A stretch of 64,000 bases of DNA from Phycisphaerae bacterium (GTDB lineage Bacteria; Planctomycetota; Phycisphaerae; UBA1845; UTPLA1). Shown piece after piece: positions 1-64,000 of this stretch (positions within the stretch are counted from its first letter, which is position 1; the number at the start of each line of letters is the position of its first letter). The position numbers were made by a program, and so were the translations under genes. The stretch lies in assembly GCA_023150615.1 (NCBI GenBank), contig JAKLKO010000004.1, forward strand, positions 124,001-188,000, written 5' to 3'. The notes beneath the pieces are model-generated. The model saw only the letters and a program-made list of their open reading frames with translations, did not search any database and was not told the origin of the DNA.

Positions 1-438
1 ATCGAGGAAATCGCCGATGCCGGCAAAGGCGACAATCTCGTCGAACTTGCGGCGCGCCTCGCGCCGCGGCATGCCGAGCAGCACGGCGTTGAGGAAGATG
101 TTCTCACGGCCGGTGAGGTCGGGGTGGAAGCCTGCGCCGAGTTCGATGAGCGCGGAGACGCGGCCACGAGTCTCGAGCGTTCCGGCGTCGGGCTTGAGGA
201 TGCCTGCGAGGAGCTTGAGCAGCGTGCTCTTGCCGGCCCCGTTGGGACCGATGATGCCGAAGCACTCGCCGGGGTGGATCTCGAAGCTGACGTCGTCGAT
301 GGCGTAGAAGTCGTTCGTCGACGCTCGGCGGCCGCGACGCGTCCATGCGCGTGCGATCAGGTCGCGGAGCGAGTCGACGTGCTCGCCGCGGCGAAACTGC
401 TTGCAGAGATGATCGGCACGGATCAGCGCGTCCGACAT
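1..438 (-). CDS. Polysaccharide-export ABC transporter ATP-binding protein, Wzt/TagH-like (3' end cut by window)
   Basis: The first 146 codons are present, beginning at an ATG on the minus strand, and the frame runs off the left edge. The N-terminus reads MSDALIRADHLCKQFRRG. A Walker A motif (IGPNGAGKST) follows an insertion before it, and the stretch ELGAGFHPDLTGRENIFLNA is typical of the ATPases that power export of O-antigen, teichoic acid or capsule glycans (Wzt/TagH/KpsT group). The signature motif, Walker B and any C-terminal carbohydrate-binding domain lie outside the window. The enzyme would hydrolyse ATP on the cytoplasmic face with a membrane permease partner. The gene upstream in the same direction is a polysaccharide deacetylase, which fits an envelope-polysaccharide locus. 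Family assignment is firm; the substrate is unknown. Confidence 0.9.
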   Translation of the reverse strand, partial: MSDALIRADHLCKQFRRGEHVDSLRDLIARAWTRRGRRASTNDFYAIDDVSFEIHPGECFGIIGPNGAGKSTLLKLLAGILKPDAGTLETRGRVSALIELGAGFHPDLTGRENIFLNAVLLGMPRREARRKFDEIVAFAGIGDFLD

Positions 439-555
439 TCTGGTCGCCCCGGGGACGGAAGAGCGGGCACGACGGGCGTTCGCTTGAGGCGGCCGAGGAT
501 CATCGCGCGATGCTCTGCTGTGGATATCGGCCGCTCCGCGAGTGTGCTTGACGGG

Positions 556-1761
556 TTATCGGTCGTCCCGGCTTGGCCGCCGGGATTGCCAACGGCCGAC
601 GCGCCACCAGTGGCAGATCGTCCTCGGGAGCGCGACCCAGGCCTCGCGGTCGGCGGCGAGCGTTTCGCACACGGCCTCGTAGGCGCGGCGCCAGGCCGGC
701 GTGCCATGCCAGTGACCGACGTGCCAGTTCAGCACGGCCAGCCCGCCGATTTCGCGCGTGCGGCGAAGGTGCTCAAGTGCGATGGCGATGGCGGCCGCGT
801 CGTCATCGGTCGGCAGGTGCATGTCAGCGAGGGTCATGGGTAGCTCAAGGAGTTCTCGACGCGGGGCCTCGACGATGTCAGGCGCGGCGCCGGGCAGAAG
901 GTGGTAAGGCGCAGCGATCCCGGCCCGCCAGCCGGGTCGGCGGAGAAAGCCGACGCTCGTGTCGTAGGCCAGCCCGGCGTCGAACTGCGCGCACCAGGAT
1001 CGGCGGGGGTCGTTTGCGTTCCAGCGAAGGTAATGATGCCGTACCCCGAACACGCGGCGCGCGAGCTGTTGCTGAAGTCGGTCGACCTGCTGGCGTAGCG
1101 GCGGTCGATCTTCGCGAGTGGCGTAGGATGAGTGAAGGCCGATCTCCCAGCCGTCGCGATCGAGTCGCGCGACCAGCGAGCGATACCGCCGGCGGCGGAT
1201 GTCGTACGCGACATCGCAGGGATGTGCGTCCCTGCGCGGAACAACGGAGAAGTACCATGCCGAGCGAAATCCGAATCGATCTTCAAGGCCGCAGAAGTCG
1301 TCGAAGTCCCAGCCGGCGGACGCGGGGCGGCGACGCGGGGAGCGGAATTCCCAGTAGGCGCGGCGGACATCGCCGCTTTGCAGGTACCTGATGGCCGGCC
1401 GATAGGAGACGGGCCGCTCGGCGTCATCGACATCATGCGTGAGTGCGACGGCGTAGCGCTTTCCGGTCGGCCAGCGTGGCGCGCGGCGGTCGGGACGCCA
1501 GGCTTCCATGTCGCGCGAGCGGTCGATGGCGACGCGCAGCAGGCGATGCAAGGCGGGCTCCTCGATCGGTCCGGCGGGGACGTTCGGCTTATCGGAGGAA
1601 ACGATCGCGCGACCATGTTCGTCGAACAAGGCGCCGGTCACCTCGTGCCGCAGTGAGAGACGGCGTGCGGCGCGGCGCGCAATCGGGCTGAGGCGCTGCG
1701 CGACGACCGCGAACTCGTCCGGGTCGAGGGCGACACCGGCGAGCGCGGTAATTTGCGACAT
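556..1761 (-). CDS. Polysaccharide deacetylase family protein (NodB-like)
   Basis: This 401-residue protein has the metal-site motif of the NodB fold as ALTHDVDD in its middle, followed by GLHSSYAT (the second metal histidine region) and HHYLRWNAND, a combination typical of deacetylase-like proteins in capsule and exopolysaccharide clusters. There is no signal peptide, so it probably acts on lipid-linked or nucleotide-linked sugars in the cytoplasm, or it is a remodelled homologue. The chosen start (MSQITALAG) is the first with a natural N-terminus; an in-frame ATG at 1938 would add 59 residues of arginine-rich, low-quality sequence. It lies 117 bp upstream of the exporter ATPase on the same strand and is probably co-transcribed with it. 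Confidence 0.75.
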   Translation of the reverse strand: MSQITALAGVALDPDEFAVVAQRLSPIARRAARRLSLRHEVTGALFDEHGRAIVSSDKPNVPAGPIEEPALHRLLRVAIDRSRDMEAWRPDRRAPRWPTGKRYAVALTHDVDDAERPVSYRPAIRYLQSGDVRRAYWEFRSPRRRPASAGWDFDDFCGLEDRFGFRSAWYFSVVPRRDAHPCDVAYDIRRRRYRSLVARLDRDGWEIGLHSSYATREDRPPLRQQVDRLQQQLARRVFGVRHHYLRWNANDPRRSWCAQFDAGLAYDTSVGFLRRPGWRAGIAAPYHLLPGAAPDIVEAPRRELLELPMTLADMHLPTDDDAAAIAIALEHLRRTREIGGLAVLNWHVGHWHGTPAWRRAYEAVCETLAADREAWVALPRTICHWWRVGRWQSRRPSRDDR

Positions 1762-2118
1762 GCCGTAACTTGTTTCGGTGTCGTTCGCGGAATACCGATG
1801 GCGAAACGGGTGCGATTCGCCGCAGAGTCGCGAGTCCGTTTCGTGACGCGGCGCGCGGCCGGTTGCAATCACCGGCGGCGAACTCGCGCGCCGGCCGGTG
1901 GCGAGGGCATCAAGTCCGGCGGTTGACATGATCGGCATCCGAGTTGTTACGCGGTTCCGGACCGCCCGGCGGAGCGAACCAACGCGCGGGCCGGGCCGTT
2001 ACAGCCTTATCGGAAGCCCGGCACGGCCTGGCCGTATGCAATTGCGGGAACCGGCGTCGGGTCACGGCGCGGATTCGCGAGGCTGATCGACGCGGGCGAA
2101 CGGCACGGACTAACATCC
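1762..2118. other. Divergent intergenic region, 357 bp
   Basis: No coding frame here has a credible start or motif. It separates the leftward deacetylase from the rightward metallophosphoesterase, so it should hold both promoters. The only good match seen is a plus-strand TTGACA at 1923-1928 with a weak TGTTAC 16 nt downstream. No terminator or repeat was found. Confidence 0.5.
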
Positions 2119-3540
2119 GTGAAGATGTCGAAACCCCCAGCATCGACAGGCGACGCAGCGGGCGCGCCCGCGCGAAGGGTCCACCGCGCGATCCTCCTCG
2201 GTGCGGCGGCGGTTCTCTTCGCCGCGATCGGCGGCGCGTTCGTGCTTGGTGCGGCCGACGTGTCCGTACCGCGCCCAATCGGCTTCCGGTTTCTGATGGG
2301 CGTGATCATCGTCTGCAACGTGATGTGGTGGGCCGCGGCCGATCGGCAGTTGGCGATCTGGAGCCGCGGCGGTCGCGTCCGGGCGTCGCTCCGCGTCGGG
2401 CTGGCGTTCGCGATGGTCGGACTGCTGCTGCCGGTCGGCCGGATGCTCGCGTGGGGGCACATCGGCAACCTCTCGTGGGCGCCGGTGTGGTACGTGAGCG
2501 GGTTCCAGCTCTGGCACATGGTGCTGGTCGTGCTCGTCCCGCCGGTGACGGCGGCGGCGCTGCTGGTCGCCGCGATCGTGTCGGTGTTGCGTGCGCGGCG
2601 CGGACGGTTGCGGACGACGATGAAGGCGGGGCCGCCGGATTCGGCGGCGGATGGTCGCGGCCTTTCGCGGCGGCAGGTTCTTGCAAGTGCGGCGGTCTTC
2701 GCGCCGGCGGCCGTGCTGGGCGCGGTGACGTTGCGATACGGTCGGCAGACCGGCCGCTTTCTCGTCAATCGATACGACGTGCCCGCGCCATGGCTGCCGG
2801 ACCGGCTGCGCGGCCTGACGATCACGCACATCAGCGACCTGCACCTCGGGCGGCTGTACCGGCCGTACATGCTGCCGCGGCTGGTGGACGAGGCGAATCG
2901 ACTGGACGGGGACCTGGTGGTCGTGACGGGCGACATCGTGGATGTGTCCAACGAGATGCTGCCGGCGGCGATGGATGCGCTGCGGCAACTGCGGCATCGG
3001 CACGGGATGTTCCTCTGCATCGGGAACCACGACCTGATTGACAACGGCGACGAGTTCGTGCGGACGCTTCGGCGGGAGCGGTTCGAGCTTCTGACGGACG
3101 AGCGGCGGCGCGTGGAGATCGGCGGTGAGCGCCTGACCGTCGCCGGGCTGGACTGGACGCGCCGGGACGTGTCGGACGGGCGGCGGCCGTCGCATGCGGA
3201 TCATGTCCGCGAGATGCTGCACGGGTATCGCGCGGCCGAGGAGGGCCCGTGTATCGCGCTGGCGCATCATCCGCATGCGTTCGACGCACTGAGCGCGGCG
3301 GGAGTGCCGCTGACGCTCTCGGGACATACGCACGGCGGGCAATTGATGCTCGTCGCGCCGCGAGCCGATGGCAACGGTCACGCGGCGCATGACCGCGGCG
3401 CGGGAGCGATGCTCTTCCGCTACGTGCGCGGGTTTTACCATCGCGGGCCGGCGACGCTGTTTGTCAACAGCGGCGTGGGGAACTGGTTCCCGGTGCGCAT
3501 CAACGCGCCGGCCGAGATCGTGCGCTTGCGATTGGTCTAG
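2119..3540 (+). CDS. Membrane-anchored metallophosphoesterase (YkuE-like)
   Basis: This is a protein of 473 residues. Residues 1-160 carry about four hydrophobic segments; an arginine-rich linker with an RRQVLASAAVF stretch (Tat-like or membrane anchor) follows. The calcineurin-type phosphoesterase domain holds all metal-ligand motifs in order: HISDLHLG, VVTGDIVD, CIGNHDL, LAHHPHAF and LSGHTHGGQ. Such proteins cleave phosphodiesters or pyrophosphates of lipids on the outer side of the membrane; YkuE and the lipid A precursor hydrolase LpxG are relatives. The reading frame opens with GTG at 2119, and an ATG two codons on (2125) is an equally good start. The exact substrate cannot be read from the sequence. 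Confidence 0.9.
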   Translation: MKMSKPPASTGDAAGAPARRVHRAILLGAAAVLFAAIGGAFVLGAADVSVPRPIGFRFLMGVIIVCNVMWWAAADRQLAIWSRGGRVRASLRVGLAFAMVGLLLPVGRMLAWGHIGNLSWAPVWYVSGFQLWHMVLVVLVPPVTAAALLVAAIVSVLRARRGRLRTTMKAGPPDSAADGRGLSRRQVLASAAVFAPAAVLGAVTLRYGRQTGRFLVNRYDVPAPWLPDRLRGLTITHISDLHLGRLYRPYMLPRLVDEANRLDGDLVVVTGDIVDVSNEMLPAAMDALRQLRHRHGMFLCIGNHDLIDNGDEFVRTLRRERFELLTDERRRVEIGGERLTVAGLDWTRRDVSDGRRPSHADHVREMLHGYRAAEEGPCIALAHHPHAFDALSAAGVPLTLSGHTHGGQLMLVAPRADGNGHAAHDRGAGAMLFRYVRGFYHRGPATLFVNSGVGNWFPVRINAPAEIVRLRLV

Positions 3541-3588
3541 CGACGCGGCGCGCGGTCGATCGTGTGCGGCGCCCGGCCTGCGGCTACC

Positions 3589-5724
3589 ATGCGCGGGATG
3601 CCCGCCGGACTGCTGCTCGCGGACCTGACGTTTCTGTCACCGGGACTCTGGTGGGGCGCGCTGGCATGTGCTGCGCCGATCATCATTCATCTCGTGATGC
3701 GGCAGCGCCCGCGACGTCAGCTCTTTCCGGCGATTCGCTTCCTGATCCAATCGCAGCGGGCGAGCGTTCGCCAACACCGGCTGCGAAACTGGCTCCTGCT
3801 GCTGGCGCGCGTCGCGCTGATCCTGGCGCTCGTGGCCGCACTGGCGCGGCCGATCGTGCGCGGCGCGTGGGTCTCGCCGGTCGGCCGCGCGGAAACGGCC
3901 GCCGTGCTGCTGATCGATGATTCGGCGAGCATGGGTTATCGCTTTGGTCAACAGACGCGGAGTGCCAGGGCCGTCGCGCAGGCGCAGGCGCTCGTCCGCG
4001 ATGCGTCGCGCTTCCCTCCCGGGTCGTCGCTGCTTGCGCTGTCGGCCTCGCAGTCGATGCCGGCCGAGTGGCAGACGAGTCTGAATCGAGTTCAAGAGCG
4101 ACTCGATGCGATGGGCGAGCCGCTGTTCGATCGCCCGCTGACCGCCGGGGTCGATGTCGCCCTGTCGCGGCTGGCCGAGTCGCCGCTGTCGAACAAGGAG
4201 CTTTACGTCTTTACCGACATGACGGTACACGCCTGGGCCGGAGCATCGTCGAGGCGCTGGTCGGATGGACCCGCGGTGCGCGTGCACGTCTTCGACGTGG
4301 GCGATCCGGAAGACCGAAACGTCCGCATTACCGCGCTTCGGGGTTTGAACGCCGGTCCACCGCCGCGGACGCCGCAGCGCGTGGCGGTGACGGTCTCGAC
4401 AGGCGACGAGCCAGCGCACGACCGGCTGGAGGTCACGATCGACGAGCACGCGGTGGGTCGCAGCGATGTGGCGCGGATCGCGCCGCGCAGCGCGGAGGAC
4501 GTTACCGTGACGATTCCGTCGCTCGAGCCGGGCCTGCACGTGGGGGCGGTGCGCTGGTTGGGCCGGGACAGCCTTTCGTTCGACGACGTGGCGTACTTTG
4601 CGATCGATGCGCGCGAGCCTCCGGACGTGCTGGTGCTGTCGGATGGTTCGGCCGTGTCGGAAACGGAAGCGCGGCGGATCGCCGCGATGTTGTGTCCGCC
4701 CACGCTGCCGCCGGATCGGCGGCGGTTCATCGTGAATCGGCAAAATGTCGCAGCGTCGGCGATCGCCGCCAACAAGATCGGCCGGCACACGGCGCTGGCC
4801 GTCGTTGCCGATGCGCCGCGGCCGCATGCAGCCGCTGCACGGATGCTGGAGGAGTGGGTCCGCGGCGGCGGTCATGCGCTGTTTGTGGCAGGACCGCGTA
4901 GTGCGGCGTCGAAAGAGCATGGCTGGGGCGCGCTGCTCCCGGTGGCGCTGGATGGCGTGCTCGCACCGACCGGACCGCTGCGGATCGCCGCGGCGGAGCC
5001 TTCGGACGCCGAGCGGTTTGCGATGTTCCGCGATGCCGCCGTGGATCGGGCTGTGCGGTGCCGCCCGATCGGGGGGGCGCGGACAATCGCGAGGTTTTCC
5101 GACGGCGGTGCGGCCATGGTCGACGCCGCGGTGGGCAAGGGGACGTCGCAGTTCTGGGCGTTTTCGCTGTCACCCGATTGGGGCGATTTGGGGGTTCGCG
5201 CGGGGCCGGCGATGATGCTGCTACATCAGCTTGCCGGCAGCGCGCTCCAGGTGAGTCGGCGCGTGGGAAACGTCGTCTGCGGCGATGCGCTGACGCTCAT
5301 CCCGGAGACGGCGACGAGCGCGGCGTTGAGCGTCGTCGGAAACGTCATCGGTGGCGGGCGCCGGGAGATTCCGCTCGGCGGTGCTCGACTGCGCGGAGGA
5401 ATCTCGGTTCCGACCTCGATGGCGGGGGCGTACCGCGTGGTCGATCCGGTCGATGCGCAGAAATTGCCGATCGGCGCGTACGCGGTAGCCCTCCACGCGG
5501 AGGAGACGGACGGCCGTCGCATTCCGCCGGAGCGCGTCTGCGGCTTTTTCGCGCCGGACGCGGCGGTGGTGATGCGCGACGTGGCGGACCTGTCCCAACC
5601 CACGTTGGAGGCGGCGGGCGACCGGGATCTGTTCGGTTTGGCGTTGGCGTTGCTTCTGGCGCTCGTGCTGGCGGAGTGGGGGTTGGCGAATCGACGGGCG
5701 GGTCGAGTCTCGATGGGGACGTGA
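3589..5724 (+). CDS. BatA-type membrane protein with von Willebrand factor A domain
   Basis: It begins with a double-transmembrane region (FLSPGLWWGALACAAPIIIH and, after a basic loop, a second helix LLLLARVALILALVAALARP), the hallmark of the BatA/TIGR02226 N-terminal domain. A VWA domain follows with the metal-ion adhesion motif DDSASMG (a D-x-S-x-S variant) near residue 105. Most of the remaining 500 residues is periplasmic beta-rich sequence, and a last hydrophobic segment (FGLALALLLALVLAEWGL) sits near the C-terminus. Planctomycete genomes usually keep this gene beside a MoxR ATPase and a DUF58 gene; neither is in the window. Starts at 3562, 3589 and 3598 are all possible. The role is probably envelope assembly or stress; this is inference from the family. 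Confidence 0.8.
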   Translation: MRGMPAGLLLADLTFLSPGLWWGALACAAPIIIHLVMRQRPRRQLFPAIRFLIQSQRASVRQHRLRNWLLLLARVALILALVAALARPIVRGAWVSPVGRAETAAVLLIDDSASMGYRFGQQTRSARAVAQAQALVRDASRFPPGSSLLALSASQSMPAEWQTSLNRVQERLDAMGEPLFDRPLTAGVDVALSRLAESPLSNKELYVFTDMTVHAWAGASSRRWSDGPAVRVHVFDVGDPEDRNVRITALRGLNAGPPPRTPQRVAVTVSTGDEPAHDRLEVTIDEHAVGRSDVARIAPRSAEDVTVTIPSLEPGLHVGAVRWLGRDSLSFDDVAYFAIDAREPPDVLVLSDGSAVSETEARRIAAMLCPPTLPPDRRRFIVNRQNVAASAIAANKIGRHTALAVVADAPRPHAAAARMLEEWVRGGGHALFVAGPRSAASKEHGWGALLPVALDGVLAPTGPLRIAAAEPSDAERFAMFRDAAVDRAVRCRPIGGARTIARFSDGGAAMVDAAVGKGTSQFWAFSLSPDWGDLGVRAGPAMMLLHQLAGSALQVSRRVGNVVCGDALTLIPETATSAALSVVGNVIGGGRREIPLGGARLRGGISVPTSMAGAYRVVDPVDAQKLPIGAYAVALHAEETDGRRIPPERVCGFFAPDAAVVMRDVADLSQPTLEAAGDRDLFGLALALLLALVLAEWGLANRRAGRVSMGT

Positions 5725-5765
5725 GCGGGATTTTGCCGATTCGTTATCAGTAGTGCGGCGCGGGG

Positions 5766-5795
5766 TTGACGCGTCGGGACCGGTCCCGCAATACT
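5766..5795 (+). promoter_or_regulatory. Candidate sigma70 promoter with a palindromic operator in the spacer
   Basis: TTGACG (5766-5771) and AATACT (5790-5795) are separated by 18 bp. A perfect 14-bp palindrome, CGGGACCGGTCCCG, fills 5775-5788, where a bound repressor would block RNA polymerase. It lies about 70 bp upstream of the TolC-like gene. Confidence 0.45.
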
Positions 5796-5862
5796 GCGGC
5801 TCGGGGTTCCGGGCGGAACAGTTGGCAAGGCGCGGCACCCGAGGGAACCGACCCGGCTGGGC

Positions 5863-7710
5863 GTGAGTCTCGATTTGTATCTTCTTGTAAAACATAAGCT
5901 TCGATCGATTTGCGTCGCGGCAGGCCTCGCGGCGCTTGTCGTGCCTGGCTGTCAGAAGTCCACGACGCAGGTCTCGGATATCCAGGTTCGGGACTACCAG
6001 TTCGCCGCGCCGCCGGAGGCGGAGCGACCTGCGGCTCCACCGCTCAAGCAGATGGATGATCCGCGGGTCAGCTTGAGCGGCGCGGTCGCGACCACGCAGC
6101 CTTCGTTCAGCGAGGTCCTGATCAAGCACCTGCCCGATCCGACGCAGGCGGAGGCGGTCTTCCGCGCGCGGCTGGAGACGTTCAGCGACACGATTCGCCG
6201 CGACTACGAGGCGATCTTCTTCGGCGAGGAGAACAGCTCGACATCGCAGCCGGGCGCGATGACGTACGTGCGCGAGATCGAACGTCCGAAGCAGTATCGC
6301 CTCACCCTGAACGAGGCCATCCGCCGGGCGCTGGCGAACAACTACCAGATTCGCGTGGAGGGCTACGGCCCGGCGATTTCGACGGCGCAAATCGTCCAGG
6401 CGGAGGCGGCGTTCGACGCGGCGTTCTTCACGAACCTGAACCGGACGAACCTCGATCAGCCGCGGCCGACGGCGTTTCAGTTCAACGAGAGCCAGACGAC
6501 GCTGTGGCAGACGGGCATCCGACAGTTGCTCGCGACCGGCGCGACGGCGTCGCTGACGTACCAGTTGCAGCGCTCCTACGTGCGGCTTCAGGCGTCGGCG
6601 CGGCCGCAGGCGATCAACCCGGCCTACAGCGAGACGTTTGCGGCGGAGCTTCGCCAGCCGTTCCTGCGGAACTTCGGGATCGACTTCAACCGTGCGCAGA
6701 TCAACATCAGCAAGAACGACCGGCGCGGTTCGGAGGAGCGATTCCGACGCAACGTCATTGACGTGCTGAACCGCACGGAGTTCGCCTACTGGGAACTGGC
6801 GCGGACGCGCCGCGACGTCGTGCTAACGGCGGAGCTGGTGGCGCAGGCCGAGCGGACGCTGGCGCAGGTCTCGGCGCGGATCGACTACGACGCGTACGAA
6901 ACGCTGAAGTACAACAGCGAGGCGTCCGTGGCGGCGCGCAAGGCGGAGTTCATCCAGGTCAAGAACGCCGTTTGGAACGCCGAGGACGCACTGCTCAATC
7001 TGCTGAACGACCCGGACCTGAAGCTGTCGGACGACTGGGAGGTCATCCCGGTGGACGTGCCGACCGCCGCGGCGGTGGTGCGCGACCGGTTCCACGAGGT
7101 GGAGACGGCGCTGCTTCACCGGCCGGAGATCCAGGAGGCGAAATACCTCGTGGAGAACGCGCGGATTCAGCTCGGCATCGCGAAGAACCAGGCACTGCCG
7201 CGGCTGGACGTGGTCTACCGCTGGACGGCGAACGGATTGGGCCGTAACGGGGACCGGGCGTTTGACCAGATGGCGGGCGGCGACTTCACCGACAACTTCA
7301 TCGGGCTGGAGTTTCTGTGGAACTTCGGCGAGCGGGCGGAGCGCGCGGGCATCCGGGCGGCGGCGATGTCGCACTCGCAGGCCATCGCGGCGTTCCGGCG
7401 CGCCGTGGACGACGTGATTACGGACTGCCGCACGACGTTGCGACAGTTGCAGACGAGCTTCGAGCAGATCGGACCGAATTCCGAGGCGGTCACGTCATCG
7501 GAAGACAACCTGCGGTCGATCCAGGAGCGCGAGGAGCGCAAGAGCCCGGAGCAGTTGAACACCGTGCTCAACGCGCAGGTGCAGCTTGCGGCGAACCGCC
7601 GCGCCCTGCTTCAGGCGATCATCACGTACAACCAGACCATCATCGACGTCGAGCGCGCCAAGGGTACGCTACTCGAGTACGACAACGTCGTGCTGTCGGA
7701 AGTCCCGTAG
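5863..7710 (+). CDS. TolC-like outer-membrane efflux lipoprotein
   Basis: This 615-residue protein starts at GTG. The signal sequence ends in a lipobox-like LVVPGC, so the mature protein is probably lipid-anchored. From about residue 145 the sequence has the two-repeat helical organisation of the outer membrane factor family (TolC/OEP): LTLNEAIRRALANNYQIRVE opens repeat 1, and a second repeat with HRPEIQEAKYLVENARIQL and LEFLWNFGERAERAGIRAA follows. It would form the trimeric outer-membrane channel of a tripartite exporter. No RND pump, membrane-fusion protein or ABC partner gene is adjacent, so it stands alone. Its promoter region contains a 14-bp palindrome, which suggests repressor control. 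Confidence 0.85.
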   Translation: MSLDLYLLVKHKLRSICVAAGLAALVVPGCQKSTTQVSDIQVRDYQFAAPPEAERPAAPPLKQMDDPRVSLSGAVATTQPSFSEVLIKHLPDPTQAEAVFRARLETFSDTIRRDYEAIFFGEENSSTSQPGAMTYVREIERPKQYRLTLNEAIRRALANNYQIRVEGYGPAISTAQIVQAEAAFDAAFFTNLNRTNLDQPRPTAFQFNESQTTLWQTGIRQLLATGATASLTYQLQRSYVRLQASARPQAINPAYSETFAAELRQPFLRNFGIDFNRAQINISKNDRRGSEERFRRNVIDVLNRTEFAYWELARTRRDVVLTAELVAQAERTLAQVSARIDYDAYETLKYNSEASVAARKAEFIQVKNAVWNAEDALLNLLNDPDLKLSDDWEVIPVDVPTAAAVVRDRFHEVETALLHRPEIQEAKYLVENARIQLGIAKNQALPRLDVVYRWTANGLGRNGDRAFDQMAGGDFTDNFIGLEFLWNFGERAERAGIRAAAMSHSQAIAAFRRAVDDVITDCRTTLRQLQTSFEQIGPNSEAVTSSEDNLRSIQEREERKSPEQLNTVLNAQVQLAANRRALLQAIITYNQTIIDVERAKGTLLEYDNVVLSEVP

Positions 7711-7748
7711 CGCGCGGAGGATCGGTGCGAGACGGCCGGCAGCGACCA

Positions 7749-7819
7749 CTCGTGCTGCGCACGAGCATTCCCTCTCCGAACGATACCGTGGCATAATAGT
7801 CGGCCGGTCGATCGACCGG
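7749..7819 (+). promoter_or_regulatory. Hairpin and 16-bp perfect palindrome between the efflux and oxidoreductase genes
   Basis: A 7-bp hairpin with a TGC loop occupies 7749-7765 and may slow transcription after the TolC-like gene. A -10-like CATAAT (7792-7797) is followed at 7804-7819 by the perfect palindrome CCGGTCGATCGACCGG, placed as an operator would be for the downstream oxidoreductase. No clear -35 box was found. Confidence 0.35.
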
Positions 7820-7884
7820 GTGCGTCGCTGCGCGAACTCGCGCGCTGCGCACGCCGGGTGCGGCCGCCGGGCGCGTGCGATCCG

Positions 7885-8931
7885 ATGAGTGCGTTCCGCA
7901 TCGCGGTGTTGGGTCTCGGTGAGGCGGGCTGCCAGTGGCTGCGCGCACTCCGCGCGCAGCGCGGGTTCGAGATCGTGGCGCTGGCGGACCACGAGCGCAA
8001 GGTCGTCGCGGCGCTCGCCGAGGCGTCCGGGGCGAAGCTCTACACCGATTACCGCCTGCTGCTGGTCGAGCAGGACCTCGACGGGGCGATCGTCGCCCTG
8101 CCGCCGTTTATCGCCGAACGCTTCCTGCCCGTCGCGGCGCAGCGGGGCATCGCGGTGCTCAAGGAGACGCCGCTGGCGCGGAATCTTGAATCGGCCGCGC
8201 GGGCCGTGCGGATGTTCGCCGACGTGGGCGTGCCGCTGGTGGTGGCGTCGCGGTGGCGCTTTGAGCCGACGCTCGCAACCATGTTCTCGCGCGGCAGTCC
8301 CATCGGCGCGGTGCACCAGTTCAGCGCCACGGTGATGGCCGATCCGGGCGAAGAGCTCGGCTGGCGCGGGGATGCGCACAGCGCCGGCGGCGGCGTGCTC
8401 TTGGACGCGGCCTACGAGGTCGTGGACATGATCGCCGCGACGATGGGGCTGCCCGGCGACGTCATCACGCAGTTCGGCCGGTTGTCCGCAACGATGCTCG
8501 ACCGGTACGACACCGAGGACACGGCCACGCTGCTGTGCCGTCATTCGCTCGGCGCAGCGGCGACGGTCTCGGCGAGCTGGCGGCCCGGCCCGCCGGATGT
8601 GCAGGTCTGCGTCGTCGGGTCGGCGGGCCGCGCGACGCTGTCGAAGCTCGCGCTGACCATCGCCCCGTCATCGGAGGCGCCGTGTGCCGTGCGGCGGCCG
8701 GGCGAGTCGGAGTCGCTTGCGGCGATCCTCGAGAGTTTCGTGCAGACGGTCCGTACGCATCCGCGGGGCTTTCCGGGGCAGGCGGCCGATCAACTCGCGA
8801 CGGCCGCGATCCTCGAAGCGGCGTATTTGTCCGGGCGGACGCATGCGGTTGAGAATCCGCTGCGCTGCTACGAGCTGGCGGGTGTGCCGCATCCGCGCGG
8901 TCCTGTGTTCACGTCGGCAGCGGCCATATAA
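7885..8931 (+). CDS. Gfo/Idh/MocA-family oxidoreductase
   Basis: This 348-residue protein opens with an NAD(P)-binding Rossmann motif, IAVLGLGEAGCQWLRAL, followed by the family's second strand (VALADHERK) and a KETPLARN segment at the place of the conserved EKP motif. The C-terminal half matches the alpha/beta dehydrogenase fold (AGGGVLLDAAYEVVDMI, with the catalytic-region histidine or aspartate less clear). Members oxidise or reduce sugars, inositols or biliverdin-like substrates using NAD(P). The nearby DAHP synthase gives no hint of substrate. The ATG at 7885 was chosen because the upstream extension has no natural N-terminus. Its stop codon lies inside the putative -10 box of the next gene. 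Confidence 0.85.
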   Translation: MSAFRIAVLGLGEAGCQWLRALRAQRGFEIVALADHERKVVAALAEASGAKLYTDYRLLLVEQDLDGAIVALPPFIAERFLPVAAQRGIAVLKETPLARNLESAARAVRMFADVGVPLVVASRWRFEPTLATMFSRGSPIGAVHQFSATVMADPGEELGWRGDAHSAGGGVLLDAAYEVVDMIAATMGLPGDVITQFGRLSATMLDRYDTEDTATLLCRHSLGAAATVSASWRPGPPDVQVCVVGSAGRATLSKLALTIAPSSEAPCAVRRPGESESLAAILESFVQTVRTHPRGFPGQAADQLATAAILEAAYLSGRTHAVENPLRCYELAGVPHPRGPVFTSAAAI

Positions 8932-8932
8932 T
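8927..8932 (+). promoter_or_regulatory. Perfect -10 box overlapping the upstream stop codon
   Basis: TATAAT at 8927-8932 contains the TAA stop of the oxidoreductase gene and lies 37 bp before the aroF start. No convincing -35 hexamer was found at 16-18 bp spacing, so it may need an activator or be fortuitous. Confidence 0.35.
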
Positions 8933-8969
8933 GCGGCCGGCAAGCGGTGGTCCGCGCAGGGGTCTCTGA

Positions 8970-10013
8970 ATGCTCATCGTCATGCAACGTTCGGCGACGC
9001 CGGAACAAGTCCGCGCGGTGTGCGATCGGATCCGCGAGATCGGCTTCGTTCCGCACGAGATCCCGGGTTCGACGCGCGTGGCGATCGGCATTACGGGAAA
9101 CCCCGGCCCGGTCAGTCCGGAGTTGTTTCAGGACCTGGCCGGCGTGCACGAATGCGTGCCGGTCAGCCGGCCGTACAAGCTGGTGAGCCGGGAGGTCAAA
9201 CCGGAGCCGACGGTCGTGCACGTCCGCGGCGAGCCGATCGGCGACGGGCGGTTGAGCATCATCGCCGGGCCGTGCGCGGTCGAGTCGCGCGATCAGATCA
9301 TGCGTACGGCGGAGCACGTGGCGCGGAACGGCGCGAAGTTCCTGCGCGGCGGCGCGTACAAGCCGCGGACATCGCCGTATGCGTTCCAGGGCTTGAAGGA
9401 CGAGGGCTTGCGCCTGCTGGAGGAGGTCAAGAAAGTCCACGACCTGCGGATCGTGACGGAGGTCAAGGATACCGAGACGGTCCGCGAGGTGGCGGAGGTC
9501 GCCGACGTCCTGCAGATCGGCGCGCGGAACATGCAGAACTTCTCGCTGCTTGAGGCGGTTGGTCGGCTTCGCCGGCCGGTGCTGCTGAAGCGCGGGATCA
9601 GCGCGACGCTGACCGAGCTGTTCATGGCGGCGGAGTACCTGCTGTCGCTTGGGAACTACGAGGTCGTGTTGTGCGAGCGCGGCATCCGGACGTTTGAGAC
9701 GATGACGCGGAACACGTTTGACATCTCGGCGCTGGCGATGATTCAGCACCATACGCATCTGCCGGTCGTGGCGGATCCTTCGCACGGCGTGGGAATATGC
9801 TGGGCGGTTCCGGCGATGGCGCTGGCGGCCGTCGTTGCGGGCGCGGACGGCGTGATGGTCGAGGTCCACCCGGACCCGACGCGGGCGCTTTCGGACGGGC
9901 AGCAATCGCTGACGTTCGAGGCGTTCGAGACGCTGGCGGCGAAGCTTCGGTTCCTGGCGGACTGGCGGGCGAGCGCCGGGATCGTTCCGTCGAGGCGATC
10001 GACTCATAAGTAA
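8970..10013 (+). CDS. aroF: 3-deoxy-7-phosphoheptulonate synthase, class I-beta (AroF/AroG of Bacillus type)
   Basis: It catalyses condensation of phosphoenolpyruvate with erythrose 4-phosphate, the first step of aromatic amino-acid synthesis, in the cytoplasm. The 347 residues comprise an N-terminal ferredoxin-like domain (MLIVMQRSATPEQVRAVCDR, about residues 1-70) and a KDOPS/DAHPS barrel with GPCAVES, GGAYKPRTSPY, EVKDTETV, QIGARNMQN, LLKRGI and VADPSHG, which supply the PEP, sugar-phosphate and metal ligands. The N-terminal domain is the one that binds phenylalanine or tyrosine in thermophilic homologues, so feedback control is likely. Length and motifs are complete. It is followed directly by the 16S promoter region. 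Confidence 0.95.
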   Translation: MLIVMQRSATPEQVRAVCDRIREIGFVPHEIPGSTRVAIGITGNPGPVSPELFQDLAGVHECVPVSRPYKLVSREVKPEPTVVHVRGEPIGDGRLSIIAGPCAVESRDQIMRTAEHVARNGAKFLRGGAYKPRTSPYAFQGLKDEGLRLLEEVKKVHDLRIVTEVKDTETVREVAEVADVLQIGARNMQNFSLLEAVGRLRRPVLLKRGISATLTELFMAAEYLLSLGNYEVVLCERGIRTFETMTRNTFDISALAMIQHHTHLPVVADPSHGVGICWAVPAMALAAVVAGADGVMVEVHPDPTRALSDGQQSLTFEAFETLAAKLRFLADWRASAGIVPSRRSTHK

Positions 10014-10051
10014 TGATGTGACAGTGATTTATATCTGTCCGGCGGGGGCGC

Positions 10052-10079
10052 TTGACAATCGCGGAAGTGACGCTATATT
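10052..10079 (+). promoter_or_regulatory. 16S rRNA promoter P1
   Basis: TTGACA (10052-10057) and TATATT (10074-10079) are separated by 16 bp. This is the best upstream promoter of the rRNA unit and lies 39 bp after the aroF stop codon. Confidence 0.75.
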
Positions 10080-10307
10080 CCACGTTGCCTTGGGCAATCG
10101 TCCGAGGCGCGGTTCGACCTTCTTCGGCCGCGGCGATTCGATCGGCGTGCCGCACTGGCGGTAGACAAACGCCGGAACACGAAGCCGCGGCTTGATCGAC
10201 GAAATGCTGAATGAACGGGAATCCGGGCCTGACCTGGTCCGGATGATCGTCGCGTTTCGTGCGGGTCGGTTCCGAGGGAGTCTCGCACGCGGGTTCGATT
10301 CGCGTGG

Positions 10308-10335
10308 TTGACACGCGGACGGGAGCCGTTAAGAT
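10308..10335 (+). promoter_or_regulatory. 16S rRNA promoter P2
   Basis: TTGACA (10308-10313) and TAAGAT (10330-10335) are 16 bp apart. It lies some 50 bp upstream of the boxA element, the usual order promoter, boxA, mature rRNA. The tandem arrangement P1/P2 is typical of rRNA operons. Confidence 0.7.
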
Positions 10336-10386
10336 GCGGGGCTCGCCGGCCGGACGCGCGATGAGCGCGATCGGAGTCGAGCCGGC

Positions 10387-10398
10387 TGCTCTTTGACA
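10387..10398 (+). promoter_or_regulatory. boxA antitermination element of the rRNA leader
   Basis: TGCTCTTTGACA differs by one base from the E. coli rrn boxA core TGCTCTTTAACA. In known systems NusB and S10 (NusE) bind this RNA and let polymerase read through Rho-dependent terminators in structured rRNA. Its place just downstream of P2 fits that role. Confidence 0.8.
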
Positions 10399-10402
10399 AG
10401 TG

Positions 10403-10413
10403 AACAGAGATCG
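10403..10413 (+). other. 5' arm of the pre-16S processing stem (partner arm 12391-12401)
   Basis: AACAGAGATCG at 10403-10413 is the exact reverse complement of CGATCTCTGTT at 12391-12401. The 11-bp helix (extended by two more pairs after one mismatch) would close a loop holding the whole 16S gene, the form cut by RNase III in pre-rRNA. Only 16S lies between the arms. Confidence 0.75.
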
Positions 10414-10528
10414 CCGCGAGAATGTGAGGCCGGTTCGCCCTCTGCACTGGGCGGGCCTGGTCTAGAGAGTGCCGCGAGCCTTCGGGCGAAGCGGTGCTCA
10501 GGTGTGTTTTTCCGCGAAAGCGGATCAC

Positions 10529-10563
10529 GCTCAAACATTCTCGTGCAGTAAGAGCGTTTGAGC
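10529..10563 (+). other. Leader hairpin upstream of 16S
   Basis: GCTCAAAC (10529-10536) pairs perfectly with GTTTGAGC (10556-10563) across a 19-nt loop in the roughly 290-nt leader between boxA and 16S. No open frame or known RNA motif was recognised in this leader. Confidence 0.5.
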
Positions 10564-10698
10564 CTCGTCGGGTTTCGGACGGGGATCGGCGGGCGTCCGT
10601 GAGGGCGTTCGGCGATGGACCGGTCGGGACCTGGACGATTCCTTGGAAGGATCCCGTGCCGGCGGCCTTCGGGTTGTCGGGCACGTGGCCAGGAAAAT

Positions 10699-12282
<1,584 letters not shown>

Positions 12283-12420
12283 GAGGATCATCTAGGGGCC
12301 GGTTCTCGCGAACCGCGCCATCTGGAAGGTCAGCACATCCTCGGGTCGCCCTCGCGGCGACCGCGGCCGGACGGCAACGGACGGCCCCGACGATCTCTGT
12401 TTCTTCATATTCCAGACCGA

Positions 12421-12455
12421 CCCGTTCGGCGCCCCGGCTCCGAACGGGTTTTTTT
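12421..12455 (+). terminator. Intrinsic terminator of the 16S unit
   Basis: CCCGTTCGG (12421-12429) pairs with CCGAACGGG (12440-12448) across a 10-nt loop and is followed by seven T residues (12449-12455). It ends the rRNA transcript directly after the 3' arm of the processing stem. Confidence 0.92.
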
Positions 12456-12484
12456 GTCTCGGCGCGGATGACAGGGCCGGATCG

Positions 12485-13726
12485 ATGCAAATCGCGCGTC
12501 GTGAAACCGTTCACCCGGTCGTGAGAGCTTCGGCTGTTCAAACCGCGACCCTCGCCCGCGCACGGCGGATCACCGCACTGATGATCATCGCGGTTCTGGC
12601 GTCCGCGTCGCGCGGCGACGACGGACGTCGAGGCCCGACGACCGTGCCTGTCCGCACCAGCCAACCGACCTCCATCATCGAAGTGCTCGAACCCATCCGA
12701 CGGCGCCAGCGGGTTCCGGCGCTGGCGGCAGCCGTGGTAAACGACGCGGGGATGATTGCGCAGGGGGCCACGGGACGTCGCAAGGTGCGTTCAAAGGTCC
12801 GCGTCGAGCTGAACGACCCGTTTCATCTCGGCTCGTGCACCAAGTCGATGACCGCCACGCTGTGTGCGATCCTGGTCGACCGGAAGGTCATTCGGTGGAC
12901 AACGACCGTCGCCGAGACGTTTCCCGAACTGGCCGGATCGCTTCACGCCGACTTTCGAAACGTCACGCTGGAGCAGTTGCTCTGTCATCGCGCGGGATTG
13001 CCGAACGACCATTCGCCGGACCTCGCCATTTTTCCCCGACTCCGCGTCATGGCCGGGTCACTGCCCGAACAGCGCGCGAAACTCGTGGCACTGGCGTTGT
13101 CCCGCGCGCCGGCGTTCCGGCCGGGATCGAAGTTCGCGTATTCGAACTACGGCTTCGCCATCGCGGGGGCCATGGCCGAGCGGGCGGCCGGCCGGGCGTA
13201 CGAAGAGCTGATGCGCCAAAGGGTCTTCGCGCCGCTGGGGATGAGTTCGGCCGGATTCGGTTCACCCGGGTCTGCGGAGCGGCTCGACGCACCGTGGGGC
13301 CATCTGTCGATGCTCGGACTCTTGACGGCGCAGTCCCCCGGCCCGCTGGCGGACAATCCGCCGGCCATCGCGCCGGCGGGCACGGTTCACGCGTCGATCG
13401 GCGATTGGGCGCGGTATGCATCGTTTCATCTGGCCGGGGCGCGCGGCCAGGCGCGACTACTGTCCCGCGCGTCATTCGAAAAGCTGCATGCGGATAACCA
13501 TGGTCAGGAATACGCGTTCGGATGGGTGATTCGAAAGGACGGATGGGCGCGCGGGCGCCTACTCGCGCACGATGGCAGCAACACGATGTGGTACGCCGTG
13601 ATCGTGCTCGCGCCGGAACGAAACGTCGGGTTCGTGATCGCGTGCAACGCCGGAACGCAGTCCGGAGCGAAGGCCTGCCGCCAGGCCTATCTCGCCCTGC
13701 GCGAGCGGTTCACGGCCTCGCCCTAG
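12485..13726 (+). CDS. Serine hydrolase of the beta-lactamase class C / esterase family
   Basis: This is a secreted or membrane-anchored protein of 413 residues; an N-terminal hydrophobic stretch (ITALMIIAVLASASRG) should direct export. The penicillin-binding-fold motifs are present: SxxK as SCTK with nucleophile S117 and general base K120, YxN as YSN in FAYSNYGFAIAG, and a C-terminal HDGSN at the place of the KTG/HxG box. Such enzymes are DD-peptidases, esterases or class C beta-lactamases; HDGSN rather than KTG favours an esterase or peptidase over a lactamase. It starts 30 bp after the rRNA terminator, so it must have its own promoter, which was not recognised. Confidence 0.85.
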   Translation: MQIARRETVHPVVRASAVQTATLARARRITALMIIAVLASASRGDDGRRGPTTVPVRTSQPTSIIEVLEPIRRRQRVPALAAAVVNDAGMIAQGATGRRKVRSKVRVELNDPFHLGSCTKSMTATLCAILVDRKVIRWTTTVAETFPELAGSLHADFRNVTLEQLLCHRAGLPNDHSPDLAIFPRLRVMAGSLPEQRAKLVALALSRAPAFRPGSKFAYSNYGFAIAGAMAERAAGRAYEELMRQRVFAPLGMSSAGFGSPGSAERLDAPWGHLSMLGLLTAQSPGPLADNPPAIAPAGTVHASIGDWARYASFHLAGARGQARLLSRASFEKLHADNHGQEYAFGWVIRKDGWARGRLLAHDGSNTMWYAVIVLAPERNVGFVIACNAGTQSGAKACRQAYLALRERFTASP

Positions 13727-13774
13727 ACCGGGCACCTGCCGGCGATCCTGACCGCAGCCGCCGACGATCGCGCT

Positions 13775-13802
13775 TTGCGATCCGGGCGTTTCTTCCTATA
13801 CT
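13775..13802 (+). promoter_or_regulatory. Candidate promoter of the YmdB-like/GNAT/xseA run
   Basis: TTGCGA (13775-13780), a 16-bp spacer and TATACT (13797-13802) lie about 50 bp before the first start codon. The same -35 hexamer and spacing recur at 62844-62871. Confidence 0.5.
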
Positions 13803-13850
13803 GGCCGCCGTCGACCCGTTTCCGCCTCGCGGCGGCTAGAAAGAAGTCGG

Positions 13851-14669
13851 GTGATCCTCAATCTGCTCTGCATCGGCGACGTGGTGGGCCGGCCGGGACG
13901 CCAAGTCGTCAGCCAGGCCGTTCCCGAACTCATCCGGCGTCACGCGCTCGATTGCGTCGTCGCAAACGTCGAGAACGCCGCGGCCGGCTCGGGCCTGACG
14001 CCGCAGCTCTACGAGAAATTCGTCCGCTACGGCGTCGATCTCATGACGCTCGGCGACCACATCTACCGCCGCAACGAAATCCTGCCGGTGCTCGAAAAGT
14101 CGGACCGGATCGTGCGGCCTGCGAACTACCCGCGCGAGTCGATCGGGCATGAATGGGCCGTCATGCGGACGAAGCGCGGTCCGGGCGTGGCGGTGGTGTC
14201 GCTGATGGGCCGCCTGTTCATGAAGCCGTCGGTCGATTGCCCGTTCCACGCGATCGACCGCGTGCTGGCGGCGCTGCCGCGCGACGTGAAGGTGGTCTGT
14301 GTCGACGTACACGCCGAGGCGACGAGCGAAAAGGTCGCGATGGGCTGGTACCTCGACGGCCGCGTGAGCGTCGTGTTCGGCACGCACACGCACGTCCCGA
14401 CGGCCGACGAGCGCGTGCTGCCGAAGGGCACGGCGTACATCACCGACCTCGGCATGACCGGTCCGTACGACTCGGTGCTCGGGCGGCGGACGGACCGCGT
14501 GACGCGGTACCTGACGACGGGCATGCCGTCGCCGTTCGACGTGGCCGTGAACGACCCTCGCATGTGCGGCGTCCTGGTCCAGGTCGACAGCGATACGGGG
14601 CGCGCGGTGCACATCGAGCGAATTAGCGTGACGGGTTCGTCGGACGAGTCGGACGATGGGCCGGACTGA
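13851..14669 (+). CDS. YmdB-like metallophosphoesterase (TIGR00282 family)
   Basis: It has 272 residues with a GTG start. The sequence carries the family's metal-binding series: CIGDVVGRPGR at the N-terminus, VANVENAAAGSGLT, LGDHIYR, VDVHAEATSEK, GTHTHVPTADE and DLGMTGPYDSVLG. Bacillus YmdB is a cyclic-nucleotide phosphodiesterase that influences biofilm and sporulation decisions, and a Deinococcus relative also cleaves 2',3'-cAMP; the physiological role here is not known. It is the first gene of a tightly packed run (a 14-bp overlap with the GNAT gene, then a 4-bp overlap with xseA), so it is co-transcribed with exonuclease VII large subunit. Confidence 0.92.
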   Translation: MILNLLCIGDVVGRPGRQVVSQAVPELIRRHALDCVVANVENAAAGSGLTPQLYEKFVRYGVDLMTLGDHIYRRNEILPVLEKSDRIVRPANYPRESIGHEWAVMRTKRGPGVAVVSLMGRLFMKPSVDCPFHAIDRVLAALPRDVKVVCVDVHAEATSEKVAMGWYLDGRVSVVFGTHTHVPTADERVLPKGTAYITDLGMTGPYDSVLGRRTDRVTRYLTTGMPSPFDVAVNDPRMCGVLVQVDSDTGRAVHIERISVTGSSDESDDGPD

Positions 14670-15165
14670 CGCGGCGCGATCGACCGCGGCGCACGCCATG
14701 GCGGACATTTGCCCCTACGAGCCTTGGATGAACGAGGCCGTCATCGAGGTCGTGCGATCGGTGCACGACGAGTACGGCTTCACGTGGGAGCACCACGGCT
14801 ACCATCGCGATCTTTACGACATCCCGGGGCAGTACCTCGACGTCGGCGGGGCGTTCTGGGTGCTGGTCGACGGCGACCGGATCGTCGGCTGCGTCGGCGT
14901 GACGCCGCACGAGGGCGAATGCGAGCTGCACCGGCTGTACATGTATTCATCGGTCCGCGGGCGCGGATGGGGCCGCGCGCTGCTAGAGACGGCAATGGCG
15001 TGGGGACGCTCGAAGGGGTTCCGGCGGATGATCGCGTGGTCGGACGTGAAGCTCGGCCGCGCGCATCAGCTCTATCTCGCCGCGGGCTTTCGCATGATGG
15101 GCCAGCGGCGCTGCGATGATCCCGACGAGAGCATCGAGCACGGGTTCTACAAGGAGCCGCTGTGA
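14656..15165 (+). CDS. GNAT-family N-acetyltransferase
   Basis: This 169-residue protein has the acetyl-CoA binding motif in standard form: LHRLYMYSSVRGRGWGRALL (the R/Q-x-x-G-x-G/A loop) and a C-terminal AHQLYLAAGFRMMGQRR segment. It should transfer an acetyl group to an amine of a small molecule or protein; the substrate is unknown. The ATG at 14656 overlaps the preceding gene by 14 bp; a second ATG at 14698 (MADICPYEPW) would avoid the overlap and lose only weakly conserved residues, so the start is uncertain. The stop overlaps the GTG of xseA. Confidence 0.85.
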   Translation: MGRTDAARSTAAHAMADICPYEPWMNEAVIEVVRSVHDEYGFTWEHHGYHRDLYDIPGQYLDVGGAFWVLVDGDRIVGCVGVTPHEGECELHRLYMYSSVRGRGWGRALLETAMAWGRSKGFRRMIAWSDVKLGRAHQLYLAAGFRMMGQRRCDDPDESIEHGFYKEPL

Positions 15166-16691
15166 GCACGCGCGACGCGGGATTCCTGCCGGCCGTGCCG
15201 CTGACCGTGTCGCAGGTCACGCGGCTGGTGCGCGATGCGCTTCGGTCTGCGCTGCCCGAGCGATTGCTCGTCGCGGGCGAGCTGGCCAACGTCTCACGGC
15301 CGTCGAGCGGGCACCTGTACTTTACGCTCAAGGACGCCGAGAGCGAACTGCGTTGCGTGATGTGGCGGTCCGACGCCGCGTCGATGCGGTTTCGGCCGGA
15401 GGATGGCCTGGCCGTGCTCGCGACGGGCGCGATCGACGTCTATGAGCCGCGGGGCCAGTACCAGTTCTACGTTCGCCGGCTGGAGCCGCGCGGAGTGGGC
15501 GCGCTGGAGTTGGCGTTCCGGCAGTTGAAGGAGCGACTGGCGCGCGAGGGTTTGTTCGACGTTGCGAGGAAGCGGCCGCTGCCCGCGTTCCCGCGACGGA
15601 TCGCCGTGGTCACGAGTCCGACCGGCGCGGCGATCCGCGACATCCTTCAGACGATCCGGCGGCGCTACCCGGCCGTGCACGTGCTGGTGCATCCGGTCCG
15701 CGTACAGGGCGATGGCGCGGCGGCGGAGATTGCGTCGGCGATTGCGGCGATCAACGCGCAGGCCGAGCGTCTGGGCGGGATCGACGTGATGATCGTCGGC
15801 CGCGGCGGCGGATCGCTGGAGGACCTGTGGGCTTTCAATGAGGAGATCGTCGCGCGGGCGATCTACGCCAGCCGAATCCCGATCGTCAGCGCCGTCGGGC
15901 ACGAGGTCGACTTCACGATCGCGGACTTCGTCGCCGACGTGCGGGCCGCGACGCCCACGGCCGCGGCGGAGCTGGTCGTTCCGCTGCTGTCCGATCTGCT
16001 CGCGGGCCTGGACGATCGCCGCGCCCGGCTCGCGCGGACGGTGCGATCCTTGCTGGCGCTGGCCACCTCGCGGCTGGCGACGGCGGCGCGAAACGAGTGG
16101 TTCCGCGATCCGCGCGGCTGCATCCTGCGTCGCGAACAGCAGGTGGACGAGGCGGGCTCGCGTTTGCGCCTGGTGACGATGCGGCGAATTTCGCGTCAGC
16201 GCGACGTGCTGCATTGTCTGGAGCGCGCGATGTCGCGACTGCGGCCGGAGGTCGTCGTGGCGCATCGCCGCGAGCGGCTGGCGCGGATCGAGCATCGACT
16301 GCGCTGGGCGCAGGGACGTGCAAACCTGCTGGCCGAGCGGCGGCTTAGCGCACTGCGAACGCGATGGGGCGTGGCCGGACCGCAGCGCATCGTGGATCGC
16401 GATCGGCTGATCATCGCGAACTCGGCGTCGCGGCTGCGCGCGGCGGCGGCGGCGATGCTGGCGCGCGGATCGGAGTGCGTCGGGCAACTCCGGGCACGGC
16501 TGGTGGCGGGCAGTCACGAGCGCGTGCTGCGGAGAGGCTTCTCCATTACCCGTCGGGAACGCGGCGGCCGGCTCGTGCGCGGTCCGCGCGACGTGCGGAT
16601 CGACGAGCGGATCGTGACCCAGACGGCGGAGGGGGAGATTCGCAGTCGGGTGGTCGATGCGGCGCAGGGAGACCTGTTCGAAGCGGATTGA
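15162..16691 (+). CDS. xseA: Exodeoxyribonuclease VII large subunit
   Basis: It forms the catalytic subunit of exonuclease VII, which degrades single-stranded DNA from both ends to oligonucleotides in repair and recombination. The 509 residues begin with an OB-fold domain (VAGELANVSRPSSGHLYFTL) followed by the Exonuc_VII_L domain with VVTSPTGAAIRDILQTIRRR, IVGRGGGSLEDLWAFNEE and VSAVGHEVDFTIADFVAD, all conserved. A long arginine-rich helical region and a C-terminal VLRRGFSITRRERG segment complete the protein. It starts with GTG in a 4-bp overlap with the acetyltransferase. The small subunit gene xseB is not adjacent; it lies about 1.75 kb downstream after two unrelated genes. Confidence 0.97.
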   Translation: MSTRDAGFLPAVPLTVSQVTRLVRDALRSALPERLLVAGELANVSRPSSGHLYFTLKDAESELRCVMWRSDAASMRFRPEDGLAVLATGAIDVYEPRGQYQFYVRRLEPRGVGALELAFRQLKERLAREGLFDVARKRPLPAFPRRIAVVTSPTGAAIRDILQTIRRRYPAVHVLVHPVRVQGDGAAAEIASAIAAINAQAERLGGIDVMIVGRGGGSLEDLWAFNEEIVARAIYASRIPIVSAVGHEVDFTIADFVADVRAATPTAAAELVVPLLSDLLAGLDDRRARLARTVRSLLALATSRLATAARNEWFRDPRGCILRREQQVDEAGSRLRLVTMRRISRQRDVLHCLERAMSRLRPEVVVAHRRERLARIEHRLRWAQGRANLLAERRLSALRTRWGVAGPQRIVDRDRLIIANSASRLRAAAAAMLARGSECVGQLRARLVAGSHERVLRRGFSITRRERGGRLVRGPRDVRIDERIVTQTAEGEIRSRVVDAAQGDLFEAD

Positions 16692-16703
16692 CCGCGGCGT
16701 CGG

Positions 16704-17678
16704 TCAGCGCGGGCCGCGCAATCGCGTTAGGTCGGCCTCGGCGGCGATGTACCCGAATGCGGCCCACTGCGGCCCGCTGACGACGCGTTCGAACGCCTCA
16801 ATGGCCCGGGCCTTGTCGCCGTTGCACAGGTACCAGTTTCCGAGACCGTAGCCGAGCGTCGCCTGGTCGAGGTCGCCGGTGCCCGGGACGTCGAGCAGCT
16901 CGGCGGGCGCGATGCGGCCCTGGTACATGAGGCAGCGGCGGTGGTACGCACCGTTCTCGATGATGTCCATGTTCGGCTGAACGCATTCGAGCGCGCGCCG
17001 CGCCTCGTCGTGTCGGCCGAGTCGCCGGAGCGTCATGGAGGTCCAGTCGGCGACGGCGACGACATTGTCATCAAGGCCGCGCGTGTACCTTCGCGTTTCC
17101 GTCCAGCCGTGCAGCGCCGGCTCGAACTCGCCGCGGACGTAGTGCGCCAGCGCGAGGTGGTACCAGATGTTGAACTTCAGCGTGGTCAGCGGGATGTTGC
17201 GGGCGTTCGGTCGGCCGTCCGGCTCGATCTCGTCGGGTCGGTCGCGCACGAGGTCGGCCGCGCGGCGCAGGTCGACCCGTGCGAGGTCGAATCGCCGCAG
17301 CGTGATGTAGCGGTGTCCGCGATGGCGATAGAGCGAGGCGCAGTCCGCGTGCTTCGCGATGCCGCAACTGAAGACGTCGATCGCGTCGTTGACCCGCAGC
17401 AGGTACCCGAGTCGGCGTCCGACCCAGATGATTCGATCGGGGTCGTCGGGGTCTTCGGCGAGTCGGCGGCGTGCTTCGGCAAGATCGGCTTCGAGTCGTT
17501 CGCGCTGCGGACCGGGCGGAAGTGCGTAGAGCGGCTTGCCGAGCGGCGAGATAAGTTCCGGCCGGCGCGGAGGGGATTCATCGTTGGCGTTCGGGGGCGC
17601 GACGGCGCGAGGTCGATTCACGTCGGCGTGACAACCGAGGGTGAGTGCGAAAAGCAGCGGCAGCAAAAGGCAGCGCAC
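16704..17678 (-). CDS. TPR-containing lipoprotein of unknown function
   Basis: It has 324 residues. The signal peptide MRCLLLPLLFALTLGC ends in a clear lipobox (LTLGC), so the protein is predicted to be lipid-modified and exposed in the periplasm or outer membrane. From about residue 60 the sequence has the helix-turn-helix pattern of degenerate TPR repeats, with the best repeat near the C-terminus (LGYGLGNWYLCNGDKARAIEAFERV). Such repeats bind protein partners. It is transcribed against its neighbours and ends 12 bp from the xseA stop. No enzyme motif was found. Confidence 0.7.
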   Translation of the reverse strand: MRCLLLPLLFALTLGCHADVNRPRAVAPPNANDESPPRRPELISPLGKPLYALPPGPQRERLEADLAEARRRLAEDPDDPDRIIWVGRRLGYLLRVNDAIDVFSCGIAKHADCASLYRHRGHRYITLRRFDLARVDLRRAADLVRDRPDEIEPDGRPNARNIPLTTLKFNIWYHLALAHYVRGEFEPALHGWTETRRYTRGLDDNVVAVADWTSMTLRRLGRHDEARRALECVQPNMDIIENGAYHRRCLMYQGRIAPAELLDVPGTGDLDQATLGYGLGNWYLCNGDKARAIEAFERVVSGPQWAAFGYIAAEADLTRLRGPR

Positions 17679-17835
17679 GCGGAGTGTTTTACCGGCCTGG
17701 TCCGGGGAGCGATAGCATCTGGACGGTGCGTTAAGCCCGACCCTACGATGTCAGTACCTCGGGTTATTCCTGTTTGAATCTGCCGACGAGATTCGGCGTG
17801 TGGACGCCTCGTGACCGGCGGGCGGAGGAGTTTCG

Positions 17836-18381
17836 ATGGTGCGGCGCCGAGGCGGACGGCCAGGCGAAGACCGGATTTCGTGGTACGGCGTGGCGATCAT
17901 CATCGCGATCTTCCCGCTGATTGTGGCTTTCGCGATCTTCGCCGTTTTTGACGCTACGGTGATCGAACCGATCAGGACCCGGCGGGCGCGCCGACGTGCG
18001 CTCCGCATTTGTCGAGGCCGGCCGCTGCTCGTGTTGGGTTCCCGACACGGCTGGCGGGACTTCCTTGCAAACAACGTCGTGGCGCAGTTCGGCGATCAGG
18101 TCGTCTGCGTCTGGAAGGTCTCCAGCGAAAATCACCCGACTTACGCGCTGCTCAGCGTAGCGCGCAACGAACTCCATCGGTGCGGCAAGTGGCCGTCATT
18201 TCCCTTCCTGATATCGCTCCGTGGCGACGGGCGAGAGCGGTCGTTGCTGACGGAGTTGCATCAATCGCTCTTGCCGTACAAGCGGCTGGCGAAGCGCTCC
18301 GCGGAGACGCAAGCGGCCGTGCGGCCGATCCTCGATGAGGCGTTACGACGGCATGGCGTGTCGCTGGACGCGCGGTTGTGA
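17836..18381 (+). CDS. Hypothetical membrane-anchored protein
   Basis: This 181-residue protein is not recognised. A single hydrophobic helix (WYGVAIIIAIFPLIVAFAIF, about residues 16-36) follows a basic N-terminus, so the larger part should be cytoplasmic or periplasmic by orientation that the basic residues on both sides leave unclear. The soluble part contains LLVLGSRHGWRDFLANN and a basic C-terminus. It lies between xseA and xseB without overlap to either. An ATG start with weak ribosome-binding signal makes the exact N-terminus uncertain; coding seems real because of the intact hydrophobic segment and normal codon bias. Confidence 0.55.
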   Translation: MVRRRGGRPGEDRISWYGVAIIIAIFPLIVAFAIFAVFDATVIEPIRTRRARRRALRICRGRPLLVLGSRHGWRDFLANNVVAQFGDQVVCVWKVSSENHPTYALLSVARNELHRCGKWPSFPFLISLRGDGRERSLLTELHQSLLPYKRLAKRSAETQAAVRPILDEALRRHGVSLDARL

Positions 18382-18444
18382 TCGTCGATACGATGCGGCG
18401 CGAATCGCGTGCCGATTGCGTGCGGTTCGACGGAGGACCGGCGG

Positions 18445-18702
18445 TTGTCGAAGGACAAGCTGAAGTTCGAACAAGCGCTGGAGCGGCTCGAGAAGATCGT
18501 CGAGGGGATCGAGCAGGGCAAGATCGGCCTCGAGGAGTCGATCGAGCGCTTCGCCGAGGGCATGTCGCTGATCCAGCACTGCCGCGCGATCCTGGCGGAC
18601 GCGGAATTGAAGATCCAGAGATTGCAGGCGGACGCCGACGGGACCCTGCGGGCGGGCACGTTGGTCGAACCAGCGAACGAAGCCGACGACGCGGACGTAT
18701 AG
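18445..18702 (+). CDS. xseB: Exodeoxyribonuclease VII small subunit
   Basis: It has 85 residues. The typical small-subunit sequence is complete: LKFEQALERLEKIVEGIE, GLEESIERFAEGMSLIQHC and LADAELKIQRL, which form the coiled helices that coat and restrain the catalytic XseA subunit. The start is taken as TTG at 18445 because GGAGGA (18432-18437) stands 7 nt before it and the protein then begins just before the conserved KLKFEQAL helix; a GTG at 18409 would add 12 residues of poor quality. It leads a run with ispA and dxs, the common bacterial order xseB-ispA-dxs, while xseA is displaced upstream. Confidence 0.93.
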   Translation: MSKDKLKFEQALERLEKIVEGIEQGKIGLEESIERFAEGMSLIQHCRAILADAELKIQRLQADADGTLRAGTLVEPANEADDADV

Positions 18703-18876
18703 TCGTCGGAGCCGCGCGGCCGGAGTCGTGAGCGAAGGTCCGTGCGGTGGTTATGGCACCGAGGCGTCGGGGTCGAAAAAAGGGCATCGAGGGGTCCGCC
18801 GTGCGACCGCCTGCCGCTACAATACCCGCCGGTCGAATCGAGGCGCGGCGGTCGAGAACCGCTGTCGGGTGATTGC

Positions 18877-19773
18877 GTGAGCGTTACGACGAGCGCGGGT
18901 GTCGAGTCGCTGCTGCGTTCCTGCGCGCAGCGCGTGGATGGCGCGCTGGCCGAGTACCTGTCGCATGCCGGCTCGGCCCCGGCGCGGCTCGTGGAGGCGA
19001 TGCGTTACAGCATCGACGTCGGCGGAAAGCGGCTCCGGCCGGCGCTGGTGCTGTTGTCGTGCGGCGCGTGCGGCGGCGACGAGGATCGCGCCCTGCCGGC
19101 GGCGGCGGCGATCGAGTGCGTGCACACGTTCACGCTGATCCATGACGACCTGCCGGCGATGGACGACGACGACCTGCGGCGCGGCCGACCGACGAACCAC
19201 CGCGTCTTCGGTGAGGCGCTCGCGATCCTCGCGGGCAACGGCCTGCTGGCGCTGGCCTTCGAGATCCTCGCGCGCTGCGAGCTGCCGCACGCGACGATCA
19301 CGCGCATGGTCGCCGAGCTGGCCGGAGCAACGGGCCGCGAGGGCGTGATCGGCGGGCAGGTGGAGGACATCGACGGGGAGTCGAGGCCGCCGGAACGCGA
19401 GCGGGTGCGGCGGATTCACGAGATGAAGACGGCGCGGCTGATCCAGTCGGCGTGTCGATTGGGCGCGCTGGCGGCGAATGCGACGGCGGCGCAGTACGCG
19501 GCGCTGAGCGAGTACGGGCGGGAGGTCGGTCTGGCGTTCCAGATCGCCGACGACCTGCTGGATGTGACGGCGTCGACGTCGGCGATGGGCAAACGCACCG
19601 GCAAGGACGCGGCGGCGGGAAAGCAGACGTACCCCGGCGTCGTCGGGATCGAGGCGAGTCGCTCGGCGGCGGCCGAGGCGGTGGATCGCGCGAAGCGGTC
19701 TCTGGCGACGTTCGGCGAGCGCGGCAGCGCGCTGTCCGATCTGGCGGACTTTGTCGTCGCGCGGACGTCCTGA
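18877..19773 (+). CDS. ispA: Polyprenyl diphosphate synthase (farnesyl/geranylgeranyl diphosphate synthase)
   Basis: It condenses isopentenyl diphosphate with allylic diphosphates to make C15 or C20 precursors of quinone side chains and carrier lipids. The 298 residues contain both aspartate-rich motifs: the first in the long form FTLIHDDLPAMDDDD, and the second as AFQIADDLLD; GGKRLRPALVLL and the KTG-like MKTARLI also match. The insertion of two residues in the first motif is the bacterial FPP synthase type. The GTG at 18877 is preferred over an upstream frame start whose extra 45 residues have no resemblance to the family. It is followed 77 bp later by dxs, so the two make isoprenoids together. 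Confidence 0.93.
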   Translation: MSVTTSAGVESLLRSCAQRVDGALAEYLSHAGSAPARLVEAMRYSIDVGGKRLRPALVLLSCGACGGDEDRALPAAAAIECVHTFTLIHDDLPAMDDDDLRRGRPTNHRVFGEALAILAGNGLLALAFEILARCELPHATITRMVAELAGATGREGVIGGQVEDIDGESRPPERERVRRIHEMKTARLIQSACRLGALAANATAAQYAALSEYGREVGLAFQIADDLLDVTASTSAMGKRTGKDAAAGKQTYPGVVGIEASRSAAAEAVDRAKRSLATFGERGSALSDLADFVVARTS

Positions 19774-19850
19774 CGCGCGGCGCGCCGCGGATCGGCTGCG
19801 AGCGAGATAGGAACCGATCGCGGCGGTCGGCCGCGTGGATGAAGGAAGAC

Positions 19851-21815
19851 ATGAGTTCAATCCTGAGCAGCCTGAAGTCGCCGGCGGAACTGCGGGCGAT
19901 GTCGTTGGATTCGCTGAAGGAGCTCGCGGGCGAGATCCGCGCGCGGATCATCGAGGTCGTCGGCCGCAACGGCGGACACCTGGCGAGCAACCTGGGCGTG
20001 GTTGAGCTGACGATCGCGCTGCACTACGTCTTCGACTTTCTGCACGACCGGCTGCTCTGGGACGTCGGTCACCAGGCGTACGTGCACAAGCTGCTGACGG
20101 GCCGCAACGAGCGCTTCGATCAACTGCGCAAGGCCGGCGGGCCGAGCGGGTTTCCGTCGATCGAGGAAAGTCCGTACGATCTGTTCAATGTCGGGCACGC
20201 GGGGACGGCGATCGCGACGGCGGTGGGCATGGCCCGCGGCCTGTCGCGCCAGCAAAGCGACGCACGAGTCGTGGCGCTGGTCGGCGACGCGAGCATCGTA
20301 AACGGCGTTGCATTCGAGGGACTGAACCAGGCGGGGCTGCTGCGGCGCCAACTGCTCGTGATCCTGAACGACAACTCGATGGGCATCGCGCCGACGCAGG
20401 GCGGCTTCGCGGAGTATCTCGCGAAGTTCCGCGTCAGTCCGATGTACGAGGACATCAAGCGAAAGAGCCAGCGCGTGCTGTCGCAGGTGCCGCTCATCGG
20501 GAAGGCGGCCGTCGATGCGCTCGCGCATCTGAAGGAGGGGATCAAGAGTGCCGTCTCGCCGCATCAGATCTTCGAGCAGCTCGGGTTCATCTACATCGGT
20601 CCGACCGACGGGCACGACCTCGAGCACCTGATCGAGCTTTTGCGGCTTGTCCGCGACACGCAGCATCCGGTGCTGTTGCACGTGCACACCGAGAAGGGCC
20701 GCGGGGCCGACTTCGCCGTCGCCGAGCCGTGCAAGTTCCACAGCCCCAGTCCGTTCAAGGTCGAGGGCTGCCGGGTCGAGATTCAGTCCGGCGGGCGGAG
20801 CTTCACGGCGGCGTTCGCCGATGCACTCATCGATGTCGCGCGGAACGACCCGCGCGTGCTTGCGCTCACCGCGGCCATGCCAGACGGCACCGGGCTGAAC
20901 AAGTTCCAGACTGTCTTCCCTGATCGCTACCTCGACGGCGGCATCGCCGAGAGCGGCACGGTGGACATGGCGGCCGGGATGTGCAAGACGGGCCTGCGGC
21001 CGGTCTGCGCGATCTACTCGACCTTCCTGCAGCGCGCGTTCGACCAGGTCTTTCAGGAAGTAGCGTTGCAGGGCCTGCCGGTCATCTTCTGCATGGACCG
21101 CGCCGGACTCGTGGGCAGCGACGGCCCGGTGCATCACGGCTTTCTGGACGTCGCCTACCTGCGCGGCATGCCGAGGATGGTGCTGCTGGCGCCGGCCGAC
21201 GAGCCGGAGATCGGCGCGGCGCTGCGGCTGGCGCTGAAGCTCGACGTCCCATCGGCGATTCGCTATCCGCGCGACAAGGTGCCCGAGCCGATCCTCGCTC
21301 CGGGCGAATCGGCCGTGCCGGAGTTCATTCTCGGTCGATCAAGGTTGCTTCGCGACGGCGATGACGCGACGATCCTCGCCTACGGCGCGCTGTGCCGAAA
21401 CGCGCTCGACGCCGCAGAGCTTCTCGGCGCCGACGGGTTCGAGGTTCGCGTGGTCAACGCCCGCTTCGCCAAGCCCATCGATCCGGACATGGTGATCGCG
21501 GCCCTGCAGGGCGGTCGGCCGGTGGTCACGGTGGAGGATCACTCGCTGGCGGGCGGGTTCGGATCGGCGGTGCTGGAGACGGCGCAGGAACTGGGACTGC
21601 CGACGACGCGGCTCGTTCGGCTCGGACTGCCGGTCGATCGCTTCATCCCGCACGGTTCGCGGGCGGGGCAGCTCGCGGAGTGCGGCCTCGATGCGGCCGG
21701 GATCGCCGATGCGGTCCGGCGCGGCCTGTCGCGAGAGGATTCACCGTCCGAGTCGTCGAGAATCCCGCTGCGCACTGCGGCGGCGCGTCCGATGTCGGGC
21801 GTGCGAACTGCGTAG
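19851..21815 (+). CDS. dxs: 1-deoxy-D-xylulose-5-phosphate synthase
   Basis: This is the first enzyme of the MEP isoprenoid pathway, joining pyruvate and glyceraldehyde 3-phosphate with thiamine diphosphate. The 654 residues have the transketolase-like order: N-terminal HLASNLGVVELTIALHYVF and WDVGHQAYVHKLLTGR, the TPP/Mg motif VALVGDASIVNG (G-D-x with N further on) continuing to NDNSMGIAPTQGG, the pyrimidine-binding half with AMPDGTGLNKF and AESGTVDMAAGM, and the C-terminal domain VTVEDHSLAGGFGSAVLE. The first start with a natural N-terminus (MSSILSSLKSP) is at 19851; the long upstream open frame is a shadow of ispA. It runs 3' to ispA and ends facing the TlpA-like gene. Confidence 0.96.
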   Translation: MSSILSSLKSPAELRAMSLDSLKELAGEIRARIIEVVGRNGGHLASNLGVVELTIALHYVFDFLHDRLLWDVGHQAYVHKLLTGRNERFDQLRKAGGPSGFPSIEESPYDLFNVGHAGTAIATAVGMARGLSRQQSDARVVALVGDASIVNGVAFEGLNQAGLLRRQLLVILNDNSMGIAPTQGGFAEYLAKFRVSPMYEDIKRKSQRVLSQVPLIGKAAVDALAHLKEGIKSAVSPHQIFEQLGFIYIGPTDGHDLEHLIELLRLVRDTQHPVLLHVHTEKGRGADFAVAEPCKFHSPSPFKVEGCRVEIQSGGRSFTAAFADALIDVARNDPRVLALTAAMPDGTGLNKFQTVFPDRYLDGGIAESGTVDMAAGMCKTGLRPVCAIYSTFLQRAFDQVFQEVALQGLPVIFCMDRAGLVGSDGPVHHGFLDVAYLRGMPRMVLLAPADEPEIGAALRLALKLDVPSAIRYPRDKVPEPILAPGESAVPEFILGRSRLLRDGDDATILAYGALCRNALDAAELLGADGFEVRVVNARFAKPIDPDMVIAALQGGRPVVTVEDHSLAGGFGSAVLETAQELGLPTTRLVRLGLPVDRFIPHGSRAGQLAECGLDAAGIADAVRRGLSREDSPSESSRIPLRTAAARPMSGVRTA

Positions 21816-21835
21816 TCGATTTTCGCCTGCGATCA

Positions 21836-22999
21836 CTACTTCCCGTTCGGTGCGGCCGGGGCGTTCAACGGCGGCGATGCGGCGGCCCGGCGGGCCTCGC
21901 GGAGTCGCTCGTAGTACTTCAGGACGGCGCGGGGGTCTTCGGCGCGGCCGTATTCCGGATCATTGTTGTTCGCTTCCGGCTCGGGCGCGGGATCGTCTCC
22001 CAGCAGTTGCACGGCCGCGCGCTGCGTCTCGATCGCTTCGTCGATCAGACCGAGCGTGGCCTGCACGTGGGCGAGGGTTTGCAGGCACTCCGCGTCCTTA
22101 CCCTGCGTCAGCTCGACACTGCGCCGCGCGGCCCGCAAGGCGCGGACCGGATCGCGCTCGGCGATCGCGCCCTTGCCCAACTCGATGATCGCGACGCTGC
22201 GCAGCGATTCGGCGTTGTCCTGCACGGCCGCCTCCATCGCCGCCGCGACCTCCTCGCGCTGCGAGGCGGGCCGGTCCATCGCGCGGAGAATCTCCTGACG
22301 GATGTAGTACGGCTGCGGATTGTCCTTCTGGATCGCGATCCACTGGTCGATCAGCTCCAGCGCGCGGGAGTAGTTCCGCCCGCGGAACGCCTCCCGGACG
22401 TTGCCCTGTATCTCGATCAATCGCCTGGCATCGGCCGCCTGCTTGCGCGCCGCGGCAACGTCGTAGGTGCCGGCGATGACCTTCTCGACCACCTCGTCCA
22501 TTCCCGCCAGCGGGTGGCCGGTCCAGACGACCTTTCCCGCGCGGTCGATGACGTACGCCGTCGGAATGCCGTCGACTTCCTTCATCCATGCGCTCGTGTC
22601 GGATTCCTCGCTGTAGGCCCCGACGGCGTACTGCATCTTGTTCTTTTTCAGGTACGCGCTGATGACCTCCGGTTCCTCGTTCGAAAGCCCGAGGACGATG
22701 AGTCCCTTCCCGCGGAGCTTCTCGTGCAGTTTGTTCAGATGCGGAATGGTCTGCCGGCACGGCCCGCACCACGTCGCCCAGAACTCGAGCACGAAGACGT
22801 GCTTGTCCGCGCCCGACTGACCGGGCAGCACGTTCGGCTTTCCGCTGACCCACTGCTCGACGATGATCGGCGGGGACTTGTCGCCGAGCTTGGGGGCGGC
22901 GCCGACGCCCGAAGCGCCGAACAACACGGTGCTGACGATCGTCGCCACCGCCGCCCGGGTCCGAGTATTGCGCGGTCCGATCGAGGTTCGCATCGTCAT
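21836..22999 (-). CDS. Secreted TlpA-like thioredoxin protein with C-terminal helical repeats
   Basis: This is a protein of 387 residues. A signal peptide (AAVATIVSTVLFGASGVGA) is followed by a thioredoxin-fold domain with the redox motif WCGPC in VLEFWATWCGPCRQTIPHL and the cis-proline region DGIPTAYVIDRAGKV. This part resembles the TlpA/ResA group that reduces cysteines in exported proteins such as apocytochromes. About residues 210-390 form TPR-like helices (YSRALELIDQWIAIQKDNPQ), so it is a thioredoxin-TPR fusion. It stands convergent to dxs and divergent to bpt, and shares no operon with a cytochrome maturation gene. A second, differently fused thioredoxin lipoprotein occurs at 46381. 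Confidence 0.85.
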   Translation of the reverse strand: MTMRTSIGPRNTRTRAAVATIVSTVLFGASGVGAAPKLGDKSPPIIVEQWVSGKPNVLPGQSGADKHVFVLEFWATWCGPCRQTIPHLNKLHEKLRGKGLIVLGLSNEEPEVISAYLKKNKMQYAVGAYSEESDTSAWMKEVDGIPTAYVIDRAGKVVWTGHPLAGMDEVVEKVIAGTYDVAAARKQAADARRLIEIQGNVREAFRGRNYSRALELIDQWIAIQKDNPQPYYIRQEILRAMDRPASQREEVAAAMEAAVQDNAESLRSVAIIELGKGAIAERDPVRALRAARRSVELTQGKDAECLQTLAHVQATLGLIDEAIETQRAAVQLLGDDPAPEPEANNNDPEYGRAEDPRAVLKYYERLREARRAAASPPLNAPAAPNGK

Positions 23000-23086
23000 G
23001 GGGGGCGGCTCCGGATACGATGGTTCGGGCCGTCGGCAGTCTCAGGCCGGCCTGCCGCGGTTTCGGACTATCGTACGCGCACTGGG

Positions 23087-23839
23087 ATGAATCACGCAAA
23101 CTACGAGTCGCCGGTGACCGTCGCGCTGCGGATCGGCGTCGCGCCGGAGCATCCCTGCTCCTATCTGCCCGGCCGCACCGCGAGGGAAGAGGTGTCGATC
23201 GATCCGCAGATCGACGCCGCGCTCTACCGGCACATGATGGATCATGGATTTCGCCGAAGCTCGGATTATTTCTACCGGCCGATCTGCGAGGGTTGCCGCG
23301 AATGCGTGCCGATTCGTGTGCCCGTGGAGCGATTTCGGCCGAGTCGCTCGCAGCGGCGGGTTTGGCGACGAAACGCCGACCTGACGTGCGCAATCGGCGA
23401 GCCGCAGGTCACCGATGAAAAGCAGCGAATACTGGAGTCGTACCTCCGTGCGCAGCACGGTGCGCGGGAAGTGGATTCGCCCGCGGAGTTCATTGCAAAT
23501 CTCTATCGATCGCCCATCGAGACGATCGAGATGGTGTATCGGATCGGACGTCGCATCGTCGGCGCGGGCCTCGTCGATATCTGTCCGGGCGCGCTGAGCT
23601 CCGTGTATTTCTACTTCGATCCGGCGTTTACGCGGCGCAGTCCGGGCGTGTACTCGGCGCTGCGGGAGATCGAGGCGTGCCGCCGCGGCGGACTGCCGTA
23701 CTGGTACCTCGGATTCTATGTTCGTGACTGTCGTACCATGAACTACAAGGCGCAGTACCGGCCGTACGAACTGCTCGGTCCGGACGGCGCGTGGCGCGCG
23801 GGGGACGATGCGACGGCGCCCGACTCCGGCGCGCGTTGA
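23087..23839 (+). CDS. bpt: Aspartate/glutamate leucyltransferase (bacterial N-degron transferase)
   Basis: This 250-residue protein transfers leucine from leucyl-tRNA to proteins with N-terminal Asp or Glu, marking them for ClpS/ClpAP degradation. Diagnostic features are a cysteine-rich N-terminus (CSYLPGRTAREE, ICEGCRECVPIRV) and the C-terminal GNAT-like domain with SSVYFYFDPAFTRRSPGVYS, LPYWYLGFYVRDCRTMNYKA and YRPYELL, all typical of the Ate1/Bpt family. Bacterial members of this length are the Leu type, whereas Ate1-type arginyltransferases have distinct residues; the distinction is by resemblance only. A ClpS gene was not seen in the window. It is divergent from the TlpA-like gene. Confidence 0.92.
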   Translation: MNHANYESPVTVALRIGVAPEHPCSYLPGRTAREEVSIDPQIDAALYRHMMDHGFRRSSDYFYRPICEGCRECVPIRVPVERFRPSRSQRRVWRRNADLTCAIGEPQVTDEKQRILESYLRAQHGAREVDSPAEFIANLYRSPIETIEMVYRIGRRIVGAGLVDICPGALSSVYFYFDPAFTRRSPGVYSALREIEACRRGGLPYWYLGFYVRDCRTMNYKAQYRPYELLGPDGAWRAGDDATAPDSGAR

Positions 23840-23870
23840 GCGCGGCGGGCGCGTCGCTTCTAATCCGCCC

Positions 23871-24521
23871 ATGGCCGGACCGACGACGACCGCCGCCCTG
23901 ATCGCGCAGGGTTTTTTGCTGGGCTGGTCTGTGGCGTGGCCGCCGGGACCGATCAACGCGGAGATGATTCGCCGCGGGCTAGGCAACCGGCGCGGCGCGG
24001 CGGTGCTGGTTGGGCTGGGGGCGTGCACGGGGGATTTTCTCTGGGCGCTCGTGGTCATGTCCGGGCTGGGAGCGGCGGCGCAGCTTCCGGCCGTGCGGCA
24101 TGTGCTCGTGTTCGTCAGCACCGGCTTGCTGCTGGCGCTGGCGTTTCTGTTTCTTCGCGGCGCGTGGGGGGAGATCCGTCGGCGCGCGGACGCCGCGGCC
24201 GGGCGAAACTCGCCTGTCGAATCGGCGCGCGGCGGTTTTGTGCTGGGTATGACGATGGCGCTGACGAGTCCGTGGAACATCGCGTTCTGGATCGGCGTGA
24301 TCGGTCCGCAGAGCGGCCGCGGTCTGCCGGTGTCGGCTTCGCTCGTCCTGGCGCTGGCTGTGATGGCCGGAGCGCTGACCTGGGTGATCGTCCTCTGCTC
24401 AGCCGTTCGCATGGGCGCGCGGTTTGCGTCGCACGGATGGATCATCACGACGCAGGCGGCGACCGGGATGCTCATGTTGTTCTTCGCGGCGCGGACTTTG
24501 CAGCGGGCGTTCCACGGATAG
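23871..24521 (+). CDS. LysE/RhtB-family exporter
   Basis: This is a protein of 216 residues with about six hydrophobic helices. The N-terminus AQGFLLGWSVAWPPGPINAEMI carries the family's conserved PGP, and MTMALTSPWNIAFWIGVIG matches the NP-containing second repeat. LysE-type proteins export amino acids or other small metabolites by proton exchange; the substrate cannot be told. The ATG at 23871 lies 31 bp after bpt, so the two may be co-transcribed. The long upstream extension of the frame overlaps bpt in another frame and is not used. Confidence 0.85.
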   Translation: MAGPTTTAALIAQGFLLGWSVAWPPGPINAEMIRRGLGNRRGAAVLVGLGACTGDFLWALVVMSGLGAAAQLPAVRHVLVFVSTGLLLALAFLFLRGAWGEIRRRADAAAGRNSPVESARGGFVLGMTMALTSPWNIAFWIGVIGPQSGRGLPVSASLVLALAVMAGALTWVIVLCSAVRMGARFASHGWIITTQAATGMLMLFFAARTLQRAFHG

Positions 24522-24592
24522 CGCACCTTCGCGCGGTCCGCGACGAACACGGCCCGTTTGACGAACCGGCCGCGGACGGCGAGAATCCAGAA

Positions 24593-25249
24593 ATGCGGCG
24601 CGGTACTCCATGCGGTAAGGTGCTCGTTCTTATCATCGCTCTTGGGCTGCTTCCGTTCGGCGGTTGTGCACGGCCGATCCAGCCCGAGGCGCCCACGGCC
24701 GCCGCGGCGTCGGAGGCCGACCTCGACGCGATCTGGAACGCGGCGCTGATGGTGCTCTCGCGCATGGACCTGCGGCCGGACCGGATGGATCGCGCGTCGG
24801 GTGTGATCGAGACGCAGCCGACGACGACGCAGCAGTTCTTCGAGTTCTGGCGTCGCGACGTGATCGATCGCTACGCCTACGCCGAGGCGCAGATGCACAC
24901 GATGCGTCGAAAGGCGACCGTTCGGTTCAGGCGATTGCCCGAATCGCAGCGATGGCAGGTCGAGGTGCAGGTCGACGTCGAGCGCTGGCAGGCGCCCGAC
25001 CGCCAGTTCACCTCGACGTCATCCGCGCTGGCCGTGTATTCTTCGCACCTCCCGACGACGGAAGGCGAGCGGATGGCCCAGAACCTGGCGATCTATTGGG
25101 AGCCGGCCGGGCGCGATGCGGCGATGGAACGTCTGATATTGGATCGCATCCTGCGGATGTCGGGCACGGTCGACTTCGAGTACGTCGAGCCGGATTCCCC
25201 GGATGACGGCACCGCGGCCGAAAAGTCCGGGGCCGCGCCGGCCGGCTAG
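24593..25249 (+). CDS. Lipoprotein of unknown function
   Basis: It has 218 residues. The N-terminus MRRGTPCGKVLVLIIALGLL runs to a lipobox (PFGGC), so it is predicted to be a lipid-anchored envelope protein. The rest is soluble, with one conserved-looking core (QFFEFWRRDVIDRYAYAEAQ, RFRRLPESQRWQVEVQVDV) that suggests a two-layer alpha/beta domain, and an acidic C-terminus. Proteins of this type are common in planctomycetes and remain uncharacterised. It lies between the LysE exporter and panB in the same direction. Confidence 0.65.
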   Translation: MRRGTPCGKVLVLIIALGLLPFGGCARPIQPEAPTAAAASEADLDAIWNAALMVLSRMDLRPDRMDRASGVIETQPTTTQQFFEFWRRDVIDRYAYAEAQMHTMRRKATVRFRRLPESQRWQVEVQVDVERWQAPDRQFTSTSSALAVYSSHLPTTEGERMAQNLAIYWEPAGRDAAMERLILDRILRMSGTVDFEYVEPDSPDDGTAAEKSGAAPAG

Positions 25250-25308
25250 GCACCGAACCGCGCGCGGCGTTCCTTGATCCGAGCCGATCGCGCCCCTAAG
25301 GTAATCGC

Positions 25309-26163
25309 GTGCCGGTACGTGAAAAAGTCACCCTGACAACACTGCGGTCGCGCAAGCGGGCGCACAAGAAGTTCAGTGTCCTGACCTGCTACGACTACCC
25401 GTGCGCGGTGATCGAGGAGCAGGCCGGCGTCGACGTCATCCTCGTCGGCGATTCCGTCGCGCAGGTCCTGCTCGGGCATCACTCGACGCTGCCCGCGACG
25501 ATGGACCTGATGATCACGCTCACGACCGCCGTGCGGCGCGGCGCGCCAAACGTCTTCCTCATCGGCGACATGCCGTACCTCTCGTACCAGGTGAACCCCG
25601 ATGACGCGATCCGCAACGCCGGCCGTTTCATGGCCGAGGCGGGCTGCGACGCGGTCAAGGTCGAGGGCGACGGCCGAATGGCCGGGACCGTTGCGGCGAT
25701 GGCACGCGCGACCATCCCGGTCGTGGCGCATCTCGGACTTCGTCCGCAGGCCGTGCACCAGGCGGGCGGGTATCGCGCGCAGGGTCGCGACGCGGCATCG
25801 GCGCGACAACTGATCGAGGATGCGCGGGAGCTGGAGGCCGCCGGGGCGTGCATGCTCTTGCTCGAGGCGGTCCCGCCCGAGCCGGCGAAGATCGTCGCCG
25901 AGTCGGTGTCCGTCCCGGTCATCGGGTGCGGTGCGGGGCCATACTGCGATGGCCACGTCGTCGTGCTGCACGACATGTTGGGGTTGTCCTCCGGCCCGCT
26001 GCCGAAGTTCGTGAAGCGCTACGCCGACCTGCGGGGGGTGATCTCGACGGCCGTCGCGCAATACGTGGCGGACATCGAATCGGGGGCGTATCCCGGTCCC
26101 GGGCACTGTTACCAGATGGAGCCGGGCGAAGCCGCGTCGTTGGAAGGGCCGGTTGGGCGCTGA
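25309..26163 (+). CDS. panB: 3-methyl-2-oxobutanoate hydroxymethyltransferase
   Basis: It adds a hydroxymethyl group from methylenetetrahydrofolate to alpha-ketoisovalerate, making ketopantoate for coenzyme A synthesis. The 284 residues contain the full set of PanB motifs: FSVLTCYDYPCAVIEEQAGV, ILVGDSVAQVLLGH (Mg-binding aspartate), FLIGDMPYLSY, AVKVEGDG, PVVAHLGLRPQ and VIGCGAGPYCDGHVVVLHD. The GTG at 25309 starts the family's usual N-terminus. A weak promoter (TTGATC, 17 bp, TAAGGT) lies immediately before it, so the mRNA leader would be very short. panC and panD are not in the window. Confidence 0.96.
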   Translation: MPVREKVTLTTLRSRKRAHKKFSVLTCYDYPCAVIEEQAGVDVILVGDSVAQVLLGHHSTLPATMDLMITLTTAVRRGAPNVFLIGDMPYLSYQVNPDDAIRNAGRFMAEAGCDAVKVEGDGRMAGTVAAMARATIPVVAHLGLRPQAVHQAGGYRAQGRDAASARQLIEDARELEAAGACMLLLEAVPPEPAKIVAESVSVPVIGCGAGPYCDGHVVVLHDMLGLSSGPLPKFVKRYADLRGVISTAVAQYVADIESGAYPGPGHCYQMEPGEAASLEGPVGR

Positions 26164-26488
26164 CGTCGATCTCCACGTCCAGGAGCATCGGACCCCGGCA
26201 GGACGGGGCAATGCGTCGTGCCGGGCGGCGGACACGTCGGCAATAACTAGAGTGTTTCTCGATGGTTATCGCATTCCGAAATGTGACGGGACGGCCCGGA
26301 CGGCGGCGTCTAAGATGGATAGCAACGCAGAAACGCGGGTCGGTTTGAACGCGACGTCCGGCCGGCAGTCGGGAACAGGCTGTTTCCGGCGTTGATCGGT
26401 ACGGACTCGCTACGGGGGCGAACGTCGTCGGGTAGAAAGCAGTGGCGGTGCGGCGTCGTTCTGCCAGATGAGGGACGGAGACGAATCC
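26164..26488. other. Intergenic region upstream of the HtrA gene, 325 bp
   Basis: No credible coding frame, hairpin with T-run or sigma70-type promoter was found. As the only space before an envelope protease gene, it probably holds a regulated (possibly ECF-type) promoter, but no specific box can be named. Confidence 0.4.
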
Positions 26489-28015
26489 ATGACGCAACGA
26501 ACGAACCTCCGCGGAGGAGCCACGCTCGGTCTGATTGCGATTCTCGCCGTGATCGCGGCATACCAGTTGGACCTGATCGGCCACGTGGCGTACGCGGTGG
26601 AGAAGGGTCGGATCAAGGCGGATCGCGAGGCGCTGACGGAGGTCTCGTCGCGGGACATCTCGCTGCTCGAATCGATGTCGAACGCCTTCAACGTCGTGGC
26701 CGAGGTGGTCAAGCCCTCGGTGGTGAATATCCGGACGACGTCGAAGTTGGAGGGCGCGTCGTGGACGCGGCGGCTCCGAAGCGTCCCGTGGGGCGGCACG
26801 AATCACCCGCCCATCACCGGGGCCGGAAGCGGCGTGATCTTTGATGAGAGGGGTCACATCGTCACGAACAACCACGTGGTGGACAACGCCGATCGGATCG
26901 AGGTGTCGCTGTCCGACGGCCGGCGGTTCAGGGCGAGCGTCGTCGGCACGGACCGGATGACGGACTTGGCGGTGATCAAGATTGACGCGGATCGGCTGCA
27001 CCCGGCGAAATTCGGGGACTCCGACAAGGCGGCGGTCGGGCATCTCGTGCTGGCCGTCGGCAGTCCGTTCCGGTTCGATCAGTCGGTCTCGCAGGGGATC
27101 ATCAGCGCCAAGGGCCGCAGCGGCGTCGGCGTGGACATCGAGTACCAGGACTTCATTCAAACCGATGCGCCAATCAACCCGGGGAACTCGGGCGGACCGC
27201 TGGTCAACATCCGCGGCGAGGTGATCGGCATCACGACCGCAATCGCGACGGAAAACGGCGGCTACCAGGGCGTCGGTTTCGCCATCCCGTCAAACAAGGC
27301 GCACCGGATCGCATCGAAACTGATCACCGGGCGGCCGATCGTCCGCGGGTATCTCGGCGTGAAGATCGAGAATCTGGACTATGACGCCGCCGTGGCGATC
27401 GGGTTGGATAAGCCGCGCGGTGCGAAGATCAGGGGTCTCGAGGAGGACGGACCTGCGAAGGCGGCGGGACTGATGCCCGACGATGTGATCGTCTCGGTGA
27501 ACGGGCGGCCGGTCGAGAGTTCCACCGATTTGCAGGAGTGCGTCGCGTCGCTCGAGCCGAGTTCGAAGGCAAAGTTCGAGATCATCCGCAACAGCCAGCG
27601 CAAGACTCTGACCGTGACGATTCAAAGGCAGCCGGAGAACTTCGCGTTGCGGAGTGGTCGATGGGCGCCGTGGCGCGACGAGGGAGATGACGAGTTGTAC
27701 GAGTTGCCGGATGACGTATTGCACTTCAGCTCGCTTGGTTTCGGCGCGGTGACGCTTTCGCCGCAACTGGCCGGGCGCTTCCGCATTCGTGATACGCAGA
27801 ACGGCGCAGTGATCGTCACGATCGATCCGGCCGGGGACGCATATGCCGCGGGCCTGCGGGTCGGCGACGTCGTCACGGCGGTCAACAAGCGGAAGATCAA
27901 CAACGCGTCGGAACTGGAGCAGGTACTGACACCCGAGGTCCTGAGGCAGGGCGTGCAGATCCAGGTGCATGATTCCGACGGCACGCGCCACGTCGGCCTG
28001 AAGATTCAGAATTGA
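26489..28015 (+). CDS. HtrA/DegP-type serine protease with two PDZ domains
   Basis: It has 508 residues. A single N-terminal hydrophobic helix ([20 protein letters not shown]) anchors or exports it. The trypsin-like domain has the triad H129 in [12 protein letters not shown]159 in [10 protein letters not shown] and S234 in [10 protein letters not shown]. Two PDZ domains follow: one after [13 protein letters not shown] (about residues 300-390) and one with [22 protein letters not shown] near the C-terminus. It degrades or refolds misfolded envelope proteins. The ATG at 26489 was chosen because GGAGACGAATCC before it can act as ribosome site; a start at 26468 would add seven residues. A long intergenic region and a strong terminator mark it as a single-gene unit. 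Confidence 0.94.
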
Positions 28016-28053
28016 CACAGGTACATCGCGGAGTTCTTTGAGTCGATCGATTC

Positions 28054-28089
28054 GGACCGGCCCCGGGGCGAGCGGGCCGGTCCTCTTTT
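28054..28089 (+). terminator. Intrinsic terminator after the HtrA gene
   Basis: GGACCGGCCC (28054-28063) pairs with GGGCCGGTCC (28074-28083) as a 10-bp stem with a 10-nt loop, followed by TCTTTT. It separates htrA from the convergent hydrolase gene. Confidence 0.8.
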
Positions 28090-28138
28090 CTGCGCGAGGA
28101 TTCGGATCCCGTTGTGATGGACCGCCGGCGCGGCCTTT

Positions 28139-29032
28139 CTACGGGGCGTCGGCGTGGGCATCCATCCAATCGGCGATGGCACGGCGGAACGGCGCCGGGT
28201 CCGACTCGAACTCCAGCGTGTGCGACGCGTCCGGGAATTCAATGATGCGCGTCGGCGACCGGAGCGCGGCCGCGTAGGACTGCGTGCGGGTGTTGTCGAT
28301 GATCACGTCGCGGCCGGCGAGCAGGAACTGCGTCGGCGGCGCGGGATGCATCCGCGCGAACTGCGCCACGTAACGGTCCATGCGCCGCGAGGCAAGAAGG
28401 AACGCGGCCGTGACGTCGAACAGGCGGAGCGCGTCGCGCTGCAGCTCGGCGAGTCGCGCCGGGTTGCGCGTGAACATGGATGGATCGTTGAGCGGGATGG
28501 CGACCGGCCGCGTTGGTTCCGCGATCAGCGACCAGGCGATGCGGAACTTGTTCGCCAGCGGCAGGTCGAGGCGCGGAAACAACCCCGGTGCGACGAGCGT
28601 CATCGACGCGACGGCGTCCGGCGTCGTTGTCGCCAGCGCGACGGACCACTTGCCGCCCCAGCTCACGCCCACGAGGTGCACGCGCCGCGATCCGGCCCGG
28701 GCCCGCAACGCGTCGATCAGTTCGCGGCCGTCGGCGAGCAGCCGATCACACGATTCGGCGTGTCCGCGGTCGACGTCGTTCAATCCGCTGCCACGACGGT
28801 CCGGCATGAGCACGGCGTAGCCGCGCGCCGCCAGCTCGGTGCCGCCGTGTTCATACCATCCACCGTGCGACTGAATGCCGTGCAGGTAGAGCACCGCGCC
28901 GCGCCGATTTGGAGGCAGCCACCAACGGACGGCGGCCTCGTACCCGTCGGAATGGCGAATGCGTTCGATTGCGGGCGTCGGCACGGCGGCAGGGTAGGGC
29001 GCGTCGGGCGGCCGGTCAAAGCGGTGGGGCAT
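28139..29032 (-). CDS. Alpha/beta hydrolase (serine aminopeptidase S33 / lysophospholipase-like)
   Basis: This is a 297-residue protein. It shows the alpha/beta-hydrolase order: GAVLYLHGIQSHGGWYEHGG (oxyanion region), VLMPDRRGSGLND, nucleophile elbow GVSWGG, and the C-terminal FLLAGRDVIIDN (acid) and DASHTLEFES (histidine) segments. It most resembles monoacylglycerol-lipase or lysophospholipase-like enzymes; the substrate is not determined. There is no signal peptide, so it is cytoplasmic. The start overlaps the end of the upstream antiporter gene by 17 bp, indicating co-transcription and probable translational coupling. Confidence 0.85.
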   Translation of the reverse strand: MPHRFDRPPDAPYPAAVPTPAIERIRHSDGYEAAVRWWLPPNRRGAVLYLHGIQSHGGWYEHGGTELAARGYAVLMPDRRGSGLNDVDRGHAESCDRLLADGRELIDALRARAGSRRVHLVGVSWGGKWSVALATTTPDAVASMTLVAPGLFPRLDLPLANKFRIAWSLIAEPTRPVAIPLNDPSMFTRNPARLAELQRDALRLFDVTAAFLLASRRMDRYVAQFARMHPAPPTQFLLAGRDVIIDNTRTQSYAAALRSPTRIIEFPDASHTLEFESDPAPFRRAIADWMDAHADAP

Positions 29033-31016
29033 CGGTCGTCGGCACGATCGGAGGCGCGAGCCGGACCCGGGCCGCGTCGAGCTGCTTGTGCGTGCCGACA
29101 ATCACGAGCACGTCCCCGGGCTCGAGCACGAAGTCCGGGCTCGGATTGGTGGTCGGGTTTCCGTGCCGGACGACGGCGATGATCGTGACGCCGGTCGTCG
29201 CGCGGAGGTCGATGCCGCGGATGGATGCGCCGGCGACGGGGCTGTCGGAGGTGACGAGGAACGTCTGCGTGGCCATGGCCTCGAAGAGGTGCATGAACTC
29301 CGTCGTCGCGGAGCGCGTGACGGGCCGGCCGCGGAGCATGCCGTAGCGCCCGGCGCGGATCATGGTGATCTGGGCGTCGATCACGTTGTCGGGAATTCCG
29401 AACTCCTTGAGCACGTGAGCGAAGATCTCGATCGAGGTTTCGAACTCCTCGGGGATGACCTGGTTCGCACCAAGGCGGTACAGCGCATCCAGCTCGCTGA
29501 CGTAGCGCGTGCGGGCGAGGATGTAGAGGTCGGGCCGCGCGGCACGGGCCTGTGCGATGATGCGGCGGGTCGCGTTTGGGTCGTTGATCGTTACGACCAG
29601 CGCGCGGGCACGAAGAATCTCGGCCCGGTCCAGGATGGAGACGCGCGCCGCGTCTCCGACGACCACGCGCTCTCCGGCGTCGCGCGCCTGGCGGATGAGC
29701 TTCGGGTTGATCTCGATGACACGGTGTTCGATCCCCGTCGCACGGAGCACGCGCGCAAGGTTCTGGCCGTTGAGGCCATAGCCGACAATCACGACATGTC
29801 CGGGCAGCTCGTCGGACGCCCGCGACGGGCCGGGCGCGCCGCCGCGCTCCAGTCGGGTTCCGATGAAGTGGGCGATCGGTTCGGCGACCGGTACGAGCAG
29901 GGCGCCGATCAACATCGTTCCGACGCTGTACGCGATCAGCGCGGTCAGCAGGCCTTCGGAGATGAGGCCCAGCCGCGTGGCCTCGCGCGCAACGACGAAT
30001 CCGAATTCGCTCACGGTCGCCAGTCCGAGCCCGACGTGAATCGCCAGCCGGAGCGGCCAGCCGCAGAGACGCATCGATCCAGCCGTTACGGCGGACTTCA
30101 CGACGAGCGTGGCCACGACGGCGAGCGCGATCAGGGGCCCGTGCGCGCCGACAAATCGTGCGTCCACGAGCATGCCGAGCGACATGAAGAACAGGGCGTT
30201 GAAGGCATCGCGGAACGGCAGAATCTCGGCGACGAGCTGATGCCGGGCATCCGCTTCGGAGAGGAGCAGGCCCGCGAGGAACGAGCCGAGCGCCCAGGAC
30301 CATCCTCCGACGCCGGCAAGCCACGCGCCACCACAGGCCATCACGACCGCGAACAGCGCGAGCATTTCTCGGCCCCCGTAATTCTGGAGCGATCGCAGCA
30401 CGGCAGGCAGCGTGTATCGAAGCGCGACGGTCGCGGCGACCAGCGCGGCGACTGCCGCGCCCCCGCGCCAGGCCATCTGCTGCCAGTTGACCGACGCGGT
30501 CGCCGCGGCGACCGGAAGGGCCAGCATGACGAGCATCGACGCCATGTCGTGCATCAGGGTCAGACCGGTGCACGCCGCGCCTGCCGGCGAGTCGGTCTGG
30601 CCGCGGTCGCTCAGGTGCTTGAGGATGATGGCCGTGCTGCTGTTGGCGAGCGCAACGCCGATCAGAAACGCGACCAGCCAGGCGACATCGGCCTGTGTCG
30701 TTCCGGCGACGGCCACCATCGCGGCCAGAACGGTCACCTGAATCAATCCGGCCAGGATAAGCCGGGCGCCTGGGCGAAGCAGCGTTTCGAACGACAGCTC
30801 GAGACCGACGATGAACAGCAGCAAGACGAGTCCGACGTCCGCGAACGGTCCGACGGCCTCCTGTGGGATCAGGCCGAGCCCGTGCGGGCCGATCATCGCG
30901 CCGGCGGCGAGGAACCCGATGACCGTCGGCAGGCGAAAGACGCAAAAGAGCCATGCGACCGCGAGTGCGGCTCCAAAGAGGATGACGGTCTCGCGCAAGA
31001 GGCTCGGGTCGGTCAC
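29016..31016 (-). CDS. Kef-type cation:proton antiporter with TrkA-N and TrkA-C domains
   Basis: It has 666 residues. About residues 1-385 form the 12-helix CPA2 exchanger, starting LLRETVILFGAALAVAWLF. The sodium/proton-exchanger core has GVALANSSTAIILKHLSDRG and LFFMSLGMLVDA. A cytoplasmic RCK (TrkA-N) domain follows, with the nucleotide-binding glycine motif VVIVGYGLNGQNLARVL and EINPKLIRQA, and a TrkA-C domain ends the protein (IDLRATTGVTIIAVVRHGN). Kef systems move K+ against H+ and are gated by nucleotide or glutathione adducts binding the RCK domain. It is the middle gene of a radical SAM-antiporter-hydrolase operon. Confidence 0.94.
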   Translation of the reverse strand: MTDPSLLRETVILFGAALAVAWLFCVFRLPTVIGFLAAGAMIGPHGLGLIPQEAVGPFADVGLVLLLFIVGLELSFETLLRPGARLILAGLIQVTVLAAMVAVAGTTQADVAWLVAFLIGVALANSSTAIILKHLSDRGQTDSPAGAACTGLTLMHDMASMLVMLALPVAAATASVNWQQMAWRGGAAVAALVAATVALRYTLPAVLRSLQNYGGREMLALFAVVMACGGAWLAGVGGWSWALGSFLAGLLLSEADARHQLVAEILPFRDAFNALFFMSLGMLVDARFVGAHGPLIALAVVATLVVKSAVTAGSMRLCGWPLRLAIHVGLGLATVSEFGFVVAREATRLGLISEGLLTALIAYSVGTMLIGALLVPVAEPIAHFIGTRLERGGAPGPSRASDELPGHVVIVGYGLNGQNLARVLRATGIEHRVIEINPKLIRQARDAGERVVVGDAARVSILDRAEILRARALVVTINDPNATRRIIAQARAARPDLYILARTRYVSELDALYRLGANQVIPEEFETSIEIFAHVLKEFGIPDNVIDAQITMIRAGRYGMLRGRPVTRSATTEFMHLFEAMATQTFLVTSDSPVAGASIRGIDLRATTGVTIIAVVRHGNPTTNPSPDFVLEPGDVLVIVGTHKQLDAARVRLAPPIVPTTDAPPL

Positions 31017-31046
31017 GAATCGATCACTTGGAGCCGAGCGGGTCGC

Positions 31047-31925
31047 CTACGCGCCGGTCGCGTAGTACGTCTCGACGGCGACCGGGAGTCGTGCCCGCAC
31101 GACGTCGGCAATCGCGTCGAGTTCGCCGTCGGCCAGAGGCGTGGCGTACGGCTCCGGCGTCGGGCGCGCGATCGTGTACGTCTGAATCAGACTGAATCGT
31201 GCGCCGCGCGCCAAGAGGTCGGCGAGTCGATCGCAGTAGGCGACGATCTCCTCGTTCGGCGGCGGCCGGCCGTGCACGCGCATCCAGAGCGATTGGATGA
31301 TGACCGGCCGGGCCCGCGCGGCGTCGAGGATGTTGTCGAGGACGTGCTGAAGCGGGACGTTGGGGCGGTTGACGAGCCGGTAGTAATCCTCCGTCCCGGC
31401 GTCGAGCTTGGCCCAGATCTCGCCGTTGTTTCGATCGAGGATCTCCAGTCCCGCGCGGACCTTCGACTTGGTGAGGTAGCACGCATCGGTGATGAGCACG
31501 AGCTTCGCGTCGTGCAGACCGGCGCGGCGCCGCGCGTCGGCGGCGACCTGCACGGCCTCGTCGAATCGCGGACACGTCGTCGGCTCGCCGTCGCCGGAGA
31601 AGGCGATGTCCCTGACGGCGCGGCGATCGACCGGGACATGGTCAAGCGGCGGCACGGTGAACAATCGCCCGTCAGCCGCGGCGGCGAGGACCACATCGAG
31701 TTCGTCCCGCAGGCGATCTAAATCGACATCGCGGATCCGGGGTGGAGTTTTTCGATCGACCTCGCAGTAGATGCAATCGAAGTTGCAGGCCTTGTCCGGA
31801 TTCAGGTTGATGCCGATCGACAGACCGTGCGATCGGCGCGAGAGAACGGCGTAGACGTAAACATTGTCCCGCCAGCGGCGGTCGTGATTGGCGTAGGCGA
31901 CTTGTGCAAGCGGGCGATCAGTCAC
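31047..31925 (-). CDS. Radical SAM protein
   Basis: This 292-residue protein has the iron-sulphur motif CNFDCIYC near residue 49 (CxxxCxxC) and the glycine-rich SAM motif FSGDGEPTT. It belongs to the group of small radical SAM proteins of uncertain function that begin with a YVYAVLSRRSHGLSIGINL segment; no extra cluster-binding cysteines or RNA-modification domain are apparent. The predicted reaction is unknown. It is the first gene of the leftward three-gene operon and is divergent from the RNA candidate and ubiD. Confidence 0.88.
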   Translation of the reverse strand: MTDRPLAQVAYANHDRRWRDNVYVYAVLSRRSHGLSIGINLNPDKACNFDCIYCEVDRKTPPRIRDVDLDRLRDELDVVLAAAADGRLFTVPPLDHVPVDRRAVRDIAFSGDGEPTTCPRFDEAVQVAADARRRAGLHDAKLVLITDACYLTKSKVRAGLEILDRNNGEIWAKLDAGTEDYYRLVNRPNVPLQHVLDNILDAARARPVIIQSLWMRVHGRPPPNEEIVAYCDRLADLLARGARFSLIQTYTIARPTPEPYATPLADGELDAIADVVRARLPVAVETYYATGA

Positions 31926-32059
31926 GGGTCGGCGGCCTCGTGTTTTGTAACCTCATATCTGCGTGCGAATTATGGTATCGGGACACCTCAATCGCGACCA
32001 CGGCGAATCCGCAAGTTTTTCCGCATTGCGGGAATAGTTCGCGCGGACACGTGGTTTGC

Positions 32060-32193
32060 TAGGGCGGACACCGATCGCGGCCCGTCCTTACCGGGGGCCG
32101 CGTCCGAAATATTGCGGTCAATGGGTGATTGTCGGCTCGCCCACCCTTGGTCGCAATCCCATCCGGCTGGTCGGGCTGGATGGGTTTTTTTTT
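32060..32193 (+). ncRNA. Candidate structured RNA or leader upstream of ubiD
   Basis: Between the divergent radical SAM gene and ubiD the plus strand can fold into a chain of helices ending in a textbook terminator. Helix A: CGCGGCCC (32076-32083) with GGGCCGCG (32095-32102), extended by CGGA/TCCG. Helix B: ATTGCG (32111-32116) with CGCAAT (32152-32157), enclosing GGGTG (32123-32127) with CACCC (32142-32146). The terminator hairpin follows at 32158-32193. No open frame upstream of this terminator was recognised. It is either a free small RNA or a premature-termination leader of the ubiD cluster. No known family (SRP, 6S, tmRNA, RNase P, common riboswitches) was recognised, and no convincing promoter was seen. 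Confidence 0.5.
32158..32193 (+). terminator. Intrinsic terminator upstream of ubiD
   Basis: CCCATCC (32158-32164) pairs with GGATGGG (32178-32184), with further weak pairing in the 13-nt interior, followed by nine T residues (32185-32193). It lies about 125 nt before the ubiD start and has no gene upstream of it on its strand. Confidence 0.85.
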
Positions 32194-32316
32194 GCGCCCG
32201 CCCCAACCACTCAGGTACCGGACCTCCTTTTCAACGCGCCGCCTTCGATTCGGCAGCGACCGCCCCGGCGACTATCATGCGGCCCTTCGACGTGTCGCCG
32301 ATCAGGAGTCCCGGCG

Positions 32317-33897
32317 TTGCCGTATCCCGACTTGCAGACGTTCATCGCCGACCTGGAGCGTCGAGGCCAGCTTCGGCGCGTCCGGGCCGAGGTCGATCCG
32401 GACCTCGAGATCAGCGCGATCGCCGATCGCATGAGCAAGATGCCGTGTCCGGAGGGCGCGTCCGGTGCGCCGCCGACCGACCCGGTGCACGGCGCGAAGG
32501 GGGGCTTGGGGCTGCTGTTCGAGCGCGTTCGCGGCTCGTCGATCCCGGTGGCGATCAACGTGTACGGCAGCTATGCGCGCGTGCGGCTCGCGCTGGGCTG
32601 CGAGAGCTTCGAGGCGCTGGCCGAGCGTGTGCAGAAGCTGATCAAGCCCGAGCCGCCGCCGACGCTGATGGGCAAGCTGAAGATGCTGCCGGAGCTGGCG
32701 AAGATCGCGAGCTATCCGCCGAAGGTGGTGCGAAGCGGCCTGTGCCAGCAGGTCGTGCGAACCGACGACGCGGACTTGCGGTCGCTGCCGATCATCAAGT
32801 GCTGGCCGTACGACGGCGGCGATGATGGCGAGGTCATCGTCGGTCGTGCGGCACGGGACCGATCGTCGCCGAACGACGCCGCGACAGGTTTGAGCGCGGG
32901 ACGCTACATCACCTTCGCGGGGATCTACACGCAGCCGCCGGGCGGCGGCGAGCGCAACGTCGGCATGTATCGAATCCAGGCGACGGGGACGAAGTCGGCG
33001 ATCTTTCACTGTCACGTGCATCACGACGGGGCGCGGCATCACCGGCTGTACGCGGCCCGGGGCGAACCGATGCCCGTGGCGATCGTCCTCGGTGGCGAGA
33101 GCGTGCTGCCGTACGCAGCGACGTGTCCGCTGCCGCCGAACGTCAGCGAATTGCTGTTCGCCGGATTCCTGAACGGAAGCGGCATCGAACTCGTGCCGTG
33201 CAAGACCATTCCGCTGGACGTGCCCGCCAACGCCGAGATCGTGATCGAGGGTTGGGTTTCGCCGGACGAGCGGGAGCGCGAAGGACCGTTCGGCGACCAC
33301 ACCGGCTTCTACAGTCTCGCCGAGCCGTTCCACACGTTGCGCGTGACGGCCGTGACGCACCGGCGCGATCCGGTCTATCCGACGACGATTGTCGGCAAGC
33401 CGCCGATGGAGGACTACTACCTCGGCAAGGCGACCGAGCGGATCTTCCTGCCGCTGCTCCAGATGCTGATCCCGGACCTCATCGACTACCACCTGCCGAT
33501 CTTTGGGGCGTTCCACAACTTCGCGTTCGTGAAGATTCGCAAGCAGTACCCGTACCAGGCCCGAAAGGTGATGAGCAGCATCTGGGGCGCGGGGCAGATG
33601 ATGTTCACGAAGTTTATCGTGGTGGTCGACGAGGACGTGAACGTCCACGATGAGCAGGACGTGCTGTTTCACGTCGGGGCGAACGTCGATCCGCGGCGCG
33701 ACACAGTGATCGTCGACGGGCCTCTGGACATCCTGGACCACGCCGCGCCGTACGAGGGCGCCGGCAGCAAGATGGGGATCGACGCGACGCGGAAGATACC
33801 GGGCGAGGGTGTGGTCCGCGCCTGGCCGCGGGAGCTGGAGATGAGTCCGCAGGTCGCGGAGCGCGTGGCAAGGCGCTGGAGCGAGCTGGGGCTCTGA
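32317..33897 (+). CDS. ubiD: UbiD-family prenylated-FMN decarboxylase
   Basis: This 526-residue enzyme removes the carboxyl group from a prenylated aromatic intermediate of quinone synthesis, using the prenylated FMN made by UbiX. Family motifs are present: GQLRRVRAEVDPDLEISAIA at the N-terminus, LPIIKCWPYDGG, RNVGMYRIQATG, EGPFGDHTGFYS (catalytic E-D region) and KPPMEDYYLGKATER. The start is taken as TTG because AGGAG (32304-32308) stands 8 nt before it and the protein then starts with YPDLQTFIADLERRG, as in homologues; the longer upstream frame crosses the RNA/terminator region. Clustering with ubiE and ubiX supports a role in menaquinone or ubiquinone synthesis. Confidence 0.94.
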   Translation: MPYPDLQTFIADLERRGQLRRVRAEVDPDLEISAIADRMSKMPCPEGASGAPPTDPVHGAKGGLGLLFERVRGSSIPVAINVYGSYARVRLALGCESFEALAERVQKLIKPEPPPTLMGKLKMLPELAKIASYPPKVVRSGLCQQVVRTDDADLRSLPIIKCWPYDGGDDGEVIVGRAARDRSSPNDAATGLSAGRYITFAGIYTQPPGGGERNVGMYRIQATGTKSAIFHCHVHHDGARHHRLYAARGEPMPVAIVLGGESVLPYAATCPLPPNVSELLFAGFLNGSGIELVPCKTIPLDVPANAEIVIEGWVSPDEREREGPFGDHTGFYSLAEPFHTLRVTAVTHRRDPVYPTTIVGKPPMEDYYLGKATERIFLPLLQMLIPDLIDYHLPIFGAFHNFAFVKIRKQYPYQARKVMSSIWGAGQMMFTKFIVVVDEDVNVHDEQDVLFHVGANVDPRRDTVIVDGPLDILDHAAPYEGAGSKMGIDATRKIPGEGVVRAWPRELEMSPQVAERVARRWSELGL

Positions 33898-33970
33898 TTC
33901 AGAGTGATGCGCCGGTTCGTCAGCGCGTCGCGTGCTCCCGCCCGGATCATGCGAGTCGGCCGGACGAATC

Positions 33971-34720
33971 ATGAATGACAAGCCGCCATCGCCTCCGGCC
34001 TGGGATGAAGCATCACTGAAAGACCCGCACGCGCGGGACGACAAGGCGGAGCGCGTCCGGGGCATGTTTGACGCAATCGCGCCGACGTACGAACGCGTGA
34101 ATACCGTGGCTTCCGCCGGCCGGGATGCGTATTGGCGCCGCCGCGCAGTCGAGCTTGCGGACGTGCGACCAGACGACATCGTGCTGGATGTCGCGTGCGG
34201 AACCGGTGACTTCGCGCGGGCCTTTCAGGCCGGCGGCGCGCGGCGCGTGGTCGGCGCGGACTTCGCGATGCGCATGCTGGCGATGGCCGTCGACCGCTCG
34301 CGGCCGGGCATGGACTGGTGCCGGGCCGATGCGCTTCGGTTGCCCTTCGCGGACAGGTCATTCTCGATCGCGAGCTGCGCGTTCGGCGTGCGGAACTTCC
34401 AGGACCTGGCGCGCGGGCTGTCCGAGATGCACCGGGTGTTGCGGCCCGGCGGTCGGATCGTCATCGTCGAATTCTCCATGCCGCCGCGCGGGCTTCGAAC
34501 GCTCTACCGACTCTATTTCGAGCGCATCCTGCCGCGGATCGGGACGCTCCTCAGCGGAGACCGCAGCGGCGCCTATCGCTACCTGCCGCGCTCCGTCGCG
34601 ACGTTCGCCGACGAGGCGGAGATGATCCGGACGCTGCGGCGGATCGGGTTCGAGTCGGTCCGCGGCGTTCGCTTGACGCTCGGAATCGCCGTGGTGTATC
34701 TCGGCGTCCGACCGGGCTAA
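33971..34720 (+). CDS. ubiE: UbiE/MenG-type quinone C-methyltransferase
   Basis: It has 249 residues. It methylates demethylmenaquinone (or the ubiquinone precursor) with SAM. The SAM-binding motif I is VLDVACGTGDFA, and the family signature CAFGVRNFQDLARGLSEMHR follows, with VLRPGGRIVIVEFSMP and the C-terminal GIAVVYLG. The N-terminal region before residue 30 is variable. The ATG at 33971 is used. It sits 73 bp after ubiD, and the next gene begins 9 bp after its stop, so ubiD-ubiE-(TPR protein)-ubiX is one transcript. In futalosine-pathway bacteria the same three activities act late, so menaquinone is the more likely product. Confidence 0.93.
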   Translation: MNDKPPSPPAWDEASLKDPHARDDKAERVRGMFDAIAPTYERVNTVASAGRDAYWRRRAVELADVRPDDIVLDVACGTGDFARAFQAGGARRVVGADFAMRMLAMAVDRSRPGMDWCRADALRLPFADRSFSIASCAFGVRNFQDLARGLSEMHRVLRPGGRIVIVEFSMPPRGLRTLYRLYFERILPRIGTLLSGDRSGAYRYLPRSVATFADEAEMIRTLRRIGFESVRGVRLTLGIAVVYLGVRPG

Positions 34721-34729
34721 ACTCCCGGC

Positions 34730-36589
34730 GTGGCCCGCAAGCTCGATACCTACCGCAAGACGCCGCGGGACGAGCCGTACCTGGACGTGTGGTCGCGGAC
34801 GGCGCCGCGGTATCGCCGCCGGTCGATCGTGCTGCTGATCGTCACGGCGCTGCTGTTCGCGGGGCTCTGCTGCTTCGCGTACTGGCTGAGGACGGGGGAG
34901 ATGTTCCCCGGGCCGGCGAACGAGTACTTCGGCCTCATCTGGAAGTCGATCAACCCCGTCGGGAGCGACCAGATCACGCTCGTGGATTTTCTGCTCTTTC
35001 CCATCAGCGTCGAGCAGGTGCCGGTCCAGATGGTCATCATGGGGCTGCTGCTGGCGTCGCTGGCAACGATCCCTATCCTCGTGGGGATTCTCTACCGCCT
35101 TCCTTCGGCCGTCGCCTTTGTCCTGATGATCGCGGTGCTGGCGGCCATGCCGTGGTTCGCCGCGACGATCCTGCTGGGCTGCGTGATCGCGGCGCACCCG
35201 GCGTTCCGCATGCACTTTCGCTATGCCAACGCCGTACTGGGGCTGGTCCCCATTGTGATCTACTACGTCATGGCGACTCGCGAGCCCGAGGCGACGTACT
35301 CGGCCGCGACGCCGTACGGCTTCAAGCTTTACGCGCCGTGGGTGCTCGCGGTGCTGTTTTCGTGCGTCATTGCGGCGCTGGTGTTGCTGATCGCGCGGGC
35401 CATCAACTACCGGCCGGGCGGGATCGCTCCGGTCCTGGCGATCACCTTCGCGGTGCCGGTGATCCTGTTCCACGCGGAAGTCGGGCGGGACGAGCTGGCC
35501 TATCGGCTGATCGAGCGCGAGTTTGGTCCGAACAGCGAGCGCGCGTTCGTCACGGTCAATCTGCGCGAGACCGAGACGGAGCAGGCCGAGCGGGCGTGGA
35601 AGCGTGCGCGTTCCGTCATGTTCGACACGATTTTCGTCGATCGGAAGCGCCGTCGGGCCCAGGTGGCGCGGCAGGACCTCGCGGAGGATCGGCTCCGCGC
35701 GGTCGAGGCGTGCGACGAGTTCATGACGCGCTTCCGGGATTCGGAGTACGTTCCGTGCGTGCTCTACCTCAAGGGACTGGCGCTCGACCGGCGCATGAGC
35801 GAGGTCGCGCTCGAATCGAACGACCGTATCGAATACCACGCCCTCGTGCCGAGCGTCGCCGCAACCTCGGTCTGGGAGACGCTGGCGATCCGTTATCCCC
35901 AGAGCGAGCCGGCGGCCGTGGCGCTCAACCGGCTCGCGACGCTCGACCTGCGCGACGGGCGGATCGACCGCGCCGCGCAGCGACTGGACCTGCTGATGGA
36001 GCACTTCGCGACGTTGCCCGCCGGCGCGCGATCGCCGAGCGCACGCGATCGGCACAGCCTATTCGCGAAGATGCCGCCGGCGGCGACGCTCGGCATCGAC
36101 GTGGCGGCCGAGGTCCTGCGGGCGCGGCGGCTGCGCGAGATGATCGCGCAGTGCCACGACGAACCGCCGAGTCCGTTCAGCCCGTTCGCGCCCGATCTGG
36201 GCCTGATCGACGGACCGCCGACGCACCCGCTCGCCGCGTTCGTCTCGCTCGATCCGACGGCGGAGGACTACGGCGTCAACCTGAGCAAGCTATTGATCGC
36301 CTATCCGGCATCGCGGATCGGACCGTTCGTCGCGGCGCAGCTCGCCGCGCTCGAACCATCGCCGCATCGACGCATCGAGCAACTAACGCGGGCCGAAACG
36401 CGATACCGCGGGATGCCGGGCTGTGCCGAGGTGATGCTGCACCACGCCGAGTCGCTCAAGGAGGTCGCGCGCTTCGCCGACGCCGCCAGGGTCTTCACGC
36501 GGCTGCTCGAGGAGTATCCCGAATCGTGCTGGGCCGCCGAGGCGCGTCGCCGCCAGATGGCCCTGACGATGCTCCTGCTGCCGAGTTGA
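34730..36589 (+). CDS. Polytopic membrane protein with C-terminal TPR-like repeats
   Basis: This 619-residue protein is not recognised. Residues 30-260 hold about six to seven hydrophobic helices (for example IVLLIVTALLFAGLCCFAYW). The C-terminal 330 residues are helical and arginine-rich, with tetratricopeptide-like spacing (AERAWKRARSVMF, YVPCVLYLKGLALDRRM, YPQSEPAAVALNRLATLDL, RFADAARVFTRLLEEYPES). The reading begins with GTG at 34730, 9 bp after ubiE. Its place between quinone-synthesis genes may point to a role near the respiratory chain or may only be shared transcription. No catalytic motif was seen. Confidence 0.7.
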   Translation: MARKLDTYRKTPRDEPYLDVWSRTAPRYRRRSIVLLIVTALLFAGLCCFAYWLRTGEMFPGPANEYFGLIWKSINPVGSDQITLVDFLLFPISVEQVPVQMVIMGLLLASLATIPILVGILYRLPSAVAFVLMIAVLAAMPWFAATILLGCVIAAHPAFRMHFRYANAVLGLVPIVIYYVMATREPEATYSAATPYGFKLYAPWVLAVLFSCVIAALVLLIARAINYRPGGIAPVLAITFAVPVILFHAEVGRDELAYRLIEREFGPNSERAFVTVNLRETETEQAERAWKRARSVMFDTIFVDRKRRRAQVARQDLAEDRLRAVEACDEFMTRFRDSEYVPCVLYLKGLALDRRMSEVALESNDRIEYHALVPSVAATSVWETLAIRYPQSEPAAVALNRLATLDLRDGRIDRAAQRLDLLMEHFATLPAGARSPSARDRHSLFAKMPPAATLGIDVAAEVLRARRLREMIAQCHDEPPSPFSPFAPDLGLIDGPPTHPLAAFVSLDPTAEDYGVNLSKLLIAYPASRIGPFVAAQLAALEPSPHRRIEQLTRAETRYRGMPGCAEVMLHHAESLKEVARFADAARVFTRLLEEYPESCWAAEARRRQMALTMLLLPS

Positions 36590-36623
36590 GACGCACTCTG
36601 CTGCGGCGGATAGAATGGAGAGC

Positions 36624-37268
36624 ATGTCCGACCGGCCGCAAATCGTCGTGGGAATCACGGGCGCAAGCGGCGCCGCGTACGCGACACGCCTGGTCGAGTG
36701 CCTCGCCGCCGCGGACGTCGACACGCACGTCATCATCTCACCGCACGGCCGGCAGCTCCTGTGGGACGAGTTACGTCTGAAGGACCCGTCGCCGCAGGTG
36801 CTCGCACCGAAGCGGCCGGAACGGGTCCATCTCTACCCGCACCAGGACGTTGGCTGCCGGCTCGCCTCGGGGTCGTTTCAGACTGCCGGAATGGTCGTTT
36901 GTCCGTGCAGCAGCAACACGCTGGCCGAGATCGCCGGCGGCATGGCCTCGAACCTGATCACGCGTGCGGCGCACGTACACCTCAAGGAGTCCCGGCGGCT
37001 GATCGTCGCTCCGCGCGAGATGCCGGTGTCGCGGATCGAGCTGGAGAACCAACTGCGGCTGTCGACCGCCGGCGCGATCATCTGTCCGGCGTCTCCGGGT
37101 TTCTACATGCTGCCGAAGCGCGTCGGCGACCTCGTCGATTTCGTCGTCGGAAAGCTGCTCGACCTGCTGTCCGTGCCGCACCGGCTTAATACACGCTGGG
37201 CCGAGTCGCCGGCCGCTCCGCCGGATGGATCGGTCGGTGTAGCGATGGAGGATTCCTCGCGCGCCTGA
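36624..37268 (+). CDS. ubiX: UbiX-family flavin prenyltransferase
   Basis: It links dimethylallyl phosphate to FMN to make the cofactor that UbiD enzymes need. The 214 residues show the flavoprotein signature IVVGITGASGAAYATRLVE, then VCPCSSNTLAEIAGGMASNL, LKESRRLIVAPREMPVSRIE and the C-terminal GAIICPASPGFYMLPKRV. An ATG at 36615 would add three residues; GGAG between the two ATGs favours the second. A -10-like TAGAAT (36611-36616) overlaps the first ATG, with TTGAGA 19 bp upstream, so a second, internal promoter is possible. Presence of UbiX and UbiD together, with UbiE, supports a complete decarboxylation step. Confidence 0.95.
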   Translation: MSDRPQIVVGITGASGAAYATRLVECLAAADVDTHVIISPHGRQLLWDELRLKDPSPQVLAPKRPERVHLYPHQDVGCRLASGSFQTAGMVVCPCSSNTLAEIAGGMASNLITRAAHVHLKESRRLIVAPREMPVSRIELENQLRLSTAGAIICPASPGFYMLPKRVGDLVDFVVGKLLDLLSVPHRLNTRWAESPAAPPDGSVGVAMEDSSRA

Positions 37269-37283
37269 AGCCGATGGTCGCGT

Positions 37284-38576
37284 TTACGGCCGGCGTCGTC
37301 GCCGCGAGACGGGGAACTTCCCGCCGAGCGTGGCGGGCTTGGGCCGCGGTGGCGCGGGTTCCGCGGCGCCGGGCGGTCGTTCGGCGATTACGGTCGGCAG
37401 CATGGCGCGGGCGTCGTGTTCACGGGGCGGCGGCGACGGCTCGAATCCATCCACGGTCCACTGCACGATTTCGCGATTGATCAGCTTCTCGATCTCGGTG
37501 AGCTGCTTTCCCTGCTCGCGCGTCACGAACGAGATCGCCTTGCCGAACGCGCCCATGCGGGCCGTGCGGCCGATGCGGTGGACGTACACGTGCGGGTCCT
37601 GCGGCAGGTCGTAGTTCAGGATGTGCGTGATGCCGCTGACGTCGATGCCGCGGGCGGCCAGGTCGGTCGCGACCAGCACGGGGATCTTGTGCCGGCGGAA
37701 ACGGTCCATGATCCGCTCGCGCTTCTGCTGCACGAGGTCGCCGTGAATCTCCTTGGCCTCGATGCCGCCGGCGTGCAGCCGCTTGGCGAGCTTGCGGGCT
37801 GCGTGCTTGGTGTTCGTGAAGACGATGATGAGCGTGGGCTTCTCGACGTCGAGGACGCGCATCAGCAGTCGATACTTGTCCCACGGCTCGACGCTGACGT
37901 AGTGCTGGTCGACCGACTCGGTCGTCAGGACGTCGCGCGAGACGTTTAGCTCGACGGGGTCGTTCATGTACTGCATGGCGAGCTTGCGGATTTCCCCGTC
38001 GATGGTCGCCGAGACGAAGACCGTCTGGTGCGCGTGGTTGATCCGTCCGAGGATGCGTCGGATGTCATCGCGGAAGCCGATGTCGAGCATGCGGTCGACC
38101 TCGTCGAGCACGGCGAAGCGCAGGTGCGACAGATCGAGCGCGCCGCGCTGCATGAGATCGAGCACGCGGCCGGGCGTGCCGGTGGCGACGTGCGGCTTCT
38201 TGCCGAGCTGGTGCAACTGCTGGCGCAGGCCGTGCCCGCCGTAGACCGGCACACAGTGGATCGGCAAATGGGCGGCGAAGCGGCGGAAGTCGCCGAGGAC
38301 CTGCGCCGCGAGCTCGCGCGTCGGTGTCAGCACGAGCGCCTGCATCCGCTCCGACGGATCGACCCGTTGCAACAACGGCAGTCCGAAGGCGGCGGTCTTT
38401 CCGGTGCCGGTGCGGGCCTGTCCGAGGACGTCGCGGCCCGCGAGCACATGCGGGATCATCGCGGACTGGATCTCGGTCGGCTCGCGGAAGTTCATCGCCG
38501 CGATGGCCTGCAGGATCGGAGTCTCAAGCCCGAGCTTTGCGAAGAGTGGAGGTGTTTCGAGCTGCTTATGGGACAT
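37284..38576 (-). CDS. DEAD-box ATP-dependent RNA helicase (motif II reads DEVD)
   Basis: It has 430 residues. All core motifs are present: Q-motif region NFREPTEIQSAMIPHVLAG, motif I ARTGTGKT, PTRELAAQ, motif II LDEVD, motif III SAT, and motif VI HRIGRTARMG. A basic, proline-rich tail of about 45 residues follows the helicase core, as in RhlE/CshA-type proteins that act in ribosome assembly or RNA decay. Valine in place of alanine in motif II is the one deviation from the consensus. The gene is convergent with ubiX (15-bp gap), and its start is 162 bp from a divergent small gene, so it is probably transcribed alone. Confidence 0.93.
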   Translation of the reverse strand: MSHKQLETPPLFAKLGLETPILQAIAAMNFREPTEIQSAMIPHVLAGRDVLGQARTGTGKTAAFGLPLLQRVDPSERMQALVLTPTRELAAQVLGDFRRFAAHLPIHCVPVYGGHGLRQQLHQLGKKPHVATGTPGRVLDLMQRGALDLSHLRFAVLDEVDRMLDIGFRDDIRRILGRINHAHQTVFVSATIDGEIRKLAMQYMNDPVELNVSRDVLTTESVDQHYVSVEPWDKYRLLMRVLDVEKPTLIIVFTNTKHAARKLAKRLHAGGIEAKEIHGDLVQQKRERIMDRFRRHKIPVLVATDLAARGIDVSGITHILNYDLPQDPHVYVHRIGRTARMGAFGKAISFVTREQGKQLTEIEKLINREIVQWTVDGFEPSPPPREHDARAMLPTVIAERPPGAAEPAPPRPKPATLGGKFPVSRRRRRP

Positions 38577-38738
38577 CGACGCTGATTTGATCCCGAGTCC
38601 GTTTCCGCGACACGTTTCCGGCCGCGCAGTCTATGGGAAAAACGCCTTCTCGCCAACTATCGCGGTTTGCCGCGTCATGGCGGGAATGGCGCGCGTCGGC
38701 AGTGTAGAATCGGAAGACGGGAGTGGGGGGCAGAAGCC

Positions 38739-39068
38739 ATGACAATTCGTGTGCGCCCCGACGGCGCGGTGAGGCCGGCGGACGATCGCCGAGCGGTTGA
38801 TCTTACTTCCGACGAAACGATCGAGCGGGTCTTCGTCGAAATGGTGCGTCGGGCCGCCGACGAGGGTTCGTTCGGCTGGTTCAAGCGGCGCCAATATCAA
38901 CGATATGGACGATCGCTCGGGCTGGAGCGCTTGTTCGTGGAGTCGACGATCGACGCCGCTCGTCATGCGTCGTCGCGCGTCGATGCAGGCGAGCGGATTA
39001 CGCCGACACTCATCGCGATGGTGGGGCTGGTGGCGATCCTCGCGATGGCGCTGATGGCGCAGGACTGA
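38739..39068 (+). CDS. Small hypothetical membrane protein
   Basis: This 109-residue protein is not recognised. A charged N-terminal half (DETIERVFVEMVRRA, GWFKRRQYQRYGRSLGLERL) is followed by a C-terminal hydrophobic helix (ITPTLIAMVGLVAILAMALM), so it is a predicted tail-anchored protein facing the cytoplasm. A G-run (GTGGGGGGCAG) precedes the ATG at 38739, and TAGAAT (38705-38710) may be its -10 box. It is followed by the minus-strand RNA locus, whose terminator hairpin begins 61 bp after its stop. Confidence 0.6.
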   Translation: MTIRVRPDGAVRPADDRRAVDLTSDETIERVFVEMVRRAADEGSFGWFKRRQYQRYGRSLGLERLFVESTIDAARHASSRVDAGERITPTLIAMVGLVAILAMALMAQD

Positions 39069-39116
39069 ACAAGCGTCAGTCCCGTTCACCGACCGCGTCC
39101 GCGCCGCGCATCTGCT

Positions 39117-39161
39117 TGAAAACGGAAAACCCGCGGGAGGCCATTCGGCCATCCCGCGGGT
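39117..39161 (-). terminator. Strong intrinsic terminator, minus strand
   Basis: A 10-bp GC stem (39129-39138 with 39152-39161), topped by a GGCC/GGCC inner stem, is followed on the minus strand by TTTTCCGTTTT. On the plus strand the downstream bases are not a T-run, so it works leftward. It ends the RNA locus, not the DEAD-box gene. Confidence 0.8.
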
Positions 39162-39213
39162 CTTCACATTTGTTGGCTGCCATCGGCAGCTGCGTCGGCT
39201 GCCTTATGGCAGC

Positions 39214-39357
39214 TCACCTATTTGAGATGGCACGGATCACCTCCTTTCCATTGAGAACCTTCCCGACCCGCGCCCGCGTACCGACGACGACGCGGCGTCG
39301 AGCTTGTTCCCCCTGTCGGCCATCACCGCCCGCCGGCGACGACGACACGACAGGCAC
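39214..39357 (-). CDS. Possible 47-residue small protein encoded across the 16S-complement motif
   Basis: A frame with GTG start at 39357 runs to TGA at 39214 and ends with RVGKVLNGKEVIRAISNR, a tail that looks protein-like (regular mixed composition), whereas the first 30 residues are arginine- and serine-rich. The codons for GKEVI spell the anti-Shine-Dalgarno complement, so the base match to 16S might be a by-product of protein conservation or the reverse. No ribosome-binding site precedes the GTG. Listed for completeness; it may be non-coding. Confidence 0.25.
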   Translation of the reverse strand: MPVVSSSPAGGDGRQGEQARRRVVVGTRARVGKVLNGKEVIRAISNR

Positions 39358-39409
39358 ACGCGCGATCCGAAGATCGCCCGGCCGGCGTCGCTGGACGCCG
39401 ACCTGCGCA

Positions 39410-39437
39410 AGTATACGCGGCGGCCCGCCATGCTCAA
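39410..39437 (-). promoter_or_regulatory. Promoter of the small RNA locus
   Basis: On the minus strand TTGAGC (39437-39432) and TATACT (39415-39410) are separated by 16 bp, the same spacer as in the other good promoters of this window. The predicted start of transcription is near 39403. Confidence 0.55.
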
Positions 39438-39518
39438 AGCGAAATCTGGCGGGGCACCGTCCGTGGATGCGCCGCCGGGGTTTGCCGCCGGCGGGCCTGC
39501 CGCCTATTCTGCGACGCG

Positions 39519-41315
39519 ATGTCGCTCGTGTTGATGACGGAGCGCGCCCAACGCTTGCGGGCGCTCGCGATCGCCAGCGCCGCGCTGGGCGCCGCCGTGG
39601 GCCTCGCCTGGTCGATCGTCGATGTCACGACGGTGGCCGAGCCGCTTGGAGCGCCGGTGCGGCTGCCGGGTTGGCCGATCCGCTTTCGCCTGCCCGAGGG
39701 CTGGGCGATCGACGATGCGCGGCGCGAGCAGGATGACTGGTCGGCGCGGATCGTGGCCAGCGGACCGATCGGTAAGGGCGCAACCGCGACGCTGATGATC
39801 GGCTTCGACCGGCGAACGTCCGGAGAGCCTGCGTTCGCGCTGACGCAGGGCTTCCTCGATGAACTGGTCTCCGATCTGCGGCCGGATGCGGCCGGGATCG
39901 ACGCCGTGGCGTTCGGCGACGTGGTCGGCGCAGAGTTGTGGGCCACGTTCCGGGCGCCGGTGGGCACGCAGTCGTTCCTCATTGGCGGCAGCAGCATCCC
40001 GGAATCGCCCGGCGTGCACGTGGCGCTGATCTGCGGCAGCCGATTGCATCGTGTGCACCGGACGTGCTTCCGCGCCGTGTGCGCATCGATTGAGCGGACG
40101 GAGGCGGACCTGTCGCGGGAGGCGGCCGACCTGACGCGGCCGATGGGCTTCGAGTGCCGCGTTCCGCAGGGCTGTTACGTCGTCGCGGCGCAGTCCGAGC
40201 TCGAATCCGGCATTTCCTTTGTCGCGGACCGAACGGCCGAGTGGCCGTGGACGATCGCCGTCTGGCCGGCCGTGCTCGTTGAGCCGCGCACGGCGGCGGA
40301 CCTGGTCTTCGATCAATTGCTCAGTGGCACGTTTGAGCTGGACCTGGCGTCGCCGCCGGAGACGGTGCGGGCGGGGTCGTACGAGGCAGCGCGCGGGGAG
40401 CTCGCACACGGCGATTTCGTGGTGATCGCGTGGGCGGTCCCGATCGCGCCGCACCAGGCCGTGATGATGCGAACGGCCGTCCCGTCGTCCTTCCGCGATC
40501 GGATCGATGGGCTGTGTCGTGAACTTGCCTCGTCGTTCCGCGTCGTGCCGGAGGCGTCGAAGTTCGATGCGGCGGCGGCGCTGGGGCGCGGCAGGTCGCT
40601 GTTGAAACGCTGGCGCGCGAGCGTCGATCCGCAGCCGCCGCCGAGCCGGACGGATGTTCGCTGGTATCTGCTGGAGGAGTATCTCGAACCGGCGGGGTAC
40701 GTGTTTGAGCAGATCGGTCCGGTCCAGCGCGACGAGTCAGACGTCTCGCCGCGCTACGTTCTCGAGGGTAGGACGCGGCTGGAGTGGCGACTCATGCGGC
40801 GGAGCGACGTGCTGCGGACGGTGCACTTCCGTTCGGATCGGCTTGGCGACGTGTACGAGTACGAAGAGCGCGCGAGAATGAAGTGGACGCGGCTGGAGCA
40901 ATCCCTTCGCGCGGAACGCCGCCGAAACGGCCCGGCGCTTGAGTGGTCGGCGGAGACCGGCGGGACGAGTCGCACGGCCAAAATGGAGCTCGGAGCGGTC
41001 TTCGCACCGGAGCCCCTGCTCGACTCGGTCCTGGCCGAGTGCGATTCGCTTGCGCCCGGCGAGTCTGCGCTGATTGAGGTCGTTGATCAGGTCAGCCGTG
41101 CGCCGCACTATGTTCGCTGCTGGAAGGCGACGCCGGAGTCCGGTCGGCCGCTGATCATGAGCCAGCCGGACTTCTCATCGTCGCGCGTCGGCTATCGGTT
41201 TGACGCCGAGGGCCGACTCGAGGAGTTCGTGCTGGATGAGAACCGCGTCTTCCGGCGTTCGACGCGTGCGGAGGTGCAGCGGTTGCTGAGTTGGGCGCGG
41301 TTGCCCGAGCGATGA
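39519..41315 (+). CDS. Membrane-anchored protein of unknown function (paired with the following gene)
   Basis: It has 598 residues. One hydrophobic segment near the N-terminus (LRALAIASAALGAAVGLAW) exports or anchors it. The rest is soluble. The stretch WPIRFRLPEGWAIDDARREQ followed by beta-rich sequence, and TRLEWRLMRRSDVLRTVHFR, suggest repeated small alpha/beta domains rather than an enzyme. It shares a general plan with the protein from the next gene (an exported start followed by a 'pre-domain' with PEGW/PLGW), so they may be distant paralogues that act together. It ends 67 bp before that gene. No known family was recognised. Confidence 0.65.
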   Translation: MSLVLMTERAQRLRALAIASAALGAAVGLAWSIVDVTTVAEPLGAPVRLPGWPIRFRLPEGWAIDDARREQDDWSARIVASGPIGKGATATLMIGFDRRTSGEPAFALTQGFLDELVSDLRPDAAGIDAVAFGDVVGAELWATFRAPVGTQSFLIGGSSIPESPGVHVALICGSRLHRVHRTCFRAVCASIERTEADLSREAADLTRPMGFECRVPQGCYVVAAQSELESGISFVADRTAEWPWTIAVWPAVLVEPRTAADLVFDQLLSGTFELDLASPPETVRAGSYEAARGELAHGDFVVIAWAVPIAPHQAVMMRTAVPSSFRDRIDGLCRELASSFRVVPEASKFDAAAALGRGRSLLKRWRASVDPQPPPSRTDVRWYLLEEYLEPAGYVFEQIGPVQRDESDVSPRYVLEGRTRLEWRLMRRSDVLRTVHFRSDRLGDVYEYEERARMKWTRLEQSLRAERRRNGPALEWSAETGGTSRTAKMELGAVFAPEPLLDSVLAECDSLAPGESALIEVVDQVSRAPHYVRCWKATPESGRPLIMSQPDFSSSRVGYRFDAEGRLEEFVLDENRVFRRSTRAEVQRLLSWARLPER

Positions 41316-41382
41316 TGGTGCGGGCGATGCCTCTGCGCCGTGGACGCGTCGCGGCCTCGGTCGGGGTGAGTTTGGGCGTCAC

Positions 41383-42882
41383 GTGACTGGGAACTGTCGA
41401 TTGTCGGAAAGATCCGCTGCGATGCTCAGTGCGGCTGCGCTGCTGGCCCTCTCGTCAACCGCCGCGGCGGAGGTTCGCCTCGGCGAGGTGTACGTTGACG
41501 GGACGCACGGTTTCCGGCTTCGGCCGCCGCTCGGGTGGGACGCGTCGCGCCGCCGCCGGATCGAACCAATCGGCATCTCGGTGCTGCGGATGTCCAGCCC
41601 GCCCGAACGCGGGCCGGCGTGCGAGATTTCGGTCGTGCTCAGCGTCGCAACGAAGAGCCGGTCGCTCGACGAGACCCTTGGCGACATGACCCGTGCCCTG
41701 TCGCGCGGACTGCCCGACGTGGCCATCGCGCGTCGCGAAACGCGGCAGTTGGCCGGCCTGCCCGCCGCCGACCTCGTGGCGTCATTCAAGCTTGATGGCC
41801 GGCCGATGGCGCTGATGCTCTGCCTGATCCAAGCGCGCTCGCGACAGTATTTCGCGCTGACGAGCGTCGTGCCGGATTCCGCACGGCCGACGCTCGAGCC
41901 GGTCTTCGCGTCGGTCGCCGACACGTTTCGCGTCGTGCACGACGATACGACGGCGGCGCGAATCCAATCTGCGCTTCTGGCCGGTCAGGAATGGCTGCGC
42001 TCGCTGGCACCGTCCGATCTGGCCGCTCTGGGCGAGTCGGACGATTACTGGCTGGTTTACGTGGCGGGCCGCGCGGCGGGCTTCGTCCATGCAGCCGTGC
42101 GAGTGGAGACGTACGGGGGCCAGAGCGGGCTCTCGCTTCGCGAGCGCGGCTGGACGTTCGATCCAAACCGCACCGCGCGGCGGATCGAGAACGACTATTT
42201 CGTCAGCCTCTACCTGACGAGCGAGCGCTGGCAGACACGGACGACGGTGCTTCGCCGGGACGCGAACGGAGCGCCGGTCGCCGCCGACTCGGAATGGAAC
42301 GACGGAGTGCGCGAAAAGGACCGGCTGGTCGTGGCATCGCGCACCGAGCGGCTGGGCGGCGACGTGGGCTTCGTACAGCCGGCGGCCGGCGATGTACCCC
42401 TGCCGGGCGAAGCGCGGGAAAGCGAGCCGATTCGCGTGCCGCCGACCTACGCCTCGCGGTCGATCGTGCGGTTGCTGCCGCGACTGGTGCGCGATCCGAG
42501 GTCTCCGCGGGAGCTCGCGTTTCACGAATACGATCACGAAAGCGCCGGACTGACGCTCCGCACGTTTGAGTTCCGCGGCGCGGTCGAAAGCGCGGAAGCA
42601 GACGGCCCGCGCCGGTTCCGCATCATCGAGCACGAGGGGTTCGTCGGGCCGCCTACCGAGGCGGAGATCGATGCGGGCGGGCACATCCTGCTGGCCGACA
42701 TGCGAACCGTGCGGATGCGCCGCACGACCGCCGAGCAATGCAATCGTCGCTTCGGCCGGCATGTTCGCGATGCCGAGGAGGCGCTGCGGCGACTCCGCGG
42801 CGGCGCATCGACAACGACGCGCGCGACGACCCGCGCGGCGGAACCCTCCGCGCCGGCCGCGACCTCGCCCCAACGCCCGTGA
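41383..42882 (+). CDS. Exported protein of unknown function (partner of the preceding gene)
   Basis: This 499-residue protein starts with GTG. A signal peptide (MLSAAALLALSSTAAAEV from an inner methionine at 41422) is followed by GTHGFRLRPPLGWDASRRRR, which aligns by eye with the PEGW segment of the upstream protein. A threonine/alanine/proline-rich tail (GASTTTRATTRAAEP) ends it. It could be a secreted binding or beta-domain protein. A start at the inner ATG is possible. Convergent with queA, whose stop is 8 bp away. Confidence 0.65.
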   Translation: MTGNCRLSERSAAMLSAAALLALSSTAAAEVRLGEVYVDGTHGFRLRPPLGWDASRRRRIEPIGISVLRMSSPPERGPACEISVVLSVATKSRSLDETLGDMTRALSRGLPDVAIARRETRQLAGLPAADLVASFKLDGRPMALMLCLIQARSRQYFALTSVVPDSARPTLEPVFASVADTFRVVHDDTTAARIQSALLAGQEWLRSLAPSDLAALGESDDYWLVYVAGRAAGFVHAAVRVETYGGQSGLSLRERGWTFDPNRTARRIENDYFVSLYLTSERWQTRTTVLRRDANGAPVAADSEWNDGVREKDRLVVASRTERLGGDVGFVQPAAGDVPLPGEARESEPIRVPPTYASRSIVRLLPRLVRDPRSPRELAFHEYDHESAGLTLRTFEFRGAVESAEADGPRRFRIIEHEGFVGPPTEAEIDAGGHILLADMRTVRMRRTTAEQCNRRFGRHVRDAEEALRRLRGGASTTTRATTRAAEPSAPAATSPQRP

Positions 42883-42889
42883 CGGCTCC

Positions 42890-43936
42890 TCAGAGAATCA
42901 GCATCGCATCGCCGAAGCTGTAGAAGCGGTACTTCTCCGCAATCGCGATGTCATACGCGCGGCGCACGAACTCGGTTCCTCCGAACGCGTACACCAGCGC
43001 AAGGAGCGTGCTCCGCGGCAGGTGGAAGTTCGTAATGAGGGCATCGACGGCGCGGAACCGGTAGGGCGGGTAGATCAGCAGTTGCGTCGATCCGCGGCGG
43101 GGCGTCAGCCGGCCATCCTCGTCCGCGCAGGATTCGAGTACCCGGACGGACGTGGTGCCCACGGCGACGATGCGCCCACCGCTGCGGCGCGTTTCGTGAA
43201 TCGCCTCGACAGCCCCGGCGCTCAATTCGAACAATTCCGCGTGCATTCGGTGCTGGCGCAGATCCTCGAAGGCGACGGGCTGAAACGTCCCCAGGCCGAT
43301 GTGCAGAGTGACGGCCGTCCAGCCGATGCCGGCGGTCTCGAGGGCTTGCAGCAGCGGCCCGCTGAAGTGCAGCCCGGCCGTCGGCGCGGCGACCGAGCCA
43401 TCCCGGCGCGCGTAGATCGTTTGGTATTCGGACCGCACGGTGCGATCGTCCGGGGCCACCGCAGTTCGTTCCGGTTTGATGTAGGGCGGAAGCGGCGCGC
43501 GGCCGTGCGCATCGAGGAACTCGGCGGCGCCGCACGCCGGCACGATGCGAATGCGGAAGCCGTGGTCCGGGTCGCGGCCGACGTAAACCGCCTTCGCGAC
43601 GGCGCCGTCCACGGCGAGTTCCTCCCCCTCGCGGAGCCGTCCGCCGCCGTTGAGCATGACCTGCCACTGCCCCTCGTCGCGCTCGGCGAGAAAGAGGGCA
43701 TCGATCCGCGCGCCGGTCGCCCGCCAGAGGGTGAACTTCGCGGGCAGGACGCGGCTGTCGTTGTAGACAAGCCGGTCTGCGCGGCGGAGCAGTCGGGGCA
43801 GGTCGCGAAAGACGGCGTGCGAGATGCGCTGCGCGGCACGGTCGAGGACCATCAGTCGCGAACGATCGCGCTCCGGCAGCGGGCGCTGTGCAATGCGCTC
43901 GGCCGGCAGTTCATAGTCCAGATCATCCGTGCGAAT
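42890..43936 (-). CDS. queA: S-adenosylmethionine:tRNA ribosyltransferase-isomerase, with ATT start codon
   Basis: It transfers and isomerises the ribosyl part of SAM onto preQ1 in tRNA, making epoxyqueuosine. Read from the first ATG (43852) the protein lacks its N-terminus. The frame continues upstream to ATT at 43936 and then reads IRTDDLDYELPAERIAQRPL, which aligns position for position with E. coli QueA (M-R-V-T-D-F-S-F-E-L-P). No ATG, GTG or TTG occurs between the upstream TAA and this point; AGGGAG lies 10 nt before the ATT. Further motifs: LVYNDSRVLPAKF, APTAGLHFS, HIGLGTFQPV, VGTTSVRVLES and ALITNFHLPRSTL. The 348-residue length equals the family's usual size. Confidence 0.9.
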   Translation of the reverse strand: MRTDDLDYELPAERIAQRPLPERDRSRLMVLDRAAQRISHAVFRDLPRLLRRADRLVYNDSRVLPAKFTLWRATGARIDALFLAERDEGQWQVMLNGGGRLREGEELAVDGAVAKAVYVGRDPDHGFRIRIVPACGAAEFLDAHGRAPLPPYIKPERTAVAPDDRTVRSEYQTIYARRDGSVAAPTAGLHFSGPLLQALETAGIGWTAVTLHIGLGTFQPVAFEDLRQHRMHAELFELSAGAVEAIHETRRSGGRIVAVGTTSVRVLESCADEDGRLTPRRGSTQLLIYPPYRFRAVDALITNFHLPRSTLLALVYAFGGTEFVRRAYDIAIAEKYRFYSFGDAMLIL

Positions 43937-44102
43937 GGCGGCAAGGCTCCCTTCGGCGGACCGCGTTCTGCACCCGATAATATGTTAGAGGGACCTGAAC
44001 CGGGAGCGCTTGTTTCGCGGCAGGTCCGCTTCATATCATTGAGTTGAGACGACAACCGGCGAAGGATTCGGAAAGGGAGGTCGCTTCGGGAGGTCGTTGG
44101 GA

Positions 44103-44657
44103 ATGTGCCCCAAATCGCTCGAGACGCATTCGCTGCGTCACTGGTTCACGGGACTGGTGGAACAGAGCCTGTACACGCAGGTCGGGCTGGCGTCCCCTGG
44201 CGTCGCGGATTACCTCGCCGACCTGCTGATGGACTTCCTGCATGCGGACCACATCTTCCGCCTGCACGACGCCGGCGGTCGGCGCATCGACCAAGTCAGC
44301 GAGATGATCAGCGAAACGGCTCCCGAGCCGGGGATGAGCGACGTCGATCATCGCCGCCGCGTCCACATTCACATCGGCGACTTCACGCTGTTCTGGACGG
44401 GCGTCTATCCGGAGAACCTCCGACTGCTTCGCGGTCCGCGCCGCAGCGATCAGCTCGTTGACTACCTCAGCCAGGGCAAGCGCTCATACTGGATCGCGTC
44501 GGAGTTGACCACCGACGACGCCAAGCCGCCGGCCTCGCTCCTGCGATGCCTCAGCGACCGCTTCGAGGACTGCGTCTACGGTCTTTCCTGCGTCCGGCGC
44601 GAATGGGAGGAACAGCGCCGCAGCCGATTCTCCCCGCCGCAACTCCCGTCGTCGTAG
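44103..44657 (+). CDS. Conserved-looking hypothetical protein
   Basis: It has 184 residues with no signal peptide or membrane helix. GGGAGG (44088-44093) lies 9 nt before the ATG at 44103, a good ribosome site, and the sequence is well mixed (HWFTGLVEQSLYTQVGLASP, RRRVHIHIGDFTLFWTGVYP), so it is probably a real cytoplasmic protein. The family is not recognised. It is divergent from queA and convergent with the next gene; the 166-bp intergenic space contains no clear promoter pair. Confidence 0.6.
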   Translation: MCPKSLETHSLRHWFTGLVEQSLYTQVGLASPGVADYLADLLMDFLHADHIFRLHDAGGRRIDQVSEMISETAPEPGMSDVDHRRRVHIHIGDFTLFWTGVYPENLRLLRGPRRSDQLVDYLSQGKRSYWIASELTTDDAKPPASLLRCLSDRFEDCVYGLSCVRREWEEQRRSRFSPPQLPSS

Positions 44658-44719
44658 TCGGCCCGGACGCACTGCCGAAGCCGCGCGCAGATGCGCCGTC
44701 GCGCCGCGCGACCTGGCGA

Positions 44720-45907
44720 TCAGTCCTCCGCCCGGCTTGGGAGCGGGTGCGGCTGCGTGGTCGGACCCGTTTGCGGGGCGTTCCGGCTCGCGGGCGGCAT
44801 CCGGCCGTACTGGCGGCGCTCGGTCGATGCGGGCGGCTGGACCGGGGCCGGCGCGCGCGGAGCTGGTTGCGACGTCTGCACGACGACCGGCATCACCGGC
44901 GCCGTGTGCGAGACGCTGACCTTTGTCGTGTGCTTCTCCTCGAACGTAAACGTGTATGACGTCGGCGCGGCGGCGGGCTGCGACGCCGGGCCGCTGGTCG
45001 GCTTCGGCGTGGTCGTCATGACCACGTCAACCTTGAGATCATCGACGGCCAGAAGCGACACAAGCTCTCCCGCCCCGACATCGAACTGGACCTCTCCGCG
45101 ATGCTCGGCGCGATGCACGACGTATTTTCGCGAATCCCCGTCGCGTGACCGGTTGTTGGGTGTAAGCTCCAGCGTCCCGCGGAAGCCGATCGTCGCGATC
45201 CGCCGCTCGCCCTGCCGCGCTACGCCGGCGAGTCGGTACTCCACGTCGCCGCGAAACGTTCCGTACGGCGCGCGGACGGCCTCGTACGCCCGCTTCCAGG
45301 TCTGGCCGGGATTGACGGGATTCGGCGGGACGTACTCCTCGAAGACGGTGGCCAGCACGCTCACAAACTCGTCCCGGTTGGGCGGATCAAAGACGCCGAC
45401 GCGACCGCGATTGACCGTCGAGGCGGACGGCGCCGACGGCAACGTCTGATAGCCCGTCAGTCCGAACAGCTTGCCGAGGCGATTCAGGCGGATGTCGAAG
45501 CTCCGGGACGACCATTGCTTGAGCAGCGTCAGTTGCGGCAGGGGCTGGGTCGGCCGCAGCGAATCGAAGCGCAGCTCGTTCTTGTTCTCGCGGCGGTGCG
45601 CCTGCACGCGATCGAGCTTCCACGTGATCTCGACGCCCGGCGGCGCGGAGCCGGGCTTGAGGCGCTGTGTCAGCGTCCAGGTCCGATCTTCCTGGTTGGT
45701 GAAGGCCTGCGGGAACAGCGACGTCAGCGTCGACTTCTCGACGCCGTAGCGGATCTCCAGGTAGCGCGGATCGGGCGATTTGAAGCGATGGACGATCTCG
45801 ACCGTCTGATCGGCGCGCGCGGCCGCGACGACGAGCGCGACGGACGTCAGCGCGAGGACGCGGCGCGCGAATCGCAGCGCCGGGCCGGGATGGCGGGTTG
45901 TCTGCAC
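44720..45907 (-). CDS. Exported protein of unknown function downstream of rplU
   Basis: This 395-residue protein starts with GTG at 45907, 23 bp after the rplU stop. The signal peptide (FARRVLALTSVALVVAAARA) should be cleaved near residue 36. The mature part is mostly beta-rich (YLEIRYGVEKSTLTSLFPQ, TIGFRGTLELTPN) and ends in a long proline/threonine/alanine-rich tail (SQPAPRAPAPVQPPASTERR) typical of wall-spanning linkers. No known domain was recognised. The longer upstream open frame overlaps rplU and is not used. Shared transcription with rplU is likely; the usual partner there, rpmA, is missing. Confidence 0.6.
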   Translation of the reverse strand: MQTTRHPGPALRFARRVLALTSVALVVAAARADQTVEIVHRFKSPDPRYLEIRYGVEKSTLTSLFPQAFTNQEDRTWTLTQRLKPGSAPPGVEITWKLDRVQAHRRENKNELRFDSLRPTQPLPQLTLLKQWSSRSFDIRLNRLGKLFGLTGYQTLPSAPSASTVNRGRVGVFDPPNRDEFVSVLATVFEEYVPPNPVNPGQTWKRAYEAVRAPYGTFRGDVEYRLAGVARQGERRIATIGFRGTLELTPNNRSRDGDSRKYVVHRAEHRGEVQFDVGAGELVSLLAVDDLKVDVVMTTTPKPTSGPASQPAAAPTSYTFTFEEKHTTKVSVSHTAPVMPVVVQTSQPAPRAPAPVQPPASTERRQYGRMPPASRNAPQTGPTTQPHPLPSRAED

Positions 45908-45930
45908 CGGATGGAAACCGCCCGGGTGGG

Positions 45931-46245
45931 TCAGCCCTTGATGTCGTCGATGGTGACTTTCAGATAGCGCTGCCGGTGGCCTTTGCGAAGGTGATAGCCT
46001 TTGCGTCGCCGGAACTTCTCGATCCGGAGCTTGGGCCCCTTGATCTCGCCGTGCACCGTCGCCGTGACCTTGGCGCCGGCGACGTACGGGGCGCCGATCT
46101 TGCACGCCTCGGCCTCACCCAGCATGAGCACGCGGTCGAGCGTCAACGACTTCGCAGCGTCGGGCAAGTCCCGCCGCTCCAGAAAGACGGTCTGCCCTGT
46201 CCGGACCATGAACTGCTTGCCGCCATCTTCTACCACTGCGTACAT
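45931..46245 (-). CDS. rplU: Large ribosomal subunit protein bL21
   Basis: It has 104 residues. It binds 23S rRNA near domain V in the large subunit. MYAVVEDGGKQFMVRTGQTV, APYVAGAKVTATV and the basic tail FRRRKGYHLRKGHRQRYLKV are the standard bL21 segments. AAGGAG precedes the ATG at 46245. In most bacteria rpmA (bL27) and obg follow directly; here an unrelated exported protein follows, so the usual operon is broken. Confidence 0.96.
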   Translation of the reverse strand: MYAVVEDGGKQFMVRTGQTVFLERRDLPDAAKSLTLDRVLMLGEAEACKIGAPYVAGAKVTATVHGEIKGPKLRIEKFRRRKGYHLRKGHRQRYLKVTIDDIKG

Positions 46246-46380
46246 CGCGGACGCTCCTTGGGTCGAAATCGAATCGGGAAGTATGACCCGGTTCGGCGGT
46301 CGAATCAAGCCCGCCGCGAGGGTGGCGTCGATCCGGTCGGCCGGCCGACCCCTGGACGGAAGGCGTTGCGGCGGAGGGGT

Positions 46381-47508
46381 TTACTCTCCTGGGACGGCTT
46401 CGATCGGCGTCGGCGGCACCTGCCCCATGGCCGCCGGGGCCTCGCCGCCACGGGTCCTCGATGGTCCGCGGAGCCAGCCGATCACGAGGTAATCGAACGG
46501 CAGTTTGCCCTGGACGGCCGACGGATCGAACTCGATCGCCATCGGCGTCAGGCTGATCCGGTCAATCTCGCGCCGCGCGGCCTGCGGTTCGACGACGTCC
46601 AGATAACCGCGCTGTCGCAGGAGCGAGATCGTCGCGTCGGCCGTTTGCATCCCTAACTGCGGCGATGACTCCAACCCGGAGCGGACGTCGAACGGCAGGA
46701 CGGCGATGCGCTTCGTCGGCGAGTCGACGTGCTCGATCACGCTCGGCACAAGCTTCCTCGCCAGCGCCGTTCCGTCGTCGCGCTCACCGTAGATGGTCGG
46801 GACTGTGATGCTCTCACCGTTGGCGATCACGATCACCCGCGCGCGGAGTTCCGGACCGCGGGACGGGCCCGGCCGGGCCAGCGAGCTGCCGCGGACCGCA
46901 CGTTCGACTTCGCTGCGGACCTGATCAACACTCGCCGAATCGAAGAGGCGAGCGATGATCCGACCCTCGCCGTCGAGGACGAAGCGCGCGGGCAGCGCAT
47001 AGGACCAGTCGCTCGCCAGCCAACGGCGGACGCCGGCCTTCTCCTCGCGCGGCACGACGACGCAAGGGAAATTTCCGTTGACGCTTCGCAGCAGCGGCTG
47101 CGTCCGCGGCGTCCACTCGGAGGGTTCGTCGAGGTTGACCGAGATCACCTGGAAGCCTGAGGCACGGAGGTCCTCCTGGAGCCGGACGATTTGCGGCATT
47201 TCGGCTCGGCACCGGTTGCACCAGCTCGCCCAGAAGTCCAACAGCACGACGCGGTGCTTGAAGCGATCGACGAACGACCGCAATGCCTCGACCCCCGTGA
47301 CCGGCGGTTCCGGCGGATAACCGTAGGAGCCCGGCACCGGTACCGGCGGCGACGAGGGCGCGCGGCCCTCGACACGAAACGTGTTCGGATCTTCCTCCAT
47401 GAGGCAGGCGCCGGCGAGCAGCGAGAACGCTACCGCGCACGCCGCAGTCGCCACGATGCGGAACGGATGGCCTTGTCGATCCGGATGTACTCGTGATTGC
47501 TGGTGCAT
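46381..47508 (-). CDS. Thioredoxin-like lipoprotein with a C-terminal FlgO/CsgG-like domain
   Basis: This is a 375-residue protein. The export signal (IVATAACAVAFSLLAGAC) ends in a lipobox. The thioredoxin-fold domain has the redox pair in VLLDFWASWCNRCRAEMPQI (CxxC as CNRC) and a Pro-rich N-terminal spacer. After residue 230 a second domain reads SPTKRIAVLPFDVRSGLESS and ATISLLRQRGYLDVVEPQAA, which resembles the 'SIAVLPF' fold of FlgO/CsgG-type lipoproteins; this part is tentative. Fusion of a disulphide-reducing domain with such a module is unusual. The ATG at 47508 is preceded by GGAGG 11 nt away; an upstream start is possible. Confidence 0.7.
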   Translation of the reverse strand: MHQQSRVHPDRQGHPFRIVATAACAVAFSLLAGACLMEEDPNTFRVEGRAPSSPPVPVPGSYGYPPEPPVTGVEALRSFVDRFKHRVVLLDFWASWCNRCRAEMPQIVRLQEDLRASGFQVISVNLDEPSEWTPRTQPLLRSVNGNFPCVVVPREEKAGVRRWLASDWSYALPARFVLDGEGRIIARLFDSASVDQVRSEVERAVRGSSLARPGPSRGPELRARVIVIANGESITVPTIYGERDDGTALARKLVPSVIEHVDSPTKRIAVLPFDVRSGLESSPQLGMQTADATISLLRQRGYLDVVEPQAARREIDRISLTPMAIEFDPSAVQGKLPFDYLVIGWLRGPSRTRGGEAPAAMGQVPPTPIEAVPGE

Positions 47509-47690
47509 GGGAGTAGTGACCTCCACCCTGTCGCGCCTCGGCCCCGATTCGATTCGCGGCACGCGCCCGCCGCCGCGTCTGGCCCCATATTATCTCGGCG
47601 CGGTCGAGTCTCCCAAGCAAGTTATCGGGTGATGGATCGAATCGCCAGCCGGCTCGGCCGCGTCGCGAGCCGCGGCGCGCGGGCAACCGC

Positions 47691-48719
47691 TCAGGCGTCG
47701 GCCCCGGCCTCGATCCGCTGACCGGCGGCGCTGGCCCGCGCCTTGAGGGAATCGAGGTGCTCGCGAACCTCGGCGGCCATGCGGCTGTTGGGAAACTCGG
47801 CGATGATCTGCTGGCCGGTCTCGAGGGCCTCGGCCCACTGCTTGTCGTGGACGGCGAGGGAGAACTGGACGCCGAGGTTGTGCAGCTTCGCGCGGAAGAC
47901 GCCGCGGGCGGATTCCTCCAGCGCGGCGGCCTCATTCGGGGTCAGGTATTGATCGAGTTCCTTGAGCAGCGCGATACCGCGGTCGATGTCGTTGCGCTGG
48001 ACGGACTCGTCCCATTCCTTGAGGAGGCGGCGCTTGTTGTCGCTGCGCTTCTGCCGCAGGGCGTCGGGCAGGCGTCGAATTCGTTCCGTCGTCGGGTACA
48101 TCTTCAGCAGGCGCTCGATTTCGGCGCGTGCGCGGTCCCATTCGCGGCTCTCGAGCATCCCCTCGACGCGCCGGACGCAATCGTCGATGTAACGGCCTTG
48201 TGCGTCGTGACGCGAGGCCTCGATCTCCTGCCGCAGGCGGTCGGCCTCCTGCTTGTAGCCGTGGCGTTTTTCCAGCAGGTCGGCGAGGAAGAACGCGCCC
48301 TCGTAGTCGCCGCCGATGAGCGTCTCGCCGAAGGCGCGGCGGATCAGCTCGCGCTCCTGCTCGCGATAGGCGATGCTGCGGGCGACCTCGGACAGGCGCG
48401 TGTGCTCGGCGATCGTCTGGAGAAAGCGGCCGTGCTGCTGCGTCTGATCGCGGATGTCCAGCAGGGCGTCGTTGATTCGAAAGGCGCTCGATTCGATCTT
48501 GATCAGCACGCTGCCCAGCCCGAGCAGAACCTCGCACAGCGCGACTGCCAGCAGCGCGCCCGCCACGATCATGATCGACCGCCAGCCCCAGCCATCGTTC
48601 CACTCCAGCAGGGCGCCGATCGCGAGGATCCCGATGACCAGCGGCAGCCCGCCGCGCAGAAACGCCAGCAGCGAGGCCAGCGTCGAAATCCGGGATCGCA
48701 TGTCGGAGGGCATGGGCAT
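47691..48719 (-). CDS. Membrane protein with coiled/TPR-like cytoplasmic region
   Basis: It has 342 residues. Two hydrophobic helices near the N-terminus (GGLPLVIGILAIGALLEW and SIMIVAGALLAVALCEVLLG) are followed by a long charged helical region: an early coiled part (HTRLSEVARSIAYREQEREL) and then alternating helices with TPR spacing (DIDRGIALLKELDQYLTPNE, WAEALETGQQIIAEFPNSRM). It may be a membrane scaffold. No enzyme motif was recognised. It follows a small membrane-protein gene (gap 53 bp) and may be co-transcribed with it. Confidence 0.7.
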   Translation of the reverse strand: MPMPSDMRSRISTLASLLAFLRGGLPLVIGILAIGALLEWNDGWGWRSIMIVAGALLAVALCEVLLGLGSVLIKIESSAFRINDALLDIRDQTQQHGRFLQTIAEHTRLSEVARSIAYREQERELIRRAFGETLIGGDYEGAFFLADLLEKRHGYKQEADRLRQEIEASRHDAQGRYIDDCVRRVEGMLESREWDRARAEIERLLKMYPTTERIRRLPDALRQKRSDNKRRLLKEWDESVQRNDIDRGIALLKELDQYLTPNEAAALEESARGVFRAKLHNLGVQFSLAVHDKQWAEALETGQQIIAEFPNSRMAAEVREHLDSLKARASAAGQRIEAGADA

Positions 48720-48772
48720 CCACCCGCGAGACGAGCGGTCCGCGCCGCGTCGCGCGGCGCTTCCTGCATAAC

Positions 48773-48982
48773 CTATGCCTGTGGGCTCCGAGCGTCAACC
48801 GACGACGGCACGGTGGCGTTGTTTTCCGACGGCGCCGGCGACGCCGATGCGTCCGTGGCGCGCGGCGGCGTCGACGGTTCGTGGCTCGGCCAGGCCTGCT
48901 TCGCCTGCACGACCCCGTGCAGATACAGCAGCGTCAGCGCGGCCAGAAGACCGGCGAAGATGGCATGCTCGGCGTATTCCAT
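48773..48982 (-). CDS. Putative small membrane protein
   Basis: It has 69 residues. One hydrophobic segment (HAIFAGLLAALTLLYLHGVV, about residues 6-25) precedes a Ser/Ala/Pro-rich, probably disordered tail. There is no strong ribosome site before the ATG. It lies between two leftward genes. The intact helix and length make it plausible, but it could be spurious. Confidence 0.45.
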   Translation of the reverse strand: MEYAEHAIFAGLLAALTLLYLHGVVQAKQAWPSHEPSTPPRATDASASPAPSENNATVPSSVDARSPQA

Positions 48983-49075
48983 GCGAACGTGGCACCGTTG
49001 CGGCGACGTGGTGTTTCATCGGCGGGGCGGACCGATTCTCTGCATGCCGACTGCCGATCGCGGTCCGCGCCGGAT

Positions 49076-49441
49076 TCAATCGCCCGACGCGCCGGCCGCC
49101 TCCGACATTTCATCCGGCGCCTCGGAGGTCGGCACGAGAATGAAGCTCTGGCCGGTCATGAACTCGCTTTCGAGCAGCTCGGTCGGGCGATAGCCGGGCT
49201 TGGCCAGTCGGATCTTACCGCCGCCGCGGACGTCGGTCTTGAGGATCCAGTAGCGCCCGCGCCCGTCGGTCTCGCCCAACTCTTTCCATGTCTCCGCGCA
49301 TCGCTGCGATATCGTAACGTCCGAGATCGGCCGCGCCGTCTCACGGTCGCTGACAATCCCTTCGAGCACGAACTCGGAACATCCGCCGGCCAGGCCGGTG
49401 GCTAGCACGAGACAGACGACGACGAATCGACGAACATCCAT
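49076..49441 (-). CDS. Small lipoprotein with carboxypeptidase-regulatory-like fold
   Basis: This 121-residue protein has a signal peptide (FVVVCLVLATGLAGGC) with lipobox LAGGC. The mature part reads LEGIVSDRETARPISDVTIS and DGRGRYWILKTDVRGGG, the pattern of the beta-sandwich carboxypeptidase regulatory-like (CnaB/Ig-type) domain, in which a loop holds the ligand. It may bind proteins or glycans at the cell surface. The inner ATG at 49441 was chosen because the extra N-terminal residues of the longer frame would precede the signal peptide. Confidence 0.65.
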   Translation of the reverse strand: MDVRRFVVVCLVLATGLAGGCSEFVLEGIVSDRETARPISDVTISQRCAETWKELGETDGRGRYWILKTDVRGGGKIRLAKPGYRPTELLESEFMTGQSFILVPTSEAPDEMSEAAGASGD

Positions 49442-49486
49442 TGGTCCACTCCAGTTTCGCGCGCCGCCCCGCGGCATCGCGGTTTC

Positions 49487-50560
49487 TCAGGCCCCGACGT
49501 ACCGGGCGTAAACGCTGCGGGCCTCGTCCGGCTCGCTTGTGCCCTTGATGATGGCCCGGCCGTCGGTAAACACGGTGACGTCGTATCGGTCGACCCGCGC
49601 GCGGAGCATGAATGCGTTGACCCGCGGCGAATCCGCGGCGACGGGCGCCAATCGCCGCCCGAGATCAGCCAGGTCGATCCGCTGGCCCGGCGGCGCGGCG
49701 ATCTGCACCGCATTGCGGCCGCACAGGGCGGCCGTACCGCCCGTGCGCGCGCCGTCGAGATACTCGAACGAGCGCCGAACGCAGCAAGTGCACTCCCCTT
49801 GCGCGCGCGCCGATTGAAAGTCGAAGCGATCCAGCCGCGCCATCCACGCATCGATCTGCAACAGACCGCGCGAGACATCGTTGCGCTGCCCGGTCAGCAG
49901 CTTGATCGCCTCGAGCGCCTGGGTCGCGGCCACGATGTGAACGATCGGCGCGAGCACGCCGGCCGTATCGCAGGTCGGGTTCATGCCCGCCGGCGGCGGG
50001 CTGTCCCAGACGCAGCGCAGACACGGCGTCTCGCCGGGCAGGATCGGCATGACCATGCCGGTCGCGCCGATGCACGCACCATAAATCCACGGAACACCCT
50101 GCTTGATCGCCGCATCGTTGATGAGAAAACGCGTCTCAAAGTTGTCCGTGCCGTCGAGGATCACGTCACAGCCGTCGATCAAGCGTTCGACGTTCGTGCG
50201 GTTCAGATCGACGACGTGCGGCTCGATCCGGATCGCCGAGTTGATCCGCGCGAGCTTGTTCGCCGCGGTCGCGGCCTTCGGCAGCCCCGCCTCGAGGTCC
50301 GACTCGTCGAACAGCTCCTGCCGCTGGAGGTTGTTCAGTTCGAGGTAGTCGCGGTCGATGATCCGCAGAAAGCCGACACCCGCGCGGGCGAGGATGCCGG
50401 CGATGACCGATCCGAGCGCGCCCACGCCGATGACGACCGCGCGCGATGCGAGCAGTCGTCGCTGTCCGGCCTCGCCGATCCGCTGGAACAGCGCCTGCCG
50501 CGAGTATCGCTCCAGCGCGGGATCGCGTTCGGACGGTTCTGTCCGGACCGATTCGCTCAT
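49487..50560 (-). CDS. ThiF/MoeB/HesA-type E1-like adenylyltransferase
   Basis: It has 357 residues. It activates the C-terminus of a ubiquitin-like sulphur carrier (ThiS or MoaD) with ATP. Motifs: VVIGVGALGSVIAGILARAG (nucleotide-binding G-x-G-x-x-G), DRDYLELNNLQRQELF, KAATAANKLARIN, ILDGTDNFETRFLINDA, the CxxC pairs CLRC and CTCC for zinc, and CDTAGVLAPIVHIVAATQA. The C-terminal ~100 residues lack a rhodanese domain. No thiS, moaD or other partner gene lies near, so which carrier it serves cannot be told. Its ATG overlaps the stop of the upstream membrane-protein gene (ATGA). Confidence 0.9.
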   Translation of the reverse strand: MSESVRTEPSERDPALERYSRQALFQRIGEAGQRRLLASRAVVIGVGALGSVIAGILARAGVGFLRIIDRDYLELNNLQRQELFDESDLEAGLPKAATAANKLARINSAIRIEPHVVDLNRTNVERLIDGCDVILDGTDNFETRFLINDAAIKQGVPWIYGACIGATGMVMPILPGETPCLRCVWDSPPPAGMNPTCDTAGVLAPIVHIVAATQALEAIKLLTGQRNDVSRGLLQIDAWMARLDRFDFQSARAQGECTCCVRRSFEYLDGARTGGTAALCGRNAVQIAAPPGQRIDLADLGRRLAPVAADSPRVNAFMLRARVDRYDVTVFTDGRAIIKGTSEPDEARSVYARYVGA

Positions 50561-51123
50561 GATGGCTTCGACTCCGCATCGTGCGCGCGGCGGTCACGCT
50601 CGCGCCGCCCCAGTTCCGCAAGATAGCCGTCGGACGGCGGCGCGGCCGGTAGCGCCGGCTCGTCGCGCGGCGGCGGGGCTGGCGGCGGATGCGGCGGCGC
50701 GGATTCCGGCAACGGTCGCAGTGCCGGCGGTGCGACGTGTTCCTCTTCGGTTGATGCGTTCGGGGCTTCGCGTCGACCCTGAAACAGGCATGAAAGCCCG
50801 AATGCGAAAACGACGAAGGCCGTCAGATCGCGGTCGACGACAATCCAGTAGGCACCGATCGGCGTGTAGATCGCGCCCGCCGCGAATGCCACCGCGCGCT
50901 CGATTCGCCGGATCGCTTCGATTCCGGCTGCCGTCGCCGCGGCGACGACGACGAACGCGAAGCCGCCGATTCGCGCCGCCCAGCGCGCGACATCGACGCT
51001 GGTGTTGTAGAGCGCTGAGTCGGCGATGCCCGAGGGCGCGAGATAGAACCCGTAGATGAGCAGGAAGCACGCGGCGATCGCGGCGTGAACGGCGTCCCCG
51101 CGCTGCAACGTCGGCTGGGTCAT
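50557..51123 (-). CDS. Hypothetical polytopic membrane protein
   Basis: It has 188 residues. About four hydrophobic helices (HAAIAACFLLIYGFYLAPSG, GGFAFVVVAAATAAGIEAI, AVAFAAGAIYTPIGAYWIVV, LTAFVVFAFGLSCLFQG) are followed by a cytoplasmic Pro-rich, charged tail (PPHPPPAPPPRDEPALPAAP). It overlaps the ThiF-type gene by 4 bp, so the two are translated together. No family was recognised. The ATG at 51123 is the first with a normal hydrophobic start. Confidence 0.7.
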   Translation of the reverse strand: MTQPTLQRGDAVHAAIAACFLLIYGFYLAPSGIADSALYNTSVDVARWAARIGGFAFVVVAAATAAGIEAIRRIERAVAFAAGAIYTPIGAYWIVVDRDLTAFVVFAFGLSCLFQGRREAPNASTEEEHVAPPALRPLPESAPPHPPPAPPPRDEPALPAAPPSDGYLAELGRRERDRRAHDAESKPS

Positions 51124-51169
51124 CGCGTAAGTCCCCGACGCGGCGTCGATAGATCGGATCGGCGTCGTG

Positions 51170-52396
51170 TCAGGCCTGCGGCGCCGCCGGCGCGGACGTC
51201 GGCCCCGACAGCGCGTCGGCCGCGACCTGAAGCCAGTGACGGGCCTGAGCCTTCTGGTCCGGGTCGGACAATCGCTCGGCGCAATCGCGGAGGTATCGCG
51301 ACGCCATGTCCGGGCGCTCAAGATACCGCGCGTAGAGGATGCCGAGCAATAACTTCACCTGCTCCGCATCGTCATGCGCCTCGTAGTGCCGCAGGTACGT
51401 TTCGTATGCCTCGGCCGCCGCCGCGTGCTGTTTTCGCGCCATGAACTGGTTCGCGATCTCCACCTGGTCCGCGCGCGACAGCGGATTCGCCGGGTTGATC
51501 TCCGCGAATCGCGCGTAGTGGGCAAGCGCCTCGTCGATCTCACCGTGGGCGAGGCAATAAATGACACGGTCGCGCAGGTTCGACGCCGGGTCGGCCGGCC
51601 GCGCCGTCGGGACGATGGTCCGTCCGTCCTCGGCGACGGTTTGGGCGACCGATCCGTACTGTGCGCGGGCCCGCGTGTTCGGATCGGACATGGCGGAGGC
51701 GAACGACGCTCGCTGGTAGGCCCGCCGCCAGATCGCCAGCAGGTCGAACGCATCGCGCGGAAGCGCTCGCAGCCAGAGCATGAGCACCGATAGGGCGAAG
51801 CCCGCAAGGTAACCGACGAGGTGCGCCGAGTACGCGACGTTGGTCGTGTCGCCGGACGGCAGCTTCATCGCAATCAAATTGTCCCACAGGATCATCTTCA
51901 GCACGATGAACCACAGCGCGCTGATCGACGTCGTCCCGATGTAGAGCCAGATCCAGTAGAAGACCGAGATGCCGGTCCGCGGAAACAGCACGAGATACGC
52001 CGTCGTCACGCCCGCGATCGCCCCGCTCGCGCCGACGCACGGATGCTCCCGGCCGGCCAGGGCGAACCCCACGCCCGCAAAGACGCCGCAGGCGAGATAG
52101 AACAGGCCGTACACGACGTGACCCATGCGGCCGTTCACGTTGTTTCCAAAGACCCAGAGGAAGACCATGTTGCCGGCAAGGTGCCCGAGGTCGGCGTGCA
52201 GAAACTGGTAGGTGAAGAACTGGAGGATCGTCGGATCAAGCGGCCAGAGCATGTAGGGATCGAGCCATTCGCCCGCGCGGGCCTGCTCGAGGGCCTTGGA
52301 CACGAGGTACAGTCCCGCATTCAGGCCGATCAGCGCATGGTTGACAAGCGGTGTGCGTCGGACGATGCGGTCAGCGCCATAGGGAAAGACGAACAT
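51170..52396 (-). CDS. Rhomboid-family intramembrane serine protease with C-terminal TPR region
   Basis: It has 408 residues. Six to seven helices form the rhomboid core: HADLGHLAGNMVFLWVFGNN (oxyanion asparagine N76), the catalytic serine S124 in PCVGASGAIAGV, and the catalytic histidine H192 in AYSAHLVGYLAGF. Residues 250-400 are soluble with tetratricopeptide-like helices (GEIDEALAHYARFAEINPAN, HAAAAEAYETYLRHYEAHDD), a fusion that could recruit substrates. Rhomboids cleave within transmembrane helices of partner proteins. It is 47 bp upstream of the small membrane-protein gene in the same direction. Confidence 0.92.
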   Translation of the reverse strand: MFVFPYGADRIVRRTPLVNHALIGLNAGLYLVSKALEQARAGEWLDPYMLWPLDPTILQFFTYQFLHADLGHLAGNMVFLWVFGNNVNGRMGHVVYGLFYLACGVFAGVGFALAGREHPCVGASGAIAGVTTAYLVLFPRTGISVFYWIWLYIGTTSISALWFIVLKMILWDNLIAMKLPSGDTTNVAYSAHLVGYLAGFALSVLMLWLRALPRDAFDLLAIWRRAYQRASFASAMSDPNTRARAQYGSVAQTVAEDGRTIVPTARPADPASNLRDRVIYCLAHGEIDEALAHYARFAEINPANPLSRADQVEIANQFMARKQHAAAAEAYETYLRHYEAHDDAEQVKLLLGILYARYLERPDMASRYLRDCAERLSDPDQKAQARHWLQVAADALSGPTSAPAAPQA

Positions 52397-52541
52397 CGCG
52401 ATCCGGTCTCAGAAGCGTTTCACTCGTCGCGGCGGGCCCACGCGCGTCGCGAATTCGAATTGTAGGCCCCCTCCGGCGTCTGTCCACGCGGGTGCCTTCG
52501 CGTCGATCCCGCCAATTCGGAGTCGATCGCGTCCCGGCGAA

Positions 52542-53426
52542 TCATCGCTGCTCGATCCGCCGTCGCAGCGCCGCGACGTGCGCCGGCGTCGCGCCGCAGC
52601 AGGCGCCGAGGATCGCAGCCCCCGCCTCGCGCAGAGCGGCCATCCGCTCTGCGAACGCATCGGGTTTCTCCGGATAGACCGCGTCGCCGTCCCGCCATTC
52701 CGCCGGCCCCGCGTTCGCCCGTGCGAAGACAGGTCGGTCCGATTGCCGGCTCAGGATCTGCACGTGCGTCAGCGCGGTCTCGGGCGCGGCGCAGTCGATC
52801 CCGAACGCCTCGACTCCCGCGACGACGGCCGTCCGCGCCATGTCGACGATTCCGACGCCGCAGACCGTCTCCTCTCGCTCGGCGCCCGAATCGAACACGC
52901 AACAGGCCAGCACCGGCAGCCCGGTCGCGGTGCGGCACGCCCGCGCCGCCCACTCGAACTCCTGCGCGTCGGCAAAGCGCGCCAGCAGCAGCGCATTCGC
53001 GCCCGCCACCTCGAGTTCGACGGCCTGCTCTCCGAACACCTCCAGCGCGCGGGCCTCGTCCAGTTCGCCGATGGCCGTGAACAGGCCGGTCGGTCCGATC
53101 TCGCCGAACACGAGCACGCGATCGCGGGCCGGCTCCGCGGCGCGGCGGCACAACTCGACTGCGCGGCGGTTGATCGATTGCACGGAGATCGCGGCGTCGA
53201 TCCGTGAGAGCGCGGCGCGGTTCGCGTGGTGCGTATTCGTGGCGAGCCATCGCGCGCCGGCGTCGACGAACGCCTCGTACGCGTCCTGGACCGCCTGCGG
53301 CTGCGAGAGCGTCGCGACGTCCGGCACGCTCGCCTGGATCGCGCCGCGACGCCGGAGTTCGCCCGCGATCCAGCCGCCGCCGATCAGCGGCGACACACTG
53401 CTTACTTTACGGATCTCGACGACCAT
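52542..53426 (-). CDS. Homocysteine S-methyltransferase-like protein
   Basis: This is a protein of 294 residues with the fold of the N-terminal half of MetH and of betaine-homocysteine methyltransferases: a barrel with the zinc cysteines GIDCAAPE (the usual GvNC) and ILGACCGATPAHVAAL (the GGCC pair). It would transfer a methyl group from a methyl donor (for instance S-methylmethionine or a betaine) to homocysteine. At the N-terminus LIGGGWIAGELRRRG replaces the usual DGAMGTEL segment, so the substrate-binding aspartate is not conserved. GGGAGATGC precedes the ATG at 53426. The gene is divergent from the metalloprotease. Confidence 0.82.
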   Translation of the reverse strand: MVVEIRKVSSVSPLIGGGWIAGELRRRGAIQASVPDVATLSQPQAVQDAYEAFVDAGARWLATNTHHANRAALSRIDAAISVQSINRRAVELCRRAAEPARDRVLVFGEIGPTGLFTAIGELDEARALEVFGEQAVELEVAGANALLLARFADAQEFEWAARACRTATGLPVLACCVFDSGAEREETVCGVGIVDMARTAVVAGVEAFGIDCAAPETALTHVQILSRQSDRPVFARANAGPAEWRDGDAVYPEKPDAFAERMAALREAGAAILGACCGATPAHVAALRRRIEQR

Positions 53427-53585
53427 GCATCTCCCGCGCGCGGCCGATAATGGCCCGCCGCGCGCCGTGCGCGTCACGTCCGGTTCAGCGGTAACCGTTA
53501 TCGACTCCGCGCGAATTGTACAGTGAACAAGGCAACGCCGGTCGAACGCGACCGCGCGTGCCGTGACGGGACGGCCCGATCCGGA

Positions 53586-53622
53586 GGCTGCCTGGTGCAG
53601 TGGCAGGTTGAAAGAGGCAGCC
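53586..53622 (+). promoter_or_regulatory. Hairpin covering the ribosome-binding site of the metalloprotease gene
   Basis: GGCTGCCT (53586-53593) pairs perfectly with AGGCAGCC (53615-53622), ending two bases before the ATG at 53624. The weak ribosome site AAGAGG (53612-53617) is partly inside the 3' arm, so folding would hide it. This fits translational control (thermometer, protein- or metabolite-binding), but no known element was recognised. Confidence 0.4.
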
Positions 53623-53623
53623 C

Positions 53624-54940
53624 ATGTTCCCTCACCGTACCTCGTCCGAGGCGCGGATGGTCGCACTCGTCGCGCTGTGCGCGATCCCCACCGCCGCCTG
53701 TGACGTCTTGCCCGTCGAATGGGTGTTCGCGGCGAGCCGTGTCCAGGCCGCGTCACGACTGAACCCGATCTCGATCGACGAGGCCGTCGCGCCATTCGCC
53801 CACGCAGTGCCGGTCGCATTGCCGCAGGTCGGCAGCGTCACTTTCGATGGAGGTCTCACGTCCGCCGATGAGGTCGCGCTCTACGCCCTCGGGCCCGTCG
53901 CGGCACGCGAGCGGATCATCGTCGAGGTCGCCGGCCGGGACGGCCTGAACACCATGGCCGCGCTGTTCACGTCGCGCGGCGAGCTGATCGACGCGAACGA
54001 TGATCGCTCCTACTACGGTGGCCAGGTCGATCCGTTCCTCAACGTCGCCATGCGCGCCGATGATCCGAATCTCGTGCTCGGCCTGGCGATCTCGCGCGCC
54101 CGGTACTTCGGTCTGAACGACGGCCGCTACACGTCAGGCGAATTCCGCGTCACCGTGCGGCGCTCGCTCGACGGCGCGTTCCAGTACGTCCCGCAGACCG
54201 TCTGGCTCGAGTTCGGCGGCGGCAGCGGCATCCGCATCGCGCAGGAACCCGCGTTCGACGTCGCGCCGTTCGATGCCGGCCGCATCTCCGGACGCCTCGC
54301 CGGCGACACGGGCTACATCCGTGACCTCATCGTCGCGAAAATGCGCGACGACCTCGCCGCGTTCAACGTCGTTCTTCTCAGCAGCGACCGCGACGCCCGT
54401 CCGGCCGGAAACTACTCGACGGTCTACTTCGGCGGCGCGAACGCACGGTTCCTCGGACTGGCCGACAATGTCGACAGCTTCAACGGCAATCCGCGCCAGA
54501 GCGCGGTCATCTTCGCCGAGACGCTCGGACTCTTCGAAGCGCTGCGCCCGTCGGCCGAGGCCGTCGCGCAGGGCCTGGCCAACATCGCCGCGCACGAACT
54601 GGGCCACCTGCTCGGGCTGGAACATGCCGCCGATCCGAACGACCTCATGGCCGAGGCCGCGACGGCGGAGCAGATCTTCTTCGTCGATGCCACGTACGGT
54701 CTGTCGCCGCTCGATCCGCATGTGTTCCCGGCCGGAGTACAGAACGCGCCGACGCTGCTCGAACTGGCCCTCGGGCCGGTCGACGGACTCGGCAACTCGA
54801 CCGTCGCGCGCATGATGAGCGGTCGCGCCGCCGCGCCGGCCGGAATGCAGTTCCGCGCAGGCCGCAATCCATCGTCGGAGTCGCCGCCGGCGAAGCGGCT
54901 GCGGCTTTGCGATCGGCCGTTGTCGAAGCAGAAGCGATGA
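53624..54940 (+). CDS. Exported zinc metalloprotease (HExxHxxGxxH)
   Basis: This 438-residue protein has an N-terminal export signal (ARMVALVALCAIPTAAC, lipobox-like TAAC at about residue 26). The catalytic motif HELGHLLGLEH (H324, E325, H328, G331, H334) is the extended zinc site of metzincins such as matrixins; the following methionine turn (DLMAEA) supports this. A beta-rich pre-domain (FDGGLTSADEVALYALGPV, with a GRDGLNTMAALFTS segment) lies before it and could be a pre-peptidase or Ig-like domain. It is predicted to work outside the cell or in the periplasm. A hairpin lies over its ribosome-binding site. It ends facing the PilZ gene. Confidence 0.85.
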   Translation: MFPHRTSSEARMVALVALCAIPTAACDVLPVEWVFAASRVQAASRLNPISIDEAVAPFAHAVPVALPQVGSVTFDGGLTSADEVALYALGPVAARERIIVEVAGRDGLNTMAALFTSRGELIDANDDRSYYGGQVDPFLNVAMRADDPNLVLGLAISRARYFGLNDGRYTSGEFRVTVRRSLDGAFQYVPQTVWLEFGGGSGIRIAQEPAFDVAPFDAGRISGRLAGDTGYIRDLIVAKMRDDLAAFNVVLLSSDRDARPAGNYSTVYFGGANARFLGLADNVDSFNGNPRQSAVIFAETLGLFEALRPSAEAVAQGLANIAAHELGHLLGLEHAADPNDLMAEAATAEQIFFVDATYGLSPLDPHVFPAGVQNAPTLLELALGPVDGLGNSTVARMMSGRAAAPAGMQFRAGRNPSSESPPAKRLRLCDRPLSKQKR

Positions 54941-54986
54941 GCCAGTCACGCGCCGCGGCGGTGTCGGCCGTGCGCTTCGCTCGATG

Positions 54987-55379
54987 TCAAAACGACAATC
55001 GAATCGGCGTGATGAAGCGCGCGGCGACGCACACCGTCGGCGTATTCATCGCCGCGGCGTTTTGCTCCTCCTCGCACGGTCGGTTGATCCGCACGATTTC
55101 GGCGCGGGCCCGCACGTGCACCCCGTGGGAGTGAATGCCCGGCGCGGCCGGAAGATCGAGCTGCGCCTCGATCGCATCGCCGATGTGCAGGCCGGCCGCC
55201 TCGGTTTCGAAGCAGATGCCGCCGGTGCTGACGTTTCGTGTCACCGCGTGCCGGACCGGTTCGTGGTGTCCGCTGCCGCAGCGAAAGGACATCGGCCCGT
55301 GTATCGCGACGCGGCGATGCGCTCGCCGTTCGAGTCCAGGGGTCGCGGACCGGGAGTGCCGAACGGTCATACTCCACAT
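54987..55379 (-). CDS. PilZ-domain protein (probable c-di-GMP receptor)
   Basis: It has about 130 residues. The c-di-GMP binding signature of PilZ domains is present: an arginine pair in ERRAHRRVAIHG and NVSTGG (the [D/N]-x-S-x-x-G motif) in TRNVSTGGICFET. The rest is a compact beta barrel typical of single-domain PilZ proteins. Such proteins change partner activity when c-di-GMP rises. Two start positions (55379 and 55370) are possible; the long frame start at 55472 adds a weak N-terminus. It is convergent with the metalloprotease and divergent from the DsbA-like gene. Confidence 0.8.
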   Translation of the reverse strand: MWSMTVRHSRSATPGLERRAHRRVAIHGPMSFRCGSGHHEPVRHAVTRNVSTGGICFETEAAGLHIGDAIEAQLDLPAAPGIHSHGVHVRARAEIVRINRPCEEEQNAAAMNTPTVCVAARFITPIRLSF

Positions 55380-55548
55380 AGATCGGAGCGGTCGGGATGG
55401 GTGGTGAACAAGGCGTTTGACTTTGCAGCTCCGTCGGCGTCCCGCCTGCTTTGGTGATCGCGCGTAACCCATTGGAAAACAGCGGTTTAGGAACGGTTTC
55501 GTCCCCGCGGTGCGTCGAGATCACCGACGGCTCCCGACTTTCGGTGGT

Positions 55549-55578
55549 TTGACCAAGACCGGCCGGCATTCATAAGAT
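55549..55578 (+). promoter_or_regulatory. Candidate promoter of the DsbA-like gene
   Basis: TTGACC (55549-55554) and TAAGAT (55573-55578) are 18 bp apart in the 367-bp space between the PilZ and DsbA-like genes. The -10 hexamer equals that of 16S promoter P2. The remaining leader of some 160 nt shows no recognised structure. Confidence 0.45.
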
Positions 55579-55746
55579 CAGCAGCCGAATAGGTTTCGTG
55601 ACCGCCCGGTCCAGCCCGCGGACCTGCGTGTCGCGCCTGCCTCCACCGCGTCTGCCGGATCGGCGACGCGCATGAAACACGACGTTGCTTTACCTTCTGG
55701 ACCGCAGCGTCCGTTAAAGACTCAGGGCTCCTGTGAGGAGATCGTG

Positions 55747-56439
55747 ATGCGTTTGATGGATCAAGTCGGCGCCGCGAATCCGCGTGCTGCATTCCGGACC
55801 CGTTGGGTCGCCATCGCGTCGGTCGCATGCGGCGTTCTGATCGCCGGCGGCTTCGCGTGTCAGATCCTCCCGCCCGGAACGCCGCCGCCGCCCGTCGATA
55901 CCGGCATCGCGCCGATTATTCTCGCCCAGGACCACATCCTTTCCGTCGGCAGCCCGCCGCTGACCGTCTTCGAGTACGGCGACTTCCAGTGTCCGGCCTG
56001 CGGCCGCTTCGCGCGCGAGACCTTCCCGACGATCAAGCAGAACTACATCGACACCGGCCGTATCCGCTGGATCTTCCGCCACTTCCCGCTGCGCAATCAG
56101 CATCCGCAGGCGGAGAAGGCCGCTCAGGGCAGCGAGTGCGCGAACGACCAGTCGCAGTTCTGGCCGTTCCACGACATGCTCTACGACAACCAGGCCGCGC
56201 TGAGCATCGCGCAGCTCAAGGCCGTCGCGGGTCAGCTCGGCATGGACCAGGCGACGTTCGACGCGTGTATCGACTCCGATGCGAAGGCGGCCCGCGTACA
56301 GACCGACGTCCTGTCGGGCCAGACGCTGGGCGTCTCGGCGACGCCGACGTTTTTCATCGGGACGCTCCGCGTCAGCGGTCACCGCACGGTGGAGCAGTTC
56401 AGCGAGTTGCTCGACGACGCCCTCGAGGGGTTGGAGTAG
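55747..56439 (+). CDS. DsbA-like thioredoxin-fold protein
   Basis: It has 230 residues. A hydrophobic N-terminal helix (WVAIASVACGVLIAGGFAC) exports it. The redox motif CPAC lies in VFEYGDFQCPACGRFARETF, and the helical insertion (FRHFPLRNQHPQAEKAAQGS) and cis-proline GVSATPTFFIGTLRVSGHR match the DsbA/BdbD 'DSBA-like thioredoxin' group. It forms or isomerises disulphides in exported proteins. No DsbB or VKOR partner that would re-oxidise it is seen nearby. GAGGAG precedes the ATG at 55747, which decides the start over an upstream ATG at 55672. Confidence 0.88.
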   Translation: MRLMDQVGAANPRAAFRTRWVAIASVACGVLIAGGFACQILPPGTPPPPVDTGIAPIILAQDHILSVGSPPLTVFEYGDFQCPACGRFARETFPTIKQNYIDTGRIRWIFRHFPLRNQHPQAEKAAQGSECANDQSQFWPFHDMLYDNQAALSIAQLKAVAGQLGMDQATFDACIDSDAKAARVQTDVLSGQTLGVSATPTFFIGTLRVSGHRTVEQFSELLDDALEGLE

Positions 56440-58377
<1,938 letters not shown>

Positions 58378-58477
58378 TTCAACGCCCGCGCGCGGCGGGT
58401 TGTCGCCGGCCGACTCAACGGGACGGTCCGCCGACGCCGGGCGATTCAGGCGTTCAAGATCAAAGGAGACCGGAGCA

Positions 58478-58774
58478 ATGCCGAGCGTGAAGCTTCGTCC
58501 GTTGGACGATCGGATCGTGGTGGAACAGGCGCCCGCGGAGGAGAAGACCGCCGGCGGGATCGTCCTGCCGGAGACGGCCAAGGAAAAGCCGCATCGCGGC
58601 AAGGTCATCGCCGTCGGGATCGGAAAGCTGATGGACACCGGCGCCCGCGGGAAGATGTCACTGAAGGTCGGCGACGAGGTGTTCTACGGCAAGTACAGCG
58701 GCACCGAGGTCGAGGTCTCGGGGAAGAAGTACTACATCCTCCGCGAGAATGACGTCCTGGCCGTGGTCCAGTAA
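58478..58774 (+). CDS. groES: Co-chaperonin GroES
   Basis: This 98-residue protein caps GroEL rings as a heptamer. PSVKLRPLDDRIVVEQAPAE, the mobile loop EEKTAGGIVLPETAKEKPHR and the C-terminal DEVFYGKYSGTEVEV match the family throughout. AAAGGAG precedes the ATG. It lies between the two groEL genes, an order (groEL-groES-groEL) that differs from the usual groES-groEL. Confidence 0.97.
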   Translation: MPSVKLRPLDDRIVVEQAPAEEKTAGGIVLPETAKEKPHRGKVIAVGIGKLMDTGARGKMSLKVGDEVFYGKYSGTEVEVSGKKYYILRENDVLAVVQ

Positions 58775-58843
58775 CGCAAGCAACGAGTGCGCAGGAACCC
58801 GGGACCGGCCGTCGGCCGGACGCCCGGCTGGAAGGAGCAGACG

Positions 58844-60463
58844 ATGCCCGCAAAGCAGTTGATGTTCGATGAGGCGGCGCGCGACGGGATTCGCAACGGC
58901 GTCCGCCAGTTGGCCGCGGCCGTGAAGGTGACGCTCGGTCCCGTCGGCCGCAACGTGATTCTGAAAAAGAGCTGGGGTTCGCCGCGGATCACGAAGGACG
59001 GTGTGACCGTCAGCAAGGAGATCGAGCTGCCCGATCCGTTCGAGAACATGGGCGCGAAGATGGTGAACGAGGTCGCCAGCAAAACCGGCGACAAGGTCGG
59101 CGACGGCACCACGACGGCTGTCGTGCTGGCCGAGGCCATCTTCAACGAAGGGCTGCGGAACATCACGGCCGGCGCGAACCCGCTGCTCGTACAGCGCGGC
59201 ATCAACGAGGCGGTCGAGATCGCGGTGGCCGAGATCGCCCGGCTCTCGCAGAAGGTCAAGGATAAGGACGCGATCGCGAAGGTGGGGACCGTCTCCGCCA
59301 ACGGCGACGCCGAGATCGGCAACCTGCTGGCCGACGCGCTCGAGGAAGTCGGCCGCGAGGGCGTGGTCACGATCGAAGAAGGCCGCGGGATGGAGACGGA
59401 GAAGGAAGTCGTCGAGGGCATGCAGTTCGACAAGGGCTACATTTCTCCCTACTTCCTGACCGACGCGACGACGATGGATTGCGTGCTCGAGGACTGCTAC
59501 ATCCTGATCCTCGAAAAGAAGATCAGCAACGTGCGCGACCTTGTGGGACTGCTCGAGAAGGTCCTCAGCACGGGCAAGCCGGTGCTGATCATCGCCGAGG
59601 ACGTCGAGGGCGAAGCGCTCGCCGCGCTCGTCGTGAACAAGCTCCGCGGCGTACTGAAGATCTGCGCCGTCAAGGCGCCGGGCTTCGGCGATCGGCGCAA
59701 GGCGATGCTGGGCGATCTGGCCGTCGTCGTCGGCGGTGAATTTATCAGCGAGGACCGCGGCCTGAAGCTCGAGAATCTCGAGTTGTCGCAGCTCGGCCGC
59801 GCGAAGAAGGTCATCGTCACGAAAGACACGACGACGATCGTCGAGGGCGCGGGCCGGAAGAAGGACATTGAGGCCCGCGCGGCGCAGATCCGCGCTCAGA
59901 TTGAGAAGACGACGAGCGACTACGACCGCGAAAAGCTCCAGGAGCGGCTCGCCAAGCTGACCGGCGGCGTGGCCGTGATCCGCGTCGGCGGCGCGACCGA
60001 GACTGAGGTCAAGGAGCGCAAGGACCTCGTCGACGACGCGTTCCACGCGACCAAGGCCGCGTGGGAAGAAGGCGTCGTGCCCGGCGGCGGCGTGCCGTTC
60101 CTGCGGGCGATTCCGGCGGTGCGCGCCGCGGCGAAGAAGGCGGAGGACGACGTCCGCGTCGGGTTGGAGATCGTCGCGCGGGCGCTGGAGTATCCGACGC
60201 GCCAGATTGCCGAAAACAGCGGCGCCGACGGTCCCGTCATCGTCGCGGAAATCATGGAGAAGTCCGGCGCCTTCGGCTACGACGCCCGCAGCGGCGAGTT
60301 CGTCGACATGTTCAAGGCCGGCATCATCGACCCGGCCAAGGTCTGCCGATGCGCGTTGCAGAATGCGGCCAGCGTCGCCGGCCTGCTGCTGACGACTAGC
60401 GTGCTGGTGACCGAGCTGAAGGAGAAGGACGAAGAGAAGCCGGTCGCCGGTGCGATTCGATAG
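58844..60463 (+). CDS. groEL2: Chaperonin GroEL (paralogue 2, no GGM tail)
   Basis: This is a 539-residue protein starting with [27 protein letters not shown] precedes the ATG. ATPase and folding motifs are intact ([55 protein letters not shown]). It differs from paralogue 1 in the C-terminus, which ends EKPVAGAIR without a glycine-methionine tail, and in several apical positions (for instance [13 protein letters not shown]). Such divergent second chaperonins often serve particular substrates or stress conditions. It follows groES by 69 bp and precedes dnaJ. Confidence 0.97.
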
Positions 60464-60516
60464 CGTGCCGTCCGCCCGCGTCCTGCGGCGATGCCGGGCG
60501 ATCGACGGTCCGATCC

Positions 60517-60555
60517 CGGTGCCAGGCGCCGCGCGTTGTGCCGGCCCTGGCACCG
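60517..60555 (+). repeat. 10-bp inverted repeat between groEL2 and dnaJ
   Basis: CGGTGCCAGG (60517-60526) is the exact inverse complement of CCTGGCACCG (60546-60555). There is no T-run after it, so it is not a classic terminator; it may attenuate read-through or be a protein-binding site. Confidence 0.5.
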
Positions 60556-60604
60556 TCGTTCGGGCGATGAATCGGGCCCGATCCGGTGCGGTTGCCGAAG
60601 AAAG

Positions 60605-61738
60605 ATGAGCGTGGCGACGAAGCCGGATTACTACGAGACGCTGGGTGTTTCGCGCGACGCGACGCCCGACGAGATCAAGCGCGCCTATCGCCAGGCGGCC
60701 CTCAAGTTCCATCCCGATCGCAACAGCGACGATCCGCAGGCCGAGCAGCGATTCAAGGAAGCGGCCGAAGCCTACGAGGTCCTGTCCGATCCGGAGCGGC
60801 GGCAGCGCTACAACCGCTTCGGCCACGAGGGCCTGCGCGGCACGGCGACGCACGATTTCTCGCACATGCGCGCCGACGACATCTTCAGCATCTTCGGCGA
60901 CATCTTTGGCGACATCTTCGGCGACCGATCGCGCGCCGATCGCGGCGTCGATCTCCAGGTGCAGATCGAGCTGGACTTGGCCGACGTGGCGGCGGACGTC
61001 GAGCGCCAGCTCGAGTTCGTGCGGACGGACTTCTGTGACGCGTGCGGCGGAAACGGCGCGGAGCCGGGCGCACGGATCAAGACCTGTTCCGCCTGCGGCG
61101 GCTACGGACAGGTCGAGCGGACCAGCGGCGTCGGGTTCTTCTCGACGCGCATCGTCGCGCCGTGCTCCGATTGCCGCGGCACCGGCAAGATTCCGACGAA
61201 GGCTTGCAAGGCGTGCCGCGGGCACGGTCGCGCCGCCAAGAAGCGCATCGTCACGGTCAAGATCCCCGCCGGCGTCCACGACGGTCAGTCGGTCCGGCTG
61301 CGCGGCGAGGGCGAGCCGTCGCCGAACGGCCTGTCGCGCGGCGATCTGCATTGCCAGGTCCGCATCCGGTCGCACCCGTTCCTGGTGCGTCACGGCAACG
61401 ATCTGATCTGCGACCTGCCGATCAGCTTCACGCAGGCGGCGCTCGGGGCGAAGGTCGAGGTGCCGACGCTTTCGGGCAAGGCCGAGGTCACCGTGCCGCC
61501 CGGCGCCCAACACAACAGCCTGCTGCGCCTGCCGGGTCTGGGCATTCCGGACCTGCGATCCCGGCGGCGCGGCGACCAGATTGTGCGCGTGCTGATCGAG
61601 ATTCCGCGGCGTCTGAACGAGGAGCAGCGCGAACTGCTGCGCAAGTTCGCCGAGACGGAGGACCGGCGCGTCCTGCCCGAGTCGAAGGGATTCTTCGAGA
61701 AGCTCAAGGAGTATCTGGCATCGGTCTCCGGCGCATGA
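60605..61738 (+). CDS. dnaJ: Chaperone protein DnaJ
   Basis: This 377-residue co-chaperone stimulates the DnaK ATPase. The J domain (residues 8-73) has the essential HPD in ALKFHPDRNSDD. The usual Gly/Phe-rich linker is short and acidic (DIFSIFGDIFGDIFGD), a difference from the canonical type. The zinc domain has four C-x-x-C-x-G-x-G repeats: CDACGGNG, CSACGGYG, CSDCRGTG and CKACRGHG. The C-terminal peptide-binding domain is intact. Immediately downstream are grpE and the FmdB-type gene; dnaK itself is not in the window. Confidence 0.95.
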   Translation: MSVATKPDYYETLGVSRDATPDEIKRAYRQAALKFHPDRNSDDPQAEQRFKEAAEAYEVLSDPERRQRYNRFGHEGLRGTATHDFSHMRADDIFSIFGDIFGDIFGDRSRADRGVDLQVQIELDLADVAADVERQLEFVRTDFCDACGGNGAEPGARIKTCSACGGYGQVERTSGVGFFSTRIVAPCSDCRGTGKIPTKACKACRGHGRAAKKRIVTVKIPAGVHDGQSVRLRGEGEPSPNGLSRGDLHCQVRIRSHPFLVRHGNDLICDLPISFTQAALGAKVEVPTLSGKAEVTVPPGAQHNSLLRLPGLGIPDLRSRRRGDQIVRVLIEIPRRLNEEQRELLRKFAETEDRRVLPESKGFFEKLKEYLASVSGA

Positions 61739-61757
61739 CGCCGGCCGGTGAGATGGA

Positions 61758-62387
61758 ATGATGACGGACTCCAAACCCAAGATCACCGTCGCCAGCGAGG
61801 AAGACGTGCGGCGCTACGCCGGCGCGCCCGATCCCTCGCCGAACGACGCTCCCCCGGTTGATGCCGCCGCGCCGGGCGACGAGCCGTCGCCGGATCGGCA
61901 GATCGAGCAGCTTCGCCAGGAGCTTGCCTCGCTCAACGACAAGTACCTCCGAGCCAAGGCCGAGACCGTCAACGTCTCGCGCCGCTTGAACGAGGAGCGC
62001 GCCGAGGCCGTGCGCCTCGCGCACGCGTCGTTTGTGCGCGACCTGCTCAAAGTCGTCGACGACCTCGAGCGCACGCGGACGTTTCTCAAGGACCGCTCCG
62101 ACGACGATGCGCTCGCGACCGGCGTGCGGATGATCTATGACGATCTGATGAAGGTGCTGCGCGACCACGGCGTCGAGCCAATGGAATCGGTCGGCCGGCC
62201 GTTCGATCCCACACGGCATGAGGCGCTGATGCAGCAGGACTCGACCGAGCATCCGCCGGGCACCGTCGTCGCCGAGCTGTCGCGCGGCTACATGATCCGC
62301 GACCGCGTGCTCCGCGCGGCGCGCGTCGCGGTCGCCCGGACCCCGGAGGCGAAGGCCGCCGCGGATTCCGAACCCGCGCCGTCGTAA
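61758..62387 (+). CDS. grpE: Nucleotide-exchange factor GrpE
   Basis: This 209-residue protein releases ADP from DnaK. An acidic/proline-rich N-terminus is followed by the coiled helix (DRQIEQLRQELASLNDKYLR) and the GrpE signature FDPTRHEALMQQDSTEHPPG, then the C-terminal beta segment VVAELSRGYMIRDRVLRAAR. An ATG three bases downstream (61761) is equally good. It starts 19 bp after dnaJ, so the two are co-transcribed. Confidence 0.95.
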   Translation: MMTDSKPKITVASEEDVRRYAGAPDPSPNDAPPVDAAAPGDEPSPDRQIEQLRQELASLNDKYLRAKAETVNVSRRLNEERAEAVRLAHASFVRDLLKVVDDLERTRTFLKDRSDDDALATGVRMIYDDLMKVLRDHGVEPMESVGRPFDPTRHEALMQQDSTEHPPGTVVAELSRGYMIRDRVLRAARVAVARTPEAKAAADSEPAPS

Positions 62388-62401
62388 CGGAGTCGCCATC
62401 G

Positions 62402-62776
62402 ATGCCGACCTACGAGTACGAATGCAAGCGCTGTGGCTACGTCTTCGATCACTTCCAGTCGATCAAGGCCCGGCCGCTTCGCAGCCACCATTGCTCACGC
62501 TGCGGTCGCAGCCGCCCGGTGGCACGCCGTCTCGGCACGGGCGGCGCGCTGCTGTTCCGCGGCAACGGGTTCTACCACACCGATTATCGGTCCGAGAGCT
62601 ACCGCAAGGCCGCGTCGGCAGAATCGACGCGCGGTGATACCGCCGCAAAATCGGCGGACTCGAAGCCTGCGGCGAAGGAAACCTCCGCAAAGTCATCCGG
62701 AACCGGCAGCAACACGTCCAAATCTACGTCCGGCGGGACCGGCGACTCCAAGTCGAAGGCGTCCCCGGCGGACTGA
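62402..62776 (+). CDS. FmdB-family zinc-ribbon protein with low-complexity tail
   Basis: It has 124 residues. The N-terminal zinc ribbon (MPTYEYECKRCGYVFDHFQS, then HHCSRCGR) is that of the FmdB/CxxC_CxxC_SSSS family, small regulators or assembly factors of unclear function. The second half is a Ser/Thr/Lys/Ala-rich low-complexity tail (TSAKSSGTGSNTSKSTSGGT). It starts 14 bp after grpE and probably belongs to the same transcript. Confidence 0.85.
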   Translation: MPTYEYECKRCGYVFDHFQSIKARPLRSHHCSRCGRSRPVARRLGTGGALLFRGNGFYHTDYRSESYRKAASAESTRGDTAAKSADSKPAAKETSAKSSGTGSNTSKSTSGGTGDSKSKASPAD

Positions 62777-62843
62777 CCGCAAACGCGCCGCCGCCCCGGC
62801 AAACGTCGTTCATCGCCCGCGCGATGCCTCCCCGCTTCCGCTA

Positions 62844-62871
62844 TTGCGACACGCGCCGCGGTTTTTATAAT
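62844..62871 (+). promoter_or_regulatory. Promoter of the terminal membrane-protein gene
   Basis: TTGCGA (62844-62849), 16 bp, then a perfect TATAAT (62866-62871). It lies 58 bp before the ATG at 62930. The pattern equals the promoter at 13775-13802. Confidence 0.6.
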
Positions 62872-62929
62872 AGGCCGCGCGGTCACGCGGCGCGTACCCT
62901 CCACGCGCCGGAAGTAAGGAGACGTCACG

Positions 62930-64000
62930 ATGGCGGACGAAGCCGGTGCCTCCCGGGCCTTCGACGGGTCGATGTTCGCGGGCGTCACGCATTTGTTCCG
63001 CGCGTTTAAGATCGCGCGCGACCCGCGAAAGCTCCTGCTCGCCGCCGCCGCCATCGTCATTCTCTACGCCGTCGGGCGGATTCTCGACGGCATGTGGTCG
63101 AAGGACTCGCGCGTCGTTATCAGCGAGACCGGCACGACCGAGATTCAGCGTTTCATCGATTCCGGATTCAGCCGCGCGCAGACCCGTGACTGGGTAAAGC
63201 TCGAGGGCGGGCGGCGCGTCGAGCACGATCGCATCGGCGTGTTCCGCGCCCTGCTGCGGCACGCACGAACGGTCGTTCACGACCTGTCCGCCGCGGCGCT
63301 GCACGTCGACGTCGCGCGCGTCATTCGCGCCATCGTGGCGACGTTCGGCGCGGTCGTGTGGCTGGTCTTCATGCACCCCGGGTACGCCTTGATTTTCATT
63401 CCGCTGTGGCTCGTCGTCTGGGCCTACTTCGGCGGTGCCGTCTGTCGCATGGCGGCGATCGAGGTGACGCGCGATGAGCGGATGACTTATCGCGATGCGC
63501 TCGGCTTCTCGCGCAGGAAGTTCGTCAGCTTTCTCGCCGCGCCGCTGCTGCCGCTGGCGCTGGCGGTCGGCATCGGTCTGCTGCTCGCGGTCGGCGGTCT
63601 CCTTGGCGCGATCCCGGGGTTTGGCACGATCGTCGCGCCGCTATTCTGGTTCCTCGCGCTCGTCGGCGGGTTCATCATGGCCCTGGCCGTCGTCGGCCTG
63701 GCCGTCGGCTGGCCGCTGATGTACCCGACCATCGCGGTCGAGGGCTCCGACGCGTTCGACGCGGTCAGCCGCTCGTACGCCTACATCGGCGAACGGATCT
63801 GGCGCACGCTCTTCTACGGCGCGATCGCGCTCGTCTATGGCGCGATCTGTCTCGTCTTCGTCAAGCTCTTCGTGCGGATCATGCTCTTTCTCGTCGCCTT
63901 CTGGGTCGGGTTGTCAATGAACATCGGCGACGCCTCGGGCCGCGACGGCAAGCCAATCGCCGACAAGCTGACCGCGATGTGGAAGGCCCCGGCCCTCGAT
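62930..64000 (+). CDS. Polytopic membrane protein of unknown function (3' end cut by window)
   Basis: The frame is open from the ATG at 62930 to the window end: 357 codons with no stop. AAGGAGA lies 10 nt before the ATG. The N-terminus MADEAGASRAFDGSMFAGVT is followed by a first helix (LLLAAAAIVILYAVGRIL). After a soluble stretch of about 80 residues come five or six more helices, among them VIRAIVATFGAVVWLVFMHP, PLALAVGIGLLLAVGGLLGA and LALVGGFIMALAVVGLAVGW. No catalytic motif was seen. It is transcribed from its own promoter. Confidence 0.8.
   Translation, partial: MADEAGASRAFDGSMFAGVTHLFRAFKIARDPRKLLLAAAAIVILYAVGRILDGMWSKDSRVVISETGTTEIQRFIDSGFSRAQTRDWVKLEGGRRVEHDRIGVFRALLRHARTVVHDLSAAALHVDVARVIRAIVATFGAVVWLVFMHPGYALIFIPLWLVVWAYFGGAVCRMAAIEVTRDERMTYRDALGFSRRKFVSFLAAPLLPLALAVGIGLLLAVGGLLGAIPGFGTIVAPLFWFLALVGGFIMALAVVGLAVGWPLMYPTIAVEGSDAFDAVSRSYAYIGERIWRTLFYGAIALVYGAICLVFVKLFVRIMLFLVAFWVGLSMNIGDASGRDGKPIADKLTAMWKAPALD

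Follow-up and report, generated by a model that had tools for sequence, protein, structure and literature searches.

A structured RNA in front of ubiD

In this study, we asked what a three-hairpin RNA element that ends in a transcription terminator, and has no gene of its own, is doing upstream of ubiD. The element lies in a stretch of 64,000 nucleotides (the window, meaning the whole stretch of DNA that was analysed) from a 4.1-Mb draft genome whose UbiD protein is closest to those of Phycisphaerae and other Planctomycetota, and the first-pass annotation had left two readings open, an independent small RNA or a transcription-attenuation leader. From comparison of sequences across the order, we consider it quite probable that the element is an autonomous small RNA (sRNA) gene of a new family and provides a thiol-oxidative stress regulon of sigma-R/RsrA-like type with a noncoding arm, which probably acts in trans through a loop and without Hfq.

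The three helices and the nine T residues that had been described on the strand of ubiD are all present, at 32065-32193 (+), and make up the following features.

32065..32193, + strand: predicted small RNA of about 129 nt with three hairpins (from the fold and the homologues)
32065..32106, + strand: 5′ hairpin (from the fold; sequence differs between genera, with a covarying counterpart in family f4)
32111..32157, + strand: central hairpin, the conserved core that presents the near-invariant loop (by covariation, 12 of 12 pairs changed on both sides)
32132..32141, + strand: loop TCGGCTCGCC of the central hairpin (the same in 45 of 48 homologues)
32158..32193, + strand: intrinsic terminator (hairpin at 32158-32184, then T9 at 32185-32193)

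Helix 1 pairs CGCGGCCC (32076-32083) with GGGCCGCG (32095-32102) and is extended by CGGAC (32065-32069) and GTCCG (32102-32106). Helix 2 joins ATTGCG (32111-32116) to CGCAAT (32152-32157), with GGGTG (32123-32127) and CACCC (32142-32146) pairing inside it, and helix 3, that of the terminator, is formed by CCCATCC (32158-32164) and GGATGGG (32178-32184). The 134-nt segment folds with an energy of -63.1 kcal/mol (z -2.35), a value matched by 5 of 200 dinucleotide shuffles. Its T9 is the longest T run of the 64-kb window, where GC content is 67% and the expected number of T8 runs is 0.03. Starting from a TTG, an open frame (32056..33897) crosses the RNA region into ubiD; homologues of the RNA carry helix-preserving substitutions and indels and show no codon conservation, and the earlier statement that no coding frame precedes the terminator is right in substance.

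Elsewhere in the window, a lone 16S rRNA gene (10699-12279, +) is an unlinked rRNA gene, no 23S rRNA or tRNA having been found in the 64 kb, and a T7 hairpin terminator lies behind it at 12449.

A family of RNAs with a near-invariant loop

A DNA search of 60 relatives recovered the segment that runs from hairpin 2 through the terminator in some nine further genera, with TTGTCGGCTCGCC retained as the loop. A first covariance model, built from eight of these homologues, found matches in 36 genomes of the order; a second, built from 30 members, gave strong matches (E 5.5e-8 to 2.6e-17) in 47 of 114 genomes of the order, one in each (by family, f1 14, f4 21, f8 9, and one each in f5, f6 and f7). 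Covariance-model searching of 397 genomes of the class yielded one further strong match outside the order, and the RNA family appears essentially confined to this one order.

Covariation of the helices, which the first-pass annotation had named as a check, is evident among the 48 aligned homologues: 22 of the 23 pairs of the core helices are altered on both sides (292 cells), 95.4% of cells pair, and the covariation score is 0.761 as against at most 0.165 with one strand slid, with 0 of 500 shuffles reaching it, figures to be read in the light of an alignment that was fitted to the covariance model and so favours structure. Six related sequences fold with z of -3.5 to -4.2. Despite the model-fitted alignment, with an effect of this magnitude and an invariant loop there is little reason to doubt that structure is under selection.

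The three hairpins differ in what they conserve. In 45 of the 48 homologues the second has the very same loop, UCGGCUCGCC, and the terminator loop reads GGUCGG (DNA GGTCGG) in 26 of the 48, while the sequence of the 5′ hairpin differs between families and in f4 is conserved and covaries modestly. In many members (L101-L154; in the window at 32194-32197) GCGC stands straight after the terminator T run, though presumably untranscribed, and in some of them it could pair with GCGT or GCGTG preceding the central hairpin.

The suggested Rfam scan, made with Rfam 15 on the window and 17 homologous loci, gave no match above the gathering score at the RNA, and a permissive search of 411 bases returned as its best hit only E of about 1. 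A known Rfam RNA is ruled out, no family having matched; by these searches, the RNA is an undescribed family with one copy per genome and the near-invariant loop as its hallmark.

What the loop may bind

Hfq (PF17209) was found in 0 of 114 genomes of the order, by a search whose control was positive in 5 of 14 known genomes, so any pairing by the RNA does not use Hfq. Exact complements of the loop in its own genome number 13, as against 6 in the control, and lie mostly within genes; a 15-mer search allowing one mismatch brought out no recurrent gene start as a target across 15 genomes. Pairing of the loop with 16S rRNA was tried and rejected, since 3% of shuffled loops do as well as the best duplex (-24.3 kcal/mol) and pairing is weaker for the loops of other members.

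The lack of a recurrent mRNA complement is also what would be expected if this independent sRNA used its near-invariant loop as a protein-binding site and not as an mRNA-pairing seed, in the manner of a sponge or sequestration RNA. CsrB and RsmZ are RNAs of this kind for CsrA. Ten nearly invariant loop letters across many genera fit such a role, as does the GGUCGG of the terminator loop, which is unusual for a terminator; moreover, GUCGG or UCGG is often common to the terminator and central loops and could be a repeated recognition site. However, the motif shared by the two loops is short and no candidate protein is known; we judge a protein-binding function to be rather unlikely, though a serious rival. 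Action of the sRNA in trans, with the loop as a putative pairing seed, is the reading that we carry forward.

A sigma-R-type promoter and its candidate sigma factor

How such an sRNA would be switched on is suggested by two short elements upstream of the first hairpin.

32031..32036, + strand: GGAATA, predicted -35 element of an ECF (sigma-R/SigH-type) promoter (motif upstream of homologues)
32054..32056, + strand: GTT, predicted -10 element of the same promoter (motif upstream of homologues)

GGAATA-N17-GTT stands upstream of 28 of the 48 homologues, whereas 200 dinucleotide shuffles gave a mean of 0.14 and a maximum of 3. Judging by the spacing of the elements, transcription would start near 32063-32066, at about 32064, at the foot of the first hairpin. 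Experiments have confirmed the same arrangement as the promoter from which sigma-H transcribes trxB1 and mshC in C. glutamicum (PMC10012870), the Streptomyces sigma-R promoter has the form GGAAT / GTTG (PMC5005934), and the box at the RNA agrees with the GGAAT-N17/18-GTT consensus of sigma-R/RsrA systems taken from these two sources. The word redox in the earlier proposal was apt in this respect, as the promoter belongs to the type read by sigma factors for thiol-oxidative stress, but not in the sense of a switch for quinone genes. Two homologues, L147 and L154, are without the GGAATA box and have TACAAT- or TATAAT-like boxes upstream instead, looking as if the promoter had been swapped for a housekeeping type; L147 is also without the sigma factor orthologue described below.

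In the genome of the window, GGAATA-N17-GTT occurs in 10 copies, compared with 2 in the reversed control; most lie inside genes, and one stands directly before a gene for a thioredoxin-fold protein (thioredoxin-like domain, weak PMSR match). In a relative, G008, the box lies ahead of the gene for an ECF sigma factor and of msrA, trxA and trxB, a set seen in this one relative only; in both genomes, genes of the thioredoxin system or fold stand behind the promoter. About 50-70 nt beyond a further intergenic box of the form GGGAATA-N17-GTT in the window's genome (L162; G000:C33:44073-44098, +) come a GC-rich hairpin and a TTTTT tract; no gene is obvious there, and the box may mark a second sRNA of the regulon.

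The presence of the same box before the ECF sigma gene implies autoregulation. Orthologues of the G008 sigma factor (bit score above 120) occur in 60 of the 114 genomes, including that of the window, and inspection of 30 of their loci revealed the box upstream in 22 and a gene for an HxxxCxxC anti-sigma factor downstream in 28; from this motif, the candidate anti-sigma factor would be predicted to sense redox state. In the window's genome, the sigma protein, encoded at G000:C9:37489-38028, scores 111.6 bits against TIGR02947 (SigH/sigma-R; cut-off 251.55) and the anti-sigma protein 40.7 bits against TIGR03988 (RsrA; cut-off 62.5). Since both fall below the cut-off, we call the pair sigma-R/RsrA-like, that is, relatives and not members of these families.

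RNA and sigma factor tend to occur together: 39 of the 114 genomes have both, 8 the RNA only, 21 the sigma factor only and 46 neither, and the box is found at the RNA in 32 of the 39 genomes with the orthologue as against 0 of the 8 without it (Fisher 2e-5), with kinship among the genomes inflating both comparisons. On a tree of the radical-SAM protein encoded beside the RNA (30 loci), all 7 rows without the sigma factor are also without the box and the state of the sigma factor changes at least six times; well-supported (starred) branches contain only 3 independent pairs or losses, all in the expected direction and not significant alone, and some calls of absence rest on incomplete drafts (G067 68%, G022 67%). 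The 8 genomes that have the RNA without the sigma factor imply that the RNA has some role outside the regulon. Taken as genome comparisons, these patterns strongly indicate that the ECF factor controls the promoter of the RNA.

Planctomycetes carry many ECF factors and the trxA/trxB/msrA set was displayed by G008 alone, and one could thus suppose that the RNA is real but its promoter is read by another ECF factor, the link to a thioredoxin regulon being coincidental. This is improbable, given that the box also precedes the orthologous ECF gene at most of its inspected loci (22/30) and that, where the factor has been lost, the box at the RNA has gone too (0/8). Control by the sigma-R-like factor is accordingly assumed, as a prediction, in the model given below.

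Gene neighbourhood

The genes on either side of the RNA bear on whether it serves one of them.

32317..33897, + strand: ubiD, the downstream gene (TTG start at 32317 after AGGAG), an incidental neighbour (2 of 48 loci)
31047..31925, − strand: radical-SAM gene (PF04055), divergent, adjacent to the RNA at 30 of 48 loci (conserved synteny) and not part of it

Among the 48 loci of the RNA, ubiD follows in two, one of them in the relative G010, and the next gene, as predicted with a simple gene caller, runs towards the RNA in 28 of 47. The radical-SAM gene starts divergently just upstream in 30 of the 48; it has an SGDGEPT motif, and its divergent linkage to the RNA spans four or more families of the order. 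Because the downstream gene varies in this way, the RNA must have its own promoter and terminator. Conversely, of 80 ubiD loci fetched with their flanks from named genomes of relatives, 48 were searched, and the RNA was present at none. On this synteny, the RNA is not a leader of ubiD and is a free-standing small RNA. The independent-sRNA half of the first-pass alternative is thereby borne out, by a conserved promoter, a terminator, a single copy and changing neighbours, while the leader half did not hold.

Pairing of the loop with the neighbouring, divergent radical-SAM mRNA at the GEPT codons (GGCGAGCCGAC) was a candidate in view of an 11-nt exact complement in the window and of the conserved adjacency, but it was rejected and is most improbable, as the match is not maintained: the 10-nt GGCGAGCCGA complement is kept in only 8 of 30 neighbouring genes, and synonymous codons vary freely. 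A cis-acting attenuator or riboswitch in the ubiD-ubiE-ubiX leader, deciding between termination and read-through on a quinone-related or redox signal, would suit a terminator that precedes a same-strand operon and the recurrence of ubiD in G010, but it is ruled out by the synteny just given, and by a conserved loop and terminator kept where no gene is co-directional, to a point where we can attach scarcely any probability to it or to the metabolite or quinone switch first imagined for the ubiD cluster.

Proposed mechanism

We infer that the autonomous sRNA is induced by thiol-oxidative stress and that it works in trans, by way of its loop. In this model, disulphide or oxidative stress would make the anti-sigma factor release the sigma factor, and the freed ECF sigma factor would direct transcription of the RNA from about 32064, with RNA polymerase halting at 32193. 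The RNA may then act in trans through its exposed loop, most likely by mRNA pairing without Hfq, as a repressive arm of the response. More tentatively, with the chances somewhat against its holding in full, the family may serve a sigma-R-like response to disulphide stress as its post-transcriptional arm in Planctomycetota that lack Hfq. Its 10-nt loop motif would then have been kept throughout the history of the order, and there might be both a second occurrence of the motif, on the terminator loop, and a dedicated RNA-binding partner.

If true, thiol-redox stress would join envelope stress among the responses in which an ECF regulon includes an sRNA arm. The record of sRNA families in Planctomycetes is very short, with 8 counted for the whole PVC group in a 2022 review (PMC9029176), and an RNA for which a candidate regulator and a promoter can be named, whose loop is defined and which lends itself to a clear evolutionary test, would offer a handle on RNA regulation in a phylum that lacks Hfq.

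Comparison with known systems

In the literature that we searched, mostly outside subscription journals, we came across no description of this RNA, nor of any sRNA belonging to a sigma-R-type regulon. Among stress-induced sRNAs with a seed in a loop are the alphaproteobacterial CCUCCUCCC 'cuckoo' RNAs and CcsR, in which a short hairpin-loop motif is the sole invariant part. The RNA described here resembles them in its invariant hairpin-loop motif, but its loop is UCGGCUCGCC and not an anti-Shine-Dalgarno sequence, and it is present in single copy.

ECF regulons with an sRNA arm are known: in E. coli, MicA, RybB and MicL form that of the sigma-E regulon (PMC8103513). The RNA family itself is new by our searches. 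Like these three, it has its own ECF-type promoter and its own Rho-independent terminator, has no open reading frame and no fixed neighbour, and is predicted to be the noncoding output of a stress sigma factor. Unlike them, it belongs to an order in which the Hfq dependence typical of MicA and RybB has no counterpart, its putative seed lies in a hairpin loop, its sigma factor is of a redox and not an envelope type, and neither sequence nor Rfam relates it to them.

The regulon as a whole is closest in its design to sigma-R/RsrA of Streptomyces and SigH/RshA of Corynebacterium and Mycobacterium, with which it shares the GGAAT-N18-GTT promoter type, a box before the sigma gene, a gene for an anti-sigma factor of the zinc-type HxxxCxxC kind, and, behind the box, genes for a thioredoxin system and for methionine sulphoxide reductase. 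It differs from them in belonging to Planctomycetota, in its TIGR02947 and TIGR03988 matches lying below cut-off, and in including a conserved RNA.
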